This document shows positions 1 to 64,000 of a stretch of 64,000 bases of DNA, in pieces. Origin of the DNA: Ignavibacteriota bacterium (GTDB taxonomy: Bacteria > Bacteroidota > Ignavibacteria > Kapaibacteriales > UBA2268). Location: positions 1 through 64,000 of the forward strand of contig JAGQWJ010000002.1 of the NCBI GenBank assembly GCA_020437395.1. Reading direction: 5' to 3'. The position numbers and the translations under genes were made by a program. Under the pieces are notes generated by a model. That model was given only the letters and a program-made list of their open reading frames with translations. It did no database searches and was not told where the DNA came from. How positions within the stretch are numbered: position 1 is the stretch's first letter; the number at the start of each line of letters is the position of its first letter.

Positions 1-829
1 AATAGCTGTAGTTTTCCCTGCGCTTTACGGGGTCTGTCACAAAATCCTTCGGCAATCCAATGTACGAGAGCCCATCTCTTTGTGAACTACCATATACGTT
101 CACTTGTGTTTTCAACTTTTCATCAAAACGAATAGCTGATAAGAAATAGCTATTTAGATATGCGAAAGACTGATTTCTATATCCTTCGGAATTTATCTGA
201 CTCATCTTTCCATAAAAAGCATATTTTTCGTTCACTAAACCCGAAGAATATTCTAGTTTTAGCTTGTTAGTATTAGACTTGATTATATCGCTGCCGCTAA
301 ACTCTTGAAAGCCATTACCAGCATAAAGTCGAATACCTGGATTATTGATGAACGCTGAAGTTGTTAGGTTAATACTCCCTGCTATAGCTGCCGCTCCGTA
401 GTTAGCAAGCCCTGCTCCACGCTGTACTTGAATTTCTCCCAAGCTCTCTTGCAAGTCAGAAAGATTAATGAAATAAACGTTGTGGTCTTCCGGGTCGTTT
501 TGCGGAATTCCATTCACTAATACAGAAATACGCCTTTGGTCGAATCCACGCAAACGGAGATTAGTATAGCCAATGCCGTTACCATTTTCAGTGAATGTGT
601 ATATAGATGGCATTGTTTGAAGTAAGTTCGGCAAATCTATATTAGAAGTGGTTTTCTCTAATTCTGCCTCAGTAATCTCGGAGAATGGGACAGGTGATTG
701 TCTCTCCTTTGCTTTAGTCGAAGTCACCGTGATAGACGGTGCTTGATACGTTTTGATAGTGTCTTTATCTTCAGCCCTAAGGTTGAAAAAGGAGCAAACT
801 ACTCCAAGTAAAATAAGCTTTTTAAACAT
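1..829 (-). CDS. TonB-dependent outer-membrane receptor, N-terminal part (probable thiamine receptor)
   Basis: Reading the minus strand from an ATG at 829 gives 276 codons that stay open to the window edge, so the C-terminal barrel is missing. The product starts with a signal peptide (MFKKLILLGVVCSFF), then a stretch resembling a TonB box (SITVTST), then a plug domain. The plug shows LRGFDQRRISVLVNGIPQND and EIQVQRGAGLANYGAAAIAG, which are typical plug-domain motifs. The plug is followed by the start of the beta-barrel. A TPP riboswitch lies about 100 bases upstream on the same strand. Known biology: TPP-regulated TonB receptors in this bacterial group were proposed to import thiamine or its precursors. 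Family assignment is secure; the substrate is inferred from the riboswitch. Confidence 0.93.
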   Translation of the reverse strand, partial: MFKKLILLGVVCSFFNLRAEDKDTIKTYQAPSITVTSTKAKERQSPVPFSEITEAELEKTTSNIDLPNLLQTMPSIYTFTENGNGIGYTNLRLRGFDQRRISVLVNGIPQNDPEDHNVYFINLSDLQESLGEIQVQRGAGLANYGAAAIAGSINLTTSAFINNPGIRLYAGNGFQEFSGSDIIKSNTNKLKLEYSSGLVNEKYAFYGKMSQINSEGYRNQSFAYLNSYFLSAIRFDEKLKTQVNVYGSSQRDGLSYIGLPKDFVTDPVKRRENYSY

Positions 830-931
830 AATTAAGCCCTATAAAGATTTATTAATAAATTACTAAATCCGTTTGAGAGCCCTGATGAGCAAAAAATGCT
901 TTGTAGATATAAGTGGGTGTATATTCCACCG

Positions 932-1014
932 TTTTCCTACGCAGGTACTAACCTGATCAGGTGCAAGGAGTTTTATCTCAGCCGACCAATTAACTCGGTC
1001 AGCACCTCCAACGG
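932..1014 (-). promoter_or_regulatory. TPP (THI-box) riboswitch
   Basis: On the minus strand all the conserved TPP aptamer parts occur in order: GGAGGTGC, a GACCGA/TTGGTC hairpin, the core GGCTGAGA, CTCC closing the GGAG stem, then CACCTGATCAGG, a small AGGT/ACCT hairpin and the diagnostic CTGCGTAGGAA. About 15 bases further on, a GGTG/CACC stem could belong to the expression platform. The element sits in the leader of the TonB-dependent receptor, so that gene is probably repressed when thiamine pyrophosphate is plentiful. Confidence 0.96.
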
Positions 1015-1039
1015 GAATACAAATCTAAATAAGAAAAAT

Positions 1040-1259
1040 GGAAGAAACAAATAGGGTAGATAGTTTCGTCACCCAGAGCGAAGCGAAGAGTCTGTGCAAT
1101 TTCATAAATGTCATCTGATGTAAAATATAGTACTTGTACCTCAGCACCAGCAATTCTGAACCAGAGCTTGTCTTGTCTATCTGCCTGTAACGATAAAACC
1201 AGTGATAGTAATGCTATAAGGGTTAATAATAAGCTTTTCTTAGGGTTTTTTCCTTTTAT
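1040..1259 (-). pseudogene. Possible remnant of a small secreted-protein gene
   Basis: The minus strand carries an open frame with a convincing signal-peptide-like start (KNPKKSLLLTLIALLSLVLS) followed by LQADRQDKLWFRIAGAEVQV. There is no ATG, GTG or TTG at the expected position; the codon there is ATA. Downstream the frame runs through the dispersed repeat at 1067-1093 and ends with a TGA inside the riboswitch near 1003. It looks like the 5' part of a gene that lost its start and had its 3' part replaced by the repeat. A functional gene with an unusual start cannot be excluded. No family recognised. Confidence 0.3.
1067..1093. repeat. Short dispersed repeat, GAGCGAAGCGAAGAGTCT type
   Basis: The stretch reads cgtcacccagagcgaagcg followed by aagagtct. 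It resembles a second, longer and diverged copy at 20771-20828 (cgtcactctgaacgaacgaa ... gagcgaagccgaaataaagagtct). Both copies lie in gene-poor DNA. Sequences of this kind are common intergenic repeats in many bacterial genomes; the mechanism of spread is not visible here. Confidence 0.5.
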
Positions 1260-1356
1260 TGGGATATAATTTTAATTTTACAAAATAGAATTAACTTACA
1301 CTTCTTTTGCTAATATCCCTTTCGTCTTTAAAATTAACCATTTGTCAGTATTCCTT

Positions 1357-2142
1357 TCAGACAACTCTGTGGTTATGATTTCTACTAATAAAAAATAAAA
1401 AAAGAGCTACCGCAATTAGATTCGTACAAATCAACCAAATAATGTCATTGTTACTCATAGAAGACTCAGCTCCTAATTCCTGTATTAGTTCTAATTGAAG
1501 ATTAAAAAAAGAAAATACGTTCGTTTTGAAGATAATGATAGTATTATAATTAAGAAAATAAAGTATTGGTAACATTATGAATAATGATATGTAAAGGCTT
1601 GATACCCACTTACTTAATATATTTAAAAAAGAAATAAAAGGTAATGTTAATACCGGGAACAAGACTAAAGTCAATAGGAAATGAGGTAATTTATCAAAGT
1701 CAAAACTTAACTGGACATTTGTAGTTAAAAGTAAGATTAGCAAATAAACTAATATATAACCCAGTAAGAATAATAAGTTATAAGTAATGTATTTAATGAC
1801 TAATAGAATTCTAGAATAATTGATATAATAATTGGGAATAACAGAGTTATTCAAATCACTATTATTTTTTTGATTAAATATAAAATAACAAACCAAAACT
1901 AAATAAATCGGTTGTGCAACACCTGCATAAGTTGCTATTGTCAGAAATAAAAAGTCATTTATTTTAGTAAACCCACTTAACATATTCTGTATATTATTGT
2001 AAGATTCTATTGCTATAAATAGCATTAGTACGGATATCAAAGGAGTAAATAGGCTGATAAATAACAATTTCTTGTTTTTTACTTTCAACTTTTCTGCAGC
2101 AAAAGCCTTTTTTATTTTTTCTATATTAATCATTATATTCAT
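1357..2142 (-). CDS. Six-helix membrane protein, ABC-2 permease-like (lantibiotic-immunity type)
   Basis: A 261-residue, very hydrophobic protein with about six predicted membrane helices. The N-terminus has the arrangement IEKIKKAFAAEKLKVKNKKL, a basic amphipathic segment ending just before the first helix. That arrangement is typical of ABC-2 family permeases of the MutE/EpiE/BcrB sort, which export lantibiotics or confer immunity. No ATPase gene lies next to it, which a working ABC exporter would need, so the partner must be elsewhere or the assignment is wrong. Two ATGs (2142 and 2133) are possible starts. Composition is AT-rich, with many Asn, Ile and Leu residues. Function is unproven. 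Confidence 0.7.
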   Translation of the reverse strand: MNIMINIEKIKKAFAAEKLKVKNKKLLFISLFTPLISVLMLFIAIESYNNIQNMLSGFTKINDFLFLTIATYAGVAQPIYLVLVCYFIFNQKNNSDLNNSVIPNYYINYSRILLVIKYITYNLLFLLGYILVYLLILLLTTNVQLSFDFDKLPHFLLTLVLFPVLTLPFISFLNILSKWVSSLYISLFIMLPILYFLNYNTIIIFKTNVFSFFNLQLELIQELGAESSMSNNDIIWLICTNLIAVALFLFFISRNHNHRVV

Positions 2143-2280
2143 TTGAGTATTGTTTTCGATTCTAAACAGTCGAGTTTACAAAAAACTTATAATATACCTG
2201 AAAGTCCTCCCTGTCATGGGATGATTTAGGAGGGTTTAAGTTGTTCATTTTTTTTCTTTTATATAAATCATGCTTTGACA

Positions 2281-2919
2281 TCATCCTATTATCTTAGCTT
2301 TCCGCTTATCCCACCAATATTTTTTTACTAGAAATACTACTATAGCTAGTCCAATTAATGGGAATATTATTTTACCGTATAGAGATAGATACTCAAGTAT
2401 TGCTTCAAAATTATTACCGAATACTACTCCCAAATATATCAATATACTATTCCATATCAGAGCACTAATTGCAGAGAGGACAACTGTTTTTTTAAAATCT
2501 AAATCAGATAAACCCGCAAAGAAAGAAATGACAGCCCTAGTACCTGATAAAAACCTATTAGCTATTATCAAGTAATATCCCCATTTTCTGAACCACTCTT
2601 CGGGCTTTTCCAAGTCCTTTTCATTTATAAAAGGCATCTTACTCGAGGCAACTAACCGATTGCCAAAATTATTACCCAAATAGAACATAATCATAAACCC
2701 TACTAATGAACCTGCTGTAGCCAAAAGAAGTAAAGGTATAAAACCTATGGTACCCAGAGAAATGAGAGAACCCATAAAAACTAAAACGGAATCGCTAGGG
2801 GAGGGGGGGAATATATTCTCAAGCATTGTAATGAAAAAGGCAAAGCCAAGTACCCAATACCATTCCAAATGTGATAAGAACTCTATTGCCGCGTCTAAAC
2901 TGTGTAAACTTTCAAACAT
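2281..2919 (-). CDS. DedA/VTT family membrane protein
   Basis: A 212-residue membrane protein of normal DedA length. Near residues 34-46 it has ENIFPPSPSDSVL, the acidic-proline re-entrant loop motif of the family. Around residues 121-135 it has NRFLSGTRAVISFFAG, the arginine-containing second motif. Charged residues close the C-terminus (KKYWWDKRKAKIIG). DedA proteins act in the inner membrane and are linked to undecaprenyl-phosphate or phospholipid recycling and membrane-potential homeostasis. The gene stands alone on the minus strand, divergent from the TRIC-like gene. A second VTT protein of the window lies at 42954-43556. Family sure, substrate unknown. Confidence 0.92.
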   Translation of the reverse strand: MFESLHSLDAAIEFLSHLEWYWVLGFAFFITMLENIFPPSPSDSVLVFMGSLISLGTIGFIPLLLLATAGSLVGFMIMFYLGNNFGNRLVASSKMPFINEKDLEKPEEWFRKWGYYLIIANRFLSGTRAVISFFAGLSDLDFKKTVVLSAISALIWNSILIYLGVVFGNNFEAILEYLSLYGKIIFPLIGLAIVVFLVKKYWWDKRKAKIIG

Positions 2920-3243
2920 TTTTGTAGTCTAACAAAATTGAAAAAATCAATATAATTAATCAAATATACTTTTTTTGAAAATATTACTTGGAAATTAAAT
3001 ATTATCAGAATAGTTTTGAATTCACTTTTGAACCTCGTTTCAAAAAATATGAAAACTATTTCAACTAACATATTGACCAATAATAACATAAGGGCAAACC
3101 GAATGCCTAAGATGTGGTATATGCCTATGCTCAAGCAGAGTATTATGCATCACCATATTACTATGCGCTAGTACCGCATATCCTATTTCTCCCGTAGTCG
3201 TCAATATTTGTTTATCTGAAAAATCTAAATTGTTTTTGTTGAA
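2920..3243. other. Intergenic region between divergent DedA and TRIC-like genes
   Basis: About 320 AT-rich bases that must hold both divergent promoters. An open frame on the minus strand (2895-3134) overlaps the DedA start and has no recognisable features, so I do not count it as a gene. I see no strong hairpin, tRNA or repeat here. Confidence 0.4.
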
Positions 3244-3849
3244 ATGGAATTATTATCTATTCTCGCTTTGATTAGCGTATTCGTTTTCTCTATTAGTGCT
3301 GCCCTATCGTCTATCCAAAAGAAGTACGATATGTTTGGTATATCATTCGTTACTTTCGTTACTGCCGTTGGTGGTGGTACTGTTCGCGATTTGCTTCTTG
3401 GTTGTCATCCTTTATTCTGGATGGAAAATGTATGGTTTGTGGTTTCTATAATGGCTGGGATAGGTGTTACATTTGTATTCAAGAAAAGAATATTATTCCT
3501 GAAGCAAACTTTCTTCCTTTTCGATACTTTGGGTATTAGTTTGTCTGCTATATTAGGTACTCAGAAAGCGATAGACTTCGGAGTTAGCCCATTTATATCT
3601 ATTTTCTTTGGATTAGTAACGGCAGTATTTGGCGGTATAATTAGAGATATGATGACTAACCAAATACCATTAGTTTTCAGAAAAGAGATCTATGCATCTG
3701 CTTGTTTGGCAGGAGCGTTCATTTATATATCTCTGCAATATATAGGTGCACCACTCTGGTTGCTTTATGGGGTACCGACTGTCTTCATATTTGCAATCCG
3801 AATAATCTCTATCAAGTATAAACTATCATTGCCAAGAGTGAGTTTGTAA
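3244..3849 (+). CDS. TRIC-type / UPF0126 (YicG-like) membrane protein
   Basis: A 201-residue protein with about seven membrane helices made of two repeats, each with a glycine-rich signature. GGGTVRD lies near residue 43 and GGIIRD near residue 129, spaced as in the UPF0126/YicG family. Prokaryotic members are homologues of trimeric intracellular cation channels and conduct K+ or Na+; for some members a glycine-related role has been suggested. The length matches the family, and the gene begins with an ATG directly after an AT-rich leader. It appears monocistronic. Family assignment is strong; the ion and physiological role are not determinable here. Confidence 0.92.
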   Translation: MELLSILALISVFVFSISAALSSIQKKYDMFGISFVTFVTAVGGGTVRDLLLGCHPLFWMENVWFVVSIMAGIGVTFVFKKRILFLKQTFFLFDTLGISLSAILGTQKAIDFGVSPFISIFFGLVTAVFGGIIRDMMTNQIPLVFRKEIYASACLAGAFIYISLQYIGAPLWLLYGVPTVFIFAIRIISIKYKLSLPRVSL

Positions 3850-3936
3850 AGGGGGATTACTCTTTTATAAATTTGCCAATGATTGTTTTAGTACGGTTGC
3901 TAAGGCTACAGATTTTAAGCCACTACCCAAATCTAA

Positions 3937-4485
3937 TTATTTCTTATAATCCAATGTCTTAACATCCTTAATTATAGTATTCACTTCCAACTTTACTGGT
4001 ACGTCCAATTTCATATTCTTAAATGAATTCCCTTTTTTGATTGTGCATAGTCCATTAGCTTTCAGCTTCACAACCCCCGATGTTTTGGATATTTCTTCTA
4101 TATTCAATTCGCCTTCCGAAAAACTTATTGAAAGATCGCCTTTCTTAAATGTAATCAGCGTAGAGTTGCTTCCAAGTTGAACATTACCTTTCAAAATATC
4201 TTTACCCTTTCCATCAAGTCCATCTATAATTACAGTCAATCTTTCACTTTTATCATCAGATACCAATTCAAAATCAGCATCGTGGTTCATATCGCTATCT
4301 GCACTATAAAATTTGAGATAACTCGACTTTTCATTTATCTTATCGATTGAATAGTCAACTCCATCTGCTTTAACTAATACTTTCGAATCCGCAACAGTTG
4401 GTTTGCCTTTCGATACACTCGTCAAACCTAAGAAAAGTGCAACAACACCCACCACAATTATTGATTTCAATGTATAATTGTTCAT
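3937..4485 (-). CDS. Secreted protein of unknown function
   Basis: A 182-residue protein with a plausible Sec signal (MNNYTLKSIIVVGVVALFLGLTS is positively charged, then hydrophobic). The mature part alternates polar and hydrophobic residues and is rich in Lys, Asp, Ser and Val, suggesting a beta-sandwich or barrel-like periplasmic fold. There are no paired cysteines, no lipobox and no motif I recognise. The shape is vaguely like YceI-type lipid-binding proteins, but the key motifs are not present, so I do not assign it. It sits alone between the TRIC-like gene (convergent) and the accessory gene pocket. Confidence 0.65.
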   Translation of the reverse strand: MNNYTLKSIIVVGVVALFLGLTSVSKGKPTVADSKVLVKADGVDYSIDKINEKSSYLKFYSADSDMNHDADFELVSDDKSERLTVIIDGLDGKGKDILKGNVQLGSNSTLITFKKGDLSISFSEGELNIEEISKTSGVVKLKANGLCTIKKGNSFKNMKLDVPVKLEVNTIIKDVKTLDYKK

Positions 4486-4705
4486 ACCAATCCACCTAAT
4501 TAATAAAAAAAAAATAAAGAAATTAAAAATTCCCTCTAACTCAATATAATAAACTTTTGATTAACTCACGGAAAGAAAATCACACTTGGAGTTATCTCAA
4601 TATGAAGATAGAAGTCATCCTTATCGATTGGCTTTATCTCTTTATGGATTCAAATAGGCTCAGTGTCTCTGTTTATATTTGAGGAAACGGTCTGCATAAA
4701 TGGCT

Positions 4706-4724
4706 TAGCCCCGCATAGGGGCTA
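4706..4724. terminator. Perfect hairpin downstream of the cupin gene
   Basis: TAGCCCC-GCATA-GGGGCTA forms a perfect 7-bp GC-rich stem. It lies about 30 bases beyond the cupin stop codon on the minus strand. There is no T-run on that side, while on the plus strand a run of six T follows seven bases later. It probably terminates transcription of the cupin-VOC-alphaCTD group, but the evidence is structural only. Confidence 0.4.
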
Positions 4725-4755
4725 TGAACATTTTTTGCTTTGTTGGCAGTAGTTT

Positions 4756-5163
4756 TTATTTATTTTCATCAAACCATTTTACAATTGCAGGCATATTTCT
4801 CTCAAAACCACCCGGAATGAAAAAATTCAACACACCTGTTTTCTGGTCAGTTTGGTTTTTAAAGCCGTGCATTGTTTTTGGAGGTATTCTCAAAAATGTT
4901 CCTTTTTCTGCATCAATCCATTTGTCACCAACCATTATTGATATTGTTCCTTCCAAAACATAAAAGACTTCGTCATTGTCCTCGTGTTGGTGTTCACCAG
5001 GACCATCAGAGTTAGGTTTTAACCACCATTCCGAAATACTGTATTTTTCGTTAGTTTCGTTTTCGTCAGCTTTAAATATTGCTGTCATTGTACCACAGTT
5101 ATAAACTCTCCCTTTTCCATCGAGAAGAATTAATGCATCCGTATGATTATTTTTATGTTTCAT
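4756..5163 (-). CDS. Small cupin-domain protein
   Basis: A single-domain cupin of 135 residues when started at the ATG at 5163; a TTG at 5178 would add five residues. The first cupin motif is GEHQHEDNDEVFYVLEGT, with two His and the Glu that would bind a metal. The second motif contains IPPKTMHGFKN with the third His. WWLKPNS and GDKWIDAEKG fit the double-stranded beta-helix. Such small cupins are dioxygenase- or isomerase-like or have sensing roles; the substrate cannot be deduced. It is the last gene of a minus-strand group with the VOC and zinc-ribbon genes, separated from VOC by about 70 bases. Confidence 0.88.
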   Translation of the reverse strand: MKHKNNHTDALILLDGKGRVYNCGTMTAIFKADENETNEKYSISEWWLKPNSDGPGEHQHEDNDEVFYVLEGTISIMVGDKWIDAEKGTFLRIPPKTMHGFKNQTDQKTGVLNFFIPGGFERNMPAIVKWFDENK

Positions 5164-5232
5164 TAATTGTCTTGTCAAATCGCTATTAATATTTAATCAG
5201 AATATTTCATTTCTTTTGCCAAAATAGCTGTT

Positions 5233-5610
5233 CTATTCAGCGTTTTCATCAACTTCAAAAATTCCGAAAACATTGTTGTCTTTGTCTAAAAAATAGCCTT
5301 GCCAACATCTATTTTTAATTGGAAATTTCTCCATAGCAACTTTCCCTCCGTTTCCCTTTATCAATTCCGCAGTTTTGTCAAAATCATCAACCATTATCGA
5401 ACAAGTAAATGCATTGGTTCCGTGTTCCTTTGGTGGCGTTTTTGCAGGACTTTTTAGCAAAGCTCCGTTTATTCCATTAGTGTCTATTCGGTAATATTCA
5501 ATAGGCACATTTTTTTCCTCCGTGAAAGTCCATCCGAACACTTTTTTATAAAATTCAATCTCTCTTTTTGGCTCAGAAGATTGAATTTCAAAATAGCTTA
5601 TCGTATTCAT
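5233..5610 (-). CDS. VOC (glyoxalase/bleomycin-resistance fold) family protein
   Basis: A 125-residue protein with the pattern of a single-chain VOC protein of the small YdcJ/antibiotic-resistance-like class: ISYFEIQSSEPKREIEFYKK at the N-terminus, GINGALL in the middle, SIMVDDFDKTAELIKGNGGK, and QGYFLDKDNNVFGIFE at the end. The last part holds the expected terminal Glu metal ligand in FGIFE. VOC proteins bind a divalent metal and act as lyases, dioxygenases or drug-binding proteins. No substrate can be assigned. It lies between the zinc-ribbon/alpha-CTD gene (35 bases upstream) and the cupin gene, likely co-transcribed. Confidence 0.88.
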   Translation of the reverse strand: MNTISYFEIQSSEPKREIEFYKKVFGWTFTEEKNVPIEYYRIDTNGINGALLKSPAKTPPKEHGTNAFTCSIMVDDFDKTAELIKGNGGKVAMEKFPIKNRCWQGYFLDKDNNVFGIFEVDENAE

Positions 5611-5645
5611 ATTTCGTTGTTTTATCCAATTGACTGTTGCAAATT

Positions 5646-5936
5646 TTAATTTTTAAAAGAAAGTCCGTTTTCAGTTAGTGCCTTTTTGAGTTTTGGAATT
5701 GTACTCGGTCCCATTCCGTGAAGATTAATTATTTCCTTTTCTGTCCACTTGGCTAAGTCCTCCAATGTCTTAATGTTTTCTCTTTCTAATGCTCGTCTTG
5801 CTGGAGCACCAATTAAAGCTAGAAAACTGTCTTTAGGTTTGCGTTCTTCTTCACAAATTGGACAGGTCGGACAGTCACTGCTTTTATAAAACTGATGTCC
5901 TTTTTTACAGGTCTTTAAAGTTCCTTTTGTCGCCAT
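5646..5936 (-). CDS. Zinc-ribbon plus RNA polymerase alpha-CTD-like small protein
   Basis: A 96-residue protein in two parts. Residues 8-30 contain C10, H14, C22, C25 and C28 (CKKGHQF then CPTCPIC), a probable treble-clef or zinc-ribbon site. Residues 39-96 closely resemble the C-terminal domain of RNA polymerase alpha: ALERENIKTLEDLAKWTEKE, then the helix-hairpin-helix HGMGPSTIPKLKKALTENG. In real alpha subunits this fold contacts UP-element DNA and activators. Here it stands alone without the alpha N-terminal domain, so it may bind DNA or RNA polymerase partners. Function is unknown; the domain resemblance is what I can see. Confidence 0.8.
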   Translation of the reverse strand: MATKGTLKTCKKGHQFYKSSDCPTCPICEEERKPKDSFLALIGAPARRALERENIKTLEDLAKWTEKEIINLHGMGPSTIPKLKKALTENGLSFKN

Positions 5937-5985
5937 ACTATATTATTCTTAATTGTTCGTGAGTTTCTCTATACAATGACTGCTA

Positions 5986-6007
5986 ACACTTGTATATAAC
6001 CAAGTGT
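5986..6007. repeat. Perfect 7-bp inverted repeat ACACTTG/CAAGTGT
   Basis: ACACTTG, an 8-base spacer (tatataac), then CAAGTGT. It sits in the leader region of the zinc-ribbon gene within the accessory pocket. It may be a regulator site, a weak terminator or part of a recombination site; nothing decides between these. Confidence 0.4.
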
Positions 6008-6130
6008 CTAAATTTATTGAAAATTGTATTCATACTTCAGTTTATCCAGCACTATTGGTGATGCAAATGTGAATATCTCATTCAATTGAGTTTATTCAAC
6101 CTTTTGAAAGTTATTAATACATTAAGTTTA

Positions 6131-6189
6131 CCCAAATATACAAAAAACCTTATATTTCCCCACAAAAAACCTCGAACATTGTCCGAGGT
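6131..6189 (-). repeat. Copy A of the terminator-promoter direct repeat
   Basis: This stretch matches copy B (7144-7203) with only about six differences or gaps over about 60 bases. It begins cccaaatatacaaaaaacct and ends in a hairpin sequence ending tccgaggt. Weaker similarity continues towards the stop codon of the gene on its right. On the minus strand the copy contains a terminator hairpin for mrr and a -7 box TATATTTG (6140-6133). The -33-like TTG here is displaced to 22 bases away, so its promoter is probably weaker than that of copy B. Confidence 0.85.
6164..6189 (-). terminator. Rho-independent terminator of the mrr gene
   Basis: Minus-strand reading gives ACCTCGGAC-AAT-GTTCGAGGT, a 9-bp stem with one G-T wobble, followed by a run of T. 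It lies about 30 bases after the mrr stop codon, the same distance as the matching hairpin after sdhB. Confidence 0.85.
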
Positions 6190-6219
6190 ACTTGTTATAA
6201 TTTAATCTAGGTACTATAT

Positions 6220-7116
6220 CTATTCATCTTCAAAAAAGTCGTTATCAATCTCTTTGACCTCATAAACGGTTTTCACTTGGACTCCTACGTTGTATTGTAA
6301 CATTAAGTCGACCAATTTTGCTCCGTCAATTAGAATTATTGAGTGATGTGCTTCCCTTGCTTTTTTAATTGCTGATTCGTCAAAACTCGAAGTGGTAATA
6401 AATACTCCTTTACTTGTATCACCGCTCATAGCTCCTATGAAGTTTCTTATGTCCTTTTCTCTAACCTTGTTCTCATTATATCGTTTGGCCTGAGTATAAA
6501 TCTTTTCTAATCCTAATTTGTCCTCATTTATAATCCCATCAATTCCTCCATCTCCTGACTTTGAAGTTTCGATGAAATCTCCGTATCCCATTCGTTTTAA
6601 AAGAATCAAAATAACTTTTTCAAAATAATAAGGGTCAATTTCTTTAAGCCTTTCAAGAAGATTAGTCTTTACTTCCGTTTCAATTGACGAAAATCCCGAA
6701 TCAATTAAGTCCTGCGGTGAAGCGTTTTCAACATTGACTGATTCTAGCTCAATTTCGTTTTCTTTTTCAATTTTGACAGTTTCTCTGTGTTTTATAAAGT
6801 CTTGATCATTTTGAAGATCTTGGAGGGATAAAGTACCAGTTGCTAATTGCTTTTTCCCCTTTTCTGTGATTTTAACCATTCCACGATTTGGATAATTTAC
6901 AAATTTAGCCATTTTCAAATAAGACTTTCCCCACAGAATTCTATCCAATAAAACGTTTGCTCCGGAACTAGTTTTTTGATTCAACAAACCATTAGTTAAA
7001 TTTGAATAATATAAATCACGAACTTTAGATGCTAATTCACGACTTTTTAAAGATTCGTAAGAGTTTAATACCTTTAAAATTGGTATGAAGGTTTCATGAT
7101 ATTTAGGTAGTTCCAT
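6220..7116 (-). CDS. Mrr-like restriction endonuclease
   Basis: A 298-residue protein with the Mrr layout. Residues 1-100 are a winged-helix-like DNA-binding domain (Mrr_N type, with RGMVKITEKGKKQL near the wing). A linker follows, then a PD-(D/E)XK Mrr catalytic domain at about 155-280. The catalytic pattern is GDGGIDGII (Asp at 193) followed by YTQAKRY (Gln209, Lys211), the Q-x-K variant usual for Mrr. FITTSSFDESAIKKA is the usual next helix. Mrr enzymes cut methylated or foreign DNA (type IV restriction). The gene has no cognate methylase nearby and is flanked by a direct repeat, suggesting recent insertion. Confidence 0.92.
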   Translation of the reverse strand: MELPKYHETFIPILKVLNSYESLKSRELASKVRDLYYSNLTNGLLNQKTSSGANVLLDRILWGKSYLKMAKFVNYPNRGMVKITEKGKKQLATGTLSLQDLQNDQDFIKHRETVKIEKENEIELESVNVENASPQDLIDSGFSSIETEVKTNLLERLKEIDPYYFEKVILILLKRMGYGDFIETSKSGDGGIDGIINEDKLGLEKIYTQAKRYNENKVREKDIRNFIGAMSGDTSKGVFITTSSFDESAIKKAREAHHSIILIDGAKLVDLMLQYNVGVQVKTVYEVKEIDNDFFEDE

Positions 7117-7145
7117 TTTAATACTTTTAAATTCAAAAATTGACC

Positions 7146-7175
7146 CAAATATACAAAAAACCTTATATTCCCCAA
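7146..7175 (-). promoter_or_regulatory. Predicted Bacteroidota-type promoter of mrr
   Basis: On the minus strand TTG (7175-7173) is followed by 19 bases and then TATATTTG (7153-7146), matching the -33/-7 consensus TTTG-N19-21-TAnnTTTG. Transcription would start near 7139, giving a leader of about 20 bases before the mrr ATG. It lies inside repeat copy B immediately after the sdhB terminator. Confidence 0.65.
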
Positions 7176-7176
7176 C

Positions 7177-7203
7177 AAAAAAACCTCGAACTATGCCCGA
7201 GGT
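7177..7203 (-). terminator. Rho-independent terminator of the sdhCAB operon
   Basis: ACCTCGGGC-ATA-GTTCGAGGT on the minus strand forms a 9-bp stem (two G-T wobbles) followed by seven T. It starts about 32 bases after the sdhB stop codon. Confidence 0.88.
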
Positions 7204-7235
7204 CTTTTTAAAAATATAATCTATGTCTAAACCGA

Positions 7236-7988
7236 TTAGTCTCTGTATGCAGTAGCTCTTGCTTTTGCATATTCGAAATTCATCTCTGAGATGAACTCAA
7301 CAGAAATTGATTTAGGACATGCCGCCTCACATTCATAGTGATTAGTACATGAGCCGAATCCTTCTTTGTCCATTTGCTCAACCATTGCTATAGTACGCTT
7401 TTTCTTCTCTGCTTGGCCTTGTGGTAATACGTTTAAGTGCTTTAGCTTTGCCGATGTAAATAGCATAGCTGCTCCGTTAGGGCATGCCGCAACGCATGCA
7501 CCACAACCTATACAAGCCGCTGCATCCATTGCTACATCTGCTTTAGATTTTGGAACTGGTATATCGTTGGCATCTGGAGCAGAGCCCGTTTTTATGCTTA
7601 TATATCCACCAGACTGAATTATTCTGTCTAAGGCACTTCTATCAACAACCAAATCTCTTATCACTGGGAATGAATTGTTTCTGAATGGCTCTATATAAAT
7701 TTCTTGACCATCTTTGAACTTTCTCATGTGCAGTTGACAAGCTGTAGTTGCTTTCTCCGGCCCATGTGGGTTCCCATTGATTGTCATAGAACAAGACCCA
7801 CAAATTCCCTCACGACAGTCGTGGTCGAAGGCTACAGGGTCTTTGCCCTCTACTATCAAATCTTCGTTCAGTACGTCTAGCATTTCAAGAAATGACATAT
7901 CTTCAGAAATATCACTAACAGCATATTGCTCAAAAGCACCATTAGTTTTATTGTTCTTCTGACGCCATATATGAAGTTTTAAATTCAT
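7236..7988 (-). CDS. sdhB: Succinate dehydrogenase/fumarate reductase iron-sulfur subunit
   Basis: This 250-residue subunit carries electrons from SdhA to the membrane quinone site. The 2Fe-2S ligands are C58, C63, C66 and C84 (CREGICGSC ... TACQLH). The C-terminal ferredoxin-like domain has [12 protein letters not shown] (159-170) and [12 protein letters not shown] (214-225), supplying the 4Fe-4S and 3Fe-4S clusters. Sequence and length fit the Bacteroidota type B enzyme. It is the last gene of sdhCAB, starts 19 bases after sdhA, and is followed by a clear terminator. The direction of catalysis (oxidase or reductase) cannot be told from the sequence. Confidence 0.97.
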
Positions 7989-8007
7989 TTCAAATTCTCC
8001 TTAATTG

Positions 8008-9921
8008 TTATTTGTAGCTTCTTACAGCTAACTTAACATTTTCAAATTCTAATTGTTCTTTATGCAACTCTGGTCTTTGACCAACGCCTTTGTATTCCCA
8101 AGCTGCTACATATCTGTAATCATCGTCATTTCTCTTTGCTTCACCGTCTGGAGTTTGGTGTTCCTCGCGGAAGTGTGCACCAGCCGATTCGTCTCTATCC
8201 AAAGCATCATAAGCCATTATCTCTGCAAACTCTAAGAAATCTGCCACTCTCGATGCTTTTTCGAGTGAGATATTGTACTCAGCACCTGTACCTACTATTT
8301 TTACGTCTTTCCAAAACTCTTCGCGTATTTTCGGAATTTCTTCGAGTGCGTATTTCAGCCCAGCTTCATTTCTTGCCATCCCAACTTTATCCCACATTAG
8401 TTTACCCAACTTTCTATGGAAGTATGAAGGAGTTTTAGTTCCATTAACATTGATTAACTTATTAATTTTGTCTTCAACTTCCTTAACAGTTGCCTTACAC
8501 TCAGGAGTATCAGCATCAATTTTCTTGAGTTCTGCTTTCGCTAAGTAGTTACCTATAGTGTAAGGTAATACAAAGTAACCATCTGCCAATCCTTGCATAA
8601 GTGCAGAAGCACCTAGTCTATTAGCTCCGTGGTCAGAGAAATTAGCTTCACCTATTACATGTAAACCTTCCAATGTACTCATCAAGTTGTAATCTACCCA
8701 TAAACCGCCCATTGTATAGTGAGACGCAGGGTATATCATCATTGGTGTTTCATAAGGATTGTCACCAGTGATTCTCTCGTACATTTCGAATAGATTGCCA
8801 TATCTCTCTGCTATAGTATCCTTACCCAATCTAGCGATTGCGTCTTTGAAATCTAGATAAACACCATACCCAGTAGCTCCTACTCCACGCCCATCATCAC
8901 AAGCTTCTTTTGCTGATCGAGATGATATATCTCTTGGAGATAGATTACCAAAACTAGGGTACTTTCTTTCCAAGTAATAATCTCTTTCATTTTCAGGTAT
9001 TTCACTTGGCTTGCGTTTGTCGCCTTTTGCTTTTGGTACCCAAATTCTTCCATCATTTCTTAATGATTCTGACATTAGAGTTAGTTTAGATTGATACTCA
9101 CCACTAACAGGAATACAAGTTGGGTGAATTTGAGTATAACAAGGGTTCGCGAAGAACGCTCCTTTTTTATATGCTCTATATGTCGCTGTTACGTTACATG
9201 CTTGAGCATTTGTCGATAAATAGAAAACGTTGCCGTAACCACCAGTTGCTAATACAACCGAGTCAGCCAAGTGAGTTTCTAACTCACCAGTTACTAAGTC
9301 TCTTGTGACTACTCCACGAGCTTTACCATCAACGACAATAATGTCCATCATCTCTTTTCTTGTACGAAGTTTTACTCCACCACTTTCAACTTCTTTAGCT
9401 AATGCTTGGTATGCACCCAATAGCAATTGTTGACCAGTTTGTCCTCTTGCGTAGAACGTACGCGATACTTGTGCACCACCAAATGAACGGTTAGCTAAGT
9501 TCCCACCATATTCGCGTGCAAAAGGCACTCCTTGTGCTGTAGCTTGATCTATTATATTTACACTTACTTGTGCTAATCGATAAACGTTAGCTTCACGTGA
9601 ACGGAAATCGCCACCTTTGACAGTGTCATAGAACAATCGCCAAACACTATCACCATCATTTGGGTAGTTTTTAGCTGAGTTTATACCACCTTGAGCAGCT
9701 ATCGAGTGAGCTCTTCGTGAACTATCGTGAAAAGTAATTGTTTCGACTTGGTAGCCCAATTCCGACAGAGTAGCCGAAGCAGAAGCACCAGCCAAACCAG
9801 TTCCAACTACTATAATTTTATATTTACGCTTATTTGCTGGATTGATAAGATTAATATCAAATTTATGTTTAGTCCATTTATCCTGTATTGGACCTTCTGG
9901 TATTCTTGCGTCTAATTTCAT
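8008..9921 (-). CDS. sdhA: Succinate dehydrogenase/fumarate reductase flavoprotein subunit
   Basis: A 637-residue flavoprotein that oxidises succinate (or reduces fumarate). The FAD dinucleotide fold is at residues 37-60 ([20 protein letters not shown]). The covalent-FAD region is [18 protein letters not shown] with His72. The later segment [20 protein letters not shown] is the conserved C-terminal FAD contact. The active-site domain includes [20 protein letters not shown]. Its length fits the Bacteroidota/epsilonproteobacterial type rather than E. coli SdhA. Its ATG overlaps the sdhC stop in an ATGA, so translation is probably coupled. Confidence 0.97.
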
Positions 9922-10604
9922 ACTTGACCTCCTACAATTCCTAACATAATGCTTATTGGTATTGAGATTAAAGAAATTACTATCACTACAGCAAATACTG
10001 CTGCAACTTTTTGAATCATTGGTGTGAACTTCTTACCGTGTATTCCTAAAGATTGGAACATACTATGTACACCATGTTTCAAATGGAAACCTAAGAACAC
10101 AACAGCAACAATATAAAATAAGGAAACAAGAACATTTCTGAATCCTAATACTACCATTGAGTAAACGTCGTGCACTTGTCTTCCATTTTCTAAAGTAGCT
10201 TCCATTCCATAAGCATTAGCATCAACCACTCCAAAAGTAAAATGAGCTAAGTGATACAGAACGAAGAACAAAATAGTTAAACCAGCATAAGCCATAAACC
10301 TTCCTGAGAAAGTAGATGCCTTGTAGTTGTTAACCTTATATTTACCAGCTACGGCTTTGTTGTGTCTTACTAAATTGATTGTTGCAATAACATGTAATAT
10401 CAAAGAAATAATTAGAACAATTCTCATCGCCCAAACTACACCACCTATGTCCTTTAACCCTACTGCGTATGCATTAATTGCTTCTGGTCCAGCATAGATC
10501 AGCAAGTTCCCAAGGGTATGACCTATGATGAAGCCCACCATAATTAATCCCGTAATAGCAACCACAAACTTGCTTAGAATACTGGATTTTAAAAAACCTA
10601 ACAT
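9918..10604 (-). CDS. sdhC: Succinate dehydrogenase cytochrome b membrane anchor
   Basis: A 228-residue protein with five predicted membrane helices, the single-subunit diheme anchor of type B succinate:quinone reductases. Candidate heme-binding histidines lie within helices ([52 protein letters not shown]). It inserts SdhAB into the cytoplasmic membrane and reduces menaquinone. First gene of the operon; the 5' flank is an AT-rich divergent region shared with the sodium symporter gene. The family is clear from helices, length and gene order. Confidence 0.95.
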
Positions 10605-10822
10605 ATTTAAACTATCCTATGTGATTTTAAAATTTTTTTTGTTTGTTGAATTTTTATTTTATCTTTAGCGATTAAAATTTACGAATTAGAATTTTAATCT
10701 TGAGAAAATTTAAAATTATCAGAATTACTTTTTCTTGTATTATAAGTTAAGAAACTTGTAATTTAAATCAAATTTTCACTTCGTACTTTACAATTTTTGT
10801 TGAAAAAAATATAAAGGAATTT

Positions 10823-12394
10823 ATGGCAGATAGAGAGCATTGGAACAGTAGGTTAGGATTAATATTTGCGATGGCGGGAAATGCCGTTGGTCTTGGAAAC
10901 TTTTTAAGATTCCCTGTTCAAGCGGCACAAAATGGAGGTGGGGCGTTTATGATACCATATTTCACTGCTTTTATTTTGCTTGCTATTCCACTTATGTGGG
11001 TCGAGTGGTCGATAGGTCGTAGAGGCGGTCAATACGGTCACGGTAGTTTGCCAGGTATGTTCGACACATTAACAAAAAGTAAAGTTGCGAAATATTTTGG
11101 TGCTATTGGTATTCTTATTTCAACATTGGTTATGATATATTATGTGTATATTATATCATGGACATTGGGCTTCTCCTTCTTTTCACTTATAGGTACTTTC
11201 AACGATTTTCATACCTTAGAAAGTATGAAAACTTTTCTCTACTCTTATCAAGGTATAGGAGAGGGCTACTTTAGTACGCAATGGCCTGCATATATTTTTT
11301 TGATGATTACTTTAGCTGTGAATTTTTATATTCTTTCTAAAGGTATTTCCGGTGGTATAGAGAAATTTGCAACCATAGCTGTTCCTTTGTTGATAGGATT
11401 CGGCGTAGTGCTAGTTGCGTGGGTATTTTTCTTAGGTGCTCCAAATCCAGATTTACCAGACTTCAGTACTTTCGTCGGTATAAACTATATATGGGAGCCA
11501 AATTTTGAACTTCTTGGTGAGTCCAAAATATGGCTTGCTGCCGCAGGTCAAGTTTTCTTCACTCTTAGTGTGGGTATGGGGACTTTGCAAGCTTACGCTA
11601 GTTACTTAGACAAAAATGATGATATAGCTCTAAGCGGATTAGCAACTGCTGGAATAAATGAGTTTAGTGAAGTTGTTCTTGGTAGTATGATTGCAATTCC
11701 AATTGCAACTGCTTTTTTCGGATTAGCTATGACTCAAACTATAGCGGAAGCTGGTGCATTTGATCTTGGTATAATTGCAATGGCATCTGTTTTTACCGAG
11801 ATTCCTTTTGGTAGCATTCTGAGCTTTATTTGGTTTTTCTTACTTTTCATAGCAGGAGTAACTTCATCTGTTGCTATGGCACAACCACTCATCTCATTTT
11901 TACAAGAACAATTCAGATTTAAAAGAAATAAGGCCACTGTTGCAGTAGGTATTTTGATTTTCATCGGAGTACATTTTGTGTTCCTTTACTTAGAGCATGG
12001 TTTCTTAGAAGAGATGGATTATTGGGCAGGAACATTTGGTTTAGTTGTTATCTCACTTTTTGAAGTTATTCTATTCGCTTGGGTTTTTGGTATGGATAAA
12101 GGATGGGCTGAAATTAATCGTGGTTCTGATATTAAAATTCCTAAGATTTTCTACTATGTAATTAAATATGTAACACCGACATACTTACTGTTTATACTAA
12201 TATTCTGGACTTATCAAGATGCAATTCCTACACTATTAATGGAAAACGCCAAAGAAGCAGATATAATCTACAAATGGGGCGCTCGTTTATTTATGACAGC
12301 AATCTTTATGTCATTATGTGGTCTGATTTGGTTGGCTTGGAAACGAAACAATGGTAAAGCATATACTCAAGAAGAAATCGAAGGAGCTGAATAA
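10823..12394 (+). CDS. Sodium-dependent amino-acid symporter, NSS (SNF) family
   Basis: A 523-residue transporter with about 11-12 membrane helices. The start WNSRLGLIFAMAGNAVGLGN, then FLRFP, is the helix 1 Na+/substrate motif of the neurotransmitter:sodium symporter family (GNxWRFP in most members; here Trp is replaced by Leu). GGGAFMIPY follows. The middle has GQVFFTLSVGMGTLQAYASY, the helix 6 region. It probably imports an amino acid with Na+. The gene overlaps by one base with a 41-residue membrane peptide of the MetS kind, supporting the MetP-like bacterial subgroup. The substrate is not determinable. Confidence 0.94.
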   Translation: MADREHWNSRLGLIFAMAGNAVGLGNFLRFPVQAAQNGGGAFMIPYFTAFILLAIPLMWVEWSIGRRGGQYGHGSLPGMFDTLTKSKVAKYFGAIGILISTLVMIYYVYIISWTLGFSFFSLIGTFNDFHTLESMKTFLYSYQGIGEGYFSTQWPAYIFLMITLAVNFYILSKGISGGIEKFATIAVPLLIGFGVVLVAWVFFLGAPNPDLPDFSTFVGINYIWEPNFELLGESKIWLAAAGQVFFTLSVGMGTLQAYASYLDKNDDIALSGLATAGINEFSEVVLGSMIAIPIATAFFGLAMTQTIAEAGAFDLGIIAMASVFTEIPFGSILSFIWFFLLFIAGVTSSVAMAQPLISFLQEQFRFKRNKATVAVGILIFIGVHFVFLYLEHGFLEEMDYWAGTFGLVVISLFEVILFAWVFGMDKGWAEINRGSDIKIPKIFYYVIKYVTPTYLLFILIFWTYQDAIPTLLMENAKEADIIYKWGARLFMTAIFMSLCGLIWLAWKRNNGKAYTQEEIEGAE

Positions 12395-12519
12395 TGGAAC
12401 AAATTACAACTGAAGCCATTATCTTTATGGCACTTGGCTGGGGATTCGTAATAGCAATGGTCATATATACAATGAAAAAAATACTGACCGATAAGATTAG
12501 CTATGAAGAAGATGATTAA
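12394..12519 (+). CDS. Small membrane subunit of the NSS transporter (MetS-like)
   Basis: A 41-residue peptide starting MEQITTEAIIFMALGWGFVI, then AMVIYTMKK and an acidic tail (SYEEDD). It is one membrane helix preceded by a short polar head, the shape of MetS, the small subunit described for the MetPS methionine/alanine importer. Its ATG overlaps the transporter stop (TAATG), so the two are translationally coupled. The hairpin terminator lies 30 bases downstream, which makes it the end of the operon. The role is inferred from context and shape. Confidence 0.8.
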   Translation: MEQITTEAIIFMALGWGFVIAMVIYTMKKILTDKISYEEDD

Positions 12520-12548
12520 TTAAAATATAACTTACAGATTTTTTAATA

Positions 12549-12590
12549 AAATAGCTTTAAATATCCAATTTTAAAGCTATTTTTGTTTTT
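12549..12590 (+). terminator. Rho-independent terminator of the NSS transporter operon
   Basis: AAATAGCTTTAAA ... TTTAAAGCTATTT forms a 13-bp stem with an 8-base loop, followed by a T-rich tail (ttgttttt). Confidence 0.88.
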
Positions 12591-12628
12591 TATTCGTTTA
12601 CAGCACACAAAAAAAGATTCTAATTATA

Positions 12629-13435
12629 ATGAAACACGAAAAACCAAAATCGTCACCTAAAAGGTTGGGTAAAGAAACCAAACAATACAAAAAGAAAAAG
12701 AAATTAGACGAGTTGGATCAGTTAATTCGACTAAATAAATTTATATCAGATGCAGGCTATACATCAAGAAGAAAAGCCGATGAGCTAATAGAAGCTGGAA
12801 GAGTAACCGTAGGTGGCAAAATAGTAAAGGGATTAGGTACCAAAGTACGCAAAGGTGATAATGTAAGAGTTGATGGTGATTCAATAGGTTATGAAGAAAA
12901 ACATGTTTACTATATTTTAAATAAACCTAAGGATACAATTACCACTACTGAAGACCAGTTTAACCGAAAAACCGTTATGGATATTGTTAAAGTGAGAAGA
13001 AGAGTTTATCCAGTTGGTCGATTAGATAGAAATTCAACTGGTGCTTTGATACTCACAAATGATGGAGAGTTGGCAAACCGACTTACTCATCCTAGCTATG
13101 AAATAGAACGTATATATAAAGTTAAGCTTGACAAAAAATTAGAAGTTCAACATGCTAGACAGATTGCCAATGGTGGGGTTGATCTTGATGGTGAAATTAC
13201 CGCTCCCTGCGAAATATTTATTGACCCAAAACATGGGGACAATCTTACTATGTCTATGTACGAAGGTAAGAACCGAGAAATCAGAAGAATCTTCGAAAAG
13301 TTTGGTTATTTCGTGAAAAAACTAGATCGTAAATCTTATGGTTGTATATCAAACTCTGGAATGGCCAGGGGGGAATATCGTCAATTGAACAAAAATGAAA
13401 TTACTGCGTTAAGAAAGCTAGTTGGATTACGTTAA
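12629..13435 (+). CDS. rluB: Ribosomal large-subunit pseudouridine synthase, RluB/RsuA type
   Basis: A 268-residue protein. After a lysine-rich tail (residues 1-28) there is an S4 RNA-binding domain (IRLNKFISDAGYTSRRKADE, about 33-90) and a pseudouridine synthase domain. The catalytic motif GRLDRNSTGALILTNDGELA holds the active Asp. The later segment MSMYEGKNREIRRIFEKFG is typical of the RsuA/RluB/RluE/RluF group, and length and S4 domain favour RluB (23S rRNA near position 2605). The basic N-terminal extension is common in this bacterial group. The ATG lies behind an AT-rich leader after the terminator. Confidence 0.93.
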   Translation: MKHEKPKSSPKRLGKETKQYKKKKKLDELDQLIRLNKFISDAGYTSRRKADELIEAGRVTVGGKIVKGLGTKVRKGDNVRVDGDSIGYEEKHVYYILNKPKDTITTTEDQFNRKTVMDIVKVRRRVYPVGRLDRNSTGALILTNDGELANRLTHPSYEIERIYKVKLDKKLEVQHARQIANGGVDLDGEITAPCEIFIDPKHGDNLTMSMYEGKNREIRRIFEKFGYFVKKLDRKSYGCISNSGMARGEYRQLNKNEITALRKLVGLR

Positions 13436-13451
13436 ATAGAATAAATGATTA

Positions 13452-15524
13452 ATGAATTTTTTAAACCCATTTGTATTATTCGGACTAGCAGCAGCTTCGA
13501 TTCCTATTATTTTGCATCTAATTAACCTTAGAAAGCAAAAGACTATCGAGTTTTCTACTCTGAAGTTTCTCAAAGAATTGCAGAAGTCTAGTATTAAGAA
13601 GTTAAAGATAAAACAATGGCTACTTCTATTGTTACGAACACTTCTTATAATTTTTGCAGTATTTGCTTTTTCAAGACCAACGATTCAAAGCTCAATACCG
13701 GGCTTCACTGAATATTCCAATACAAGTATGATTATTCTAATTGACAATTCATACAGTATGGATGTATCTGACGAAAACGGCAACAGGTTAAGACAAGCAA
13801 AAAAAATTGCTAAATCTCTTGTGAACTCAATGAAAGAAGGTGATCAAGCATTGGTAATGCCTTTGTCAGGCAATCTTCCTTTGCGTTCGTTTAGTTGGTC
13901 AACTAACAAAGACTTATTGAATAAGAGCATAGAAGAGGTACAAATTGGTACAATCAATGCAAAACTAAATACTAATTTGAAATTTGCGTCTATATTGATG
14001 ACTGAGGCACTAAATCTCAATAAATTAGTATATTTAATCTCTGATTTACAAGAGAATATAGTCGAAGAAATAGATACTAATAAATATTTTAAAAATGATG
14101 TTTCTTTGCTCGTAGCAAACGTGGGTAGAAACTCTAAAAAAGAATTTAGTAATTTGAGCATAGACTCTGTCCGTATAGTAAGTACTATCATACAGAAAGA
14201 TAGACCTGTTGAAGTTGAAGTTTTTATCAAAAATCATAGCAATAAAAAAATAACAGATAATTTATTGAGCTTAGTATTCAATGGTAAAAAAGTTGCCCAA
14301 AAGACTATCGATATTGGTGCAGATGAACTCAAAAGCACAGCAATTACAGCACCTTATAGTACTGCGGAGATTGTAAGTGCCGAATTACAATTAGAAAACG
14401 ACGAACTCTTGCCAGATAATAATTTCTATTTTTCTTTCAATATTCCAAAACAACCATTTGTTACTGTTATTTCAGAATCTGAAAATCTGTTCTTTGATGC
14501 ATTACTGACTAATTTGAAATCATTCAATGCAATTTCTGACTATCAGTTTATCAATGATGTAAAAGATTATTCTGCATCTCAAGAAAAAGTATTAATTATT
14601 GCGAAAAATAGTTTGACCAAGCAGGAATTAGCACATATTGCAAACCTACAGACAAATGGTGCTAAAATAATACTCTTTGCACCAAGAGATAATCTGACAG
14701 AATTTCTAACAAATTCCAAATTAATAGGTATTGATGTAAATTCTATTGCAAGGTACGACGTTAAACCTGCAGAGTTTATCAAAGTTGACAAACTTCACCC
14801 AATTTTTAGTGGAGTATTCAAGGGGGAGACTTCAGACCAAAAAGAGGTCGAGTCACCTCAGATAAAAGTTGAAATCCCTACTCAAAATGGTAGAGCTATA
14901 ATAGAAACACAATCTGGAAACTTTCTAAGCCAATATGATATTGCCAAGAGTAAGTTGTTTTATTTCTCAGTTCCAATCAATTCAGATTGGAGTGACTTTC
15001 AACTGCTGAGTCTATTCCCTTCACTTCTTTACAAAACTATTACTTATCTCAATACTAGTTACGAAGGTCAATTAGCAGACCAAATCAATCAGAATAGTTT
15101 GTTAATAAATACGGAACTATCGGCAAGTACTAAGTTTAGTGTTTTGGCACCCAGTGGAGTCGAAAACTTTGTCGATGCCTCAAAGTCTGGCAACAATTAT
15201 GTATTGCAGATTGATGATAAATCTCAATTTGGTAATTATTTAGTGAAAAATAACAATCAGATTGTTGTTGCGTATTATAGTATAAATCCTAACAAATCTG
15301 AATCAGATCTTAAATCTATGAACGAAGATGTACTGATTAAAAAAATATCAGATATTGGGATTGAATCTAATAATATCACTATATTGGATGATGATAGAAA
15401 TATTGAAGAAAGTATAAAAAGAGCAAAACTCGGAACAGAATTGTGGCAACTCTTCTTGGCACTTGCTTTGCTTTGTGGATTAGCAGAACTTCTTGTGCAA
15501 AGATCAACAAAAAATATTGAGTAA
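13452..15524 (+). CDS. BatA-domain VWA membrane protein
   Basis: A 690-residue protein. Residues 1-77 are the BatA N-terminal domain: two helices around a basic loop (LFGLAAASIPIILHLINL, then KQKTIEFSTLKFLKEL, then LLLLLRTLLIIFAVFAFSRP). A von Willebrand A domain follows with MIIL-IDNSYSMD as the MIDAS DxSxS motif (about residue 96). The long middle part looks like a DUF4159/glutamine-amidotransferase-like fold. A C-terminal membrane helix (LFLALALLCGLAELLV) anchors the end. Such proteins occur in Bacteroidota and Chlorobi next to envelope genes; the function is unknown. It is directly followed by the TPR lipoprotein gene. Confidence 0.88.
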   Translation: MNFLNPFVLFGLAAASIPIILHLINLRKQKTIEFSTLKFLKELQKSSIKKLKIKQWLLLLLRTLLIIFAVFAFSRPTIQSSIPGFTEYSNTSMIILIDNSYSMDVSDENGNRLRQAKKIAKSLVNSMKEGDQALVMPLSGNLPLRSFSWSTNKDLLNKSIEEVQIGTINAKLNTNLKFASILMTEALNLNKLVYLISDLQENIVEEIDTNKYFKNDVSLLVANVGRNSKKEFSNLSIDSVRIVSTIIQKDRPVEVEVFIKNHSNKKITDNLLSLVFNGKKVAQKTIDIGADELKSTAITAPYSTAEIVSAELQLENDELLPDNNFYFSFNIPKQPFVTVISESENLFFDALLTNLKSFNAISDYQFINDVKDYSASQEKVLIIAKNSLTKQELAHIANLQTNGAKIILFAPRDNLTEFLTNSKLIGIDVNSIARYDVKPAEFIKVDKLHPIFSGVFKGETSDQKEVESPQIKVEIPTQNGRAIIETQSGNFLSQYDIAKSKLFYFSVPINSDWSDFQLLSLFPSLLYKTITYLNTSYEGQLADQINQNSLLINTELSASTKFSVLAPSGVENFVDASKSGNNYVLQIDDKSQFGNYLVKNNNQIVVAYYSINPNKSESDLKSMNEDVLIKKISDIGIESNNITILDDDRNIEESIKRAKLGTELWQLFLALALLCGLAELLVQRSTKNIE
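15457..15472 (+). promoter_or_regulatory. Sigma-54 -24/-12 promoter match
   Basis: TGGCAC-N5-TTGC with the correct 12-base GG-to-GC distance, about 55 bases before the TPR lipoprotein start. It lies within coding DNA (Leu-Ala-rich helix), so chance is possible. The two-component pair downstream includes an NtrC-type activator with the sigma-54 contact motif GAFTGA. Confidence 0.3.
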
Positions 15525-17684
15525 ATGAGAATATTCGAATTACATAAAAAAAACTATTTAGGAATATTCGCCCTTATGTTCTTATTGGGGTGCCAAACAT
15601 TTGATAACTTCACAACTTATTTCAATACTTACTACAATATGGAAAGGTTGATGGATAAGGCGGAAGATGAGTTTGATTTTATGGCGTTTGATGTTAGAGA
15701 TATTGCAGTGTATGTTCCCGATCCAAATTTGAAAGAAAGAGAAGATTATTCATTAGGTCCACCACCATTTATGAAAGACCTAATAATTACTCAAAGGCAA
15801 AGACAAGCGGTAGAAACTAAATTAGATTCAATAATTATAAAAGGTTCTAAAATACTAGCTTACAAGAGTAAGACTGACTACGTTGAAGGTGCCATATTTC
15901 TCATGGCAAAATCCTACTTTTACCAAGAAGAATGGAGGCCTTCAGAAATAAAATGTAGTGAATTAGTTGATAAATACCCAAATAGTGATTTTTCACCTGA
16001 TGCTCATTTGCTTTTTGCAAAAAACTCATTGATACAACGTAATTTTTATACTGGAAAGATAATGCTGTCCAGAACAGTAGATATTGCTTGGCAAAAAAAG
16101 AGATATGATATATTATCCGAAGCTTTTAGATTACAAGCGGAATTATCTTTGTACGAAGGAGACAAAGAGGAAGCATTAAGACCCTATAGACAAGCAGTTG
16201 CCCAATCCGAAGACAATGAATTAGCGGCAAAATGGCAATTGGAACTTGCAGCTTTACTTTACAGAATTGGCGAATTTGAAAAAGCAAAAAATGAATTTGC
16301 GAAAGTGAGAAATTTCTCACCAACCTACGAAGGATTATTTGAGTCGTATTTATATGAAGCGCAAAGCTATGCAAGGTTGAAAAATTTTGAGAAATCTAAC
16401 GAACTACTAACTCATCTAGAAGAAGATTCGAAGTTTGAAGAGTGGATGGGCTATACTTATTCCGGTAGATTGACAGAAAAGAGAATGAAAGCAGATGACG
16501 AAGAGAAGTTAGAGTTTATGGAAAACCATTCGGATACGGCGTTCGTAAACAATTTGCTTATAAGTACTTATAACTTTGAACGTGGAATGGATTTTTACAA
16601 TAGCAATAACTATTTCAAAGCACAACAATATTTCTCGAAGGCAAGAAACCAAAGAACTCCAGTTTTCAAACAATCGAGCTATATGTTCAAATCTCTATCC
16701 GAATTACGCTATAAAGTAAAAAGTGCGGACAGTTATCTTATGCGGTTAGAAACGGACACAACTGGCACAAATAACGATACGATCAGATATAATACGGCAC
16801 TACTTTACTTTGAAGCTGGTAGAATACACGAAGAACTTGGCAATATAGATTCTGTTAAGTATTACTATGAAAAATCTTACAAAGTAGCTCCTAAGAATAT
16901 GAGTGAAACATCACGATTCCTTTATTCCTATGCCCGTGTTATAAGAGAAGATGATGCTTATAAGTCAGATTCGCTCTATGAAGCAGTAGCTGATAACTAT
17001 GCTATGACCGAATATGGACGAGATGCAATGAAAATTTTAGGTTTTACGGACGAATTTATTGTTGATACTGTCCAAGAATTATTTTCATCTGGTATGAAGC
17101 TTAAGAAAATTGGAGACTATAATTTTGCTATAAAGCAATTTTATTCTGCTTATCAAAGATTTCCAGAACATAAATTAGCTCCTCGTTCACTCTATAATAT
17201 TGGTTGGATCTATGAACGTGATTTTATTAATTTAGACAGTGCTATCTTCTATTATAGTTTACTTATAGAAAAATATCCGAACTCGGAATATGCTCGTGAG
17301 ATGATGTTGCCATTAGCTCAAATGAAAAGTCTTAGCAGCGGCGAGGAATTACCAGATTCACTCAAATACAAACCCAAATATGTTACTAAAGAAAAAGAAG
17401 CTTTAAAAGGGCTGCCCAATGCTATTTCAACTACTCCGAATCAGAATAACCCTAATTTAAAAAAGCCTATAACCCCTGATGATCTGATTAATAATCCTAA
17501 TAAGGCGTTGGAAGAAGGAGAAAACATAATTTCAAAACCAATAGAAATGTTGAAAAATATTGACTTTGATAAAATCAATCCTCTAAATTTATTTAATTCC
17601 GATGAACCCGAAACGGAATTGCCACCTGGAGAAAATCAAAACGAAAAAGAGAATATACCAGCGGACTCAACTAAGAAAAAATAA
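15525..17684 (+). CDS. TPR lipoprotein, PorW/SprE-like
   Basis: A 719-residue lipoprotein: signal peptide with lipobox LLGC (Cys at about 23), then TTYFNTYYNMERLMDKAE, which recalls the conserved start of the T9SS/gliding proteins PorW and SprE. It is filled with tetratricopeptide-like helices (for example EWRPSEIKCSELVDKYPNSD and NFAIKQFYSAYQRFPEHK) and has a Pro/Asn-rich tail. PorW/SprE supports the T9SS trans-envelope assembly; four T9SS cargo proteins occur in this window. Assignment as a PorW/SprE counterpart is inferred from architecture, not proven. ATG directly follows the preceding stop codon. Confidence 0.8.
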   Translation: MRIFELHKKNYLGIFALMFLLGCQTFDNFTTYFNTYYNMERLMDKAEDEFDFMAFDVRDIAVYVPDPNLKEREDYSLGPPPFMKDLIITQRQRQAVETKLDSIIIKGSKILAYKSKTDYVEGAIFLMAKSYFYQEEWRPSEIKCSELVDKYPNSDFSPDAHLLFAKNSLIQRNFYTGKIMLSRTVDIAWQKKRYDILSEAFRLQAELSLYEGDKEEALRPYRQAVAQSEDNELAAKWQLELAALLYRIGEFEKAKNEFAKVRNFSPTYEGLFESYLYEAQSYARLKNFEKSNELLTHLEEDSKFEEWMGYTYSGRLTEKRMKADDEEKLEFMENHSDTAFVNNLLISTYNFERGMDFYNSNNYFKAQQYFSKARNQRTPVFKQSSYMFKSLSELRYKVKSADSYLMRLETDTTGTNNDTIRYNTALLYFEAGRIHEELGNIDSVKYYYEKSYKVAPKNMSETSRFLYSYARVIREDDAYKSDSLYEAVADNYAMTEYGRDAMKILGFTDEFIVDTVQELFSSGMKLKKIGDYNFAIKQFYSAYQRFPEHKLAPRSLYNIGWIYERDFINLDSAIFYYSLLIEKYPNSEYAREMMLPLAQMKSLSSGEELPDSLKYKPKYVTKEKEALKGLPNAISTTPNQNNPNLKKPITPDDLINNPNKALEEGENIISKPIEMLKNIDFDKINPLNLFNSDEPETELPPGENQNEKENIPADSTKKK

Positions 17685-17744
17685 TTGATTTTCATTAAAG
17701 AATATCTTACATTGCAAGATAAATAAAATAGAATATGCTTTCTA

Positions 17745-18854
17745 ATGGGAAAAGACTTCGAAATTGACAGAGGATATGCTGAAACAGAAGAGTTAATCAA
17801 CAAAATTGATAAACTTGAACAAAAACTACTCTGGTACAAATCATTTTTTGACAATGCTACCGATGCGGTATTTATAGTTCAACCTGATGTTTGGGATATA
17901 TTGGACGCTAATGATTATGCTGCTACTCTTTTGGGAATACCCAAAAATGAATTAGTAGGAACGGCGATGCCACAATTCAGAAGAATATTCAAACTTCTGA
18001 AAAAATCATCATCACCAGTTGTATTAAGTGAACTATCGATTGACACACCAAACAACCCGAATCTGATGGTAGAAGTAAGTGCTAGATTTTTTAGGCACTA
18101 TGATACGGATTTAATCTATGCTATTGCTAGAGATGTTAGTGAACAACATGCTTTAACAGATAAGATGGTTCAAGCTGATAAATTAGTATTGCTCGGACAA
18201 CTTAGTGCCGGCGTAGCCCACGAAATCCGAAACCCACTCGCTGCTATAAATCTGAATTTACAACTGATGAAGAGAAATCTTGGTGAAGAGAATAAAAACT
18301 ATAACTATATTAAAAATGCGATTTCGGGTGCTGAACGTATTTCACGAATTGTTGAACTAACACTCAATTTCTCTAGGCCTGCAACTCCTAAAGTAGAAAA
18401 GTTGAACGTAAATAAAGTTATTCCTTCGGCAATCGATTTGGTAAAACCCGTTATCAAAAGAAAAGATATTGAGATTAGAATTGAATTAGATGAAAATCTA
18501 CCAGATACTGCCGCAGATGCTAAACAAATTCAACAAGTCTTTATCAATCTTTTGACAAATGCTAGCGATGCTATCAAAGAAAAAGGGACTATTTCTATTT
18601 CAACTTATGTGGAGATGGGGATAAAAGCTAGCGAGAATAACTATGTAGTAACTGCCGTTAAAGATACTGGTTCAGGTATTCAAACTGAAGATCTACAGAA
18701 AATATTCAATCCATTTTTCACAAGAAAGACTGAAGGAACGGGTTTAGGATTACCAATAACTCAAAGAATATTACACCAACATAACGGAGTAATAGATGTG
18801 GAAAGTATTCTAAACGAAGGAACTTGTTTTTACGTTAAGTTACCAATATTATAA
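17745..18854 (+). CDS. PAS-domain histidine kinase
   Basis: A 369-residue soluble kinase without membrane helices. A coiled-coil N-terminus (residues 12-30) leads to a PAS domain at about 31-135 (FFDNATDAVFIVQPDVWDIL), then HisKA with phosphorylatable His159 in SAGVAHEIRNPLAAINLNLQ. The HATPase_c domain has the N box NLLTNASDAI, the G1 box DTGSGI and TEGTGLGLPITQRI. It is the sensor half of the pair with the NtrC-type regulator 55 bases downstream. The absence of membrane helices suggests a cytoplasmic signal. The pair resembles AtoS/NtrB-type systems; the signal is unknown. Confidence 0.94.
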   Translation: MGKDFEIDRGYAETEELINKIDKLEQKLLWYKSFFDNATDAVFIVQPDVWDILDANDYAATLLGIPKNELVGTAMPQFRRIFKLLKKSSSPVVLSELSIDTPNNPNLMVEVSARFFRHYDTDLIYAIARDVSEQHALTDKMVQADKLVLLGQLSAGVAHEIRNPLAAINLNLQLMKRNLGEENKNYNYIKNAISGAERISRIVELTLNFSRPATPKVEKLNVNKVIPSAIDLVKPVIKRKDIEIRIELDENLPDTAADAKQIQQVFINLLTNASDAIKEKGTISISTYVEMGIKASENNYVVTAVKDTGSGIQTEDLQKIFNPFFTRKTEGTGLGLPITQRILHQHNGVIDVESILNEGTCFYVKLPIL

Positions 18855-18909
18855 AAAGCAAAATAAAATTATTAAGTTTAAAATTGAACTTCAAATACAA
18901 TATTAAGAA

Positions 18910-20358
18910 ATGGCAAAAAAGAACTATACTATAGCGATAATCGAAGATGATAAACTTGTAAGTGACACTGTTAGCGATATACTCTCTGAGTCTTATTCAA
19001 AAATTCAAGTGTATAATGATGCAAAGTTGGCATTAGATGAAATTGGTTCACTAGGACCAGACTTAGTATTGTTAGATATTTTTCTAGGTCATGCAAATGG
19101 TCTTGATATATTGGAAACTTTGCGGAACGAAGGTTTCAAAATGCCAGTTATTATGATGACTGCATTTTCGGATATAAAGATGGCAGTACGAGCTATGAAG
19201 CTTGGTGCTGAAGATTTTATAGTCAAGCCGCTGGATTTAGAGCAATTGGAACTCAGTGTAGAAAAAGCATTGGACAACCATGATCTAAGACGTAAAGTTG
19301 ATATTCTTTCGGAACAACTAAGTGAATCGAAACCAAGCGAGATAATTGGTAAATCGGAAGGATTAAGAAAAGCAATGGAAATGGGAAAATTATTTGCCAA
19401 AGCTGAAAACACTACTGTTTTAATATTAGGTGAATCTGGGACTGGTAAGGAGTTAATGGCAAGGCATATACATGATAATTCTCCACGTGCTAAAGGTCCT
19501 TTTGTAACTATTAACTGTGGTGCAATACCCAGAGAATTAGCTGAGAATGAGCTTTTTGGTTATGAGAAAGGTGCATTTACAGGCGCGACTGAGAAAGTAA
19601 AACAAGGACGATTTGAGCAAGCTAACCATGGAACAATACTACTAGATGAAGTAGGTGAGTTGAGCTTAGATTTGCAAGTGAAATTACTCCGTGTTCTTCA
19701 AGAAAAAAAATATTATCGATTAGGTGGATCGAAGGAATTATCGGTTGATGTGCGAGTAATTGCGGCGACTAATCGCGATTTGGAAGAGATGGTAGAAGAA
19801 AATGAGTTTAGGGAAGATTTATACTATAGACTTAATGTTGCTTCCATTACTTTACCGCCTCTAAGAGAAAGGAATGAAGATATACTTCTACTCGCTTCTA
19901 ATTTTGTAGAGAAGTTCAATAAATCTTTTGGTAAGGATATAAAAGGATTTTCGCCCGAAGCTGCTCATATTTTACAAAAATATCACTGGAAAGGTAATAT
20001 CCGTGAGTTAACAAATGTTATTGAAAGAATTGTATTGCTTGAACAAGAGGATATTATTACCAAAGAATCTCTTAACTTCTTGAGAATTGATAGAAAAGTC
20101 TCAAAAAGCAAAGATGAATCGCCAAGAGAAATTTATTTGAATGAAGGTGAACATTTCCTTAAGATTTCCGATAAGGGTGCTCCTATGGGTAATATTGTTA
20201 AAGATTTGATTCATCAAACTCTATTGATTACCAAAGGTAACCAGATAAAAGCCGCAAAAATACTAGGTATATCTCGAGCAAAACTCAGATATAGACTTGA
20301 ACAGCTAGATATTGATGCTACTTCTAGAAATTACAAAGCACTTAAACATGAGCAATAA
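18910..20358 (+). CDS. NtrC-family sigma-54-dependent response regulator
   Basis: A 482-residue three-domain regulator. The receiver (1-125) has the phosphorylation Asp56 in LLDIFLG and the Asp pair IEDDK at 11-15. The AAA+ central domain (about 143-370) shows Walker A GESGTGKE (174-181), the sigma-54 contact GAFTGA (221-226) and Walker B LLDEVGEL. The C-terminal Fis-type helix-turn-helix is KGNQIKAAKILGISRAKLRY. It would activate sigma-54 promoters when phosphorylated by the PAS kinase. The stop overlaps the next gene's start by 11 bases. Confidence 0.96.
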   Translation: MAKKNYTIAIIEDDKLVSDTVSDILSESYSKIQVYNDAKLALDEIGSLGPDLVLLDIFLGHANGLDILETLRNEGFKMPVIMMTAFSDIKMAVRAMKLGAEDFIVKPLDLEQLELSVEKALDNHDLRRKVDILSEQLSESKPSEIIGKSEGLRKAMEMGKLFAKAENTTVLILGESGTGKELMARHIHDNSPRAKGPFVTINCGAIPRELAENELFGYEKGAFTGATEKVKQGRFEQANHGTILLDEVGELSLDLQVKLLRVLQEKKYYRLGGSKELSVDVRVIAATNRDLEEMVEENEFREDLYYRLNVASITLPPLRERNEDILLLASNFVEKFNKSFGKDIKGFSPEAAHILQKYHWKGNIRELTNVIERIVLLEQEDIITKESLNFLRIDRKVSKSKDESPREIYLNEGEHFLKISDKGAPMGNIVKDLIHQTLLITKGNQIKAAKILGISRAKLRYRLEQLDIDATSRNYKALKHEQ

Positions 20359-20752
20359 CAAGAATATAGACCCTTTTGAGAATGAGTTTGAAGATGAGGT
20401 TGAAGGAGAGAGCCTACTTTCAACAAAAGATTTATCCACCTCGCTTGACTTAGAAGATTTTGATAGTTCGTTTTCAGTTCCCAAATTCGACACAAAATCC
20501 AAGAAATACGATAAATCTTTCATAGAATCAGAAGACCTAGAAGACAGTGATAGCACTGTCGAAATATCCAAACCTGGTGACACGACCGGCAAAGCCGAAG
20601 TATATATTAACCGTAGAAAAGACGGAGACCTAGAATCTATAGAAGTAGTTGCCTCCAACGGCGAGCGAATACTCATTCGCTTTGAGATAGACGAAGATAT
20701 GGAAACCCCAGAAAACCCAATCGACGAAACCGAAGCTCCAGAACAAGAGTAA
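20348..20752 (+). CDS. Acidic protein of unknown function
   Basis: A 134-residue protein read from the ATG at 20348, which overlaps the end of the response regulator; an earlier in-frame ATG (20312) lies deeper in that gene. Very acidic: the first 80 residues are full of Asp, Glu and Ser with aromatic spacers (DPFENEFEDEVEGESLLS), and the C-terminus ends ETPENPIDETEAPEQE. The middle (AEVYINRRKDGDLESIEVVA) looks like a small beta-structured segment. No family recognised. The coupling suggests a role with the two-component system. Its codon use and overlap argue that it is a real gene. Confidence 0.6.
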   Translation: MSNNKNIDPFENEFEDEVEGESLLSTKDLSTSLDLEDFDSSFSVPKFDTKSKKYDKSFIESEDLEDSDSTVEISKPGDTTGKAEVYINRRKDGDLESIEVVASNGERILIRFEIDEDMETPENPIDETEAPEQE

Positions 20753-20770
20753 ACTCTAAAAAGTATCCAC

Positions 20771-20828
20771 CGTCACTCTGAACGAACGAAGTGAGTGCTT
20801 GTGTTGAGCGAAGCCGAAATAAAGAGTC
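20771..20828. repeat. Second copy of the dispersed GAGCGAAGC repeat
   Basis: It begins cgtcactctgaacgaacgaa and ends gagcgaagccgaaataaagagtct. It shares its two ends with the copy at 1067-1093 but has an extra internal stretch (gtgagtgcttgtgtt). Confidence 0.5.
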
Positions 20829-21152
20829 TAGGAATCATTTGAAAAGGACCATACCAGTTTAGAAAGTAGCTGAAATACCTATGTTAAGTCTGTCGAAATA
20901 AACAACTCTAATGTTACTAACCCAATCTTCACTAACTCTATTAGCAACATTTATATACAATTGTGAATAAAAAATACTTGTTTTGAAAAAAAATGTTGCA
21001 TTCTATTCTATTTTATTTTAAATTAAACACAGATGAAATTAATCAATATTTGTAAAACATTTTATTATATGTTATACAAATGAATCCATCAACAAAGCAC
21101 CACTCAACAGGAGGCTAAAAGTGGTTTTCAAATTCTAATAGCTATAAAAAAA

Positions 21153-21228
21153 GTCAGAAAAAACGAAAGACGTTTTCCCTGACCTGTAGTAGTCAAACTA
21201 ATTCTCGCCGAACACATTTGACACTACA
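21153..21228. ncRNA. Two adjacent hairpins, possible structured RNA or terminator
   Basis: First hairpin: GTCAG-aa-AAAACG ... CGTTTT-cc-CTGAC (21153-21183), with a 2x2 internal mismatch. Second hairpin: TGTAGT-a-GTCAAA (21185-21197) against TTTGACACTACA (21217-21228), 12 of 13 positions pairing. On the minus strand a run of seven T follows the first hairpin, as in a terminator, although no minus-strand gene precedes it. This could be a small RNA with its own terminator or the leader of the next gene. Structural evidence only. Confidence 0.35.
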
Positions 21229-21274
21229 AATATAGCAATAATTAAATAATTATTAATATTTGGAGTTAAAGATT

Positions 21275-22852
21275 GTGAAAAAATTATATTTAATCATTTT
21301 ATTGATGATTTCAATATCAACAATAAATGCACAAATTGATTCAGTTTGGATAGGTAATTCCCCTGAACCTTGTGCCTTATCTCAAGTTGATATAGATACT
21401 TGCTATAGAACAAGTGGGTGGGTAGGACCTAAAACTGACACTGTTTGGGGTAATTCAGCAGATCCATTATGTAATCCAGATTGCTATTTTGTGATTGTTT
21501 ATTATGATAGGTTTGATACTTTAAATACAGAATGTTATTATCTTTATGGTAAACAAGATTATCAAGATGATGAAGTTCAATATTATTACCCTTTTATTTC
21601 TGGAATTTATTGGTATGGTGATGATGATTGTTACGAATGCGACACTGATGGTATTGAGTCTAAGTTTCTAGAGCAATTCTATACTGATGCAGAAGATGAA
21701 ATGCCGGGTATTATAAATAACTTATCCGTATGCTATGTTGGTGGACAAAGAATCCATTGCGAAGGAATTGCAACTCAATATTATACAATTGGAAAATGTT
21801 ATGATAATGATGGAAAAGAATGCGATAAGGCTACACAACGATGTTGCACTAATAGAGTAAATATTAATTCATCTGCAGCCGATACACTTAATAGAGAAGT
21901 AGATTCAGTTACTTACTTTCCACTTTTAAGTGACCCACTTCCACCTTGCCCAGGTAGTTGTGAAGATGGTTGTGACCCCAAAAAGAAAAGTTTGTTAGCT
22001 GGATTATCTACTTGCGCAATACCTTGTAATGAAGGGCTTTGGGTGTCTGATTCATCTGAAACAATTACAATTGATTCATTGCTTACCGGTTGTAGTGGAT
22101 GTACGATTAAAATTTATTTCAGTTATAGAAATAACAATAATCCTTCATGTCCAGATAATTACAAAGATGCACGGTTCGATTCTATTTCTTATAATTGTCC
22201 AACCAGTTGTATATTACAGTTAACACCTGAAGAAATGGTTTCTTATGTAAATGATTGGTTATTAAAATATAGTCTGGTCAATAATGTTCCGTTAGGACAA
22301 TGTAGAGATAATTATAGATTAGTGAATGCTCTTTGTGTAACGGATTATGATACTTTAACTCATACTGGTTTGGGTAATTGTAATCCAATTCATAATGATC
22401 AGCTTGGATGTTGTTGGGGGCGCTATTTGGTTTGTAAAATAGATGATAGTACCTACACAGCAGTAAAAATAGATGGCTCAGAGATGATAGGTGATACTTG
22501 TGTTTGGTTTACTCGACCTTGTATTCCTATATGTGATAATGTATATAATAGTATAATGAGCGACCCTAATGATCCTTTTGGAGTCAATACATTTGAAGAC
22601 GTATATAGGTCAATGGAGGTAGTCGATAAGGCAGAAAGCTACGTTGTCTCTTCTGTTAATGATGGAGTAAATGTATATGATAAAATTGGAAGAGAAAGTG
22701 AGGTTCTTATATATGATTTATTTGGCAAGTTAGTAGGAAATGAAAATACACTTCCTATATTATATCAGCATTTAGTTAAGGGAACTTACTTTATAACGGT
22801 AAAAGAAGGTAATCAAGTTTTAAGAATCTATAAAATCTATGTAGAAAAATGA
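21275..22852 (+). CDS. Cysteine-rich secreted protein with T9SS sorting domain
   Basis: A 525-residue product from the GTG at 21275; a TTG at 21260 would add five residues. A signal peptide (VKKLYLIILLMISISTINAQ) is followed by a long region with about 32 Cys, many in pairs (RCC, GCC, CSGC, PCPGSC), implying many disulfides. The end (VLIYDLFGKLVGNENTLPI ... GTYFITVKEGNQVLRIYKI) is a T9SS type A sorting domain, so the protein is probably exported and surface-attached. No enzyme motif seen. The stop codon overlaps the next gene's ATG, so they form a cargo pair. Cargo status is well supported; function is unknown. Confidence 0.8.
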   Translation: MKKLYLIILLMISISTINAQIDSVWIGNSPEPCALSQVDIDTCYRTSGWVGPKTDTVWGNSADPLCNPDCYFVIVYYDRFDTLNTECYYLYGKQDYQDDEVQYYYPFISGIYWYGDDDCYECDTDGIESKFLEQFYTDAEDEMPGIINNLSVCYVGGQRIHCEGIATQYYTIGKCYDNDGKECDKATQRCCTNRVNINSSAADTLNREVDSVTYFPLLSDPLPPCPGSCEDGCDPKKKSLLAGLSTCAIPCNEGLWVSDSSETITIDSLLTGCSGCTIKIYFSYRNNNNPSCPDNYKDARFDSISYNCPTSCILQLTPEEMVSYVNDWLLKYSLVNNVPLGQCRDNYRLVNALCVTDYDTLTHTGLGNCNPIHNDQLGCCWGRYLVCKIDDSTYTAVKIDGSEMIGDTCVWFTRPCIPICDNVYNSIMSDPNDPFGVNTFEDVYRSMEVVDKAESYVVSSVNDGVNVYDKIGRESEVLIYDLFGKLVGNENTLPILYQHLVKGTYFITVKEGNQVLRIYKIYVEK

Positions 22853-24210
22853 AAGAATTACTAATAATGATAACATTTATGTTCCACTCACCACTGTTCG
22901 GTGGTGAGTGGACTAATTTAAGCAATCTTGGAACAAGTCTAGTAAGTCCCAAAGTCGAATCCATAAATGATAATGTTATGATCTCTGGCAATGTAGGAGG
23001 GAGTATTCCTCATATATTCAAATCTACAGATAGAGGAGAGACATGGGAAATATCACTTGATGATTCCATTAAAAGAGATGAGACTGGAAAAGTAATTTAC
23101 CACCCGAGAAGAATGAATGATTTTAAATACATGACTGAAGACAACGCTTTTGTTATGCACGAAGGCACTTTATATTGGTACACTTCAGATGGAGGAGAAA
23201 CTTGGTTACAAGATAGTTTAATCGGAAGTTCCAAAAGTCAATCTAGATATATAAATTTTAATTCTTTTCAATATGGAGTGTCTTCATTAGGAAAGAACTT
23301 ATATTTAACTAATGACTGGGGTAAGACTTTTGAGACTTTTGAAATAAAAAGTGAAACAGACACATTGATAAATAAATCAGTTTATGATGATCTAATAATA
23401 ACAGACGATGGATTAATTTTTGGAGCGGGATATTATATAGTAAAGCCATATCACGAAGATAATAAATTATTCACAATAATATCTAAAGATTTCGGTAAAA
23501 CTTGGGAAGTCAGTTCTATTCTTGAGAAAAGAATGAATGCATACACCAAATTATCGAACGGAAATATAGTTGCTGTAGGTTCAGAGCAAACTAAACCAAA
23601 CGCCTCAACTTTCAAAGATATAATACAAATATCTACTGATGGAGGTTATAGTTGGGAAGTGGTTTTAGACACTTTATCTTCTCCAAGTAGTATATTATGG
23701 AACGTAGAATTTATAAATGATAAAGATGGTATTACTTTTTCTCCTGGATTCTCTAAGTTATTAAGAACCTCAGATGGTGGAAGAACATGGTACAGGGATT
23801 ATGGGACTTATGATTTACCAGAATCACCTGAAGACTATGCATATCTTCAAAATGGGGAGATTTTAGCAATAGATAGAGCAGGTGTAGTCTCCAAATGGAC
23901 AGACCCTATCCTTAGTATAGAAGACGACAAGATGCAAGAGGAAGAGCCAACGGCTAAATTATACCCGAATCCGCTTTCTACAAACGAAGAATTGAATATT
24001 GAGTTTGTTCCATCGTTTTTAGGGGAAATGGAATTATCTATAATAGATATGACTGGAGGTAAAATAAGCACTTATCAGCTCAACTTAGCAAGTAGAACTA
24101 AGCAAATACTAAATTTCAAACCAAATAATGATTTGACATCAGGAATTTATTTTCTTCAGATTGGCTATAAGAATGGTATAGCGGAGAGACATAAGTTTGT
24201 AGTGGAGTAG
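22849..24210 (+). CDS. BNR/Asp-box repeat secreted protein with T9SS sorting domain
   Basis: A 453-residue protein. A short signal peptide is followed by a beta-propeller with repeated Asp-box motifs: STDRGETWE, TSDGGETWL, TNDWGKTFE, SKDFGKTWE, STDGGYSWE and TSDGGRTWY. Such six-bladed Ycf48/sialidase-like propellers bind partners or carbohydrates; no catalytic residues are evident. The C-terminus (TAKLYPNPLSTNEELNIEF ... LTSGIYFLQIGYKNGIAERHK) is a T9SS type A sorting domain. The start overlaps the upstream cargo gene (ATGA). A TTCG-looped terminator follows. Confidence 0.9.
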   Translation: MKELLIMITFMFHSPLFGGEWTNLSNLGTSLVSPKVESINDNVMISGNVGGSIPHIFKSTDRGETWEISLDDSIKRDETGKVIYHPRRMNDFKYMTEDNAFVMHEGTLYWYTSDGGETWLQDSLIGSSKSQSRYINFNSFQYGVSSLGKNLYLTNDWGKTFETFEIKSETDTLINKSVYDDLIITDDGLIFGAGYYIVKPYHEDNKLFTIISKDFGKTWEVSSILEKRMNAYTKLSNGNIVAVGSEQTKPNASTFKDIIQISTDGGYSWEVVLDTLSSPSSILWNVEFINDKDGITFSPGFSKLLRTSDGGRTWYRDYGTYDLPESPEDYAYLQNGEILAIDRAGVVSKWTDPILSIEDDKMQEEEPTAKLYPNPLSTNEELNIEFVPSFLGEMELSIIDMTGGKISTYQLNLASRTKQILNFKPNNDLTSGIYFLQIGYKNGIAERHKFVVE

Positions 24211-24227
24211 AAAAAGATATTATCCTA

Positions 24228-24245
24228 AAGGAGCTTCGGCTCCTT
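24228..24245. terminator. Bidirectional hairpin terminator between convergent genes
   Basis: AAGGAGC-TTCG-GCTCCTT, a perfect 7-bp stem with the stable TTCG loop, followed by an AT-rich tail. It lies in the 37-base gap between the BNR cargo gene and the LolC-like gene, which converge. Confidence 0.85.
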
Positions 24246-24247
24246 AT

Positions 24248-25432
24248 TTATTCTTCCCTTATACCATCGAGTATATCTATCTTGGAGATTCGTTTGGTAG
24301 GAAGATAGGTTGCTCCCCACGATAGTAGTACAGAGACGACTACTACTGCTAAGTAAACTTCATATTCGTAGCTGATAGGGAATGCTGATTGTATTGTTAT
24401 ACCTTTTCCGAACATAATTAGCCCAGCAGTGTCTTGCAAATACGTTAGTAACAGCCCAATAGTAGTTCCTAGTATAGTTCCTATTGCTCCTATGAATATA
24501 CCCTCATTACGGAATATTGCAACTATTCTATTTTTCGACATTCCAAGAGTTCGGAGTATTGATATATCCTTTTTCTTCTGCACTACGGTCATCGAGAGTG
24601 ATGCTAATATGTTAAATGCCGATATCAGTATTATCAAGAAAAGTACTATTATTGTCATCACTTTCTCGAATTGCATTATCCTATAAAAATCGGAATTCAA
24701 ATCCTTCCAAGTAAATATAACTAAGTCTTTCTTTGCTTTTTGTAGTTTAACAACATAGTCATCAGTCAATTCGTAGCTTTTTAGTTTAATATCGATAAAA
24801 TCTTTCTTAGGATTACTGTCATATATATATATTTGCTTTTCATCATAGTCTTTCACACTACTATAGAAAATACCACTTACTAAGTAATTAGAACCTTTCA
24901 ATGGTCTGAACAACCTTGCAGATTTTTCTAATGCTTCAGGTGTTATTAGTTCAACCTCATTACCTCTTGTTACGTCCAATCCTTCTGCTAACTTTGCACC
25001 CATAATCAAATTTTGAGAATTGGGTTGCAATTCTCCAAATAAAAGAGATTTATTTAAACCCTCTAAATAATGCTTACTCATTGGGCTTATGTAAAGTAAC
25101 CGAGCAATTTTGATATTGTCTTTTACTCGAAGTGCAGACTTTTTCTCAGTAGTTAAAGCAAATTCTTTTGTTTCATTCGAATTTCTTACATAATTGATTA
25201 AAGAATTATCAATATTACTATTCCCACTCAAAACTACTCTTACATGTGGGTCAAATCCCAGTATTTGTTTATAATTCATAACTTGGAAGCCGCTCAAAAT
25301 AGAAACAACAAAGATAATTGATGCTACACCTATTGTTATTCCAATGGTTGCAAGTAAATTGATTATCTTCACAAAACTAATATCTTTGCTTGAGAAAATA
25401 TATTTGAACGCTATTTTATTCTCTAGTTTCAG
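24248..25432 (-). CDS. LolC/FtsX-type ABC transporter permease, apparent CTG start
   Basis: A permease with the LolC/FtsX pattern: helix 1 (IINLLATIGITIGVASIIFV), a large periplasmic domain, then three helices with the FtsX core SILRTLGMSKNRIVAIF and a C-terminal YLPTKRISKIDILDGIREE. Family members extrude or transfer lipids or lipoproteins with an ATPase. A GTG at 25372 gives 374 residues but omits the usual start. Twenty upstream codons encode KLENKIAFKYIFSSKDISF, just what family members carry there. The only plausible start codon with overlap is CTG at 25432, forming CTGA with the ispE stop. No ATPase gene is nearby. Confidence 0.88.
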   Translation of the reverse strand: MKLENKIAFKYIFSSKDISFVKIINLLATIGITIGVASIIFVVSILSGFQVMNYKQILGFDPHVRVVLSGNSNIDNSLINYVRNSNETKEFALTTEKKSALRVKDNIKIARLLYISPMSKHYLEGLNKSLLFGELQPNSQNLIMGAKLAEGLDVTRGNEVELITPEALEKSARLFRPLKGSNYLVSGIFYSSVKDYDEKQIYIYDSNPKKDFIDIKLKSYELTDDYVVKLQKAKKDLVIFTWKDLNSDFYRIMQFEKVMTIIVLFLIILISAFNILASLSMTVVQKKKDISILRTLGMSKNRIVAIFRNEGIFIGAIGTILGTTIGLLLTYLQDTAGLIMFGKGITIQSAFPISYEYEVYLAVVVVSVLLSWGATYLPTKRISKIDILDGIREE

Positions 25433-26268
25433 TTTGCTTTTATCACTTTGTAATTGGGAAAAATATCGTTCAATTTATCTATTTCGAAATCATTTTCAAA
25501 CATACCGAAAACTGATGAACCACTACCTGACATTAATGAAAAAATAGCTCCATTCTCATATAGTTTATGTTTGATATCTTTTATTTCTGGGTGTTTTGCG
25601 AATATTGGCTTTTCAAAATCATTGAATATCATGTTTTTCATCAACGAGGGATTATCGTTAGCTCTATCGAGTATTTGCTTGTAGTCAGTCAATTGTCTTG
25701 GTGTCGAATCTCTGTTTAATTCACTATAAGCCATTGGTGTAGATACATGTATATTGGGTGAAACTACCGCAATTTGAAATGGAGCTGTATAATCAAAAAA
25801 AGTTAATGACTCACCTCTACTTCTACCTATAGCGGCACCACCTTGTAGGAAGAATGGTACATCGGAGCCAACTGCTTGTGCTAATATAAGCTTGTCGTTG
25901 TAGCTTAATCCAAGCTCATATAACTGATCTATTGCATTTATTGTACAAGCAGCATCACTGCTCCCACCTCCAAGCCCGGCACCCATCGGAATATTTTTCT
26001 TTAAATTGATATTTACACCAATTTTCTTTTTAACTTTTCGCTCTATTTTGCGAATTGCTGTGTATATTAAATTGTCTTTTCCATTCAATTCGGGAATATT
26101 TGAGTCGATATTAACCTTTTTGTCGTCATTTCGTTCAAATATTAGTTCGTCGAATAAATTGTGGAGAGAATAAAAAACAGTGTTAAGGTTGTGGTAATTG
26201 TCACTTCTTTTGTTTAATATCTCTAAGCCAATGTTTATTTTAGCATTCGCATTTTTTTTAATTTTCAT
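25429..26268 (-). CDS. ispE: 4-diphosphocytidyl-2-C-methyl-D-erythritol kinase
   Basis: A 279-residue GHMP kinase of the MEP isoprenoid pathway, phosphorylating CDP-methylerythritol. The N-terminal NANAKINIGLEILNKRSDNY motif and the ATP loop PMGAGLGGGSSDAA (94-107) are both complete. SLMSGSGSSVFGMF is the third GHMP motif. The C-terminus is slightly shorter than in E. coli IspE. The dxs gene of the same pathway is at 48756. Its stop codon overlaps the presumed CTG start of the LolC-like permease, suggesting coupling. It is divergent from the lipid-enzyme gene with only 21 bases between starts. Confidence 0.96.
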   Translation of the reverse strand: MKIKKNANAKINIGLEILNKRSDNYHNLNTVFYSLHNLFDELIFERNDDKKVNIDSNIPELNGKDNLIYTAIRKIERKVKKKIGVNINLKKNIPMGAGLGGGSSDAACTINAIDQLYELGLSYNDKLILAQAVGSDVPFFLQGGAAIGRSRGESLTFFDYTAPFQIAVVSPNIHVSTPMAYSELNRDSTPRQLTDYKQILDRANDNPSLMKNMIFNDFEKPIFAKHPEIKDIKHKLYENGAIFSLMSGSGSSVFGMFENDFEIDKLNDIFPNYKVIKAN

Positions 26269-26289
26269 TTTATTCTATTTTTGTTTTGT

Positions 26290-26952
26290 ATGTCAAATGA
26301 AAGCAATATAAGTTATAAGCAGGAAATACTAAGAAAAGGAATTCATTTAGGTTCTCTTTCTATACCTGTTTGCTATATATTTTTCACTCGTGAGAATATG
26401 TTAAGTGTACTTGTGCCTGTAACTATCTTATTCATAATATTCGACATACTGTCAAAAAATGTTCAGTTTTTTATCAATTTACTGATGAAATATTTTGGGC
26501 AGATGCTCAGGCCTCACGAAAAGAAAGGTAAGGGTTTTTTCAACGGCGCTACTTGGGTACTTATATCTGCTACAATTTGTGTTCTCGCTTTCCCAAAAAT
26601 CATCACCATAACTGGTTTTACTATTCTAATTATCTCTGATATATTTGCTGCTCTAATTGGTCGTCGATTTGGAAGACATAAGTTCTTCGATAAATCTTGG
26701 GAAGGAACTCTATCGTTTATAATATCTGCTATAGCGATTATCTTTATTTACTACAATATATTTGATCTCCCATTTAGCTATTTAGTTATAGGTGTCATAG
26801 CTGCAACTATTGGTGGTTTTGTAGAAGCAGTATCAAAAGTCATTAAAATAGATGATAACTTATCAATCCCTATTTCTGTGGGTTTAGTAATGTTAGCGGG
26901 TGAGTTTTTCTATGCCCAAGCTGGTCAATCTTTTCTTGGTTTTTTGAATTAA
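26290..26952 (+). CDS. SEC59/DGK1/VTE5-like CTP-dependent lipid kinase or CDP-lipid enzyme
   Basis: A 220-residue membrane protein (ATG at 26290; a TTG at 26281 adds three residues). It has about seven helices and the family signatures YKQEILRKGIHLGSLSIPV near the start and LIGRRFGRHKFFDKSWEGTLS in the middle, with an acidic residue in IISDIFAALIG. This superfamily covers dolichol kinase, phytol kinase and phosphatidate cytidylyltransferase-like enzymes that use CTP. The substrate is not determinable; in bacteria of this group a polyprenol or diacylglycerol is plausible. It is divergent from ispE. Confidence 0.88.
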   Translation: MSNESNISYKQEILRKGIHLGSLSIPVCYIFFTRENMLSVLVPVTILFIIFDILSKNVQFFINLLMKYFGQMLRPHEKKGKGFFNGATWVLISATICVLAFPKIITITGFTILIISDIFAALIGRRFGRHKFFDKSWEGTLSFIISAIAIIFIYYNIFDLPFSYLVIGVIAATIGGFVEAVSKVIKIDDNLSIPISVGLVMLAGEFFYAQAGQSFLGFLN

Positions 26953-26994
26953 CCACAAACTCTCCTAAAAATTCAATTTAATAAGCATATTCTT

Positions 26995-27002
26995 TATCTT
27001 TG
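26995..27002 (+). promoter_or_regulatory. Possible -7 box ahead of the threonine aldolase gene
   Basis: TATCTTTG matches TAnnTTTG and lies 37 bases before the ATG. The upstream -33 region has no clear TTG, so only the -7 element is supported. Confidence 0.35.
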
Positions 27003-27039
27003 TAGTTATATATTTTAACTAAATGTAAGAAAAAGAATT

Positions 27040-28074
27040 ATGATTGATTTAAGAAGTGATACTGTAACAAAACCAACCGAAGAGATGCGTAAAGCTATGG
27101 CTGAAGCAGAAGTTGGAGACGATGTTTACAAGGAAGACCCTACCGTAAAGGAATTAGAAAGAGCTGTTTCAAATCTATTAGGTAAAGAAGCTGGACTTTT
27201 TGTTCCTTCTGGTGTAATGGCCAATCAGATAGCAATCAAACTACACACTAAACCGGGTCATGAAGTTATAATGGATGCAGATGCACATATTTTTCATTAT
27301 GAGACAGGTGCTCCAGCAGTTATTTCAGGTGTTATGTGTCGTTGTATTCCTTCTGATTATGGTAGTCCTGCAGTTGAAGACATAGAAGCCGCGATAAGAC
27401 CTAACATTTATTATAATTCTCGTTCATCATTAATAACGCTTGAAAACTCTCATAATAGACATGGTGGTACTTTGCTGGATGTTGATTATACCCAACAAGT
27501 ACGTGAATTAGCAGACCAGCACGAAATTAAAATGCACCTAGATGGTGCAAGATTATGGAATGCACATGCTGAAACAGGTATAGCTCTTGAAAAATATGCC
27601 GAGCCGTTTGATACAGTTTCTGTTTGTCTTTCTAAGGGGCTTGGAGCCCCTGTTGGCTCAGTGCTTGCAGGTACTTGGGAACATGTTAATAGAGGTAGGA
27701 AATTTAGGAAAATGCTGGGTGGTGGTATGCGTCAAGCAGGTATAATAGCTGCTGGTGGACTGCATGCAGTTAAGCATCATATAAAGCACCTGAAAGGTGA
27801 CCACGTAAAGGCGAAGTACTTCGCTCAGAAAGTGATGGAATCTCCATTAATTGCAGTTGATTTGACTCGTGTACAAACGAATATAGTTAATTTCAAGTTA
27901 GCTCCGCAAATTAAAGCTGCTGACTTTGTCGAGAAGGCAAAAGAGAAAGGAATGCTTTGCAGTGAAATTGGTCAAAACACAATTCGTGTTGTATTCCACT
28001 TCCAGATTAGTGAACAAGAAACGAAAGATGCTGTTAAAATTACTACTGATTCGGTACTTCTATTAGCTCAATAA
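27040..28074 (+). CDS. L-threonine aldolase, low-specificity type
   Basis: A 344-residue PLP enzyme splitting threonine or allo-threonine to glycine and acetaldehyde. The start [20 protein letters not shown] is the hallmark of the family. The PLP lysine lies in [14 protein letters not shown], preceded by the Asp of [22 protein letters not shown] is also conserved. Length is normal. The gene belongs to the plus-strand run with the thioesterase gene, which starts two bases after its stop. It is metabolic rather than polysaccharide-related. Family confidence is high; substrate stereochemistry is unknown. Confidence 0.96.
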
Positions 28075-28076
28075 AT

Positions 28077-28508
28077 ATGGAAATAAAGTACATAAAAGAT
28101 GAATTCAAGCACGAATATAATGGCGAAGTAAAATTCAGCGAAGTAGATTCGTTCAATGTGGTTCATAATCTGGCTTATCTTTATTGGTTGGAGTGGGCTA
28201 GAACTCAGTATTTGTTCGATATAGGTATGCCCCGTGATGATAGTATCTTTTCGAAACGTATGCCGATTATGACAGTGCATAGCGAAGTAGATTATTATAG
28301 CTCAATGAGGTTTACGGATAATTACACTGTTTTGACTAAAGTTAGCAATATAGGGGATAGCTCTATTACATTTATCAATCAAGTTTACTCGATTGATAAA
28401 TTGATACTAGAAGCCAAATCTATATTAGTATATGTAAATAACGAAAATGGAAAGCCGGTTACAATACCGGATTTTGTCAGAGAAAAAATAAACAATTACG
28501 AAAATTGA
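28077..28508 (+). CDS. Hotdog-fold acyl-CoA thioesterase
   Basis: A 143-residue hotdog-fold protein with the 4-hydroxybenzoyl-CoA thioesterase-type pattern: VKFSEVDSFNVVHNLAYLYWLEWARTQY, with the catalytic Asp in SEVDSFNVVHN and the expected helix after it. It would hydrolyse an acyl-CoA thioester in the cytoplasm. The substrate is not inferred. It starts two bases after the threonine aldolase stop and overlaps the next gene (TGATG), so it belongs to the same operon. Confidence 0.9.
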   Translation: MEIKYIKDEFKHEYNGEVKFSEVDSFNVVHNLAYLYWLEWARTQYLFDIGMPRDDSIFSKRMPIMTVHSEVDYYSSMRFTDNYTVLTKVSNIGDSSITFINQVYSIDKLILEAKSILVYVNNENGKPVTIPDFVREKINNYEN

Positions 28509-30049
28509 TGGAATCAAATTTAAAAATAGCTGCAAGATGTGTCATTCCCAGATTGAACACACCTTACTATTACGAGCAAGAAGATTATAAAAAATTAATC
28601 CATAAGCTAATAGAGTATGGAGTTAGTGGGTTTTGTATATTCGGTGGAGAAGTTAATCAAGTTAAAAATATGATTACTGAGCTTAAGGCAATAGCTGAAC
28701 AACCACTCATATTTTGTGCTGATTTGGAAAATGGACTCCCAATGCGTTTTTTAGGTGGGACGGGATTCCCACACGCTATGGCTTTAGGAAGAACAGAAGA
28801 CCCGACTAAGTCTGGTATAGCGGCTAAGTTTATAGCCAAAGAAGCAAAGCTTTTAGGAATAGATTGGAACCTAGCTCCAGTTTGTGATATTAACTCTAAT
28901 CCGAAAAACCCTATTATAAATATCAGGGCATTCGGTGAAGATGACTTTACTGTTTCTCAGCATTCTGTTTACTACATGAAAGCTACGCAGAACGAGAAAG
29001 TTTTGGCATGCGGAAAGCATTTCCCTGGTCATGGCGATACGGAAGTAGATTCACATTTAGATCTGCCCGTTTTAGAAAAAACTGGCGAAGATTTCCAGAT
29101 AGAGTTAAAACCATTTATTAATAATATTAAAAATGGAATCAAATCTATTATGATTGGTCACTTGTGGGTAAAAGCTATGGATGAAGAAAAAATCCCAGCT
29201 ACTCTATCTCACAATGTAATTACCAAATTACTGAAAGAAATGCTTGGGTTTGAAGGGTTGATAATCAGTGATGCATTAGAAATGAAATCTATCACAAATC
29301 ACTATAAATCCGGTGAAGCAACAATTAAGTTCTTCGAAGCTGGTGGTGATATAGCATTAATCCCAGAAAATCCTTTCGAAGCAATCGAAGAATTATCTTC
29401 TGAAATTGCAAAGAATTCTATTTTAAAAGAACACTTGAATAGTTCTTATAGAAAGTTAAAAAGAGAAATGAATTTCGTTGGTGCTCTTAAACCATCAAAA
29501 ATAGATGAAGAATTTCAAGACCACTTCATGGAACACGAGAAAATAGCTCTAGAATTAGCTCGAGAAAGCGTTGAACTTAAAATAGAAAATAACGTTATAC
29601 CGATTCAACCTGGAATGCAATTTGCGGGTTTTGGATTTTTACAGAAAGAAGATGACTTTGGTCCAGCTAGTATGTTCTTCAATTTTATGCAACAAGCACT
29701 CGAAAATGATTGTGATTTCGCATATATAAATGAAGAAATAGAAGAAGAAGATTTGGAGCAGATGAAACTTGGTACAGATGATGCTGATATAATTTTATTC
29801 GCTATTTTCCATAGAAGTAGATCTTATGTAGGTGATATAGGAACTTCGGAAAAAATTAGTTCAATAATGAAAAAAATTGCAATGGGTAAGCCCGTAATTA
29901 CTGTGTATTTCGGCAATCCCTATTTAGCAAACGAAATCAGATCGGATGTATCTGTGCTAACTTATTCTAACTCCTTAGCATCATTAGCTGCGGCTACTAT
30001 GATACTAAGTGGTAGATCAAACAATATGGACGCTCAACCAAACAATTAA
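28508..30049 (+). CDS. Glycoside hydrolase family 3 (NagZ-like)
   Basis: A 513-residue protein from the ATG at 28508 (TGATG overlap with the thioesterase). The GH3 catalytic domain shows the conserved KHFPGHGDTEVDSHLDLPV motif and the nucleophile Asp in LIISDALEMKSI, both features of beta-N-acetylglucosaminidases of the NagZ sort. A second (C-terminal, alpha/beta) domain follows from about residue 345. There is no signal peptide, so it likely acts in the cytoplasm on peptidoglycan-derived GlcNAc-anhydroMurNAc. It precedes the polysaccharide genes by six bases but need not belong to that pathway. Confidence 0.93.
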   Translation: MESNLKIAARCVIPRLNTPYYYEQEDYKKLIHKLIEYGVSGFCIFGGEVNQVKNMITELKAIAEQPLIFCADLENGLPMRFLGGTGFPHAMALGRTEDPTKSGIAAKFIAKEAKLLGIDWNLAPVCDINSNPKNPIINIRAFGEDDFTVSQHSVYYMKATQNEKVLACGKHFPGHGDTEVDSHLDLPVLEKTGEDFQIELKPFINNIKNGIKSIMIGHLWVKAMDEEKIPATLSHNVITKLLKEMLGFEGLIISDALEMKSITNHYKSGEATIKFFEAGGDIALIPENPFEAIEELSSEIAKNSILKEHLNSSYRKLKREMNFVGALKPSKIDEEFQDHFMEHEKIALELARESVELKIENNVIPIQPGMQFAGFGFLQKEDDFGPASMFFNFMQQALENDCDFAYINEEIEEEDLEQMKLGTDDADIILFAIFHRSRSYVGDIGTSEKISSIMKKIAMGKPVITVYFGNPYLANEIRSDVSVLTYSNSLASLAAATMILSGRSNNMDAQPNN

Positions 30050-30055
30050 CAGCTT

Positions 30056-31069
30056 ATGTCAAAAAAAATATTAGTAACGGGAAGTGCAGGATTCATAGGT
30101 AGTAGTTTTGTAAAGCAAATGCTAACGAAAGGTGATTACGAAGTCATTAGTTTTGATGCACTAACTTATGCAGGAAATCTGGAGAATTTAGATTCTTTGA
30201 AAGATAATCCAAAGCATACTTTTGTCAAAGGAAATATCGAAAGTAAATCGGATTTAGAAAAAGTTTTCGATGAACATAAAATCGATGGTGTAATTAATTT
30301 TGCTGCCGAATCACATGTTGATCGGTCTATAATGGATTCATCTCCTTTTGTAAGTACAAACGTATTCGGCACAGTAAATCTTCTAGATTTTTCAAAGAAA
30401 CATAATGTGGAACGATATTTACAAGTTTCAACAGATGAAGTTTATGGGTCGCTTGGAGCTACTGGTAAATTTACCGAGAAAACTAATTTGAAGCCGAATT
30501 CACCTTATTCTGCTTCTAAGACAGCTGCAGATAATTTTGTTCGATCATATTATAAGACTTTTGATTTTCCAGCATTGATTACTAGATGTTCTAATAACTA
30601 CGGTCCATATCAATTCCCAGAAAAACTAATCCCCCTAATGATAATGAATGCTCTAAGCGACAAAGATTTGCCTGTTTATGGTGATGGAATGAACGTTAGA
30701 GATTGGATTTACGTAGATGACCACTGCCAGGCAATATTAGAAGTCTTCGAGAAGGGGAGAGTAGGTCAGGTGTATAATATTGGTGCAGAGAATGAAATGC
30801 CTAATATTGAAATTGTAAAACAGATTCTAAGCTATCTGAATAAACCAGAATCATTGATAAAATATGTAAAAGATCGTCCTGGACACGATAAGAGATATGC
30901 TATGGATAATACCAAAATATCATCTGAATTGGGTTGGACTCCTAAATATGATTTTGAAAATGGGTTGAAGTTGACGATTGATTGGTACTTGAATAATATG
31001 GATTGGGTGGAAAGAGTTATTTCGGGTGAGTATAGAGATTATTATAAATCAAATTATAGCAATAGATGA
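30056..31069 (+). CDS. rfbB: dTDP-glucose 4,6-dehydratase
   Basis: A 337-residue SDR-family enzyme making dTDP-4-keto-6-deoxyglucose, a precursor of rhamnose and other 6-deoxy sugars. The Rossmann motif is VTGSAGFIGSSFV (residues 7-19). AESHVDRSI is conserved and STDEVYGSLG leads to the catalytic Tyr of SPYSASKTAADN. The C-terminus has the RPGHDKRYAMD signature. rfbA, rfbC and rfbD are not in the window, so the dTDP-sugar pathway is completed elsewhere or diverges. It overlaps wecB (ATGA). Confidence 0.96.
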   Translation: MSKKILVTGSAGFIGSSFVKQMLTKGDYEVISFDALTYAGNLENLDSLKDNPKHTFVKGNIESKSDLEKVFDEHKIDGVINFAAESHVDRSIMDSSPFVSTNVFGTVNLLDFSKKHNVERYLQVSTDEVYGSLGATGKFTEKTNLKPNSPYSASKTAADNFVRSYYKTFDFPALITRCSNNYGPYQFPEKLIPLMIMNALSDKDLPVYGDGMNVRDWIYVDDHCQAILEVFEKGRVGQVYNIGAENEMPNIEIVKQILSYLNKPESLIKYVKDRPGHDKRYAMDNTKISSELGWTPKYDFENGLKLTIDWYLNNMDWVERVISGEYRDYYKSNYSNR

Positions 31070-32172
31070 AAAAAGTAATATCAGTAGTCGGAGCAAGACC
31101 GAATTTTATGAAAGTCGCTCCTATACATAGAGCATTTGAAAAATATCCCAATATTGAACATTTTCTTGTTCATACAGGACAGCATTATGATAAAAATATG
31201 AGTGATGCCTTCTTCCAAGATTTAGAGATGCCACATCCAAAGCACTTTTTGAGTGTTGGCTCTGGTTCTCATGCTGAACAAACTGCAAAAGTGATGATTG
31301 AGTTTGAGAAAATATTATTAGAGGAAAAGCCTGACCTTGTTTTAGTAGTAGGCGACGTTAACTCAACTGTTGCTTGTAGTCTGACTGCTGTTAAGTTACA
31401 TATACCTGTTGCTCACGTCGAATCAGGATTGCGTAGTGGCGATAGAGAAATGCCCGAAGAAATCAATAGGTTAGTTACAGATTCAATATGTGATATTGCT
31501 TTCGTAACTGAAGAAAGTGGAAAAAGAAATTTATTGAAAGAAAATTATCCAGAAAAGAATATACATTTCGTTGGTAATACAATGATTGATTCTCAACATT
31601 TTGCATTGCAAAAGTTAGATGGTAATAACGTTTTGGAAAGATTAGGCCTTACTAGTAAAGGTTATGTACTTTCTACAGTTCACAGGCCTTCCAATGTTGA
31701 TGATAAAGAGCAGATGAATGATTTGCTCGAAATTTTTGAACTGATATCTCAGCGAAGAACAGTTGTAATCCCAATGCACCCTAGAACTAAAAAGAATATT
31801 GAAAACTTTGGATTGACTGAAAAGCTCGAATCTATAGAAAACTTAGTTATGACTGAACCACTAGGATATTTAGATTTTTTAAATTTGATGAAAAATTGTG
31901 ATTTCGTAATGACAGACTCTGGTGGGATTCAAGAAGAAACAACAGCACTAGGTGTCGATTGTATAACCATCAGAACTACTACAGAAAGACCAAGTACTAT
32001 TGAATTAGGTACAAATATATTAGTACAACCGAATAAATTAGAAATAGAAAAAGCAGTAAATAAATATTTAAGTGGTGATCGAAAAAATGGCAGTGTACCT
32101 TATCTCTGGGATGGGAATGCCGCCGATAGAATCGCCGAAATAATAAGTAAAAGATTGATGGAGAATAAATGA
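31066..32172 (+). CDS. wecB: UDP-N-acetylglucosamine 2-epimerase (non-hydrolysing)
   Basis: A 368-residue epimerase converting UDP-GlcNAc to UDP-ManNAc. The start SVVGARPNFMKVAPIHRAFE, then HTGQHYDKNMSDAFF, is the family hallmark; ESGLRSGDREMPEEINR holds active-site residues, and TDSGGIQEETTALGVDCITI is the C-terminal nucleotide-binding motif. Length is normal. Overlaps at both ends (ATGA) show coupling with rfbB and the SLBB protein. UDP-ManNAc is likely a donor for the polysaccharide made by this locus. Confidence 0.97.
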   Translation: MKKVISVVGARPNFMKVAPIHRAFEKYPNIEHFLVHTGQHYDKNMSDAFFQDLEMPHPKHFLSVGSGSHAEQTAKVMIEFEKILLEEKPDLVLVVGDVNSTVACSLTAVKLHIPVAHVESGLRSGDREMPEEINRLVTDSICDIAFVTEESGKRNLLKENYPEKNIHFVGNTMIDSQHFALQKLDGNNVLERLGLTSKGYVLSTVHRPSNVDDKEQMNDLLEIFELISQRRTVVIPMHPRTKKNIENFGLTEKLESIENLVMTEPLGYLDFLNLMKNCDFVMTDSGGIQEETTALGVDCITIRTTTERPSTIELGTNILVQPNKLEIEKAVNKYLSGDRKNGSVPYLWDGNAADRIAEIISKRLMENK

Positions 32173-33881
32173 AATTCAAAATTATCATCGCTATGTTGCT
32201 ATCTACAACTGGCTTGTTGGCACAAATCACAGGCATGAGTGAAAGTAACTCAGTACTAAAAAGCGAAATCGAGAATAATAAGGGAATGGATTCTCAAATG
32301 TTTGAGACAGAGCAAATGCCTGTTTCAAATGTTATCAATCCTGATTACTATTATCTTGGTCCTGGCGATGTCCTTATGATAAAAGCAATTCCAATGCTTA
32401 CAACTCCAGTTCCTGTCGTGGTTTCTCCGGATAATATGATATTATTGCCTCGTTCTGGTGGCTTGATAGACGTAAATGGTAAAACATTGACTGAAGTTAG
32501 AAAATTAATAGAAGAAAATATCACAAAATATAAATCTGATGCAATAGTTACAACATCGTTCCATAAGCCCCACTTATCTTTCGTAGAAGTTGAAGGTAAT
32601 GTCCTGAATTCTAGTGTCTATAATCTTCCTTCTACTTTCAAAGTCTCCGATGCTATTCATCTTGCTAATAAAAGAGGACCGATATCAGAAAAAAACAATG
32701 CGAGCGAAGATACATATATTCAAGAAAGATTAAGAGTTAAAAAGTCATTTTCTAGAAATCAGGACAATAGTGAGATTGTTGAATATTGGAAAAGAAATAT
32801 ATTAGTGATTCATGAAGATGGCACAAGTACCAAAGTAGATTTGATTAAAGCAAAATCAAGCGGGAATGGACACTTGAACCCTTATGTCAGACAAGGTGAC
32901 AGGATTATAGTTCCCTTTAATAGAAACCAATTCGGTACAATCTCAATTTCTGGTGAAGTAAATAGACCTATAACACTTCCTTATAAAAATGGTGATAAGC
33001 TTTCCGAATTAATTGAGTATAGTTTAGGTCTGACTTCATTTGCTGATACAGATAATATATATTTATTCGATAATGGAGTAAAAACTAAACTTAATTCGAA
33101 AGATGGTAAAATTATAATAGAAAATGATAGAGAATTGAGTCCAGGTGCTATCGTAATAGCAGGTAATCTAGAAGAAAGAAAATCTATTAACGAAGGTGTA
33201 GTTACTATCAGAGGTTTTGTCAACAACCCTGGAGCTTATCCAATAATCAATTCTAAGACGAAGCTAAGTGAGATAATAGAGCAGGCTGGAGGAATAACAG
33301 AAGGTGCTTATTTGCCACTTGCTAAGTTATATAGAAAAACAAATGAATTTGATGAATTGAGTGAGTCAAGAACTGAAGCATTCAAAATGTTCAGAAAAAG
33401 TAATCTCTCTTTAGAAGACACGGTAAGATATACATTAGATATTCATTCTATTGAACCGATAGTATCAGTGGATTTCACCAAGGTTCTAAACAGTAGTAAT
33501 TATGATGTTACATTGGAAAATGGAGACGAAATTGTAATACCTACAAGCCCAAATAGAGTCTATGTCTTTGGTAGAGTAGAAAACCCTGGTTATGTAGAGT
33601 TTGAAGAAGGCAAAAATTTATTGTATTATATAAATAAGACTGGCGGTTTCACAGATGTTGCCGATGAAGATAGGGCTGCAGTAATACGCAAAAACACAAG
33701 TTCATGGATTGATAATGAGGAATCAATTGTTTATGATGGTGATTATATATATGTACCAGGAGAAGTAGATGTATCAACATCTACAGAACAAGCGAAAGTC
33801 TCTACTTATGCTGCTATCGGTAGTATAATTCTCTCTCTCGGTTTCTTGATTGTTAATATTGTTAATACAGTAAATAAATAA
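32169..33881 (+). CDS. Polysaccharide export outer-membrane protein with SLBB domains (Wza-like)
   Basis: A 570-residue protein with a signal peptide ending near LLAQ. The Poly_export domain begins DYYYLGPGDVLMIKAIPM. Several SLBB beta-grasp domains follow (for example GTISISGEVNRPITLPYKNG, VVTIRGFVNNPGAYPIINS and RVYVFGRVENPGYVEFEEG). A C-terminal membrane helix (YAAIGSIILSLGFLIVNIV) may anchor it. It lacks a lipobox cysteine, unlike E. coli Wza. It would carry polysaccharide across the periplasm and outer membrane. No Wzc-like partner lies in the window. ATG overlaps wecB. Confidence 0.93.
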   Translation: MKFKIIIAMLLSTTGLLAQITGMSESNSVLKSEIENNKGMDSQMFETEQMPVSNVINPDYYYLGPGDVLMIKAIPMLTTPVPVVVSPDNMILLPRSGGLIDVNGKTLTEVRKLIEENITKYKSDAIVTTSFHKPHLSFVEVEGNVLNSSVYNLPSTFKVSDAIHLANKRGPISEKNNASEDTYIQERLRVKKSFSRNQDNSEIVEYWKRNILVIHEDGTSTKVDLIKAKSSGNGHLNPYVRQGDRIIVPFNRNQFGTISISGEVNRPITLPYKNGDKLSELIEYSLGLTSFADTDNIYLFDNGVKTKLNSKDGKIIIENDRELSPGAIVIAGNLEERKSINEGVVTIRGFVNNPGAYPIINSKTKLSEIIEQAGGITEGAYLPLAKLYRKTNEFDELSESRTEAFKMFRKSNLSLEDTVRYTLDIHSIEPIVSVDFTKVLNSSNYDVTLENGDEIVIPTSPNRVYVFGRVENPGYVEFEEGKNLLYYINKTGGFTDVADEDRAAVIRKNTSSWIDNEESIVYDGDYIYVPGEVDVSTSTEQAKVSTYAAIGSIILSLGFLIVNIVNTVNK

Positions 33882-35524
33882 TGATATTTAGAATAGTCAT
33901 ATCATCTTTACTATTTTTTACTTTATATAGTGGAATTTTAAACGCTCAAGTTGAACATGTTCCATTGACTTCTCCTGTCTATGATTATCTACTAAGAGCT
34001 GAAAATAAAGGATATCTTGAGCATAAATCTCTATCTAGTTTACCTCATCAAAGGAAGGAAATAATCTCGATATTAAACCAAATGTATAGCGATGAAAATA
34101 TATCAACGACTGATAAAAAAATTGTCGAATTCTATTTAAAAGAGTTCAACTCACTTCCAGAAAAAAACACAGTTGTTTTCGAAAATGAGCAGAATACGGA
34201 TAATATTTTCTTCAAGGATCTATTTGGTAATAAAGACAAATATATTTACAAGTACACGGATAGCAGTAATAATGTAGAATTGAAACCACTTTTAAAAGCT
34301 GAATCATTTTTTACTAATAACTCAAGTTATGATGAAAGCAAAAGTGTGTTATTACACGGCGGCGTAAGATTGATGGGAACTTTGTCCAATTCTTTCGGTT
34401 ATTATTTGCAAGCAACAAATGGTGCAATAATCTCAGGAGACAGAAATTTAGCTATTGATAGAGAGCAATCATATAGCAATAATGTAAAATTTGCATTCTT
34501 AGAAAGTGACTTGGACTTTACTCAATCTCATGTTAGATATGACAATAATTGGTTCTATGCGACATTGGGGCGAGAAGTTAGAAACCTCGGAACTGGATTG
34601 TTTCAGAAGGTGTTTATTTCAAATTCCTCACAGCCATTTGATGCTCTGAGTTTAGGAGCAAGGTTTAATAGTTTCGAATACCGTTTTACTCACGGTTCAT
34701 TGCTTTCATCGCCTTTAGACACTAATATAAGTCAGGGTTTTAATTCTGTCATTCCCGATAAATTTTTGGTAATGCACCGATTTGCATTTCGTCCATCTTG
34801 GGGTGAAATTGCTCTTTGGGAGAGTGTAATTTACTCTGATAGATCGATAGATTTTGCTTATCTGAACCCAATTTCATTTTTCAAATCTTTGGAACACGCC
34901 CTTCGAGATCGTGATAATTCAATGATGGGAATAGATGCAACTATCCGCCCTATGAATAACTTACAGCTAAAAGGCAGCTTTTTACTAGATGATATTATAA
35001 TTTCAGAAATTGGGAATGGTTATTGGAGTAATAAAACGGCTTGGAATATTGCGGCTACTTATTCGTTCGACTTACCAATAGATTTGGGTATAGAGTATTC
35101 TAGAGTAGAACCTTACACTTATTCTCACTTCAATAATCTCAACGCATATACTAATGACAGAGGATTGCTTGGCTCTATTATCAAACCAAATTCAGATTTT
35201 GTTGGTATTTCTTTAAACTATTGGTTGACAAACAAATACCCTATTAGCTTTCGTTTCATAAGAATGCGACATGGTGATAATATCTATAAGGACGGTAAAC
35301 TAGTAGAGAATGTCGGTGGTGATGTCAACCAGTCACGAAGGCATGAAGATAAATACGATGGTATTGATTTTTTAGCTGGAAATCTAATAAAAACAAGTAT
35401 ATTTGAACTTTCTGCTGGATTAGAATTGATAAGAAATCTAAATCTGAGGGCTATGTACTCTTACGAGACAAAAGTAGAATCGAACCATTATTTTAGAGTA
35501 ATCTTGACACTGGAGGACTTTTAG
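33881..35524 (+). CDS. Wzi-like outer-membrane capsule assembly protein
   Basis: A 547-residue protein with a signal peptide (VISSLLFFTLYSGILNAQ). Next comes SPVYDYLLRAENKGYLEHKS, the short helical region typical of Wzi-type proteins, and then alternating strands of a beta-barrel (many aromatic-ended strands; last residue Phe). Wzi binds capsule at the cell surface. Its ATG overlaps the stop of the SLBB export gene by one base, so the two are coupled. Assignment as Wzi-like rests on the N-terminal segment, the barrel pattern and the neighbours. Confidence 0.83.
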   Translation: MIFRIVISSLLFFTLYSGILNAQVEHVPLTSPVYDYLLRAENKGYLEHKSLSSLPHQRKEIISILNQMYSDENISTTDKKIVEFYLKEFNSLPEKNTVVFENEQNTDNIFFKDLFGNKDKYIYKYTDSSNNVELKPLLKAESFFTNNSSYDESKSVLLHGGVRLMGTLSNSFGYYLQATNGAIISGDRNLAIDREQSYSNNVKFAFLESDLDFTQSHVRYDNNWFYATLGREVRNLGTGLFQKVFISNSSQPFDALSLGARFNSFEYRFTHGSLLSSPLDTNISQGFNSVIPDKFLVMHRFAFRPSWGEIALWESVIYSDRSIDFAYLNPISFFKSLEHALRDRDNSMMGIDATIRPMNNLQLKGSFLLDDIIISEIGNGYWSNKTAWNIAATYSFDLPIDLGIEYSRVEPYTYSHFNNLNAYTNDRGLLGSIIKPNSDFVGISLNYWLTNKYPISFRFIRMRHGDNIYKDGKLVENVGGDVNQSRRHEDKYDGIDFLAGNLIKTSIFELSAGLELIRNLNLRAMYSYETKVESNHYFRVILTLEDF

Positions 35525-35531
35525 AAGAATT

Positions 35532-36677
35532 ATGAGTCTTCCTCTTACTATATTGCTTCTTTCTCTATTGCTAGTGGTCTATGTCTATGTGCTTTACCCA
35601 CTTATGTTATTTATACTTACACTTAATAAGAAATTAGATATTAAATATAGTGAGGAAGAATTAGAAAAAATTTCTGTCCTCATAGCTGCTTACAACGAAG
35701 AAGAATACATTCTTGAATGCGTTCAATCTGTACTCGAATGCGATTACCCAAGTCAAAAAATTGAAATATTGATAGGTTCAGATGGCTCAACGGACAAAAC
35801 AGATGAGATATTAAAAGAACTTTCTGCTAAACACGATAATGTTAGTTACTACCGACTTGAAAGGGGAGGTAAAAACTCTGTTTTGAACTATCTTTCGGAC
35901 AAAATGACTGGTACTATTTTGGTCGTTCTCGATGCTGATTGTAGATTGAAGCGTGAATCTTTGTTACAAACTAACTCAATACTAAAGAACAAAATTGGGT
36001 GTTTGGTCTATTCTGTTGAATTCTATCAAAATGACAATAATACTGGTTCGAAAGGTGAATCCTTCTATCAAAAATATGATAGCTTCCTACGTGAAAGGGA
36101 GTCACTTTTAAAGAGTAATATCAATTCACTTGGTAGTCATGCAATTAGAAAAGAGTTATTTAAAAAATTTCCAAATGACAAAGTTTGCGACGATCTCTTT
36201 TCCTTGCTTAATACCATAAAGAATAATAAGAAAGTACTTTTCAGCAAAAAAATTAATATTATTGATGTCAGAGAACGAAATTTTGGTGAAGAATACCAAA
36301 GACGTAAAAGATTAGTTGGTGGAGGTCTTGCGACTATATTCAGTTTCCCGAAACTACTAAGTCCTACTTTTGGTTGGACTTCGTTGTTTTTGTGGTCACA
36401 CAAAATTCTCAGATGGTATTCTGCTATCTTACTGATTTTAGCTTACATTTTGTCTTTCTTTATCTTGGATACAACCATAGGATATGTTTTCATGTCCTTC
36501 TTCTCTATCACAATATTATTAAGTATTGTTGGTTATTTGTTAGAGAAAAATAAATTAAGCAATCCGTTAAAACTTCCTCTGTTCTTCATATCTATGAACA
36601 TAGGGTTTGTTGAAGGAATAATCCAATTTTATAAGAAAAAACAAAACGCAATTTGGAGTAGAAAAGGATTAGAGTGA
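35532..36677 (+). CDS. Membrane glycosyltransferase family 2 (paralogue 1)
   Basis: A 381-residue inverting GT2: one N-terminal membrane helix (LLLSLLLVVYVYVLYPLMLF), a GT-A domain with ISVLIAAYNEEEYILECVQS, the DxD-type LDADCRL, and the CDDL acid region, followed by QRRKRLVGGG in the position of the Q/RxxRW motif and C-terminal helices. It probably builds the repeat unit or chain at the inner membrane. It is a close paralogue of the next gene, and both end in WSRKGL. Donor and acceptor unknown. Confidence 0.92.
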   Translation: MSLPLTILLLSLLLVVYVYVLYPLMLFILTLNKKLDIKYSEEELEKISVLIAAYNEEEYILECVQSVLECDYPSQKIEILIGSDGSTDKTDEILKELSAKHDNVSYYRLERGGKNSVLNYLSDKMTGTILVVLDADCRLKRESLLQTNSILKNKIGCLVYSVEFYQNDNNTGSKGESFYQKYDSFLRERESLLKSNINSLGSHAIRKELFKKFPNDKVCDDLFSLLNTIKNNKKVLFSKKINIIDVRERNFGEEYQRRKRLVGGGLATIFSFPKLLSPTFGWTSLFLWSHKILRWYSAILLILAYILSFFILDTTIGYVFMSFFSITILLSIVGYLLEKNKLSNPLKLPLFFISMNIGFVEGIIQFYKKKQNAIWSRKGLE

Positions 36678-36726
36678 AAACTATTCAAATAAATATGATA
36701 ATCGAATTAATAGAAGAGGTTAAGAA

Positions 36727-37860
36727 ATGGATTTAATGTCTGTTATATTAGCTTTATTATTAATTTTATTTGCATATCCTTTGGTATTTTATCCTCTTAT
36801 ATTGTCATTATTACCTAAGAATAAAATTCCTCTAAGAAATATTGAACTTCAAAATCTCAGCATAATAATTGCTGCTTATAATGAAGAAGAGCATATCGTA
36901 GATTGCATAAACTCTATTTTGGAATCGGACTTAGAAGGTTTAAATTTAGAAATACTTGTTGGTTCAGATGGTAGTGAAGATAGGACGGTAGAATATGTCA
37001 AATCTATCAAAAATCCGATCGTTAAAATCTACGATTATCCAAGACAAGGAAAAAATCAGACATTAAACAAGTTGGTTAAGGAATCAAAATTCGACAATCT
37101 ACTTTTCATAGATGCTGATTTTAGGTTAAAAACTGATAGCATTAAAAAATTATTACAACAGTTCGGAAAGCTTGATGTTGGAATAATCATTTGTCCAATT
37201 GAAATGCGTTCAAAAAATGGAGAATACTCGAAGGAAGGTGAGTCAGTATATCAAAAATATGAGTCTTATATAAGAAGAAATGAGAGCGAAATTGCGTCTT
37301 GTGTTAATTCGCTCGGAAGCTATATAATTAAAAAAGATATTTTTGAAGATATTTCATCCGACAAATATTGTGATGACCTACATTCTATATTAACAAGTAT
37401 TAAGAAAGGGAAACGAGTCTATTTTGACGAACAAAATAAAATATACGAAGTTAGAAAATCTAATTTTTTCGAAGATTATTCACGAAGAAAACGTTTAGTT
37501 GGCGGAGGATTATCTACAATTTTTGCATTCAAAGAATTACTCTCAATTTCTGGAGGGTGGAGTGCTTTTTTCTTATGGTCTCATAAGTTATTACGATGGT
37601 TCTCTTCAGTATTTCTATTATTTGCATTTATACTTTCTCTGTTTATGCTAGATACGGTTTTCGGTTTGTTGACAGCATACACAATTAGTGTGCTTATTAT
37701 AATAAGTGCAATAGGATTCGTCTTAGAAAAAAGTGGGTTAGCAAATCCATTGAAACTACCTCTATTCTTTGTTTTTATGAATATTGGTTTTATAAAAGGA
37801 ATAATGCACTATCTCTATGGTAGTCAAAATGCGAAATGGAGCAGGAAAGGATTAGATTGA
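36727..37860 (+). CDS. Membrane glycosyltransferase family 2 (paralogue 2)
   Basis: A 377-residue GT2 of the same architecture as its upstream neighbour: N-terminal helix, LSIIIAAYNEEEHIVDCINS, the acidic FIDADFRL, YCDDL, SRRKRLVGGGLSTIFAFKEL and C-terminal helices ending in WSRKGLD. Many segments match the first copy almost residue for residue (ESVYQKYESYIRRNES against ESFYQKYDSFLRERES), so the pair arose by tandem duplication and diverged. It is followed by an overlapping sugar-phosphate transferase gene. Specificity unknown. Confidence 0.92.
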   Translation: MDLMSVILALLLILFAYPLVFYPLILSLLPKNKIPLRNIELQNLSIIIAAYNEEEHIVDCINSILESDLEGLNLEILVGSDGSEDRTVEYVKSIKNPIVKIYDYPRQGKNQTLNKLVKESKFDNLLFIDADFRLKTDSIKKLLQQFGKLDVGIIICPIEMRSKNGEYSKEGESVYQKYESYIRRNESEIASCVNSLGSYIIKKDIFEDISSDKYCDDLHSILTSIKKGKRVYFDEQNKIYEVRKSNFFEDYSRRKRLVGGGLSTIFAFKELLSISGGWSAFFLWSHKLLRWFSSVFLLFAFILSLFMLDTVFGLLTAYTISVLIIISAIGFVLEKSGLANPLKLPLFFVFMNIGFIKGIMHYLYGSQNAKWSRKGLD

Positions 37861-39332
37861 GTTTAGCAGTAGAAAATAGAGATATTGTTTCTGAACAAGT
37901 GAAAACTTCTTATTCAACAAAGTTTAAGAATCTCATTCTTCCACTTTATTTAGAATTAACAGCAGATGTACTTGCTATTGTAGTTAGCTTCTTTATCCAA
38001 TATTATATTCGGTTTGAAACTAGTTTATTCGGAGCGATTAAGCCGAATCTAGTTCACGATTGGTCTCTTATTCTATACCCATCTCTTGCCCTAATCGTCT
38101 ATTGGATTGGCTTGTTTGCTGTAAACGGAATGTACAGAAATTGGTATGAACGCTCACCAATTGATGAGATATTTACTATGCTCAAATTGGTTGGGTTCGG
38201 ATGTCTTATGTTAGCGATAGTTGTGCTTTCAGTTATCCAAACAAGCCCTAGAATGCTTATTGTAATCTATTTTGTTGTTCTTAGCTTGAATATCGTGATA
38301 TTCCGTACGATTGCTCGAAGAATACAGTTGTCATTGAGAAAAAGAAAAGTAATCAACCTTCGAACTATATTCATTGGAAAAAAGGAGAAAGTTTTTCAAA
38401 TAGCACGTAAGATGCAACTTTCACCGGGCTGGGGGTTCAGACCAATAGGATACATTAGCACTTCAGATAAAAATGAAGAAGATGATAAAAAAGACATAAT
38501 ACCGAATATTGGTTCAATAAATGAATTTACAAAAATACTAGAGAAATATAAGCCTGATTCAATTGTTATAGGCTCAAAAATGAGTCACAGAAATAGTATG
38601 TTCAATATTGTTCAAACGTGTAAGGATAATAATATCAGCGTTAAAATTGAACCAGACCTTTACCACATTTTCACAGGGCAATCTAAAACTACAAATCTCT
38701 ATGGTATTCCTCTTATAGATGTGAATTTGAACCTAATGAAACCGTGGCAGAGTTTTGCTAAGAGAATATTTGATATTGTTTTTAGTCTTATCGTGCTCAT
38801 AGTAGGTCTCCCGATCTGGTTATTGCTGGCTTTGGCTATCTCATTGGAGTCAAAAGGAGGTGTATTCTATACTCAACCTAGAGTGGGCAGACATGGAAAA
38901 GAATTTAAAATATATAAATTCAGATCAATGGTACCTGCAAAACCAGACGCTGAGCAAAAATGGACGGTTGTCGGCGATAAACGAGTAACCAAATTTGGAC
39001 GTTTTTTGAGAAAATCACATTTAGATGAAATACCACAATTTTGGAATTGCTTAATAGGAGATATGAGTATTGTCGGTCCAAGACCAGAACAACCAAAATT
39101 CGTAAAAATGTTCTCTGAACAACTTGATTATTATAACCGCCGACACAAAGTCAGACCAGGGATTACGGGCTGGTGGCAAATAAAATACGAATCGCACGAA
39201 TTAAGTATTGAAGAAATAGAAAATAGAACTAAGGATGATTTTTATTATATTGAGAATATGTCATTAAAATTAGATTTTGAAATAATAATACGAACAATAT
39301 GGCTAGTTTTCAAAGGACATGGGCAAACGTAA
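37836..39332 (+). CDS. Polyprenyl glycosylphosphotransferase (initiating sugar-phosphate transferase)
   Basis: A 498-residue protein with the WbaP/WcaJ-type layout: membrane helices 1-5 (about 30-165), a CoA_binding_3-like nucleotide domain, and a C-terminal catalytic domain with FKIYKFRSMVPA, HLDEIPQFWNCLIGDMSIVG, PRPEQPKFV and VRPGITGWWQI. It transfers a sugar phosphate from a nucleotide sugar to undecaprenyl phosphate, starting repeat-unit synthesis. The ATG overlaps the preceding gene by 25 bases; a TTG at 37857, overlapping the stop as TTGA, is an alternative start. Confidence 0.94.
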   Translation: MEQERIRLSLAVENRDIVSEQVKTSYSTKFKNLILPLYLELTADVLAIVVSFFIQYYIRFETSLFGAIKPNLVHDWSLILYPSLALIVYWIGLFAVNGMYRNWYERSPIDEIFTMLKLVGFGCLMLAIVVLSVIQTSPRMLIVIYFVVLSLNIVIFRTIARRIQLSLRKRKVINLRTIFIGKKEKVFQIARKMQLSPGWGFRPIGYISTSDKNEEDDKKDIIPNIGSINEFTKILEKYKPDSIVIGSKMSHRNSMFNIVQTCKDNNISVKIEPDLYHIFTGQSKTTNLYGIPLIDVNLNLMKPWQSFAKRIFDIVFSLIVLIVGLPIWLLLALAISLESKGGVFYTQPRVGRHGKEFKIYKFRSMVPAKPDAEQKWTVVGDKRVTKFGRFLRKSHLDEIPQFWNCLIGDMSIVGPRPEQPKFVKMFSEQLDYYNRRHKVRPGITGWWQIKYESHELSIEEIENRTKDDFYYIENMSLKLDFEIIIRTIWLVFKGHGQT

Positions 39333-39335
39333 AAT

Positions 39336-40049
39336 ATGAAATCAATAGTAGTTATACCAACATACAACGAAAGTAAGAATATTGTAAGAATTATTCATAA
39401 GATATTCAGTGTCCATGATGATATTGAAATACTTGTAGTCGATGATAATTCGCCTGATGGGACAGGTCAACTAGTCAAAGATTTGATGAAAGAGTCTGAT
39501 AGGGTTCATATTATAGAACGCGAAGGAAAGATGGGATTAGGAACTGCCTATCTTGCTGGGTTCAAATATGCTTTAGATAAGGGCTATGATTTTATAATGG
39601 AGATGGACGCTGACTTTTCTCACAATCCAGAAGAGATACCTAATTTCTTAAAATACATTCAAGATTATGATGTAGTACTTGGCTCCAGGTATATAAAAGG
39701 TGTTAATGTAGTTAACTGGCCTTTAAAAAGATTATTGCTTAGCTATTTTGCTAATCTCTATACTCGAATTATTACCGGTATGAACGTAAAAGATGCTACT
39801 GGGGGTTTTAAATGCTTCAGAGCTACTTCTCTTTCTAAAATTAACTTTGAAGAAGTGAAATCAAACGGATACAGCTTCCAAATAGAAATGACATATCGTT
39901 TGTGGAAAAAAGGAGCTAGAATAAAAGAAATTCCTATCATTTTTGTAGATAGATTAGAAGGAGAATCAAAAATGAGTAAGAAAATTGTTTACGAAGCTAT
40001 TTTTATGGTGTGGAAGCTCAAACTGGGCTTAGTCAAAATCTCAAAATAA
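39336..40049 (+). CDS. Polyprenol monophosphomannose synthase-like GT2
   Basis: A 237-residue GT2 with the DPM1-like start SIVVIPTYNESKNIVRIIHK, then VVDDNSPDGTGQLV and MEMDADFSHNPEEIP (DxD). The later TGGFKCFRATSLSKINFEEV and VPIIFVDR-like PIIFVDRLEGESKMSKKI are the family pattern. There are no membrane helices, as in many dolichyl- or polyprenyl-phosphate mannose synthases. It would make a lipid-linked sugar (often mannose) used by other glycosyltransferases outside the cytoplasm. Begins four bases after the phosphotransferase stop. Confidence 0.93.
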   Translation: MKSIVVIPTYNESKNIVRIIHKIFSVHDDIEILVVDDNSPDGTGQLVKDLMKESDRVHIIEREGKMGLGTAYLAGFKYALDKGYDFIMEMDADFSHNPEEIPNFLKYIQDYDVVLGSRYIKGVNVVNWPLKRLLLSYFANLYTRIITGMNVKDATGGFKCFRATSLSKINFEEVKSNGYSFQIEMTYRLWKKGARIKEIPIIFVDRLEGESKMSKKIVYEAIFMVWKLKLGLVKISK

Positions 40050-40062
40050 TCTTCAAAATAAC

Positions 40063-41994
40063 TTGCAATCCAATATAGACATATCCATCGTAATAGTCAA
40101 TTACAATGTTAAAGATTTTCTTTCACAATGTATCAGATCTATTCACAAATCAGATACGGATTTGAGCTATGAAATTATAGTTGTTGACAATAATTCAACT
40201 GATGGTTCCAAAGAAATTTTCGAAGCTATTTCTGAGAAAGAAGAAAATTTCTACTATTTGTATTCTAATAAGAATTTAGGGTTTGGTAAAGCTAATAACC
40301 TTGGTTTCGAATTGGCAAAAGGTAAATATACACTAATTCTCAATCCAGATACTTTATTAGAACCAAACACTCTACAAGTTATGTTTGACTATATGGAATC
40401 AAACCCAGATATTGGGACTTCTGGATGTAAAGTACTTAACTTAGATGGTACTTTCCAATCTGCTTGTAGAAGAGGATTCCCAACTCCTTGGGCTTCATTT
40501 TGTAAACTGTTCGGTTTGCAGCGATTATTCCCTAATTCCAAGATTTTTGCAAAGTATAATTTAAGCTTTCTAAATGAAGATGAGACGAATGATATCGATT
40601 CTCTAATTGGTGCATTTATGTTCACCAGAACGGATTTATTAAAAAAGATTAATGGTTTCGATGAAAGCTTTTTTATGTATGGCGAGGATTTAGATTTATG
40701 CTATCGAATAAAACAAGAAGGATTTAGAGTGTCATACTACCCTAAAACTACAATTACTCACTTCAAAGGGGAAAGTTCAAAAAGAAGTACTCTAAATGAG
40801 ACAAAGCATTTCTATGATGCAATGGAAATATTTGCAAAAAAGCATTATGGTAATTCCAAATTGTTTTTCTCGTTTCTTAGACTTGGAATAAAAATCAGAG
40901 CATTTATTAGCTATTTGAGAAAGCATAAGAAGGACGTGTCTTTTATATTGATAGATTTGATAATCGTAAATCTATCTCTATTACTCTCTTCTTATCTGCG
41001 TTGGGGCAATTTCTTCCCTTTCCCTGACTATGCTTACCCAACTGTATTTGTTTTTTTGAGCATTGTTACTTTTATGTCGATGCTTTTTTCTGGAGAGTAT
41101 TTTGAACAAAATCAAAGTATAAGAAAATCATTTTTTGGATTATTATCATCATTGATTATACTTACTTTCTTGACATATTTTTTCAGAGATTTCGCATTCA
41201 GTCGTGGAATTTTGTTGATGACTATATCGTTTTCGACAGTATTTATAACTATTACGAGAGTATTGAGTAATATTAGGGAAAAGAACAGAAATATAAATGA
41301 GATAAATAGAATAGTTTTAGTAGGTTGGAATGATAATGCACCTCAATTGATTCATAATATAAAATCAAACTATTCAAATTCAATAATTGTTGGATTTATA
41401 AGTAATAATGCAATCAATAATACTGATCTTGATTATCTGGGTGAACCCGATTATATACAAAAAACAATAAACGACAAATCCATAACAGAAGTGATAGTAT
41501 TAGATAAAACTGAATTTCAGTTCGATGACGATACTAAATTTATTAGGTTAAAAAATGACAATCTAGTACATATATATTTCGCAAATGATTACGATAATCT
41601 TGTATTGTCAAAGATATTGACAGATGTTTCAGGAGTGAACCCCGAGACAAAACAAAGTAAATTATCACAATTGAGATACAGATTATTAAAGAGAGTCACA
41701 GACTTAGCAATTGCACTTCTAATGCTGACTTTTGGATTACCTTTTCTAATTGTAAAAGGAAATACTAAAATATTCGTTAACTTGTTAGTTGGCAATCTTA
41801 CATTTATTGGTTTATTTCCTGAGACTAATAATTTGTCAGAAAAAGGAAAATTAGGTATTATTGGACTTGCTCATATAAGCGAGCCACAAAAATTAAAAGA
41901 AAAAATGATAGTAGAGTTGAATAATCATTATCTTGATAATTACTCACTATCTTTAGATTTTGACATACTTTTTAAATATTTATTTAGAAGATAA
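40063..41994 (+). CDS. Fusion of GT2 rhamnosyltransferase-like domain with a decayed polyprenyl glycosylphosphotransferase
   Basis: A 643-residue protein starting with TTG. Residues 1-290 are a GT2 of the rhamnosyltransferase kind: [45 protein letters not shown]. From about 292 the pattern changes to the N-terminal helices of a sugar-phosphate transferase ([20 protein letters not shown]), then a nucleotide-binding-like domain ([18 protein letters not shown]), then a remnant of the catalytic domain. The remnant keeps [20 protein letters not shown] but lacks the KFRSM, DExPQ and GDMSxVGPRPE motifs, having [11 protein letters not shown] instead. The phosphotransferase part is probably inactive. 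Confidence 0.85.
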
Positions 41995-41998
41995 AATC

Positions 41999-42952
41999 AT
42001 GGCAAATAATTTCACTTTAGATTTTGAGAAACCAATCATAGAATTGGAAGACAAAATAGCCGAAATGAAACAATTAGGCGAAGAATTGGATATAGAACAA
42101 GATATAGCAAGTTTAGAAAAAAAAGTTGATACTCTCAAAAGGAATATCTATGCAGGATTGACTAGATGGCAAAGAGTCCAAATAGCGAGACACCCCGAAA
42201 GACCAATCACTTCTGATTATTTAGAAAATACTTTCGATAGTTTTGTGGAACTCCACGGCGATAGGAAATTCAGAGACGACGCTGCTATAATGGGTGGAAT
42301 GGCTACCATTGGTGAGCACCAAGTAATGTTCGTAGGTCATCAGAAAGGTAGAGATACGAAGTCAAATATTCTTAGGAACTTCGGTATGCCAAACCCTGAA
42401 GGTTACCGTAAAGCATTAAGATTATTCAAATTAGCAGAAAAGTTCAATAGGCCAATTGTTTGCTTCCTCGATACGCCTGGTGCTTACCCAGGAATGGAGG
42501 CCGAAGAAAGAGGTCAAGCAGAAGCAATAGCAGACAATTTGATAAAAATGGCTCAATTAAAAGTACCAATTATTGTCGTTGTAATTGGTGAAGGAGCATC
42601 GGGTGGTGCTCTCGGTATAGGTATTGGAGACAGAGTCCTAATGTTAGAAAACGCTTGGTACTCAGTAATAGCTCCCGAATCGTGTAGTAGTATATTGTGG
42701 AAAACATGGGATTTCAAAGAACAAGCAGCTGAAGCTCTTAAGCTAACTGCTCCCGATTTGAAGGAACATAATATTATTGATGATATTATCAAAGAACCTC
42801 TTGGAGGTGCTCACAAAAATCCTGATGATATGTTTGCTATCATGCGAAGAACACTCTTGAAAGAATTAAAATTATTTAAAAAGTATGACCCCAAAAAGCT
42901 CATAGAAGAACGACATGAAAAATTCTTAAATATGGGTGTGTGGGAGGAATAA
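41999..42952 (+). CDS. accA: Acetyl-CoA carboxylase carboxyltransferase subunit alpha
   Basis: A 317-residue protein starting at the ATG at 41999, five bases after the preceding stop; an earlier TTG at 41960 would lie inside the glycosyltransferase gene. The N-terminal coiled coil ([20 protein letters not shown]) and [16 protein letters not shown] fit AccA. The carboxyltransferase core has [20 protein letters not shown] and [20 protein letters not shown]. It pairs with AccD (not in the window) to carboxylate acetyl-CoA for fatty-acid synthesis. Its presence in a polysaccharide locus is unusual. Confidence 0.97.
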
Positions 42953-42953
42953 T

Positions 42954-43556
42954 TTGTTAAAAAAGTTTACTGCCTGGCTTAGGCGAATAACAGATTGGAT
43001 GGAGAGTTTTGCCGAAAAGCCACACGCTATGTTGGCATTATTTGTTCTTTCCTTTATGGAGTCATCTTTTTTTCCAATCCCTCCTGATGTTCTGCTAATT
43101 GCAATTGCTATATCGAATCCAAAGAGGGCGTTCAAAGCTGCATTTTGGTGTAGTGTTGGGTCGGTACTTGGCGGTGTTTTCGGGTATTATATTGGTGCAG
43201 TTCTGATGGATTCTATTGGCTCTCCTATTCTGCATTTCTATGGTAAAGAAAATGCAATGGATGATTTTGTAAGATTGTATGAAGAATGGGGAACACTATT
43301 TCTAGCAGGTGCTGCTTTTTCACCTATCCCATATAAAGTAGCTACTATAGCTTCTGGGGCTGCGAACATGGATTTGACAACTTTTATTACTGTGTCTTCT
43401 ATTGGAAGAGCGGCTAGATTTTTTCTAGTTGCAGGATTATTGTTCAAGTATGGTGCTCCTATCAAAGCATTCATTGAGAAATATTTCGATATTCTTTCGA
43501 TAGCATTCCTAGTTTTATTAGTTGGTGGATTCGTTGCAATAAAGTACTTACTTTAA
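42954..43556 (+). CDS. YqaA/DedA-like VTT-domain membrane protein
   Basis: A 200-residue membrane protein when started at the TTG at 42954, which is preceded by a good GGGAGG ribosome site (42942-42947) six bases away; a GTG at 42936 would overlap accA more. ESSFFPIPPDVLLIAIAISN is the VTT re-entrant motif, and the second motif includes FSPIPYKVATIASGAANMD with the family Pro/Lys pattern. Members move phospholipid or undecaprenyl carriers across the membrane. Polyprenyl-phosphate recycling would fit this locus, but that is inferred. Confidence 0.88.
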   Translation: MLKKFTAWLRRITDWMESFAEKPHAMLALFVLSFMESSFFPIPPDVLLIAIAISNPKRAFKAAFWCSVGSVLGGVFGYYIGAVLMDSIGSPILHFYGKENAMDDFVRLYEEWGTLFLAGAAFSPIPYKVATIASGAANMDLTTFITVSSIGRAARFFLVAGLLFKYGAPIKAFIEKYFDILSIAFLVLLVGGFVAIKYLL

Positions 43557-43559
43557 AAA

Positions 43560-44717
43560 ATGGATAGAAAAAAAATAATATATGTTTGGAAATCACCATA
43601 TCCTTGGGATGTTAGAGTTGAAAAAATTTGTAAGTCACTTTCCAAAGAATATGAAGTACTTATATTAGCTAGATGGGGCAATGAAGCTAAGAAAGCCGAA
43701 CAAATAGATGGTGTGACTATTCGTAGGGTTGGATTCAGAGAAAAATCATTCAAAAGTGTTCCATTGTCATTCAACCCTTTTTGGAAAAGAGAATTAGAAA
43801 CCGTTATTAAAGGTTTCAAACCCGATGCTATTATCGTGCGTGAAATAATGCTTGGTACTTTGGTCGGCAAATTAGGTAAAAAGTATAGTATTCCGACTAT
43901 AATGGATATGGCTGAGAACTATCCTGCCGTAATTAAATTATTCAAAAAGTATAAAAAGAACTTTGTCTCAAGATTTTTGATTCATACTCTAAATTTAGCA
44001 AAATCTGTTGAGAAAAATTCTCTTAAGTTTATTAAAAATTTAATAGTTGTATGCGACGAACAAGTTGAAAGGTTAAAATCTGAAAGTTATATAAAAAATC
44101 ATAACTTCTGCGTTGTTGAGAATACTCCACCTTATGATGAAAACTCAAAGATAGAAAAAAAATTCAAGAAACCAATTTTTGGTCATCACGGCAATCTTAC
44201 TGCTGATAAGTCTGTATTCGAATTTCTACAAGCAGTCATTGAGTTACTTGACGAAGGATATGATTTGGAGTTCCATATTATGGGTAATGGTGAGATTTAT
44301 CAAGAGACAAAAAAAATTGTTGATGAATCTGGGTACAAAGATAAAATAATAATGTACGGCAATTGGGAAGATGAATTATATAAAAAGTATTTAGAAACTA
44401 TAAATTTTGGTGTTTTACCTTATGCCGTAAATGATTTTACTAATACTACTAACTTCAATAAATATTATGATTTTCTTAAATTTGGTATCCCAGTAATTAC
44501 TTCTGACACAAAGCCAATGTCCAGATTAAATAATCAATTTGGATGCGGTATAACAATCAATGTCAATTCTATTCCCGAGATAAAGCAAAGCATTAAACAA
44601 ATTTATAATATCAATTACAATTTACTTTCTGAAAATGCTAACAAAGCTTATGAAGAGAGATATAATTGGTCCGTAGATGAAGTTGAACTGTTAAAATTTG
44701 TAAAGGAGATTGTTTAA
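43560..44717 (+). CDS. Glycosyltransferase family 4
   Basis: A 385-residue GT-B enzyme. The N-terminal Rossmann half starts KKIIYVWKSPYPWDVRVEKI. The C-terminal half has GHHGNLTADKSVFEFLQAV, the GNWEDELYKKY acceptor turn, LPYAVNDFTNTTNFNKYYDF in the E-x7-E region and FLKFGIPVITSDTKP. This layout fits retaining GT4 enzymes. No signal or membrane helices are visible. It follows the YqaA gene by four bases and is followed by the Nudix gene. Sugar donor unknown. Confidence 0.93.
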   Translation: MDRKKIIYVWKSPYPWDVRVEKICKSLSKEYEVLILARWGNEAKKAEQIDGVTIRRVGFREKSFKSVPLSFNPFWKRELETVIKGFKPDAIIVREIMLGTLVGKLGKKYSIPTIMDMAENYPAVIKLFKKYKKNFVSRFLIHTLNLAKSVEKNSLKFIKNLIVVCDEQVERLKSESYIKNHNFCVVENTPPYDENSKIEKKFKKPIFGHHGNLTADKSVFEFLQAVIELLDEGYDLEFHIMGNGEIYQETKKIVDESGYKDKIIMYGNWEDELYKKYLETINFGVLPYAVNDFTNTTNFNKYYDFLKFGIPVITSDTKPMSRLNNQFGCGITINVNSIPEIKQSIKQIYNINYNLLSENANKAYEERYNWSVDEVELLKFVKEIV

Positions 44718-44718
44718 T

Positions 44719-45165
44719 ATGTTCAGAACAATCCAAGTACATGTTGCCGTTGCAAAAGATAATGAGATTAGGCATCTCGCTCTCAGACGTTCAGATAGTT
44801 GTAAACTCTTTCCTACAATGTGGCAAACTATTACGGGTACTCTTGAAGAAAATGAAAATGCTTTCGATGCAGCTAAAAGAGAGCTCAAAGAAGAAGCTGG
44901 GTTAGTTACGGACGTATGGTATAAGCTGCCTTTTCTAGGTGGATTCTACGATATAAAGAGAGATAGAGTAGAAAGTGTTCCGACTTTTGCCGTTGTCTTC
45001 GATGATTTCAAGAATATCATGCTTTCGGAAGAACATACGGAGTACAATTGGCTCAAGAACTCAGAACTTGAGCAGTTTTTTCCTATACCTGATCATATCA
45101 ATGGCGCAATTCAATTGGAAAAAATGCTTCATAACCCATTACAACTTAGGATATTTTTACTATGA
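44719..45165 (+). CDS. Nudix hydrolase
   Basis: A 148-residue protein from the ATG at 44719 (a TTG at 44710 is possible). The Nudix box GTLEENENAFDAAKRELKEE then AGLV matches GX5EX7REUXEEXGU and coordinates the metal. The N-terminal RTIQVHVAVAKDNEIRHLAL and WQTITGTLE resemble the dihydroneopterin-triphosphate/NudB group. It would cleave a nucleoside-diphosphate-X substrate. In this context a sugar-nucleotide or housekeeping role is possible. The stop overlaps the next glycosyltransferase (ATGA). Confidence 0.93.
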   Translation: MFRTIQVHVAVAKDNEIRHLALRRSDSCKLFPTMWQTITGTLEENENAFDAAKRELKEEAGLVTDVWYKLPFLGGFYDIKRDRVESVPTFAVVFDDFKNIMLSEEHTEYNWLKNSELEQFFPIPDHINGAIQLEKMLHNPLQLRIFLL

Positions 45166-46013
45166 GTATTGCAGCTATTGTTATTACATTCAATCGTTTA
45201 GAGCTATTAAAAAAGACAATTGATGGTTTGAGAAAACAAACTCACAAAATAGATGAGTTAATCGTTGTTAATAATGGCTCCAACGACGGTACTTCCGAAT
45301 GGTTAAAAGAAAATGATGACATTTTTGTTGTTACTCAAGACAATGTAGGAAGTTCAGGCGGACAATACACGGCTTTCAATACTGCTTATGAAAGAGGGCA
45401 TGAATGGATATGGGCTATGGATGATGACGTAGTACCCAGACCTGATTGTCTCTCACATTTAGTAGCTAATATAGAACCTAACAAAGTGGTAGCTCCTCTA
45501 AGATATAGCTTAGACGGCACTCCTTTTATTAATGATACTATCGAATTTAATCTGACGAATCCATTTGCAAATATTTGGAAGAGATTACTGAAAAAAGAAG
45601 ATTTAGTTAATGAAATCATACCAGCTACTGGACTTACTTTCGAAGGACCCATGTTTCATAGATCGCTGATTGAGAAAATAGGTTTACCTGAAAAGAAATT
45701 CTTCATATTTGCCGATGATAGTGAGTATATGATAAGAGCAAAGAAAGCAGGGTTTAGCTCATATATTATTACTAAGGCAAACTTAGATAGAATGTTAGAT
45801 GCACCAGATTTAAACAAAGAATTTTCTTGGAAAAACTATTATATTATCCGTAATATAATCGCAATCGACGTGCTGCACGGATGCCCAGCAGTACGTGTTC
45901 TGAGACCGTTTGCCTATCTAATTTCTTGGTTACGCAAAGCAAATAGTAAATCAGATAGACAAACAGTGATAAAAGCGTTCAAAGATGGTTATTTCTATAA
46001 ATCTGAAAATTAA
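45162..46013 (+). CDS. GT2 glycosyltransferase (galactofuranosyl/rhamnosyltransferase-like)
   Basis: A 283-residue GT2 with IAAIVITFNRLELLKKTIDG, VNNGSNDGTSEWL, and a DDD metal motif in WIWAMDDDVVPRPDC. GPMFHRSLIEKIGLPEKKFF and FADDSEYMIRAKKAGF match the GlfT2/rhamnosyltransferase-like clan. It has no membrane helices. It is the last gene of the polysaccharide cluster and its stop codon overlaps by four bases (TTAA) with the stop of the convergent outer-membrane protein gene. Acceptor and donor unknown. Confidence 0.92.
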   Translation: MSIAAIVITFNRLELLKKTIDGLRKQTHKIDELIVVNNGSNDGTSEWLKENDDIFVVTQDNVGSSGGQYTAFNTAYERGHEWIWAMDDDVVPRPDCLSHLVANIEPNKVVAPLRYSLDGTPFINDTIEFNLTNPFANIWKRLLKKEDLVNEIIPATGLTFEGPMFHRSLIEKIGLPEKKFFIFADDSEYMIRAKKAGFSSYIITKANLDRMLDAPDLNKEFSWKNYYIIRNIIAIDVLHGCPAVRVLRPFAYLISWLRKANSKSDRQTVIKAFKDGYFYKSEN

Positions 46014-46708
46014 AGTATTACACCCAAGCTAATTGCTAAGAACTGCTTGTCAGGCTCTCCACTATCTTTGCCAATTAGATTTATGTGTTGATATTTCAAC
46101 TCAAGGTTCAGTTTCAAAAGCTGTAAATCTAAATCTGTTCCAGCACCCAAAAAATAGCCAATTCTTGAATCTGTAGGGCTCATATCAAGAGGAACCGAAT
46201 AATCTGAATCATCAGTTACATAATCAACAGAATTTGAAATATAATTATATGCAAATCCACCAGTAGCATATACATTTACCAGATTGGTATTAATAAATGC
46301 TAAGTTTATGCCTGCGTGAATTGGGAATATATTCTGTGTGGATTTGAACTGATGAATTTCTCCAGTTTGTGGGTCTTTAATTTTGAATTCTGATCTTGGG
46401 AATCTATGAAACTCAACTCCACCTACAAAATGGAACATATCTGAAAGTTCTATTCTCGCCGCCACTCCCAAATGATACCCCATATCGGCATTTTCAGTAA
46501 AAAAATTACCTGACCCGATATTATTCGATGTCAAGTTTTCATTGGAATAAACCTTTGAAATCATATCATTAGGAGTTGAAAGACCAGCTTTGAAATGCAA
46601 CCCGAGTGGGCCTACAGCTTTTGCAGAATTAAAATTTAATAGCATAATACTCGTTATGAGTATTGTCATTGTTGCAAATAGGCGAGTGTTTGTTTTATTA
46701 CTTTTCAT
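46010..46708 (-). CDS. Outer-membrane beta-barrel protein (OmpA-like barrel)
   Basis: A 232-residue protein with a signal peptide (TRLFATMTILITSIMLLNFN to about residue 32). The rest alternates in strand-like stretches such as DMGYHLGVAARIELSDMFHF, VYATGGFAYNYISN and LLKLNLELKYQHINLIG, ending ISLGVIL. This is typical of an 8-stranded barrel. There is no OmpA C-terminal domain. It is divergent from the OmpA-family gene at 46768, suggesting a shared control region of 60 bases. Function is unknown beyond the outer-membrane location. Confidence 0.8.
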   Translation of the reverse strand: MKSNKTNTRLFATMTILITSIMLLNFNSAKAVGPLGLHFKAGLSTPNDMISKVYSNENLTSNNIGSGNFFTENADMGYHLGVAARIELSDMFHFVGGVEFHRFPRSEFKIKDPQTGEIHQFKSTQNIFPIHAGINLAFINTNLVNVYATGGFAYNYISNSVDYVTDDSDYSVPLDMSPTDSRIGYFLGAGTDLDLQLLKLNLELKYQHINLIGKDSGEPDKQFLAISLGVIL

Positions 46709-46767
46709 TTGACTATTATTATTGTTAAATTTGAATAAATAATTTCTAATTAATTCATGGTTTTTTT

Positions 46768-48750
46768 ATGAAAAAAATAATTCTATTAGTTCTACCAATA
46801 TTGTTAGTTGTAAATTTAATTAATCTAAATGCCCAATCCAAAGAAAAAGATATTCCACTAAACTTAGGTGGATATTTTGGGTTGAACTATAATATGCACA
46901 ACGGTGAATTTTATTATCCATCATTAGTGAACACTCCGCCTGCTGATATCACAGTACCTTTTTATGGGTCTGAATCATCAATAGGGTTAAACGCTGGTTT
47001 CATAATTAACGTACCTTTTAATAATATGTTTGTTTTTTCTGGTAGATTAGGTTTACACGGTGCTGGCGCTGATTTTTCGACTTTAGGCGTAGAGACTTCA
47101 TTATTAGATACAACAACTTATACTGATTCATTCAATAGTTCATTGATGTATGGTGAAATTGACTTATTTATGCAATTTCATAATCTAATCCCAGTTGACA
47201 ATCTTTATCTATTAGCAGGATTAGAACTTGGCTTCCCAGTTACTTCAAGTTACGAAAGAACAGAAGTTACGACAATTGCTAGTTCAACCTTTAAATCAGA
47301 AAATACTGATATACTAAATTCAGATATTGTTGATAGTCCTATGAGATTAGCTCTTGCATTAGGTGCTGGTTATATGATGGAAATCAGTGACGATGTATTT
47401 CTAACTCCTGAAGTTAGCTTCAGATTACCTTTCTCTAATGTAAGTGATTTTAATGGTAACACAGCCAATGATTGGAACTTTGCTCAACTAAGAGCTGGAG
47501 TTAGTTTGACATTTGGCTTTGGTGATGATGAAGTTGAACCTGATCCAGAATCGACTATCGATGTTGGATTAAAAGATATTAGAGCATACAACAAAGATGG
47601 TATGGCTTATAGCGTAGATAATATTAAAGTTGAAGAAGTAAAATATACTGAATTGTTTCCAATTGTTCCTTACATCTTTTATAATGAAGGTAGCAAATAT
47701 CCTTCTGCAGCCACTCAAACATTAGCAGCGGAGAGAGAAACAGGTAAGTTCGTAATTGATGATATCGAAGCAGATGCTATTGAAATAAATAGAAATACTT
47801 TAGATATTATTGGTACGAGAATGCAAGAAAACACTGCTGCTGATTTGAAAATCACTGGTACAATTGATAATAAATCTGAGAAAGGAAATCTTACATTAGC
47901 CAAAGAAAGAGCGGAACAAGCAAAGAATTACTTAGTTGTTAACTATGGAATTTCGCCTGATAGGATTACTGTTGAAGCTTCAAAAGCTCCTTCTAAGCCA
48001 TCATCGACAAGAGTAGAAGACGGTATTGCGGAAAACAGAAGAATTGAGTTCTCTACAAAAGATAAGACTTTACTTAACCCTATGTTAGTTGAAAAAGAAA
48101 AATCTTCAATTGCAAATCCTGATTTAGTCGAGTTTGTTCCTGAAGTAGTCTCAACTGATAGCATAACTAGATGGCAATTAGAACTATCACAGTCTGGTAA
48201 AATGATTAAAACTTTTAACGGTGGTGGTAATCCAGATGAAATTCAATGGGCAATAAAGCCGAATCAACTTGCTGCTAGTGATTTACCAGTAGAATACAAC
48301 TTAACAGTAGAAAACAACAAAGGTAAAGCTAACAATGTTACTGGATCAATCCCAGTCGAATTTGTTTCTACTTCACAAAGAACACAAGAAGTAAAACCAG
48401 ACAAAACAATTTCTAAGTTTAGTTTAGTTGTTTTCGATTTTGATAGTCCAGAAATTTCTGACCACGATAAAGAAATAATAGATAACAATATATTACCAGC
48501 AATCGCTTATAACTCAACTGTTCAGATATATGGTTATAGTGATAGAATTGGTGAAGAAAACTATAATAAGAAACTTGCACTACAAAGAGCACGTAATGTA
48601 GAAAAATACATTAGTTCTAAAGCTAAAGATGCTAAATATGAAGTCTATGGAATTGGTGAAAGTATTCAACCATTTGATAATGACTTAACTATTGGTCGTC
48701 AACTATCTAGAACTGTTCAAATTTATGTTATAACTCCAAAGGAAAAATAA
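46768..48750 (+). CDS. OmpA-family protein with barrel, Ig-like linker and two OmpA-like domains
   Basis: A 660-residue protein: signal peptide, a beta-barrel (residues about 30-250), then a first OmpA-like domain near 345-430 (LKITGTIDNKSEKGNLTLAK ... NYGISPDRITVEASKA ... AENRRIEF), an Ig-like linker, and a canonical C-terminal OmpA domain from about 545 (VVFDFDSPEISDHDKEIID, IYGYSDRIGEENYNKKLALQ, GRQLSRTVQIYV). The last domain keeps the Asp/Arg pattern expected to bind peptidoglycan. It would tie the outer membrane to the wall. Six bases separate it from dxs. Confidence 0.9.
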   Translation: MKKIILLVLPILLVVNLINLNAQSKEKDIPLNLGGYFGLNYNMHNGEFYYPSLVNTPPADITVPFYGSESSIGLNAGFIINVPFNNMFVFSGRLGLHGAGADFSTLGVETSLLDTTTYTDSFNSSLMYGEIDLFMQFHNLIPVDNLYLLAGLELGFPVTSSYERTEVTTIASSTFKSENTDILNSDIVDSPMRLALALGAGYMMEISDDVFLTPEVSFRLPFSNVSDFNGNTANDWNFAQLRAGVSLTFGFGDDEVEPDPESTIDVGLKDIRAYNKDGMAYSVDNIKVEEVKYTELFPIVPYIFYNEGSKYPSAATQTLAAERETGKFVIDDIEADAIEINRNTLDIIGTRMQENTAADLKITGTIDNKSEKGNLTLAKERAEQAKNYLVVNYGISPDRITVEASKAPSKPSSTRVEDGIAENRRIEFSTKDKTLLNPMLVEKEKSSIANPDLVEFVPEVVSTDSITRWQLELSQSGKMIKTFNGGGNPDEIQWAIKPNQLAASDLPVEYNLTVENNKGKANNVTGSIPVEFVSTSQRTQEVKPDKTISKFSLVVFDFDSPEISDHDKEIIDNNILPAIAYNSTVQIYGYSDRIGEENYNKKLALQRARNVEKYISSKAKDAKYEVYGIGESIQPFDNDLTIGRQLSRTVQIYVITPKEK

Positions 48751-48755
48751 GTTTA

Positions 48756-50669
48756 ATGTCGAATAACTCAGACTACAAATACTTAATGGATATCAATTCA
48801 CCGGCAGATTTACGAAAGCTCAAAGCTTCAAGTCTGCCGACTGTTTGTGATGAAGTTCGTGACTATGTTATAGATACGATTTCCCAGATAGGAGGTCATT
48901 TTGGTGCAGGACTAGGAATGGTTGAATTAACCGTTGCATTGCACTATGTTTTCGACACTCCAAAGGACAAAATTGTAATTGACACTGGTCATCAAGGATA
49001 TCCACATAAAGTCCTGACAGGGAGAAGAGACGAGCTCCACACAATACGTCAGAAAGATGGATTATCGGGATTTCTGAAAAGAACTGAAAGTGAATATGAC
49101 GAATTCGGTGCTGGCCATGCAAGCACAAGTATTTCTGCTGCTTTAGGCATAGCTGCCGCCCGAGATATAAACGATCACGATTATAAGGTTGTTTCTATAA
49201 TCGGAGATGGTGCAATGACTGGTGGTCTTGCCTTCGAAGCCCTTAATAATGCGGGTGTGCTTCAGAAAGACTTGTTAGTTATTATGAATGATAATAACTT
49301 CTCAATTGCTCCTAATGTATCAGCATTATCAAACTATTTTAGCGAAATTTTTACTTCAAAGCCATTTAAGAAAATGCGTGATAAAGCATGGCAAGTAACT
49401 GGTAAAATGGATGATTTGGGTGATAGATTGCGTAAAATCGCATCAAAATTAGAAGATGGTGTAAAGGCAGTAATTACTCCAGGAGTTTTATTCGAAGCAC
49501 TTGGATTTAATTATATTGGACCCGTTAATGGACACAATATCAATAAGCTAGTCAATATTTTAGAAAACATCAAAGACATGAAAGGCCCAATATTTTTGCA
49601 TGTTATGACTCATAAAGGACATGGTTATAAGCATGCGACAAGGGATAAACAGTATATGCATGCAATCGGTAAGATTGATAAGATTACTGGTAAATCAGTT
49701 GCGAGTGCTCCTTCTGCACCTAAGCCCCCTAAATATCAAGATGTTTTTGGTGATGCAGTCCTTGAGCTATGCAAAAAGGATAATAAATTAGTATCTATCA
49801 CAGCAGCAATGCCTGATGGTACTGGTCTAGATAGAGTACAAAAAGAAATGCCAGAAAGGGTCATAGATGTGGGAATTGCCGAAGGACATGCTGTTACTTT
49901 TGCAGCAGGATTAGCTTCCCAGGGAGTAGTGCCAATTGTAGCTATCTATTCTTCATTCTTGCAAAGAGCTTATGATCACTTAGTTCACGATTGTGCTATA
50001 CAGAAATTACACGTAGTATTTGCACTTGATAGAGCTGGATTAGTTGGTGCCGATGGTCCAACTCACCACGGTGTACTAGATATTACTTACCTCAGACCTG
50101 TACAAGGAATTGTTTTAATGGCTCCGAAAGATGAGCAAGAGTTAAGAGATATGCTCTACTCAGCAGTTTATAAGTTCAAAGATGGCCCTGTTGCAATAAG
50201 ATATCCCAGAGGAGAGTCTCTAGGCGTTCCTATAAAGCCGATGAACACTATTGAACTTGGTAAATCAGAGACACTTCGAGATGGTGGTGATGTTGCTATA
50301 TTAGCCTTAGGTAATATGGTCGCATTTGCTATGGAAGCAGCAGAAATATTAGATGCTGAAGGAATACAAGCGAAAGTAATTAATGCAAGGTTTGTCAAAC
50401 CCTTAGACCACGAAATAATTGATGATATTTGCAAAACAGATATGCAAATATTTACAATAGAAGATGGTCAAAAACAAGGTGGATTCGGTTCTGCAGTTGC
50501 TGAATATATGGCTGATATGAATTATCATAATAATCTAACTATCCATGGAATTGATGATATATTTGTAGAGCATGGCACTCAAGAAGAGCAGTATGAATCT
50601 ATTGGATTGGATAGCAAAGGGATAGCAAATCTTATCTTAAATAAGATTAATAATAAAATAGAAATATAA
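48756..50669 (+). CDS. dxs: 1-deoxy-D-xylulose-5-phosphate synthase
   Basis: A 637-residue thiamine-diphosphate enzyme, first step of the MEP isoprenoid pathway. The start of the PYR/PP fold has VELTVALHYVFDTPKDKIVI and the TPP-binding motif GDGAMTGGLAFEALNNAG to MNDNNFSIAPN. THKGHGYKHA and, later, GADGPTHHGVLDI with FDRAG-like ALDRAGLVGADG are the expected active-site segments. Length is normal. ispE of the same pathway is at 25429, but the genes are not linked. The start is the ATG just after the OmpA gene. Confidence 0.97.
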   Translation: MSNNSDYKYLMDINSPADLRKLKASSLPTVCDEVRDYVIDTISQIGGHFGAGLGMVELTVALHYVFDTPKDKIVIDTGHQGYPHKVLTGRRDELHTIRQKDGLSGFLKRTESEYDEFGAGHASTSISAALGIAAARDINDHDYKVVSIIGDGAMTGGLAFEALNNAGVLQKDLLVIMNDNNFSIAPNVSALSNYFSEIFTSKPFKKMRDKAWQVTGKMDDLGDRLRKIASKLEDGVKAVITPGVLFEALGFNYIGPVNGHNINKLVNILENIKDMKGPIFLHVMTHKGHGYKHATRDKQYMHAIGKIDKITGKSVASAPSAPKPPKYQDVFGDAVLELCKKDNKLVSITAAMPDGTGLDRVQKEMPERVIDVGIAEGHAVTFAAGLASQGVVPIVAIYSSFLQRAYDHLVHDCAIQKLHVVFALDRAGLVGADGPTHHGVLDITYLRPVQGIVLMAPKDEQELRDMLYSAVYKFKDGPVAIRYPRGESLGVPIKPMNTIELGKSETLRDGGDVAILALGNMVAFAMEAAEILDAEGIQAKVINARFVKPLDHEIIDDICKTDMQIFTIEDGQKQGGFGSAVAEYMADMNYHNNLTIHGIDDIFVEHGTQEEQYESIGLDSKGIANLILNKINNKIEI

Positions 50670-50687
50670 TATTTTTTTTGCAAAATG

Positions 50688-50719
50688 TTTGCATATTAAT
50701 TTAATATGCCTTAGTTTTG
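50688..50719 (+). promoter_or_regulatory. Promoter of tRNA-Lys, with palindrome between the boxes
   Basis: TTTG (50688-50691), 20 bases, TAGTTTTG (50712-50719): an exact match to the Bacteroidota consensus. Transcription would start near 50726, about 14 bases before the tRNA. The spacer contains the perfect inverted repeat GCATATTA-att-TAATATGC, placed precisely between the two boxes. Confidence 0.7.
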
Positions 50720-50739
50720 CATTCTGTTTTTGAGACGGC

Positions 50740-50812
50740 GACTCCTTAGCTCAGCAGGTAGAGCATTTGATTTTTAATCAAAGGGCCACAGGTTCGAATC
50801 CTGTAGGAGTCA
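50740..50812 (+). tRNA. tRNA-Lys (anticodon TTT)
   Basis: A 73-base cloverleaf. The acceptor stem GACTCCT pairs with AGGAGTC. D-arm: AGCTCAGCAGGTAGAGC. Anticodon stem/loop: TTTGA-TTTTTAA-TCAAA, giving anticodon TTT. T-arm: ACAGGTTCGAATCCTGT. Discriminator A. CCA is not encoded. Confidence 0.98.
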
Positions 50813-50828
50813 CAACAAAAAACAAATA

Positions 50829-50861
50829 AGCCAGTTAAATTTTATTTAACTGGCTTTTTTT
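50829..50861 (+). terminator. Rho-independent terminator of tRNA-Lys
   Basis: AGCCAGTTAAA ... TTTAACTGGCT forms an 11-bp stem with a 5-base loop, followed by a run of T. It starts 17 bases after the tRNA. Confidence 0.93.
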
Positions 50862-50936
50862 ATGTAGCAAATCAATTAAAATTATCTACTTTTTCGTATA
50901 TTTTGCTTTTAGTATCCATTAAAAACCGAAATTATT

Positions 50937-53900
50937 ATGAGAAAGCTTTTTATCCTTTTCTTTGTATTAGCATTATCTGCAACCCAACTGTTTTCACAAA
51001 CATGGTTTAACGAAATTTCAGACGCTGCTGGACTATCAGAAACTAAAGGCTTCCGGGTTTGGTTAGCAGATGTGAATGGTGATGACTATCCCGATTTACT
51101 TTGGGGTGGTGATAAAGGGGCATTATTCAACAGTATCTATCTAATGATGAATGTTCCTAATCCAGATCAAAACTCAAGTGTTAAGAGGATTTTCCAAGAT
51201 TATACTGCCGAATCAGGACTTCAAAAAAGTAGAATTGATACGAATATCAGTAGAACAGTCGATATAGCTGCCCTAGCTGATTTAGATAATGATGGTGATT
51301 TGGATATTGTTACAAGTATATATACGCATAGAGTCCAAAACTATAAGAGCACTGGTGACAGATCGGAGGTTATGCTAAATGATGGAAACGGACATTTTAC
51401 TTTAGTTGATAATCACGGTCTTGATGATTTTAATTATGCAAGTAGTTTAGAATTGGGATTGACTAATACAACAGGGTTATCATTTCTTGACTATGATTTG
51501 GATGGTAATATTGATTTATATGTAGGTACTTGGTTCGCACACTATGGCGAAGGTGCAGATGTATATATGGGTAATTTCTTGTTCAAAGGTAATGGAGATG
51601 GTACATTTCAAGAAGGTATAAGATTAGGTGCTACTGAACCTCTATATGGAACTAATGTTACGGACTGGAACAATGATGGATGGCCTGATATTATAAATTC
51701 GCCTTATTGCCGTACACCTGGCCAATTTTTTAAAAATGTAAATGGAGAATTTATTGAAGCATCGTTCGAAGCTGGGTACAATGCTCAAAAACTAGGCGGT
51801 GACCACGGCCAGAATCTCTGTCAATGGGAAGCAAACCCAGCTGATTTTGATAATGATGGTGATATGGATTTGTTAGAAGTAAAAGTACACGGTGGTTACA
51901 ATCCCGGTGAAGGTAGAACAACAATCAGTTTAAATGCTGGAATAGAAAACGGTTACAAATACGAATGGGATTTGAAAAGAATAAATAGAGCAGCACCTAT
52001 GGAATCACACTTAGGTGATCAAGGTGGTACTTGGTTCGATTTTGATAATGACGGAAGGCAAGACATAGCTTTAGGCCAAAACTCTTATCCTTCGGCTAAT
52101 ATATATGGTCAAGAAAGATTGTATTTACTTCACCAAGATGAGTCTGGAACTTTTAATGAGGTTTTACCTAGTGTTACTAAACTAGACACTTTGAAAGAAG
52201 CTCACTCTATGGAACCAGCCGATTTTGATATGGATGGTGATCAAGATTTATTTGTATCCCGTATAGTCCGAGAAACAATAATTGAAAACGGTGAACCAAA
52301 GAATATTAACTATAATGCTATAGAGTTAGTCGAAAATAAAAAAGCTGAGGAAAATAATTTTATACAAATCAAATTAGATAAAAACTCGACTATTCAAAAT
52401 GCGAATGGAGCATATATTGGAGCCAAAATATTCGTTTACACGGGCGAAAATACTCAGAAACAAGAAATTCAATCTGGCTTAGGACATTTCGCGGGTATGC
52501 AGCCTTTTATTAAGACATTTGGGATCGGAAAACAAACCACTATTGATTCAATCGTGGTTATTTACCCTAATAAAGCTCAAGATAGAGTTGTTTTATATAC
52601 ATTACCTATAAATACATTGGTAAGAATTGGAGATGAAGTTACTTATGTAGATATGACAAATAGTGAATCAAAATTATTAACAACTCTCGAATATGGTAAT
52701 TTTAATTTTGGTAGAGGAAATGTGAACAAGACAACTACAAAAAATTTGGAACTAGTTAACCTCTCAATGAAGAATGATTCGCCTATAACTATAACAAAAG
52801 TTGAAATGGAAGGTGACCCCGAACTAAAATTTGATAGTTCAATATTACCGATTACTGTTTGTTGCAAAGATTCAGTATTAAACTTACCAATTAGTTTAAC
52901 ACCTTCTAAACGTACAGAATATACTTCAAAAATTACTATTTACAATAATTCTGATAATGTGCCAGTACTTACAACAAACGTATTTGCTGAAGGATTCGAA
53001 CCAAAACCAGTTCTTAGTGTTAACTCTACTTTAATCAAATTTGAAGGCGTTTGGGTTGACAGTACACAAAAATTTGTTGCTGAATTTATGAACAGCGGTG
53101 AAGATGACTTAGAAATTATCTCAATTAAATTAAATGGAAACGAAGAAGTATTCACCATTACTGAGGATACGCCAATAACTTTACAAAGAGGTGAAAAGAC
53201 ACTAGTTGGAATAACTTTTACTCCAAACCAGAAAAATACTTTCAAATCAAATCTTGATATAGTATCGAATGCATATAATAAAGATACTTTGTCATCAATA
53301 GATTTAATTGGCATTTGTGATGGTCCAAATTCAATATTGAAAACAGACGCTGGATTCGTTATAGTATTTGGAGATGTACCTGTGAATAGTAGTAAAGAAA
53401 GAATATTAAAACTTTCAAATGATGGTGAAGGAGAACTATTAGTTAACTCTATTGAGATAGATCCAGTTGGTGAGTTTTCACATTCAGTTGAGAATTTTCC
53501 TTTACGAATAACTAATGATTATGATTTAACACTTAAATTTTCTCCAAAAAGTGAAGAGTTCTCAACTGCACAATTAATAATTAATAGTGATGCTGTTAAC
53601 GAACCAAAATTTGAAAAGAAAATGACTGGAAATGGTGTAGTAATCTCCAGCGTCGATATGTGGGAAAATGGTAATAAAACTTATCATTTCAGTATAACTC
53701 CTAATCCAGTGAATCAGAGTAGTAAGTTAATTATAGAATCTTTAGACCCATCTAACGCTGGGCAATTATCAGCCGAAATGTATGATGCTACTGGTATGAA
53801 AGTTATGAATTTATTTAGTCCTCGCCATATATCAAACAACACAGAATTTGATTTGGAAGTAAGTAACTTAGTATCAGGGACATACTATATTAGAATATAT

Positions 53901-53948
53901 TCTGACAATGAATCAGTAGTTACATTATCAGTAATAATTCAGAAATAA
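50937..53948 (+). CDS. FG-GAP/ASPIC (CRTAC1-like) secreted protein with T9SS sorting domain
   Basis: A 1003-residue secreted protein. Signal peptide (LFILFFVLALSATQLFSQ), then VCBS/FG-GAP repeats with calcium-binding motifs (DLDNDGDLDIVT, DYDLDGNIDLYV, DFDNDGDMDLLE, DFDNDGRQDIAL, DFDMDGDQDLFV) forming a propeller. ASPIC/UnbV (GLGHFAGMQPFIKTFGIGKQ) follows, then HYDIN/SPD-2-like Ig repeats (from about 590 to 900), and a C-terminal T9SS domain (SITPNPVNQSSKLIIES). Known CRTAC1-type proteins are surface adhesins or polymer-binding proteins. The role here is inferred from architecture only. Confidence 0.93.
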   Translation: MRKLFILFFVLALSATQLFSQTWFNEISDAAGLSETKGFRVWLADVNGDDYPDLLWGGDKGALFNSIYLMMNVPNPDQNSSVKRIFQDYTAESGLQKSRIDTNISRTVDIAALADLDNDGDLDIVTSIYTHRVQNYKSTGDRSEVMLNDGNGHFTLVDNHGLDDFNYASSLELGLTNTTGLSFLDYDLDGNIDLYVGTWFAHYGEGADVYMGNFLFKGNGDGTFQEGIRLGATEPLYGTNVTDWNNDGWPDIINSPYCRTPGQFFKNVNGEFIEASFEAGYNAQKLGGDHGQNLCQWEANPADFDNDGDMDLLEVKVHGGYNPGEGRTTISLNAGIENGYKYEWDLKRINRAAPMESHLGDQGGTWFDFDNDGRQDIALGQNSYPSANIYGQERLYLLHQDESGTFNEVLPSVTKLDTLKEAHSMEPADFDMDGDQDLFVSRIVRETIIENGEPKNINYNAIELVENKKAEENNFIQIKLDKNSTIQNANGAYIGAKIFVYTGENTQKQEIQSGLGHFAGMQPFIKTFGIGKQTTIDSIVVIYPNKAQDRVVLYTLPINTLVRIGDEVTYVDMTNSESKLLTTLEYGNFNFGRGNVNKTTTKNLELVNLSMKNDSPITITKVEMEGDPELKFDSSILPITVCCKDSVLNLPISLTPSKRTEYTSKITIYNNSDNVPVLTTNVFAEGFEPKPVLSVNSTLIKFEGVWVDSTQKFVAEFMNSGEDDLEIISIKLNGNEEVFTITEDTPITLQRGEKTLVGITFTPNQKNTFKSNLDIVSNAYNKDTLSSIDLIGICDGPNSILKTDAGFVIVFGDVPVNSSKERILKLSNDGEGELLVNSIEIDPVGEFSHSVENFPLRITNDYDLTLKFSPKSEEFSTAQLIINSDAVNEPKFEKKMTGNGVVISSVDMWENGNKTYHFSITPNPVNQSSKLIIESLDPSNAGQLSAEMYDATGMKVMNLFSPRHISNNTEFDLEVSNLVSGTYYIRIYSDNESVVTLSVIIQK

Positions 53949-53953
53949 AAAAA

Positions 53954-53996
53954 AGCAAAACCTTATTTGCTTTGGAGGGCTAATTGAGGTTTTGCT
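53954..53996. terminator. Long-loop hairpin downstream of the CRTAC1-like gene
   Basis: AGCAAAACCT ... AGGTTTTGCT, a perfect 10-bp stem with a 23-base loop, five bases after the stop codon. The T-run lies on the minus-strand side, so it is a good terminator only in that direction. On the plus strand it may still act as an end or a processing structure. Confidence 0.55.
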
Positions 53997-54180
53997 CTGG
54001 GCTTAAAATGAATATACTTATAATACGCTTGAATTTTTAATAGGTTATACTAAAATGAAAGTTTTTGAGTGATTTTTATTGCTAAATTTAATTTCATAGT
54101 AACATATTCATTTTTTTATTCTTATTAGTAATTATTGATTATATTGTAAATCAGTACTTTTCGCAAAAAATGGATTTAAC

Positions 54181-54831
54181 TTGAGTTTATTAGTTCAAAT
54201 AATTGGACACCTTTCGAATGTCTTATACATAGTAGGTGCATCTTTCGAAAAGATGATTTGGCTAAGAAGTACATTGATTTTAGCTGCGTTACTAGAATTG
54301 TACTATTCATTTAATATTACGGATGAACCACTATGGACTGATATTATCTGGTCAGTTATCTTTGTTGGCACTAATTTATGGTGGATTTCAGTTCTCTACT
54401 ACGAAAAGTTAACACTCAACCTCGGAGAACGTGAGAAAAAAATGCTAGAATTAACTTTCAGTAAAATGAACCCTATTCATTTTAAAAAGTTAGTTAAACT
54501 TGGTACTATTAGAACAGTACCTGAAAATACTTGTCTAATAAAAGAGAACACTCACATAAATGAACTAATGCTCATTACTAAAGGATTAATCAAAATAACT
54601 CGTAATGATAAAATATTAGCTTATGTGAAAGACGGTAGATTTGTTGGAGAGATGAGTTTTATGTCAGGTGCAACTACCACAGCTAACTGCGATACTTTAG
54701 AAGAAACTGAAATGATAGTTTGGGACAAGACATTGCTCACTGATTTCTTAAAGAAAAACGAAAATATCAAAAAAGAACTTAATGATGTATTCAGTGAAGA
54801 CTTAATAAAAAAATTAGTAGCTGATAATTAA
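54181..54831 (+). CDS. Popeye-like membrane protein with cyclic-nucleotide-binding domain
   Basis: A 216-residue protein starting with TTG. Three closely spaced membrane helices (residues about 5-20, 28-45, 52-73) are followed by a cNMP-binding fold at about 90-205, including LIKENTHINELMLITKG and FVGEMSFMSG where a cyclic nucleotide phosphate-binding turn would be. This three-helix-plus-cNMP-fold layout is that of Popeye-domain (POPDC) proteins, which also have distant bacterial relatives. It lacks a helix-turn-helix. The end overlaps the convergent MBL gene by four bases (TTAA). Ligand unknown. Confidence 0.82.
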   Translation: MSLLVQIIGHLSNVLYIVGASFEKMIWLRSTLILAALLELYYSFNITDEPLWTDIIWSVIFVGTNLWWISVLYYEKLTLNLGEREKKMLELTFSKMNPIHFKKLVKLGTIRTVPENTCLIKENTHINELMLITKGLIKITRNDKILAYVKDGRFVGEMSFMSGATTTANCDTLEETEMIVWDKTLLTDFLKKNENIKKELNDVFSEDLIKKLVADN

Positions 54832-55673
54832 TCGAAAATATATCTTACACCAGGCACTGCCAAACCATAAAAGTCACTATGGTCATGGTTTGCATAATCA
54901 TCACCGTAATGCATTAGTATTATTTTCTTTTTCAAATCTTCAGGTAAAGTTCTCAAAGAGTCAATGTCTGCATGAACTGGATTCGGGGCAAAGGAACAAT
55001 CATGAAAAAAATATTCCGCCTTATCTTCGTACTCATCTATTAATTCTTTATCAAATTTAGTATCACCTGAAAAGAATACTTTACTATCTATAAGTAAACC
55101 ATAAGTAATAAAAGCATCTTCAGTTTTGACTGCTTGACCAGGTATGTGATTAGTATGGAAAAACTCTAAATTGATACCTTTGAAATTAATATGATGTTTA
55201 ACTCGACCATCTTTTTTAATTAATTCAGGTGTTACATAGTCAAAGTAGCTATCAAACGACATTTCGTTTTCATACTTACCTAATTCGTTATATCTAAGTC
55301 CACCTTTTAATGACTCTTCCCAAAGCACGTTCCTATATTCATCAGGAATAATCATTGTTAATCTTGGCTTACCATTAGGTTGACCAAAATATCTATTCTT
55401 TAATGTCAAATATTCTAAGCCACCTATATGGTCAGAATGGCTATGAGTGGGTAAAACATTCTCAATATCAAGAATATCAACTCCTGTGACAGGCTTAAGT
55501 GCGAATGGAGCTGTAAGCCCAAAATCAACTAATATATGTGTATCACCTTTAATGATGATAATATTGTTGTTCCCCAAAGATTCGGAGAACGCAGTCCCTG
55601 ATCCTATAAAAACAATCTCTAACTTTCCTTCATTTCTTAAGGATAGTTTATCTTCTATCTTAATTTTCTTCAT
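54828..55673 (-). CDS. RNase Z-like metallo-beta-lactamase-fold hydrolase
   Basis: A 281-residue MBL-fold protein. Metal motif I is THSHSDHIGG (around residue 76), followed by HINFKGINLEFFHTNHIPGQ, then FFSGDTKFDKEL with the bridging Asp, and a C-terminal HYGDD with His. The pattern fits RNase Z/arylsulfatase-like members rather than beta-lactamases; the RNase Z exosite arm is not clearly present. It would be a phosphodiesterase or hydrolase in the cytoplasm. Possible roles: tRNA 3' processing or small-molecule hydrolysis; not decided by sequence. Confidence 0.88.
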   Translation of the reverse strand: MKKIKIEDKLSLRNEGKLEIVFIGSGTAFSESLGNNNIIIIKGDTHILVDFGLTAPFALKPVTGVDILDIENVLPTHSHSDHIGGLEYLTLKNRYFGQPNGKPRLTMIIPDEYRNVLWEESLKGGLRYNELGKYENEMSFDSYFDYVTPELIKKDGRVKHHINFKGINLEFFHTNHIPGQAVKTEDAFITYGLLIDSKVFFSGDTKFDKELIDEYEDKAEYFFHDCSFAPNPVHADIDSLRTLPEDLKKKIILMHYGDDYANHDHSDFYGLAVPGVRYIFD

Positions 55674-55831
55674 ATTTTTATTTCACAAATTGTGTGCCAT
55701 TTAGTCTTTTCAATATATATAATAACACTATAAGTAAGACGTACTTTGTAAACTTTTGTAAATTTTTAGAAAAAATAATCATTAATATACACAATTTATG
55801 ATTATATTTTTATTAAATAAGGTAAATTCAT

Positions 55832-55847
55832 TTAACTTTTCAGTTAA
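55832..55847 (-). terminator. Small hairpin after the aminotransferase gene
   Basis: TTAACT-GAAA-AGTTAA on the minus strand, a 6-bp AT-rich stem with a GAAA loop directly after the stop codon. It has no T-run, so its termination role is weak. Confidence 0.3.
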
Positions 55848-57134
55848 TTAGACAGATATCTCATTTATTGCCTGAACTAATTTATCTAAATCTTCCTCAT
55901 TAGTATATATATTCGGTGTTACTCTAACTCCATCAAAATGCTCATGTTTAATAGCTACAGTATGTATTTTGTACTTGCTAAATAATTTCTGATCAATCTC
56001 GCTCCCAGTCATTCCCTTTATTCCAAAATTTGCTAAAGCACAAGAGAACTCGGGTTTAAGCGATGTATTCATATATACTTTCGGATTATCTAATACTCTC
56101 GTTGCCCAATAACTCTTTAAGTAATGAAGTCTTTCCTGTTTCCTTTTAGTTGTTATCATATTGTGAAAATCTAAAGAATATCCTATGGCCATTTCTTTCG
56201 CAAAACTCCTAGTCCCAAGAGATTCAAATTTTCTTATATTATCGCCATCTGGTTCATCTGAAGAAAGTAAAGCCCATACGTTTTTTATTTTCTCTTTCTT
56301 TATATACATCAGGCCACTACCAAATGGTGCACAAAGCCATTTGTGTAAACTAGTACCAAAATAATCAGCACCTAATTCGGGTATTTTATATTCTAAATGT
56401 GCAAATGAATGGGCGCCATCAACTATTACTTCTATCCCTCTTTTGTGGGCTTCATCTGCAATTTTTCTAACTGGAATTATCTGTCCAGTCCAATTTATAA
56501 TATGTGTAAGGTGGACTATTTTTGTTTTTGATGTAAATAAGTCGGTGTAAAGCTTGACTATACTTTCATCATTATCCAATGGTAAAGGTAAAATTGCTTT
56601 TTTTAGAATAACTCCGTCTCTTTTAGCTCTCTGATTCCACGCATTATTCATATTTGGGTAATCAAAGTTTGACATAACAATCTCATCACCCTTTCTCAGA
56701 TTTAGACCGAATATTATGGTGTTGAGTCCTTCGGTACTATTTCTATTAATTGCAATTTCTTCAGGGGAACACCCAGCTAATTGTGCCAGATTTTCTCTAA
56801 GTGGCTCCCTTCCTGCATCGATTATTCTCCACATATAGTATGAAGGGGCTTCGTTCGACATTCTATTATATTTGTCTTGAGCATCCTGCGTTATTTTTGG
56901 TTGTGGACTAACTCCACCATTATTCAGATTTATTATGTTCCTAGATACTGTAAATGAGTCTCTGACCCAATTCCAGAAAATTTGGTCACTTGCTCTCAAC
57001 TCTTCGTCCATTGCTAGATTTTCAATTGATGCTGCTTTTATGCCGCTACTTAATGCAGATTCTATCATTGTATGAACCGATGCTGTTCCCAATATTGCTG
57101 CCATATTTTTTACAAAACCTCTTCTGGAAGACAT
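55848..57134 (-). CDS. Class V aminotransferase-fold PLP protein with Tat-like leader
   Basis: A 428-residue PLP enzyme. The N-terminus SSRRGFVKNMAAILGTASVH has a twin Arg and a hydrophobic run typical of Tat signals, suggesting export. The fold-type I domain shows NNGGVSPQPKITQDAQDKYN, NRNSTEGLNTIIFGL, and the PLP lysine in FGTSLHKWLCAPFGSGLM. It resembles isopenicillin-N-epimerase/cysteine desulfurase-like members. The substrate is unknown. If export is real it would be an unusual periplasmic PLP enzyme. Four bases separate it from the beta-CASP gene downstream in coordinates. Confidence 0.88.
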   Translation of the reverse strand: MSSRRGFVKNMAAILGTASVHTMIESALSSGIKAASIENLAMDEELRASDQIFWNWVRDSFTVSRNIINLNNGGVSPQPKITQDAQDKYNRMSNEAPSYYMWRIIDAGREPLRENLAQLAGCSPEEIAINRNSTEGLNTIIFGLNLRKGDEIVMSNFDYPNMNNAWNQRAKRDGVILKKAILPLPLDNDESIVKLYTDLFTSKTKIVHLTHIINWTGQIIPVRKIADEAHKRGIEVIVDGAHSFAHLEYKIPELGADYFGTSLHKWLCAPFGSGLMYIKKEKIKNVWALLSSDEPDGDNIRKFESLGTRSFAKEMAIGYSLDFHNMITTKRKQERLHYLKSYWATRVLDNPKVYMNTSLKPEFSCALANFGIKGMTGSEIDQKLFSKYKIHTVAIKHEHFDGVRVTPNIYTNEEDLDKLVQAINEISV

Positions 57135-57138
57135 AATA

Positions 57139-58518
57139 TTACTCCTGATTCTTTAATTCAAACATCTCGTATAGCTCCGGTATAGTGCAATCCCAGCCGA
57201 AAGTATCCTTTAGTTTTACTCTAAAAGCGTCTGCAGAATGTGGTTCACCGTGTACTATGAAAACCTTTTTTGGTTTATATTCTATATCACTTAACCAATC
57301 TATCAATTCAGATTGGTCTGCATGAGCTGATAGAGCTGTCAAATTATAAATTTCTGCTCTAACATTATAGTATTTGCCGTAAATTTTAATTTCAGACGCA
57401 CCTTCTAATAGTTGTCTGCCCCTAGTACCCTCAGCTTGATATCCGGCAAGCATAACTGTAGTAGTTGGTTCTTCAATATATTCAGTTAAGTAGTTCAAAA
57501 CTCTTCCACCAGTAACCATTCCGCTACCTGCAATTATTATTTTGGGTTGCTTATTATCCATAATATTAAGAGTTTCTCTGAAATCTTTTACTATTTTAAA
57601 AGCATTACACATTTTGATACTCTTATCTTCACTTAACTTGTGCCAGCTTTTATTATTTCTGAATACTTCCAATACATTGTTACCCATCGGACTATCCATT
57701 ATCATTGGCATCATTGGTATTTTCCCTTTCTCTCTCAGTTGCCAAAGTATATACATTAATGTCTGAGCTCTTTCAACTGCAAAACTAGGGATTATCAGTG
57801 TACCATTTTTTTCATAAGTGTGATGAATTAGTCTGCTTAACTCAACTTCGAGATCTAAATCTTTATGAACCCTATCACCATAAGTAGATTCTACAAGTAA
57901 ATAATCTGCTTTTTGTGGTTTCTTCGGTGATTCTAACAAAAAGTCGTCTTTTCTGCCAACATCACCAGAGAATACAATAATTTCTCCACATACATCTAGT
58001 TCTATAAACGTAGAACCTAATATATGTCCGTTATATTGAAATCGTACTTTTATTTCTGGAAATAATTCAATCCATTCACCTTCTTCTATCGGTTTGAACC
58101 TTGAGATAGCATTCTCTGCATCCGCCATATCATAAAGTGGTTCTGCAATTTCATGTTTCGAATAGCCCTCTCTATTAGCCCTTTCAGCCTCTTCATCTTG
58201 GATTTTAGCACTATCTCTAATAATAATGGAGGCTATATCTAATGTAGGTTTAGTCCCTTTGATATGTCCATTGAATCCCATTTTGACTAATCTAGGTAAA
58301 AAGGCGGAGTGGTCGGCATGACCGTGAGTCAATAAGATAACGTCAATATCTGAAACCTTCACAGGAGGATAGTTCCAGTTTAACAATCTCAGTTTTTTAA
58401 GACCTTGAAACATACCACAATCAATAAGTATTTTCTTATCTTCTGCCTCTATTAAATATTTAGAACCTGTTACAGTTCCAGCAGCACCAAGAAAGTGAAT
58501 ATTAAATTTTCTACTCAT
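57139..58518 (-). CDS. Beta-CASP metallo-beta-lactamase RNA nuclease
   Basis: A 459-residue protein from the ATG at 58518 (an ATG at 58539 would overlap the upstream gene). The start KFNIHFLGAAGTVTGSKYL is typical. Motif II is LLTHGHADHSAFLP. The beta-CASP region has PSFAVERAQTLMYIL, SGMVTGGRVLNYL and LSAHADQSEL, and the end is VHGEPHSADAF. Bacterial homologues are 5'-3' exo/endoribonucleases related to CPSF73 and RNase J. It sits two bases after the stop of the ATP-cone nuclease gene, so they form an operon and may cooperate. Confidence 0.94.
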   Translation of the reverse strand: MSRKFNIHFLGAAGTVTGSKYLIEAEDKKILIDCGMFQGLKKLRLLNWNYPPVKVSDIDVILLTHGHADHSAFLPRLVKMGFNGHIKGTKPTLDIASIIIRDSAKIQDEEAERANREGYSKHEIAEPLYDMADAENAISRFKPIEEGEWIELFPEIKVRFQYNGHILGSTFIELDVCGEIIVFSGDVGRKDDFLLESPKKPQKADYLLVESTYGDRVHKDLDLEVELSRLIHHTYEKNGTLIIPSFAVERAQTLMYILWQLREKGKIPMMPMIMDSPMGNNVLEVFRNNKSWHKLSEDKSIKMCNAFKIVKDFRETLNIMDNKQPKIIIAGSGMVTGGRVLNYLTEYIEEPTTTVMLAGYQAEGTRGRQLLEGASEIKIYGKYYNVRAEIYNLTALSAHADQSELIDWLSDIEYKPKKVFIVHGEPHSADAFRVKLKDTFGWDCTIPELYEMFELKNQE

Positions 58519-58520
58519 TT

Positions 58521-59369
58521 TTAAATAACTCTCCTGCATAATTCATTTGCCTCTTTTAAAACTGAATTACGTTTTGAATTTTTCAGATCAATACTTTTAA
58601 GCAAATCTGGATTATCACACAAATCAATTACAAGTATTACGTTTGCTTCTAGTAGAAGCTGTTTCTCTCTTTTCGTTAGGCTGGTTAAACTAGTGATTGG
58701 GTATAACCCAGATACGTCTATTCTTTCTCTGAGACTACTACCCCTTGGAGAATCCCAACTAACTAAACTTAATCCTGAACAATTACCATATTGAATAGCG
58801 TCTGATGTAAATCTTGTGTTAGTAATTATCCAACCTTTGTAAGTTTCATCTTTTTCAGCGCGATATTTCATTTTTGCTTTCTTAACGTCTTCGAATCTTG
58901 ATTTTATATAAAGAGGAATTTTGATATCGCATTTCCGCGATTGTATGCTGTGGAATTTACATTCTATTATATAAACTTGATTATCTTTCTTAGCTAAAAC
59001 GTCTATTTCATGGCTTACACAATGTCCTTCTAAAATTATTCCAACTTGCACTGTGAATCCTTGATACTGCATCAATTTTGAGATAAATTTCTCAAAATTG
59101 TAACCTGTTGGACCTAATTCTAATATTGCCTTTTTTAGTTTATATCTTGCAGCTGTTGGCCTTGAAGTCTTTTTTAATAATTGAAATGCCTTTTTGTAAA
59201 TATCTTTAGTAGTTATACCATCAAAAAGTTCATTTTTTATATTTCTAACAATGTAATGAATTGCCTCATCTGAAGCTCCTGATCTTTCTAATGAATTTAT
59301 TAATTTCAATTCATCGAAATAATCTTCTTCACCTGACATTTTAGTTATTTTATGCTTCTTACTATTCAT
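58521..59369 (-). CDS. ATP-cone domain protein with PD-(D/E)XK nuclease domain
   Basis: A 282-residue three-part protein. Residues 6-85 resemble the ATP-cone: ITKMSGEEDYFDELKLINSL to ARYKLKKAI. A nuclease-like domain (90-205) has HEIDVLAKKDNQVYIIECKF, the D-x(n)-ExK signature (Asp123, Glu136, Lys138), as in Mrr/DUF2034-type nucleases. The last part (224-280, LTSLTKREKQLLLEANVILV) is a short helical segment resembling a helix-hairpin-helix or alpha-CTD-like fold. It is the first gene of the pair with the beta-CASP nuclease. Whether it is activated by nucleotides is inferred only. Confidence 0.85.
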   Translation of the reverse strand: MNSKKHKITKMSGEEDYFDELKLINSLERSGASDEAIHYIVRNIKNELFDGITTKDIYKKAFQLLKKTSRPTAARYKLKKAILELGPTGYNFEKFISKLMQYQGFTVQVGIILEGHCVSHEIDVLAKKDNQVYIIECKFHSIQSRKCDIKIPLYIKSRFEDVKKAKMKYRAEKDETYKGWIITNTRFTSDAIQYGNCSGLSLVSWDSPRGSSLRERIDVSGLYPITSLTSLTKREKQLLLEANVILVIDLCDNPDLLKSIDLKNSKRNSVLKEANELCRRVI

Positions 59370-59566
59370 ATTCTAATTATTTTGTCAACTAAATAACAAT
59401 ATAACAATTTAGTAATACATTTTATCAATGAAAAGAATTCATTAACAAATAGGTAATATTTTCACTATGCAAAAAGTCCTAAAACAATAAATCTAAATAA
59501 ATTTTTGAAATTATTACCAATTCTATTAATTTGTCAAGAATACTAACATATCTGATAGAATTAAGA

Positions 59567-60913
59567 ATGAAAAATACTGTTTTATTTGTTTTCTTATTGT
59601 TTTTTATAGTGTCTTGTAAAACTCTTCAAAATGATGGAGAAAATTATGTAGCAGATGAGACTCCGCCTTTAGGGTATAATCCAATATTTATTACAAACAA
59701 AGTCGAATATGACGCTAGTAATAAAGACTCGCTTCAAGTGAATATAAGTAATGTTAGATACGAAGGCAATAAGACTTCAGCATTCGTACATCTGATAAAT
59801 GATAATAATAATTTGCTCACAAATGCTAGTAAAAAAGATAAAATTTGGTGCCAAGTTATCGATTCGACTAATTTGGGGGAGAGACTAATAAAATCTGAAA
59901 TATTAGAATACAAAGACATAAATAGTTCTCCTATTTCTTTGGCTATAGTTATGGATCACTCTGGTTCAATGGGAGAAGAAAGAGCAAAAAATATGCAATT
60001 AGCAGTTCAAAAACTGATAGAAAATAAAAGAAACAAAGACCGAATTACACTTATAAGATATGACAATAAAATAGCTCTTCACGGTGGCCCTGAAAGTGAT
60101 GTTAGTAAGTTAAAGGCGTCACATCAGATTAATGGTTTGCAAGGATACGGTAGTTTGACTGCAACAAGAGATGCTATTATCGAAGCGGTTTCCGTTCTCG
60201 AAAAAGAACCTCTCACACACAAAAGGGCTGTTGTTGTTTTTACAGATGGTTATGACAATTCTTCAAAACTTGAGATTGATGATGTCGTCAAAGCTGCTCG
60301 TGAGAAAAATATATTTGTCTCAACTGTTGATTATGGTTATAATGTTAATGAGAAAATGCTAAAAGAGATTGCTAATAGGACTTATGGCATCTATCACCAT
60401 ATTTATTTGACGCACGAGTTTGATTATGTATTCGAAGATATCTACAACCGATTGAGTAACTATTATCTAATTGAATATGATGTAGATAGTTTTGGCGATC
60501 ACAAACTAAAGTTAAAAATCTGTGTTGATGGAAAAGAATTCTTTGATGAATTTAGTTATAATAACACACCGCCTGTTGGTAGTTTAGTGTTACTCAATGT
60601 TCTTTTTGACCACGATAAATCTACTTTGAAAAAAGAATCAAAAAAAGCTGTTAAAATGCTTGCTGATTATATGAAAAATAATCCAGAGCTAAACATTGAA
60701 TTACATGGGCATACTGACAATACTGGTAATCCAGATTACAATCTGAAACTTTCTGACAAAAGGGCTGAAACTGTCAAAAATGAATTAGTATCACTAGGTA
60801 TTGAAGATAAAAAAATTAGTTTTATTGGTCACGGTGACACTAAACCTATTGCCGATAATAATACAAACGATGGTAGAGCAAACAATAGAAGAACTGAATT
60901 TCTACTAAAATAA
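59567..60913 (+). CDS. VWA-domain lipoprotein with C-terminal OmpA domain
   Basis: A 448-residue lipoprotein from the ATG at 59567 (a TTG at 59531 would put 12 residues before a good signal peptide). Lipobox IVSC at about residue 17. A VWA domain follows with MIDAS VMDHSGSMGEERAKNM and VVVFTDGYDNSSK. The C-terminal OmpA domain has LFDHDKSTLKKESKKAVKML, ELHGHTDNTGNPDYNLKLSD and GRANNRRTEF. It would be anchored in a membrane and bind peptidoglycan, exposing the VWA domain. The gap to the EEP gene is only six bases. Confidence 0.92.
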   Translation: MKNTVLFVFLLFFIVSCKTLQNDGENYVADETPPLGYNPIFITNKVEYDASNKDSLQVNISNVRYEGNKTSAFVHLINDNNNLLTNASKKDKIWCQVIDSTNLGERLIKSEILEYKDINSSPISLAIVMDHSGSMGEERAKNMQLAVQKLIENKRNKDRITLIRYDNKIALHGGPESDVSKLKASHQINGLQGYGSLTATRDAIIEAVSVLEKEPLTHKRAVVVFTDGYDNSSKLEIDDVVKAAREKNIFVSTVDYGYNVNEKMLKEIANRTYGIYHHIYLTHEFDYVFEDIYNRLSNYYLIEYDVDSFGDHKLKLKICVDGKEFFDEFSYNNTPPVGSLVLLNVLFDHDKSTLKKESKKAVKMLADYMKNNPELNIELHGHTDNTGNPDYNLKLSDKRAETVKNELVSLGIEDKKISFIGHGDTKPIADNNTNDGRANNRRTEFLLK

Positions 60914-60919
60914 TATTAT

Positions 60920-61756
60920 TTATTCAAGTTTAAATTTCAAAATCACGGGGCAGTGGTCCGAAACTTTTTGTGCTTTTTCTTCATTAAACATAGAATTAAT
61001 ATCAATCATAGCGAGTGAAGGTAATATTGCTTTTTCTTTCATAGATTGACTTACTATAATATGGTCAATTGATTTCCATATTGAGTATTTACAACTCATC
61101 AAACTGCTTGTTAAAAAATCGAAATCATCATTTTCTAAAGCCGTGATATTACTGTTCTTTTTCAGAGGATTATCATTGAAATCTCCAAGCAAGATTATAT
61201 CTCGGTCATTATGTTTGCGAACTAACTTCTCAATTTCACTAAGTAGTGTTGTTGATTGCTCTTGTCTTATATCAAAACTTCTTGACTTTTTAAAAGGTGT
61301 ATCGTCATATCTTGACGTTGATTTGAAATGAAAAGAACCTACAAGAAAATCGAATCCTTCAAAATTACAATAAGCTAATATACCTGGTCTCAAATCCTTA
61401 TTACCAAGAGATAATTCATCCATTTGATAAGTATTTAAAATTTCAATATTTTTATTGATTATAAGAGCAGTCTTTTGCTCTTTAGGATATGATGAAGTAA
61501 TTATATTGTAGTATGATGTATCAATTACTCTTTGAATAGCTGCTACGTTTTCAACTTCTTGTAGAGCTAAAATATCTGGATTTATAGTTCTTATAACTTG
61601 TGAAATATTGTCTAAGTCAACTTTATCCCTTGGTTCTTTGTCATTGATACCATCACCAAGCCAAGCTATATTAAATGTGCCTACTGTAACCTCATTATTT
61701 GTTCCACAACTTGTGAAAAGCAAAAAAGAAACGATTACAAGTAGTAGATTTCTCAT
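60920..61756 (-). CDS. Endonuclease/exonuclease/phosphatase-family lipoprotein
   Basis: A 278-residue lipoprotein from the ATG at 61756, which overlaps the proline dehydrogenase stop by four bases (ATGA); an upstream start would remove the lipobox TSC at about residue 17. The EEP fold shows VGTFNIAWLGDG, NPDILALQEVENV (the catalytic Glu), LLGDFNDNPLKKNSN and a C-terminal VSDHCPVILKF with the active His. Substrate could be nucleic acid, a phospholipid or a phosphate ester. Secretion by the lipoprotein route suggests a periplasmic or surface role. Confidence 0.92.
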   Translation of the reverse strand: MRNLLLVIVSFLLFTSCGTNNEVTVGTFNIAWLGDGINDKEPRDKVDLDNISQVIRTINPDILALQEVENVAAIQRVIDTSYYNIITSSYPKEQKTALIINKNIEILNTYQMDELSLGNKDLRPGILAYCNFEGFDFLVGSFHFKSTSRYDDTPFKKSRSFDIRQEQSTTLLSEIEKLVRKHNDRDIILLGDFNDNPLKKNSNITALENDDFDFLTSSLMSCKYSIWKSIDHIIVSQSMKEKAILPSLAMIDINSMFNEEKAQKVSDHCPVILKFKLE

Positions 61757-62649
61757 TTTCGAGTAAAGATTGATTTTGCTATGTGACCAGCCATCTGAGG
61801 GTTCTCGTTCAGCCGTCTTATTGAATATCCATACCAATCTATTCCGTAAGGAGTATAAATTCGTACTTTATGACCGCTTGCTATTAATCTGTCTCTCAAA
61901 TATTCTGTTACTCCTAAGAGCATCTGAAATTCATACCTATCTTTTGAAAGATTTTTTTCTTTTATTAGATTTTCTGCATAATCAAGCAAAACATCGTCGT
62001 GAGTAGCAATGCAAACATAATATTCATTATCAAACATAAGATTTAATAATTTCTTATAATTGTCACGAATCTCTTCTTTTCCTTTGTATGCTAATGATGG
62101 TGATTCATTATATATTCCTTTACAAAGTCTAGTACTTGGTTTGTAATTGCTCATTGATTCGATATCAGTTATGCTTCGTTTTAAGTAAGCTTGTATTACA
62201 AAACCGACATTGTCAAAGTTCTCTTTTCTAAGTTTTTTATATATATCTAAAGTCTTTGTTGTGTAAGGTGTGTTCTCCATATCTAACCTCACAAATAACC
62301 CTAATACTTTTGCTTTTTGTACTATACTTCTTATATTGTCAAAAGCGAAGTCAAAATCTATTTCTAATCCCAATGAAGTTGGCTTTATTGAGAGGTAAGA
62401 ATCCAAGGAGTTGTTTTTTATTGCGTCTAACACAGCTAAACTCATTTCTGTTTCTTTTGCTGCTTGATGTTTGGAATTTACAAACTCACCTAGGGTATCA
62501 ATAGTAGTACATGCCCCTTTGGACTCCAAGCTTTTACAAACTTCAACTGCCTCTTCTAGGGTGGCTCCTGCTATATATTTTTTTGCGAATAAATAAATAA
62601 AAGACTTTGGAAAAAGTGGCAAAGCTTTAGTTATCAGTTTGTTTATCAT
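61753..62649 (-). CDS. Proline dehydrogenase
   Basis: A 298-residue FAD-dependent proline dehydrogenase of the monofunctional PutA/PRODH type. The core (beta/alpha)8 barrel has VRLDMENTPYTTKTLDIYKK, VIQAYLKRSITDIESM, RLCKGIYNESPSLAYKGKEE, FQMLLGV and HKVRIYTPYGIDWYGYSIRR, all family hallmarks. It oxidises proline to pyrroline-5-carboxylate and feeds electrons to the quinone pool. The stop overlaps the EEP lipoprotein ATG. A strong terminator precedes it on the other side, so it starts its own unit. Confidence 0.95.
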   Translation of the reverse strand: MINKLITKALPLFPKSFIYLFAKKYIAGATLEEAVEVCKSLESKGACTTIDTLGEFVNSKHQAAKETEMSLAVLDAIKNNSLDSYLSIKPTSLGLEIDFDFAFDNIRSIVQKAKVLGLFVRLDMENTPYTTKTLDIYKKLRKENFDNVGFVIQAYLKRSITDIESMSNYKPSTRLCKGIYNESPSLAYKGKEEIRDNYKKLLNLMFDNEYYVCIATHDDVLLDYAENLIKEKNLSKDRYEFQMLLGVTEYLRDRLIASGHKVRIYTPYGIDWYGYSIRRLNENPQMAGHIAKSIFTRK

Positions 62650-62662
62650 AAATTATTATCCC

Positions 62663-62699
62663 AAAAAAAATCCGCAATTAGAACAATTCCAATTGCGGA
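62663..62699 (-). terminator. Rho-independent terminator of the metzincin T9SS gene
   Basis: On the minus strand TCCGCAATT ... AATTGCGGA forms a perfect 9-bp stem followed by eight T. It lies 23 bases after the stop codon of the metzincin-like gene and 13 bases before the start of proline dehydrogenase. Confidence 0.93.
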
Positions 62700-62722
62700 A
62701 ATTAACTAAAAATATATTAAAA

Positions 62723-64000
62723 CTATCTAACAACTTTTAATTGTTTTACATCTTTATATTTATCTGATTCTATCATTAAGTAATAAGTTCCCGAAGGTAA
62801 TTCGGATATATCTATTTCAAGTGGTGTTTGACCTGTACCATAAAACTTGTTACCTATTAATTGGTATAATTTACCATCAGTACCAACAATTCTGATACTT
62901 GTTTCTACTAGTTGATTTCTACTATTGTTTATAACCAAAGTAAATACATTCCCTGCTGGATTCGGAGTAATTGAATTTATTCTAAATGCTTTTGAATATG
63001 ATTTACCAACAGAAGTTAAACCATCGAAATAGAATATACCTGTTTCGCCAATTGACTCAGTGTTTCCTGATACTTGGGCTCTTAATTCACCCAATTGACC
63101 AGGTATAATATTAGTATCGAATTTCCATTCAAATTCATTATTTTCTAAATCGACTTTATTATTAAATCGGGTCAACTGTTTCCATTCTCCCGATTGGTCA
63201 GCTCTGTAGAATAAATCAAATTCGCTGTTCACAAAATCAACATTGAACTTTACAGTATGTTCTTTCAGGTTAACATTAAGAGTATCGCCCATCATTGGAC
63301 TAGTTATCTCAACGTTCTCCTTACCTAACTCAAAAGGTACTGTTAAATTTACATTAGGAAACTCTTTAGATTCAACTAATAAAATAGCTTTGTCGGTAGC
63401 AATATCGGGGAAATTTACATTATTCAATGAATTGATTTCACCTTTACCTATTTCTTCGAAACTTTCACCATTATTTGTTGACAATTTAACAACAACTTCA
63501 CCTACGTTAAATCGAACCCAGCTTATTCTTTGATTCGCTAAGTATCCAATCTTATCACCTGGTTTTGGAAATTCTGCTGCAATTGAAAAGTCAGTTACTT
63601 CAAAATTTAATTCACTTTCGTCAAATACTGATGGGTCTGATGCTGACTCAATTCTAACTCTATACTTATTCCCAATTTCAGAAGGAATAGTCCAAGTATA
63701 AGTAGTGTCTTTGTCTGAATTTGCTATTCCTATTTCGGTCCAAGTATCTCCTTCATCACGAGAATAAAGCAATTTAGATGAACTCACATTTGCTGCAATA
63801 AATGCAATTTCTTCTTGAGAACCAGAGAAATATGTTTCACCTCCTATAGGACGTACTAATTTCACCACTGGTCCACTTGGTAATTCAACACAGTTTTTCA
63901 ATGCATCTTTTGCAGACTTTCTAATTCTAGCTTTCATTCTAGGATGAAATTTAAACTCGATACCTCCACTGAAATGACAATAACTCATTATTGTACCATT
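62723..64000 (-). CDS. C-terminal part of a metzincin-like protease with T9SS sorting domain
   Basis: The minus-strand frame stays open to the window edge; the internal ATG at 63988 is not the start. The first visible residues NGTIMSYCHFSGG match the Met-turn of reprolysin-like (M12B) metzincins, with Met in TIMSYCH. The HExxH zinc site should lie just beyond the window. Ig-like or choice-of-anchor domains follow (about 45-330), then a C-terminal T9SS type A sorting domain (SITPNPAGNVFTLVINNS to LPSGTYYLMIE). It is probably an exported surface protease. The proteolytic site is inferred because only the Met-turn is visible. Confidence 0.88.
   Translation of the reverse strand, partial: NGTIMSYCHFSGGIEFKFHPRMKARIRKSAKDALKNCVELPSGPVVKLVRPIGGETYFSGSQEEIAFIAANVSSSKLLYSRDEGDTWTEIGIANSDKDTTYTWTIPSEIGNKYRVRIESASDPSVFDESELNFEVTDFSIAAEFPKPGDKIGYLANQRISWVRFNVGEVVVKLSTNNGESFEEIGKGEINSLNNVNFPDIATDKAILLVESKEFPNVNLTVPFELGKENVEITSPMMGDTLNVNLKEHTVKFNVDFVNSEFDLFYRADQSGEWKQLTRFNNKVDLENNEFEWKFDTNIIPGQLGELRAQVSGNTESIGETGIFYFDGLTSVGKSYSKAFRINSITPNPAGNVFTLVINNSRNQLVETSIRIVGTDGKLYQLIGNKFYGTGQTPLEIDISELPSGTYYLMIESDKYKDVKQLKVVR

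Follow-up and report, generated by a model that had tools for sequence, protein, structure and literature searches.

A copied sdhB 3' end brackets variable genes in arrays behind the succinate dehydrogenase operon of four related bacterial species

Introduction

It has long been asked how bacterial chromosomes take up single genes when neither a transposase nor an integrase is involved. The question is posed here by one locus of an Ignavibacteriota bacterium, in a stretch of 64,000 nucleotides (contig JAGQWJ010000002.1, positions 1 to 64,000; hereafter the window), where the restriction gene mrr lies between two direct copies of a junction sequence at the end of the succinate dehydrogenase operon sdhCAB. 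An earlier note on this DNA had proposed that mrr was inserted there with duplication of the junction. How did mrr come to be bracketed in this manner, and does the arrangement extend to other genes and other genomes? As will be shown, the two copies around mrr are the most modest case of a site that collects genes in arrays, and mrr forms the one clear bracketed cassette in the window.

Results

Two unit copies bracket mrr in the window

The order of features on the minus strand of the window is sdhB, unit copy 1, mrr, unit copy 2 and then further cargo genes (Table 1). The pair of copies described earlier, of about 60 bases each, is real: when the window is compared with itself, positions 6124-6216 align with 7137-7229 over 95 columns at 84% identity (E = 4e-18), and no other direct repeat of comparable strength lies between genes in the 64 kb. 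The only other repeat in the window, at 51271-51881, is intragenic, sits in a large secreted-type protein and bears no relation to the unit. In genome-wide searches the two copies match each other at 87% over 74 nt, and no third copy was found in the genome (G000; 2.94 Mb in 136 contigs). With units confined to one locus in these searches, an ordinary terminator dispersed through the genome, which the earlier note had named as the finding that would undo its proposal, is ruled out.

The composition of the copies also agrees with the earlier description. Read on the minus strand, each starts with the end of the gene before it, passes through a terminator made of a hairpin and a T tract (fold energies in Table 1) and then reaches the -7 box TATATTTG. 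A TTG stands 19 bases from TATATTTG in the sdhB copy, as had been noted, and the box of this copy presumably acts as the mrr promoter. In the mrr copy the distance is 22, such that the claim that this copy has 'lost the spacing' is debatable. Upstream of its terminator, copy 2 shares a short homology with sdhB (21 identical nt of 25) that is not clearly above what shuffled sequences give. The right halves of the two copies are closer to each other than to any other unit (0.64).

The identity of the gene between the copies is likewise as proposed, since both the N-terminal and the catalytic domain of Mrr are present (Pfam Mrr_N, 5e-17; Mrr_cat, 5e-34) and the full length matches mREase_IV of PADLOC at 6e-55. 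Past copy 2, the three genes in 4756-5936 have no unit between them by model search, and no orthologues of them were found at the examined stretches of the site in sister species. The far border region (3244..4586) follows, and homology to genome G001 picks up again at about window position 4586.

Table 1. Features of the sdhB-mrr locus, in window positions
Feature	Position	Strand	Basis
sdhB, succinate dehydrogenase iron-sulfur subunit; closes the sdhCAB operon and supplies the repeat from its 3' end	7236..7988	(-)	ORF and orthologues
Unit copy 1 (sdhB 3' flank, terminator and promoter), between sdhB and mrr	7137..7235	(-)	Model R1 match 7144-7239, 95 bits
Terminator of copy 1, GACCTCGGGCATAGTTCGAGG and T tract	7177..7204	(-)	Sequence; RNA fold -13.9 kcal/mol
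-7 box of copy 1, TATATTTG; putative mrr promoter	7146..7153	(-)	Sequence and TAnnTTTG count
mrr, predicted type IV methyl-directed restriction endonuclease; cargo gene	6220..7116	(-)	Pfam and PADLOC
Unit copy 2, immediately past the mrr stop codon	6124..6219	(-)	Model R1 match 6131-6224, 84.8 bits
Terminator of copy 2, ACCTCGGACAATGTTCGAGGT and T tract	6163..6189	(-)	Sequence; RNA fold -12.0 kcal/mol
-7 box of copy 2, TATATTTG	6133..6140	(-)	Sequence
HhH/RNA_pol_A_CTD-like gene; further variable cargo	5646-5936	(-)	ORF and Pfam
Glyoxalase gene; further variable cargo	5233-5610	(-)	ORF and Pfam
Cupin gene; further variable cargo	4756-5178	(-)	ORF and Pfam
Far border of the variable site, gene common to the window and G001	3937-4485	(-)	Synteny
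Far border, glycine-transporter-family gene common to all four genomes	3244-3849	(+)	Synteny

Arrays of units at the same site in sister genomes

The sdhB flank was used as a query against 100 related genomes. Matches were obtained in four genomes of the same genus only, where they were many, and the unit was not found in the other 96. A unit model (R1), built from an alignment of 24 units, was then used to search the four whole genomes at E<1e-4. It returned 25 units, every one of them on contigs of the sdhB site and all in the direction of sdhB: two in G000 (contig C59), four in G001 (three on C420 and one on C336), eight in G002 (four each on C109 and C7) and 11 in G003 (all on C14). A weak and decayed 26th unit was seen at G001 C336:4402.

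The array site, defined as the interval from sdhB to the conserved glycine-transporter-family gene, occurs in each of the four genomes that were examined from this genus. In G003 it measures 19 kb from sdhB to the transporter gene, is filled by the array and lies inside the single 147-kb contig 14, flanked on both sides by conserved genes. In G002, contigs C109 and C7 both end inside the array, as is expected of a repeat. The sample is of four species, all with multi-contig assemblies, and two of the arrays are split over more than one contig. The SdhB orthologues of the other three genomes of the genus, with array units adjoining, are 94-96% identical.

The unit carries the end of sdhB

The clear internal units open within the coding end of sdhB (TTCGAATATGCAAAAGCAAGAGC..ACTGCATACAGAGACTAA) and contain the sdhB stop codon. 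After it come a spacer ending in ACATAGATT, an A tract, the hairpin CCTCGGAC-n3-GTTCGAGG, a T tract, GTGGGG and the promoter-like TAnnTTTG. The sdhB coding end is strongly aligned in six internal units, with local alignment scores of 41-61 as compared to shuffle maxima of 17-21, and the sdhB part of these six begins about 42-62 nt ahead of the end of the stop codon; in the others it is shorter, decayed or absent. Since the best-preserved units begin within the last codons of sdhB and run past its stop, the repeated entity is the sdhB 3' end together with the terminator and the promoter that follows.

In the alignment of the units, the terminator and the -7 box are the most conserved parts. The hairpin core is kept in nearly all units, and the folds are mostly between -9 and -17 kcal/mol, with five decayed. 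TAnnTTTG occurs downstream of the terminator in 18 of the 25 units, mostly at one distance, whereas shuffled sequences gave 3.4 on average and nine at most, an excess to which the common ancestry of the units contributes. By inspection, the sdhB tail begins 0-3 nt past the cargo stop codon in several cells of the arrays, and the first cargo gene of G003 appears to terminate on the stop codon of the tail itself.

Variable cargo between conserved borders

The genes held in the arrays are unrelated from cell to cell and are mostly metabolic or without known function. They include a YhcG-type nuclease (G003), which may be set beside the mrr of the window when an association with restriction-modification genes is considered, as well as DJ-1/PfpI, two multicopper-oxidase-like genes (the second recognised by sequence resemblance), a redoxin, a short-chain dehydrogenase, an AraC regulator, a P-type ATPase, DUF1801, a catalase-peroxidase (KatG), a ParE toxin, an AAA protein, a PRC-barrel protein, a cupin and DUF6920; several others have no assigned family. 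Only two cargo blocks were seen in two arrays. One is a 171-aa ORF common to G003 and G001 (94% at the DNA level), the other the DUF6920 cassette common to G001 and G002, which matches at 90% over 1,382 columns, an alignment that sets in where one unit begins and takes in the following unit as well. So few shared orthologues, set beside neighbouring SdhA and SdhB proteins that are 92-98% identical across the genomes compared, indicate that what the site holds is replaced much more rapidly than what borders it.

The units themselves appear to have been reassorted. Their left and right halves show no clear correlation (r = 0.16; 272 of 2000 permutations as high), and some matches are one-sided, as in the G003 units 4262 and 17377, which are alike in their left halves (0.89) and not in their right halves (0.07). 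The two observations together probably reflect crossovers within the shared terminator core. In addition, internal units often carry a TAAGCTC tail type, unlike the present sdhB ends, and unit 6121 of G002 has the TAATCGG tail type of the sdhB of the window and of G001, whereas the sdhB of G002 itself has TAAGCAC. This foreign tail suggests that tails or units move between species.

Comparable duplications at other loci

Three further loci suggest that the phenomenon reaches beyond the genus. In G002, mrr is found at a different place, on contig 69 (20000-30735, L162), where a different gene is followed by a second copy of the final 100 nt of mrr (92%) and the upstream flank of mrr is duplicated too (94%). 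The order there is mrr, three genes, a 304-aa ORF without a Pfam match that is bracketed by these copies of the flank and of the mrr end, and a DNA cytosine methyltransferase-like gene. In Fibrobacter sp. UBA7003, of an independent phylum (L113:10001-17000), the last 60 nt of sdhB (98%) and a terminator are repeated about 5 kb downstream, and the interval holds PIN-type toxin-antitoxin genes. In G035, a member of the same family (L167:923-2379), the sdhB terminator alone is duplicated 1.4 kb downstream (85% of 52 columns).

Other repeats came to light in the course of these searches. On G003 contig 9 (L191:201-1119), an rnpA-like gene is preceded by a toxin-antitoxin-like pair, which is enclosed by direct repeats of 42 bp that match perfectly. 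The same slot has one repeat copy plus other DNA in G002, and hence offers no clean empty site; in G000, a Y1 transposase-like gene (C48:95889) adjoins a single repeat copy. Downstream of sdhB in G006, of the same family (L172:1000-5000), repeats of about 110 bp with GTTAAGC surround small genes, some of them paralogous. These are possibly promoter repeats of tandem paralogues, or attC-like; the genes are mostly on the opposite strand, and the G006 array was judged a different phenomenon. In a 448-kb sequence sample, two candidates for further arrays in G003 proved to be dispersed palindromic repeats that are not target duplications (contig 15) and a tandem gene duplication (contig 12).

Discussion

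On balance we think it probable, though by no great measure, that the sdhB 3' end is a hotspot for insertion with target duplication, the copies being shuffled afterwards by homologous recombination so as to yield insulated cassettes. An insertion at the sdhB 3' end would duplicate its target, made up of the sdhB end, the terminator and the promoter that follows. Each inserted gene would thereby be bracketed by two copies, the front one serving as its promoter and the rear one as its terminator. The front copy would also end the sdh transcript, such that the operon would keep its own terminator intact. Repeated insertions would build a one-directional series of insulated cassettes, and the unit copies would offer homology for RecA-type recombination, either in unequal exchange or upon uptake of DNA from relatives. 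Cassettes could then come and go, and pass from one species to another, with no need of a dedicated recombinase. A route through natural transformation would be compatible with ComEC, encoded in all four genomes, a widespread gene that permits DNA uptake but does not demonstrate it.

The insertion of mrr at the end of the sdh operon with duplication of the junction, as first proposed, is supported, given that the repeat belongs to the sdhB 3' flank, is not dispersed, and that mrr lies elsewhere in G002. As an account of the site it covers too little, since in all four genomes this is a place of multi-gene arrays, in which mrr fills a single cell. An empty site with a single unit was not found, all three same-genus relatives carrying several copies; insertion with duplication is thus read from the structure of the arrays and not from alleles compared before and after the event. 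As the clear tails have similar left edges, they could also go back to one ancient duplication that was copied often, or to a fixed recombination site, instead of to many independent insertions with variable edges.

The latter possibility has to be taken seriously as a rival, since the units have one orientation and a conserved hairpin and their clear tails a similar left edge. On this view, circular single-gene cassettes would be inserted at the sdhB 3' end by a site-specific recombinase whose gene lies elsewhere in the genome, with the unit as attachment site and the hairpin as recognition structure; integron integrases, the Ccr recombinases at rlmH and the integrases of tRNA ends provide the models. 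The position of the array beside a fixed end, the independent unit halves and the tyrosine recombinases encoded in all four genomes would also fit. However, no match exceeded the TIGR02249 cut-off for integron integrases in seven genomes, the nearest ones lacking a stretch at about positions 180-232 of the IntI model, and the attC-like pair RYYYAAC...GTTRRRY occurred in none of the 25 units in a pattern test, grounds on which an integron proper is rejected. Furthermore, the contigs of the site encode no tyrosine or serine recombinase and no Y1 transposase (PF00589, PF00239 and PF01797), save one 68 kb away in G003, and cargo starts and tails are joined at differing positions. We therefore regard such a recombinase as rather unlikely. 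Of phage involvement there was no sign in that no exact pattern match to the unit was found among viral contigs. To the other possibility, a single ancient duplication of the sdhB 3' end followed only by homologous and homology-assisted illegitimate recombination between the arrays of related strains, we assign a similarly small probability. It would account for the frequent TAAGCTC tails of internal units, for the unit-plus-gene blocks common to species and for the recombining halves, and the model put forward for the T6SS immunity arrays of Vibrio explains how genes are added at a fixed 3' end (PMC5361080). Yet the right halves of the window's two copies being most alike points to duplication or conversion within their own lineage, and the G002 contig 69 locus is a second case of duplication, in another sequence.

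Two further explanations are both highly unlikely. The units could be unrelated terminators and promoters that converged under functional constraint, which would agree with the terminator and -7 box being the best conserved parts; they contain sdhB codons, though, and occur nowhere else in the four genomes nor in the 96 others. The multi-unit arrays of the sister species could also be artefacts of assembly or binning, a concern raised by the multi-contig assemblies and by the two arrays that break at contig ends. This is countered by the 11-unit array, which is enclosed in one long contig with conserved genes on either side, and by the agreement of four separate genomes, some with shared cargo blocks.

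Returning to target-duplicating insertion followed by recombination, a bolder generalization can be made, which we put forward tentatively and consider doubtful. The site might be an integron-like platform for gene capture that is independent of a recombinase, in which a housekeeping terminator and promoter act as a self-copying bracket, the sole dedicated part needed, and any gene joined to it would become an insulated, expressed and tradable cassette. Whichever holds, the site offers a natural series in which one junction has been copied up to eleven times, with differing genes between the copies, in four related species whose SdhB proteins are about 95% identical. This makes it approachable whether target-duplicating insertion recurs, where its breakpoints fall and whether it is the terminator-promoter bracket that allows foreign genes to be kept. 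If our reading holds, genes for defence and stress may preferentially settle at the terminators of operons with strong expression.

Comparison with known systems

The earlier note knew of no described element of this kind. There is a precedent for the event, namely the insertion of restriction-modification genes with long target duplication in Helicobacter pylori (Nobusato et al. 2000, as cited in PMC3031569 and PMC1643837). As far as those accounts describe it, the Helicobacter case is like the sdhB site in that long direct repeats of the target stand on either side of a restriction gene with no transposase, and in both the repeats can later drive unequal exchange. It differs, going by the same accounts, in that insertions were compared at separate sites of two strains, whereas many unrelated genes occupy one site here, and in that the repeated target at sdhB holds a terminator and a promoter and builds an array. 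The multi-cassette array would thus be a new variant of target-duplicating insertion, an event which in itself has been seen before.

In the T6SS immunity arrays of Vibrio cholerae, genes accumulate behind the 3' end of a conserved cluster (Kirchberger et al. 2017, PMC5361080). They were proposed to arise by recombination, both homologous and of the illegitimate kind that homology facilitates, with no specific integration site and with exchange between strains and species; all of their cargo belongs to a single functional class, and the old effector genes become displaced (PMC5361080). At the sdhB site, by contrast, the cargo is heterogeneous, and sdhB stays intact with its 3' end copied. The resemblance to a chromosomal integron array is in the one-directional cassettes, the related hairpin repeats between them and the position beside a fixed end; unlike an integron array, the sdhB site has no IntI and no attC-like pair, and its repeat, in which a terminator and a promoter are contained, is derived from sdhB.

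At the 3' end of rlmH, SCC elements with their Ccr recombinases form tandem arrays in which each element restores or copies the gene end. The sdhB site is similar in its tandem elements at a gene 3' end and in the copying of the target end, which is clear in six internal units; it differs in having no ccr-type or other recombinase, and in being made of single genes and small operons, not large elements. Finally, the minimal mobile elements of Neisseria are variable genes between two conserved genes, swapped by recombination, and are not known to have a repeated unit for each gene. Both they and the sdhB site are variable between conserved genes, but only at the sdhB site does each cassette have a bracket of its own.
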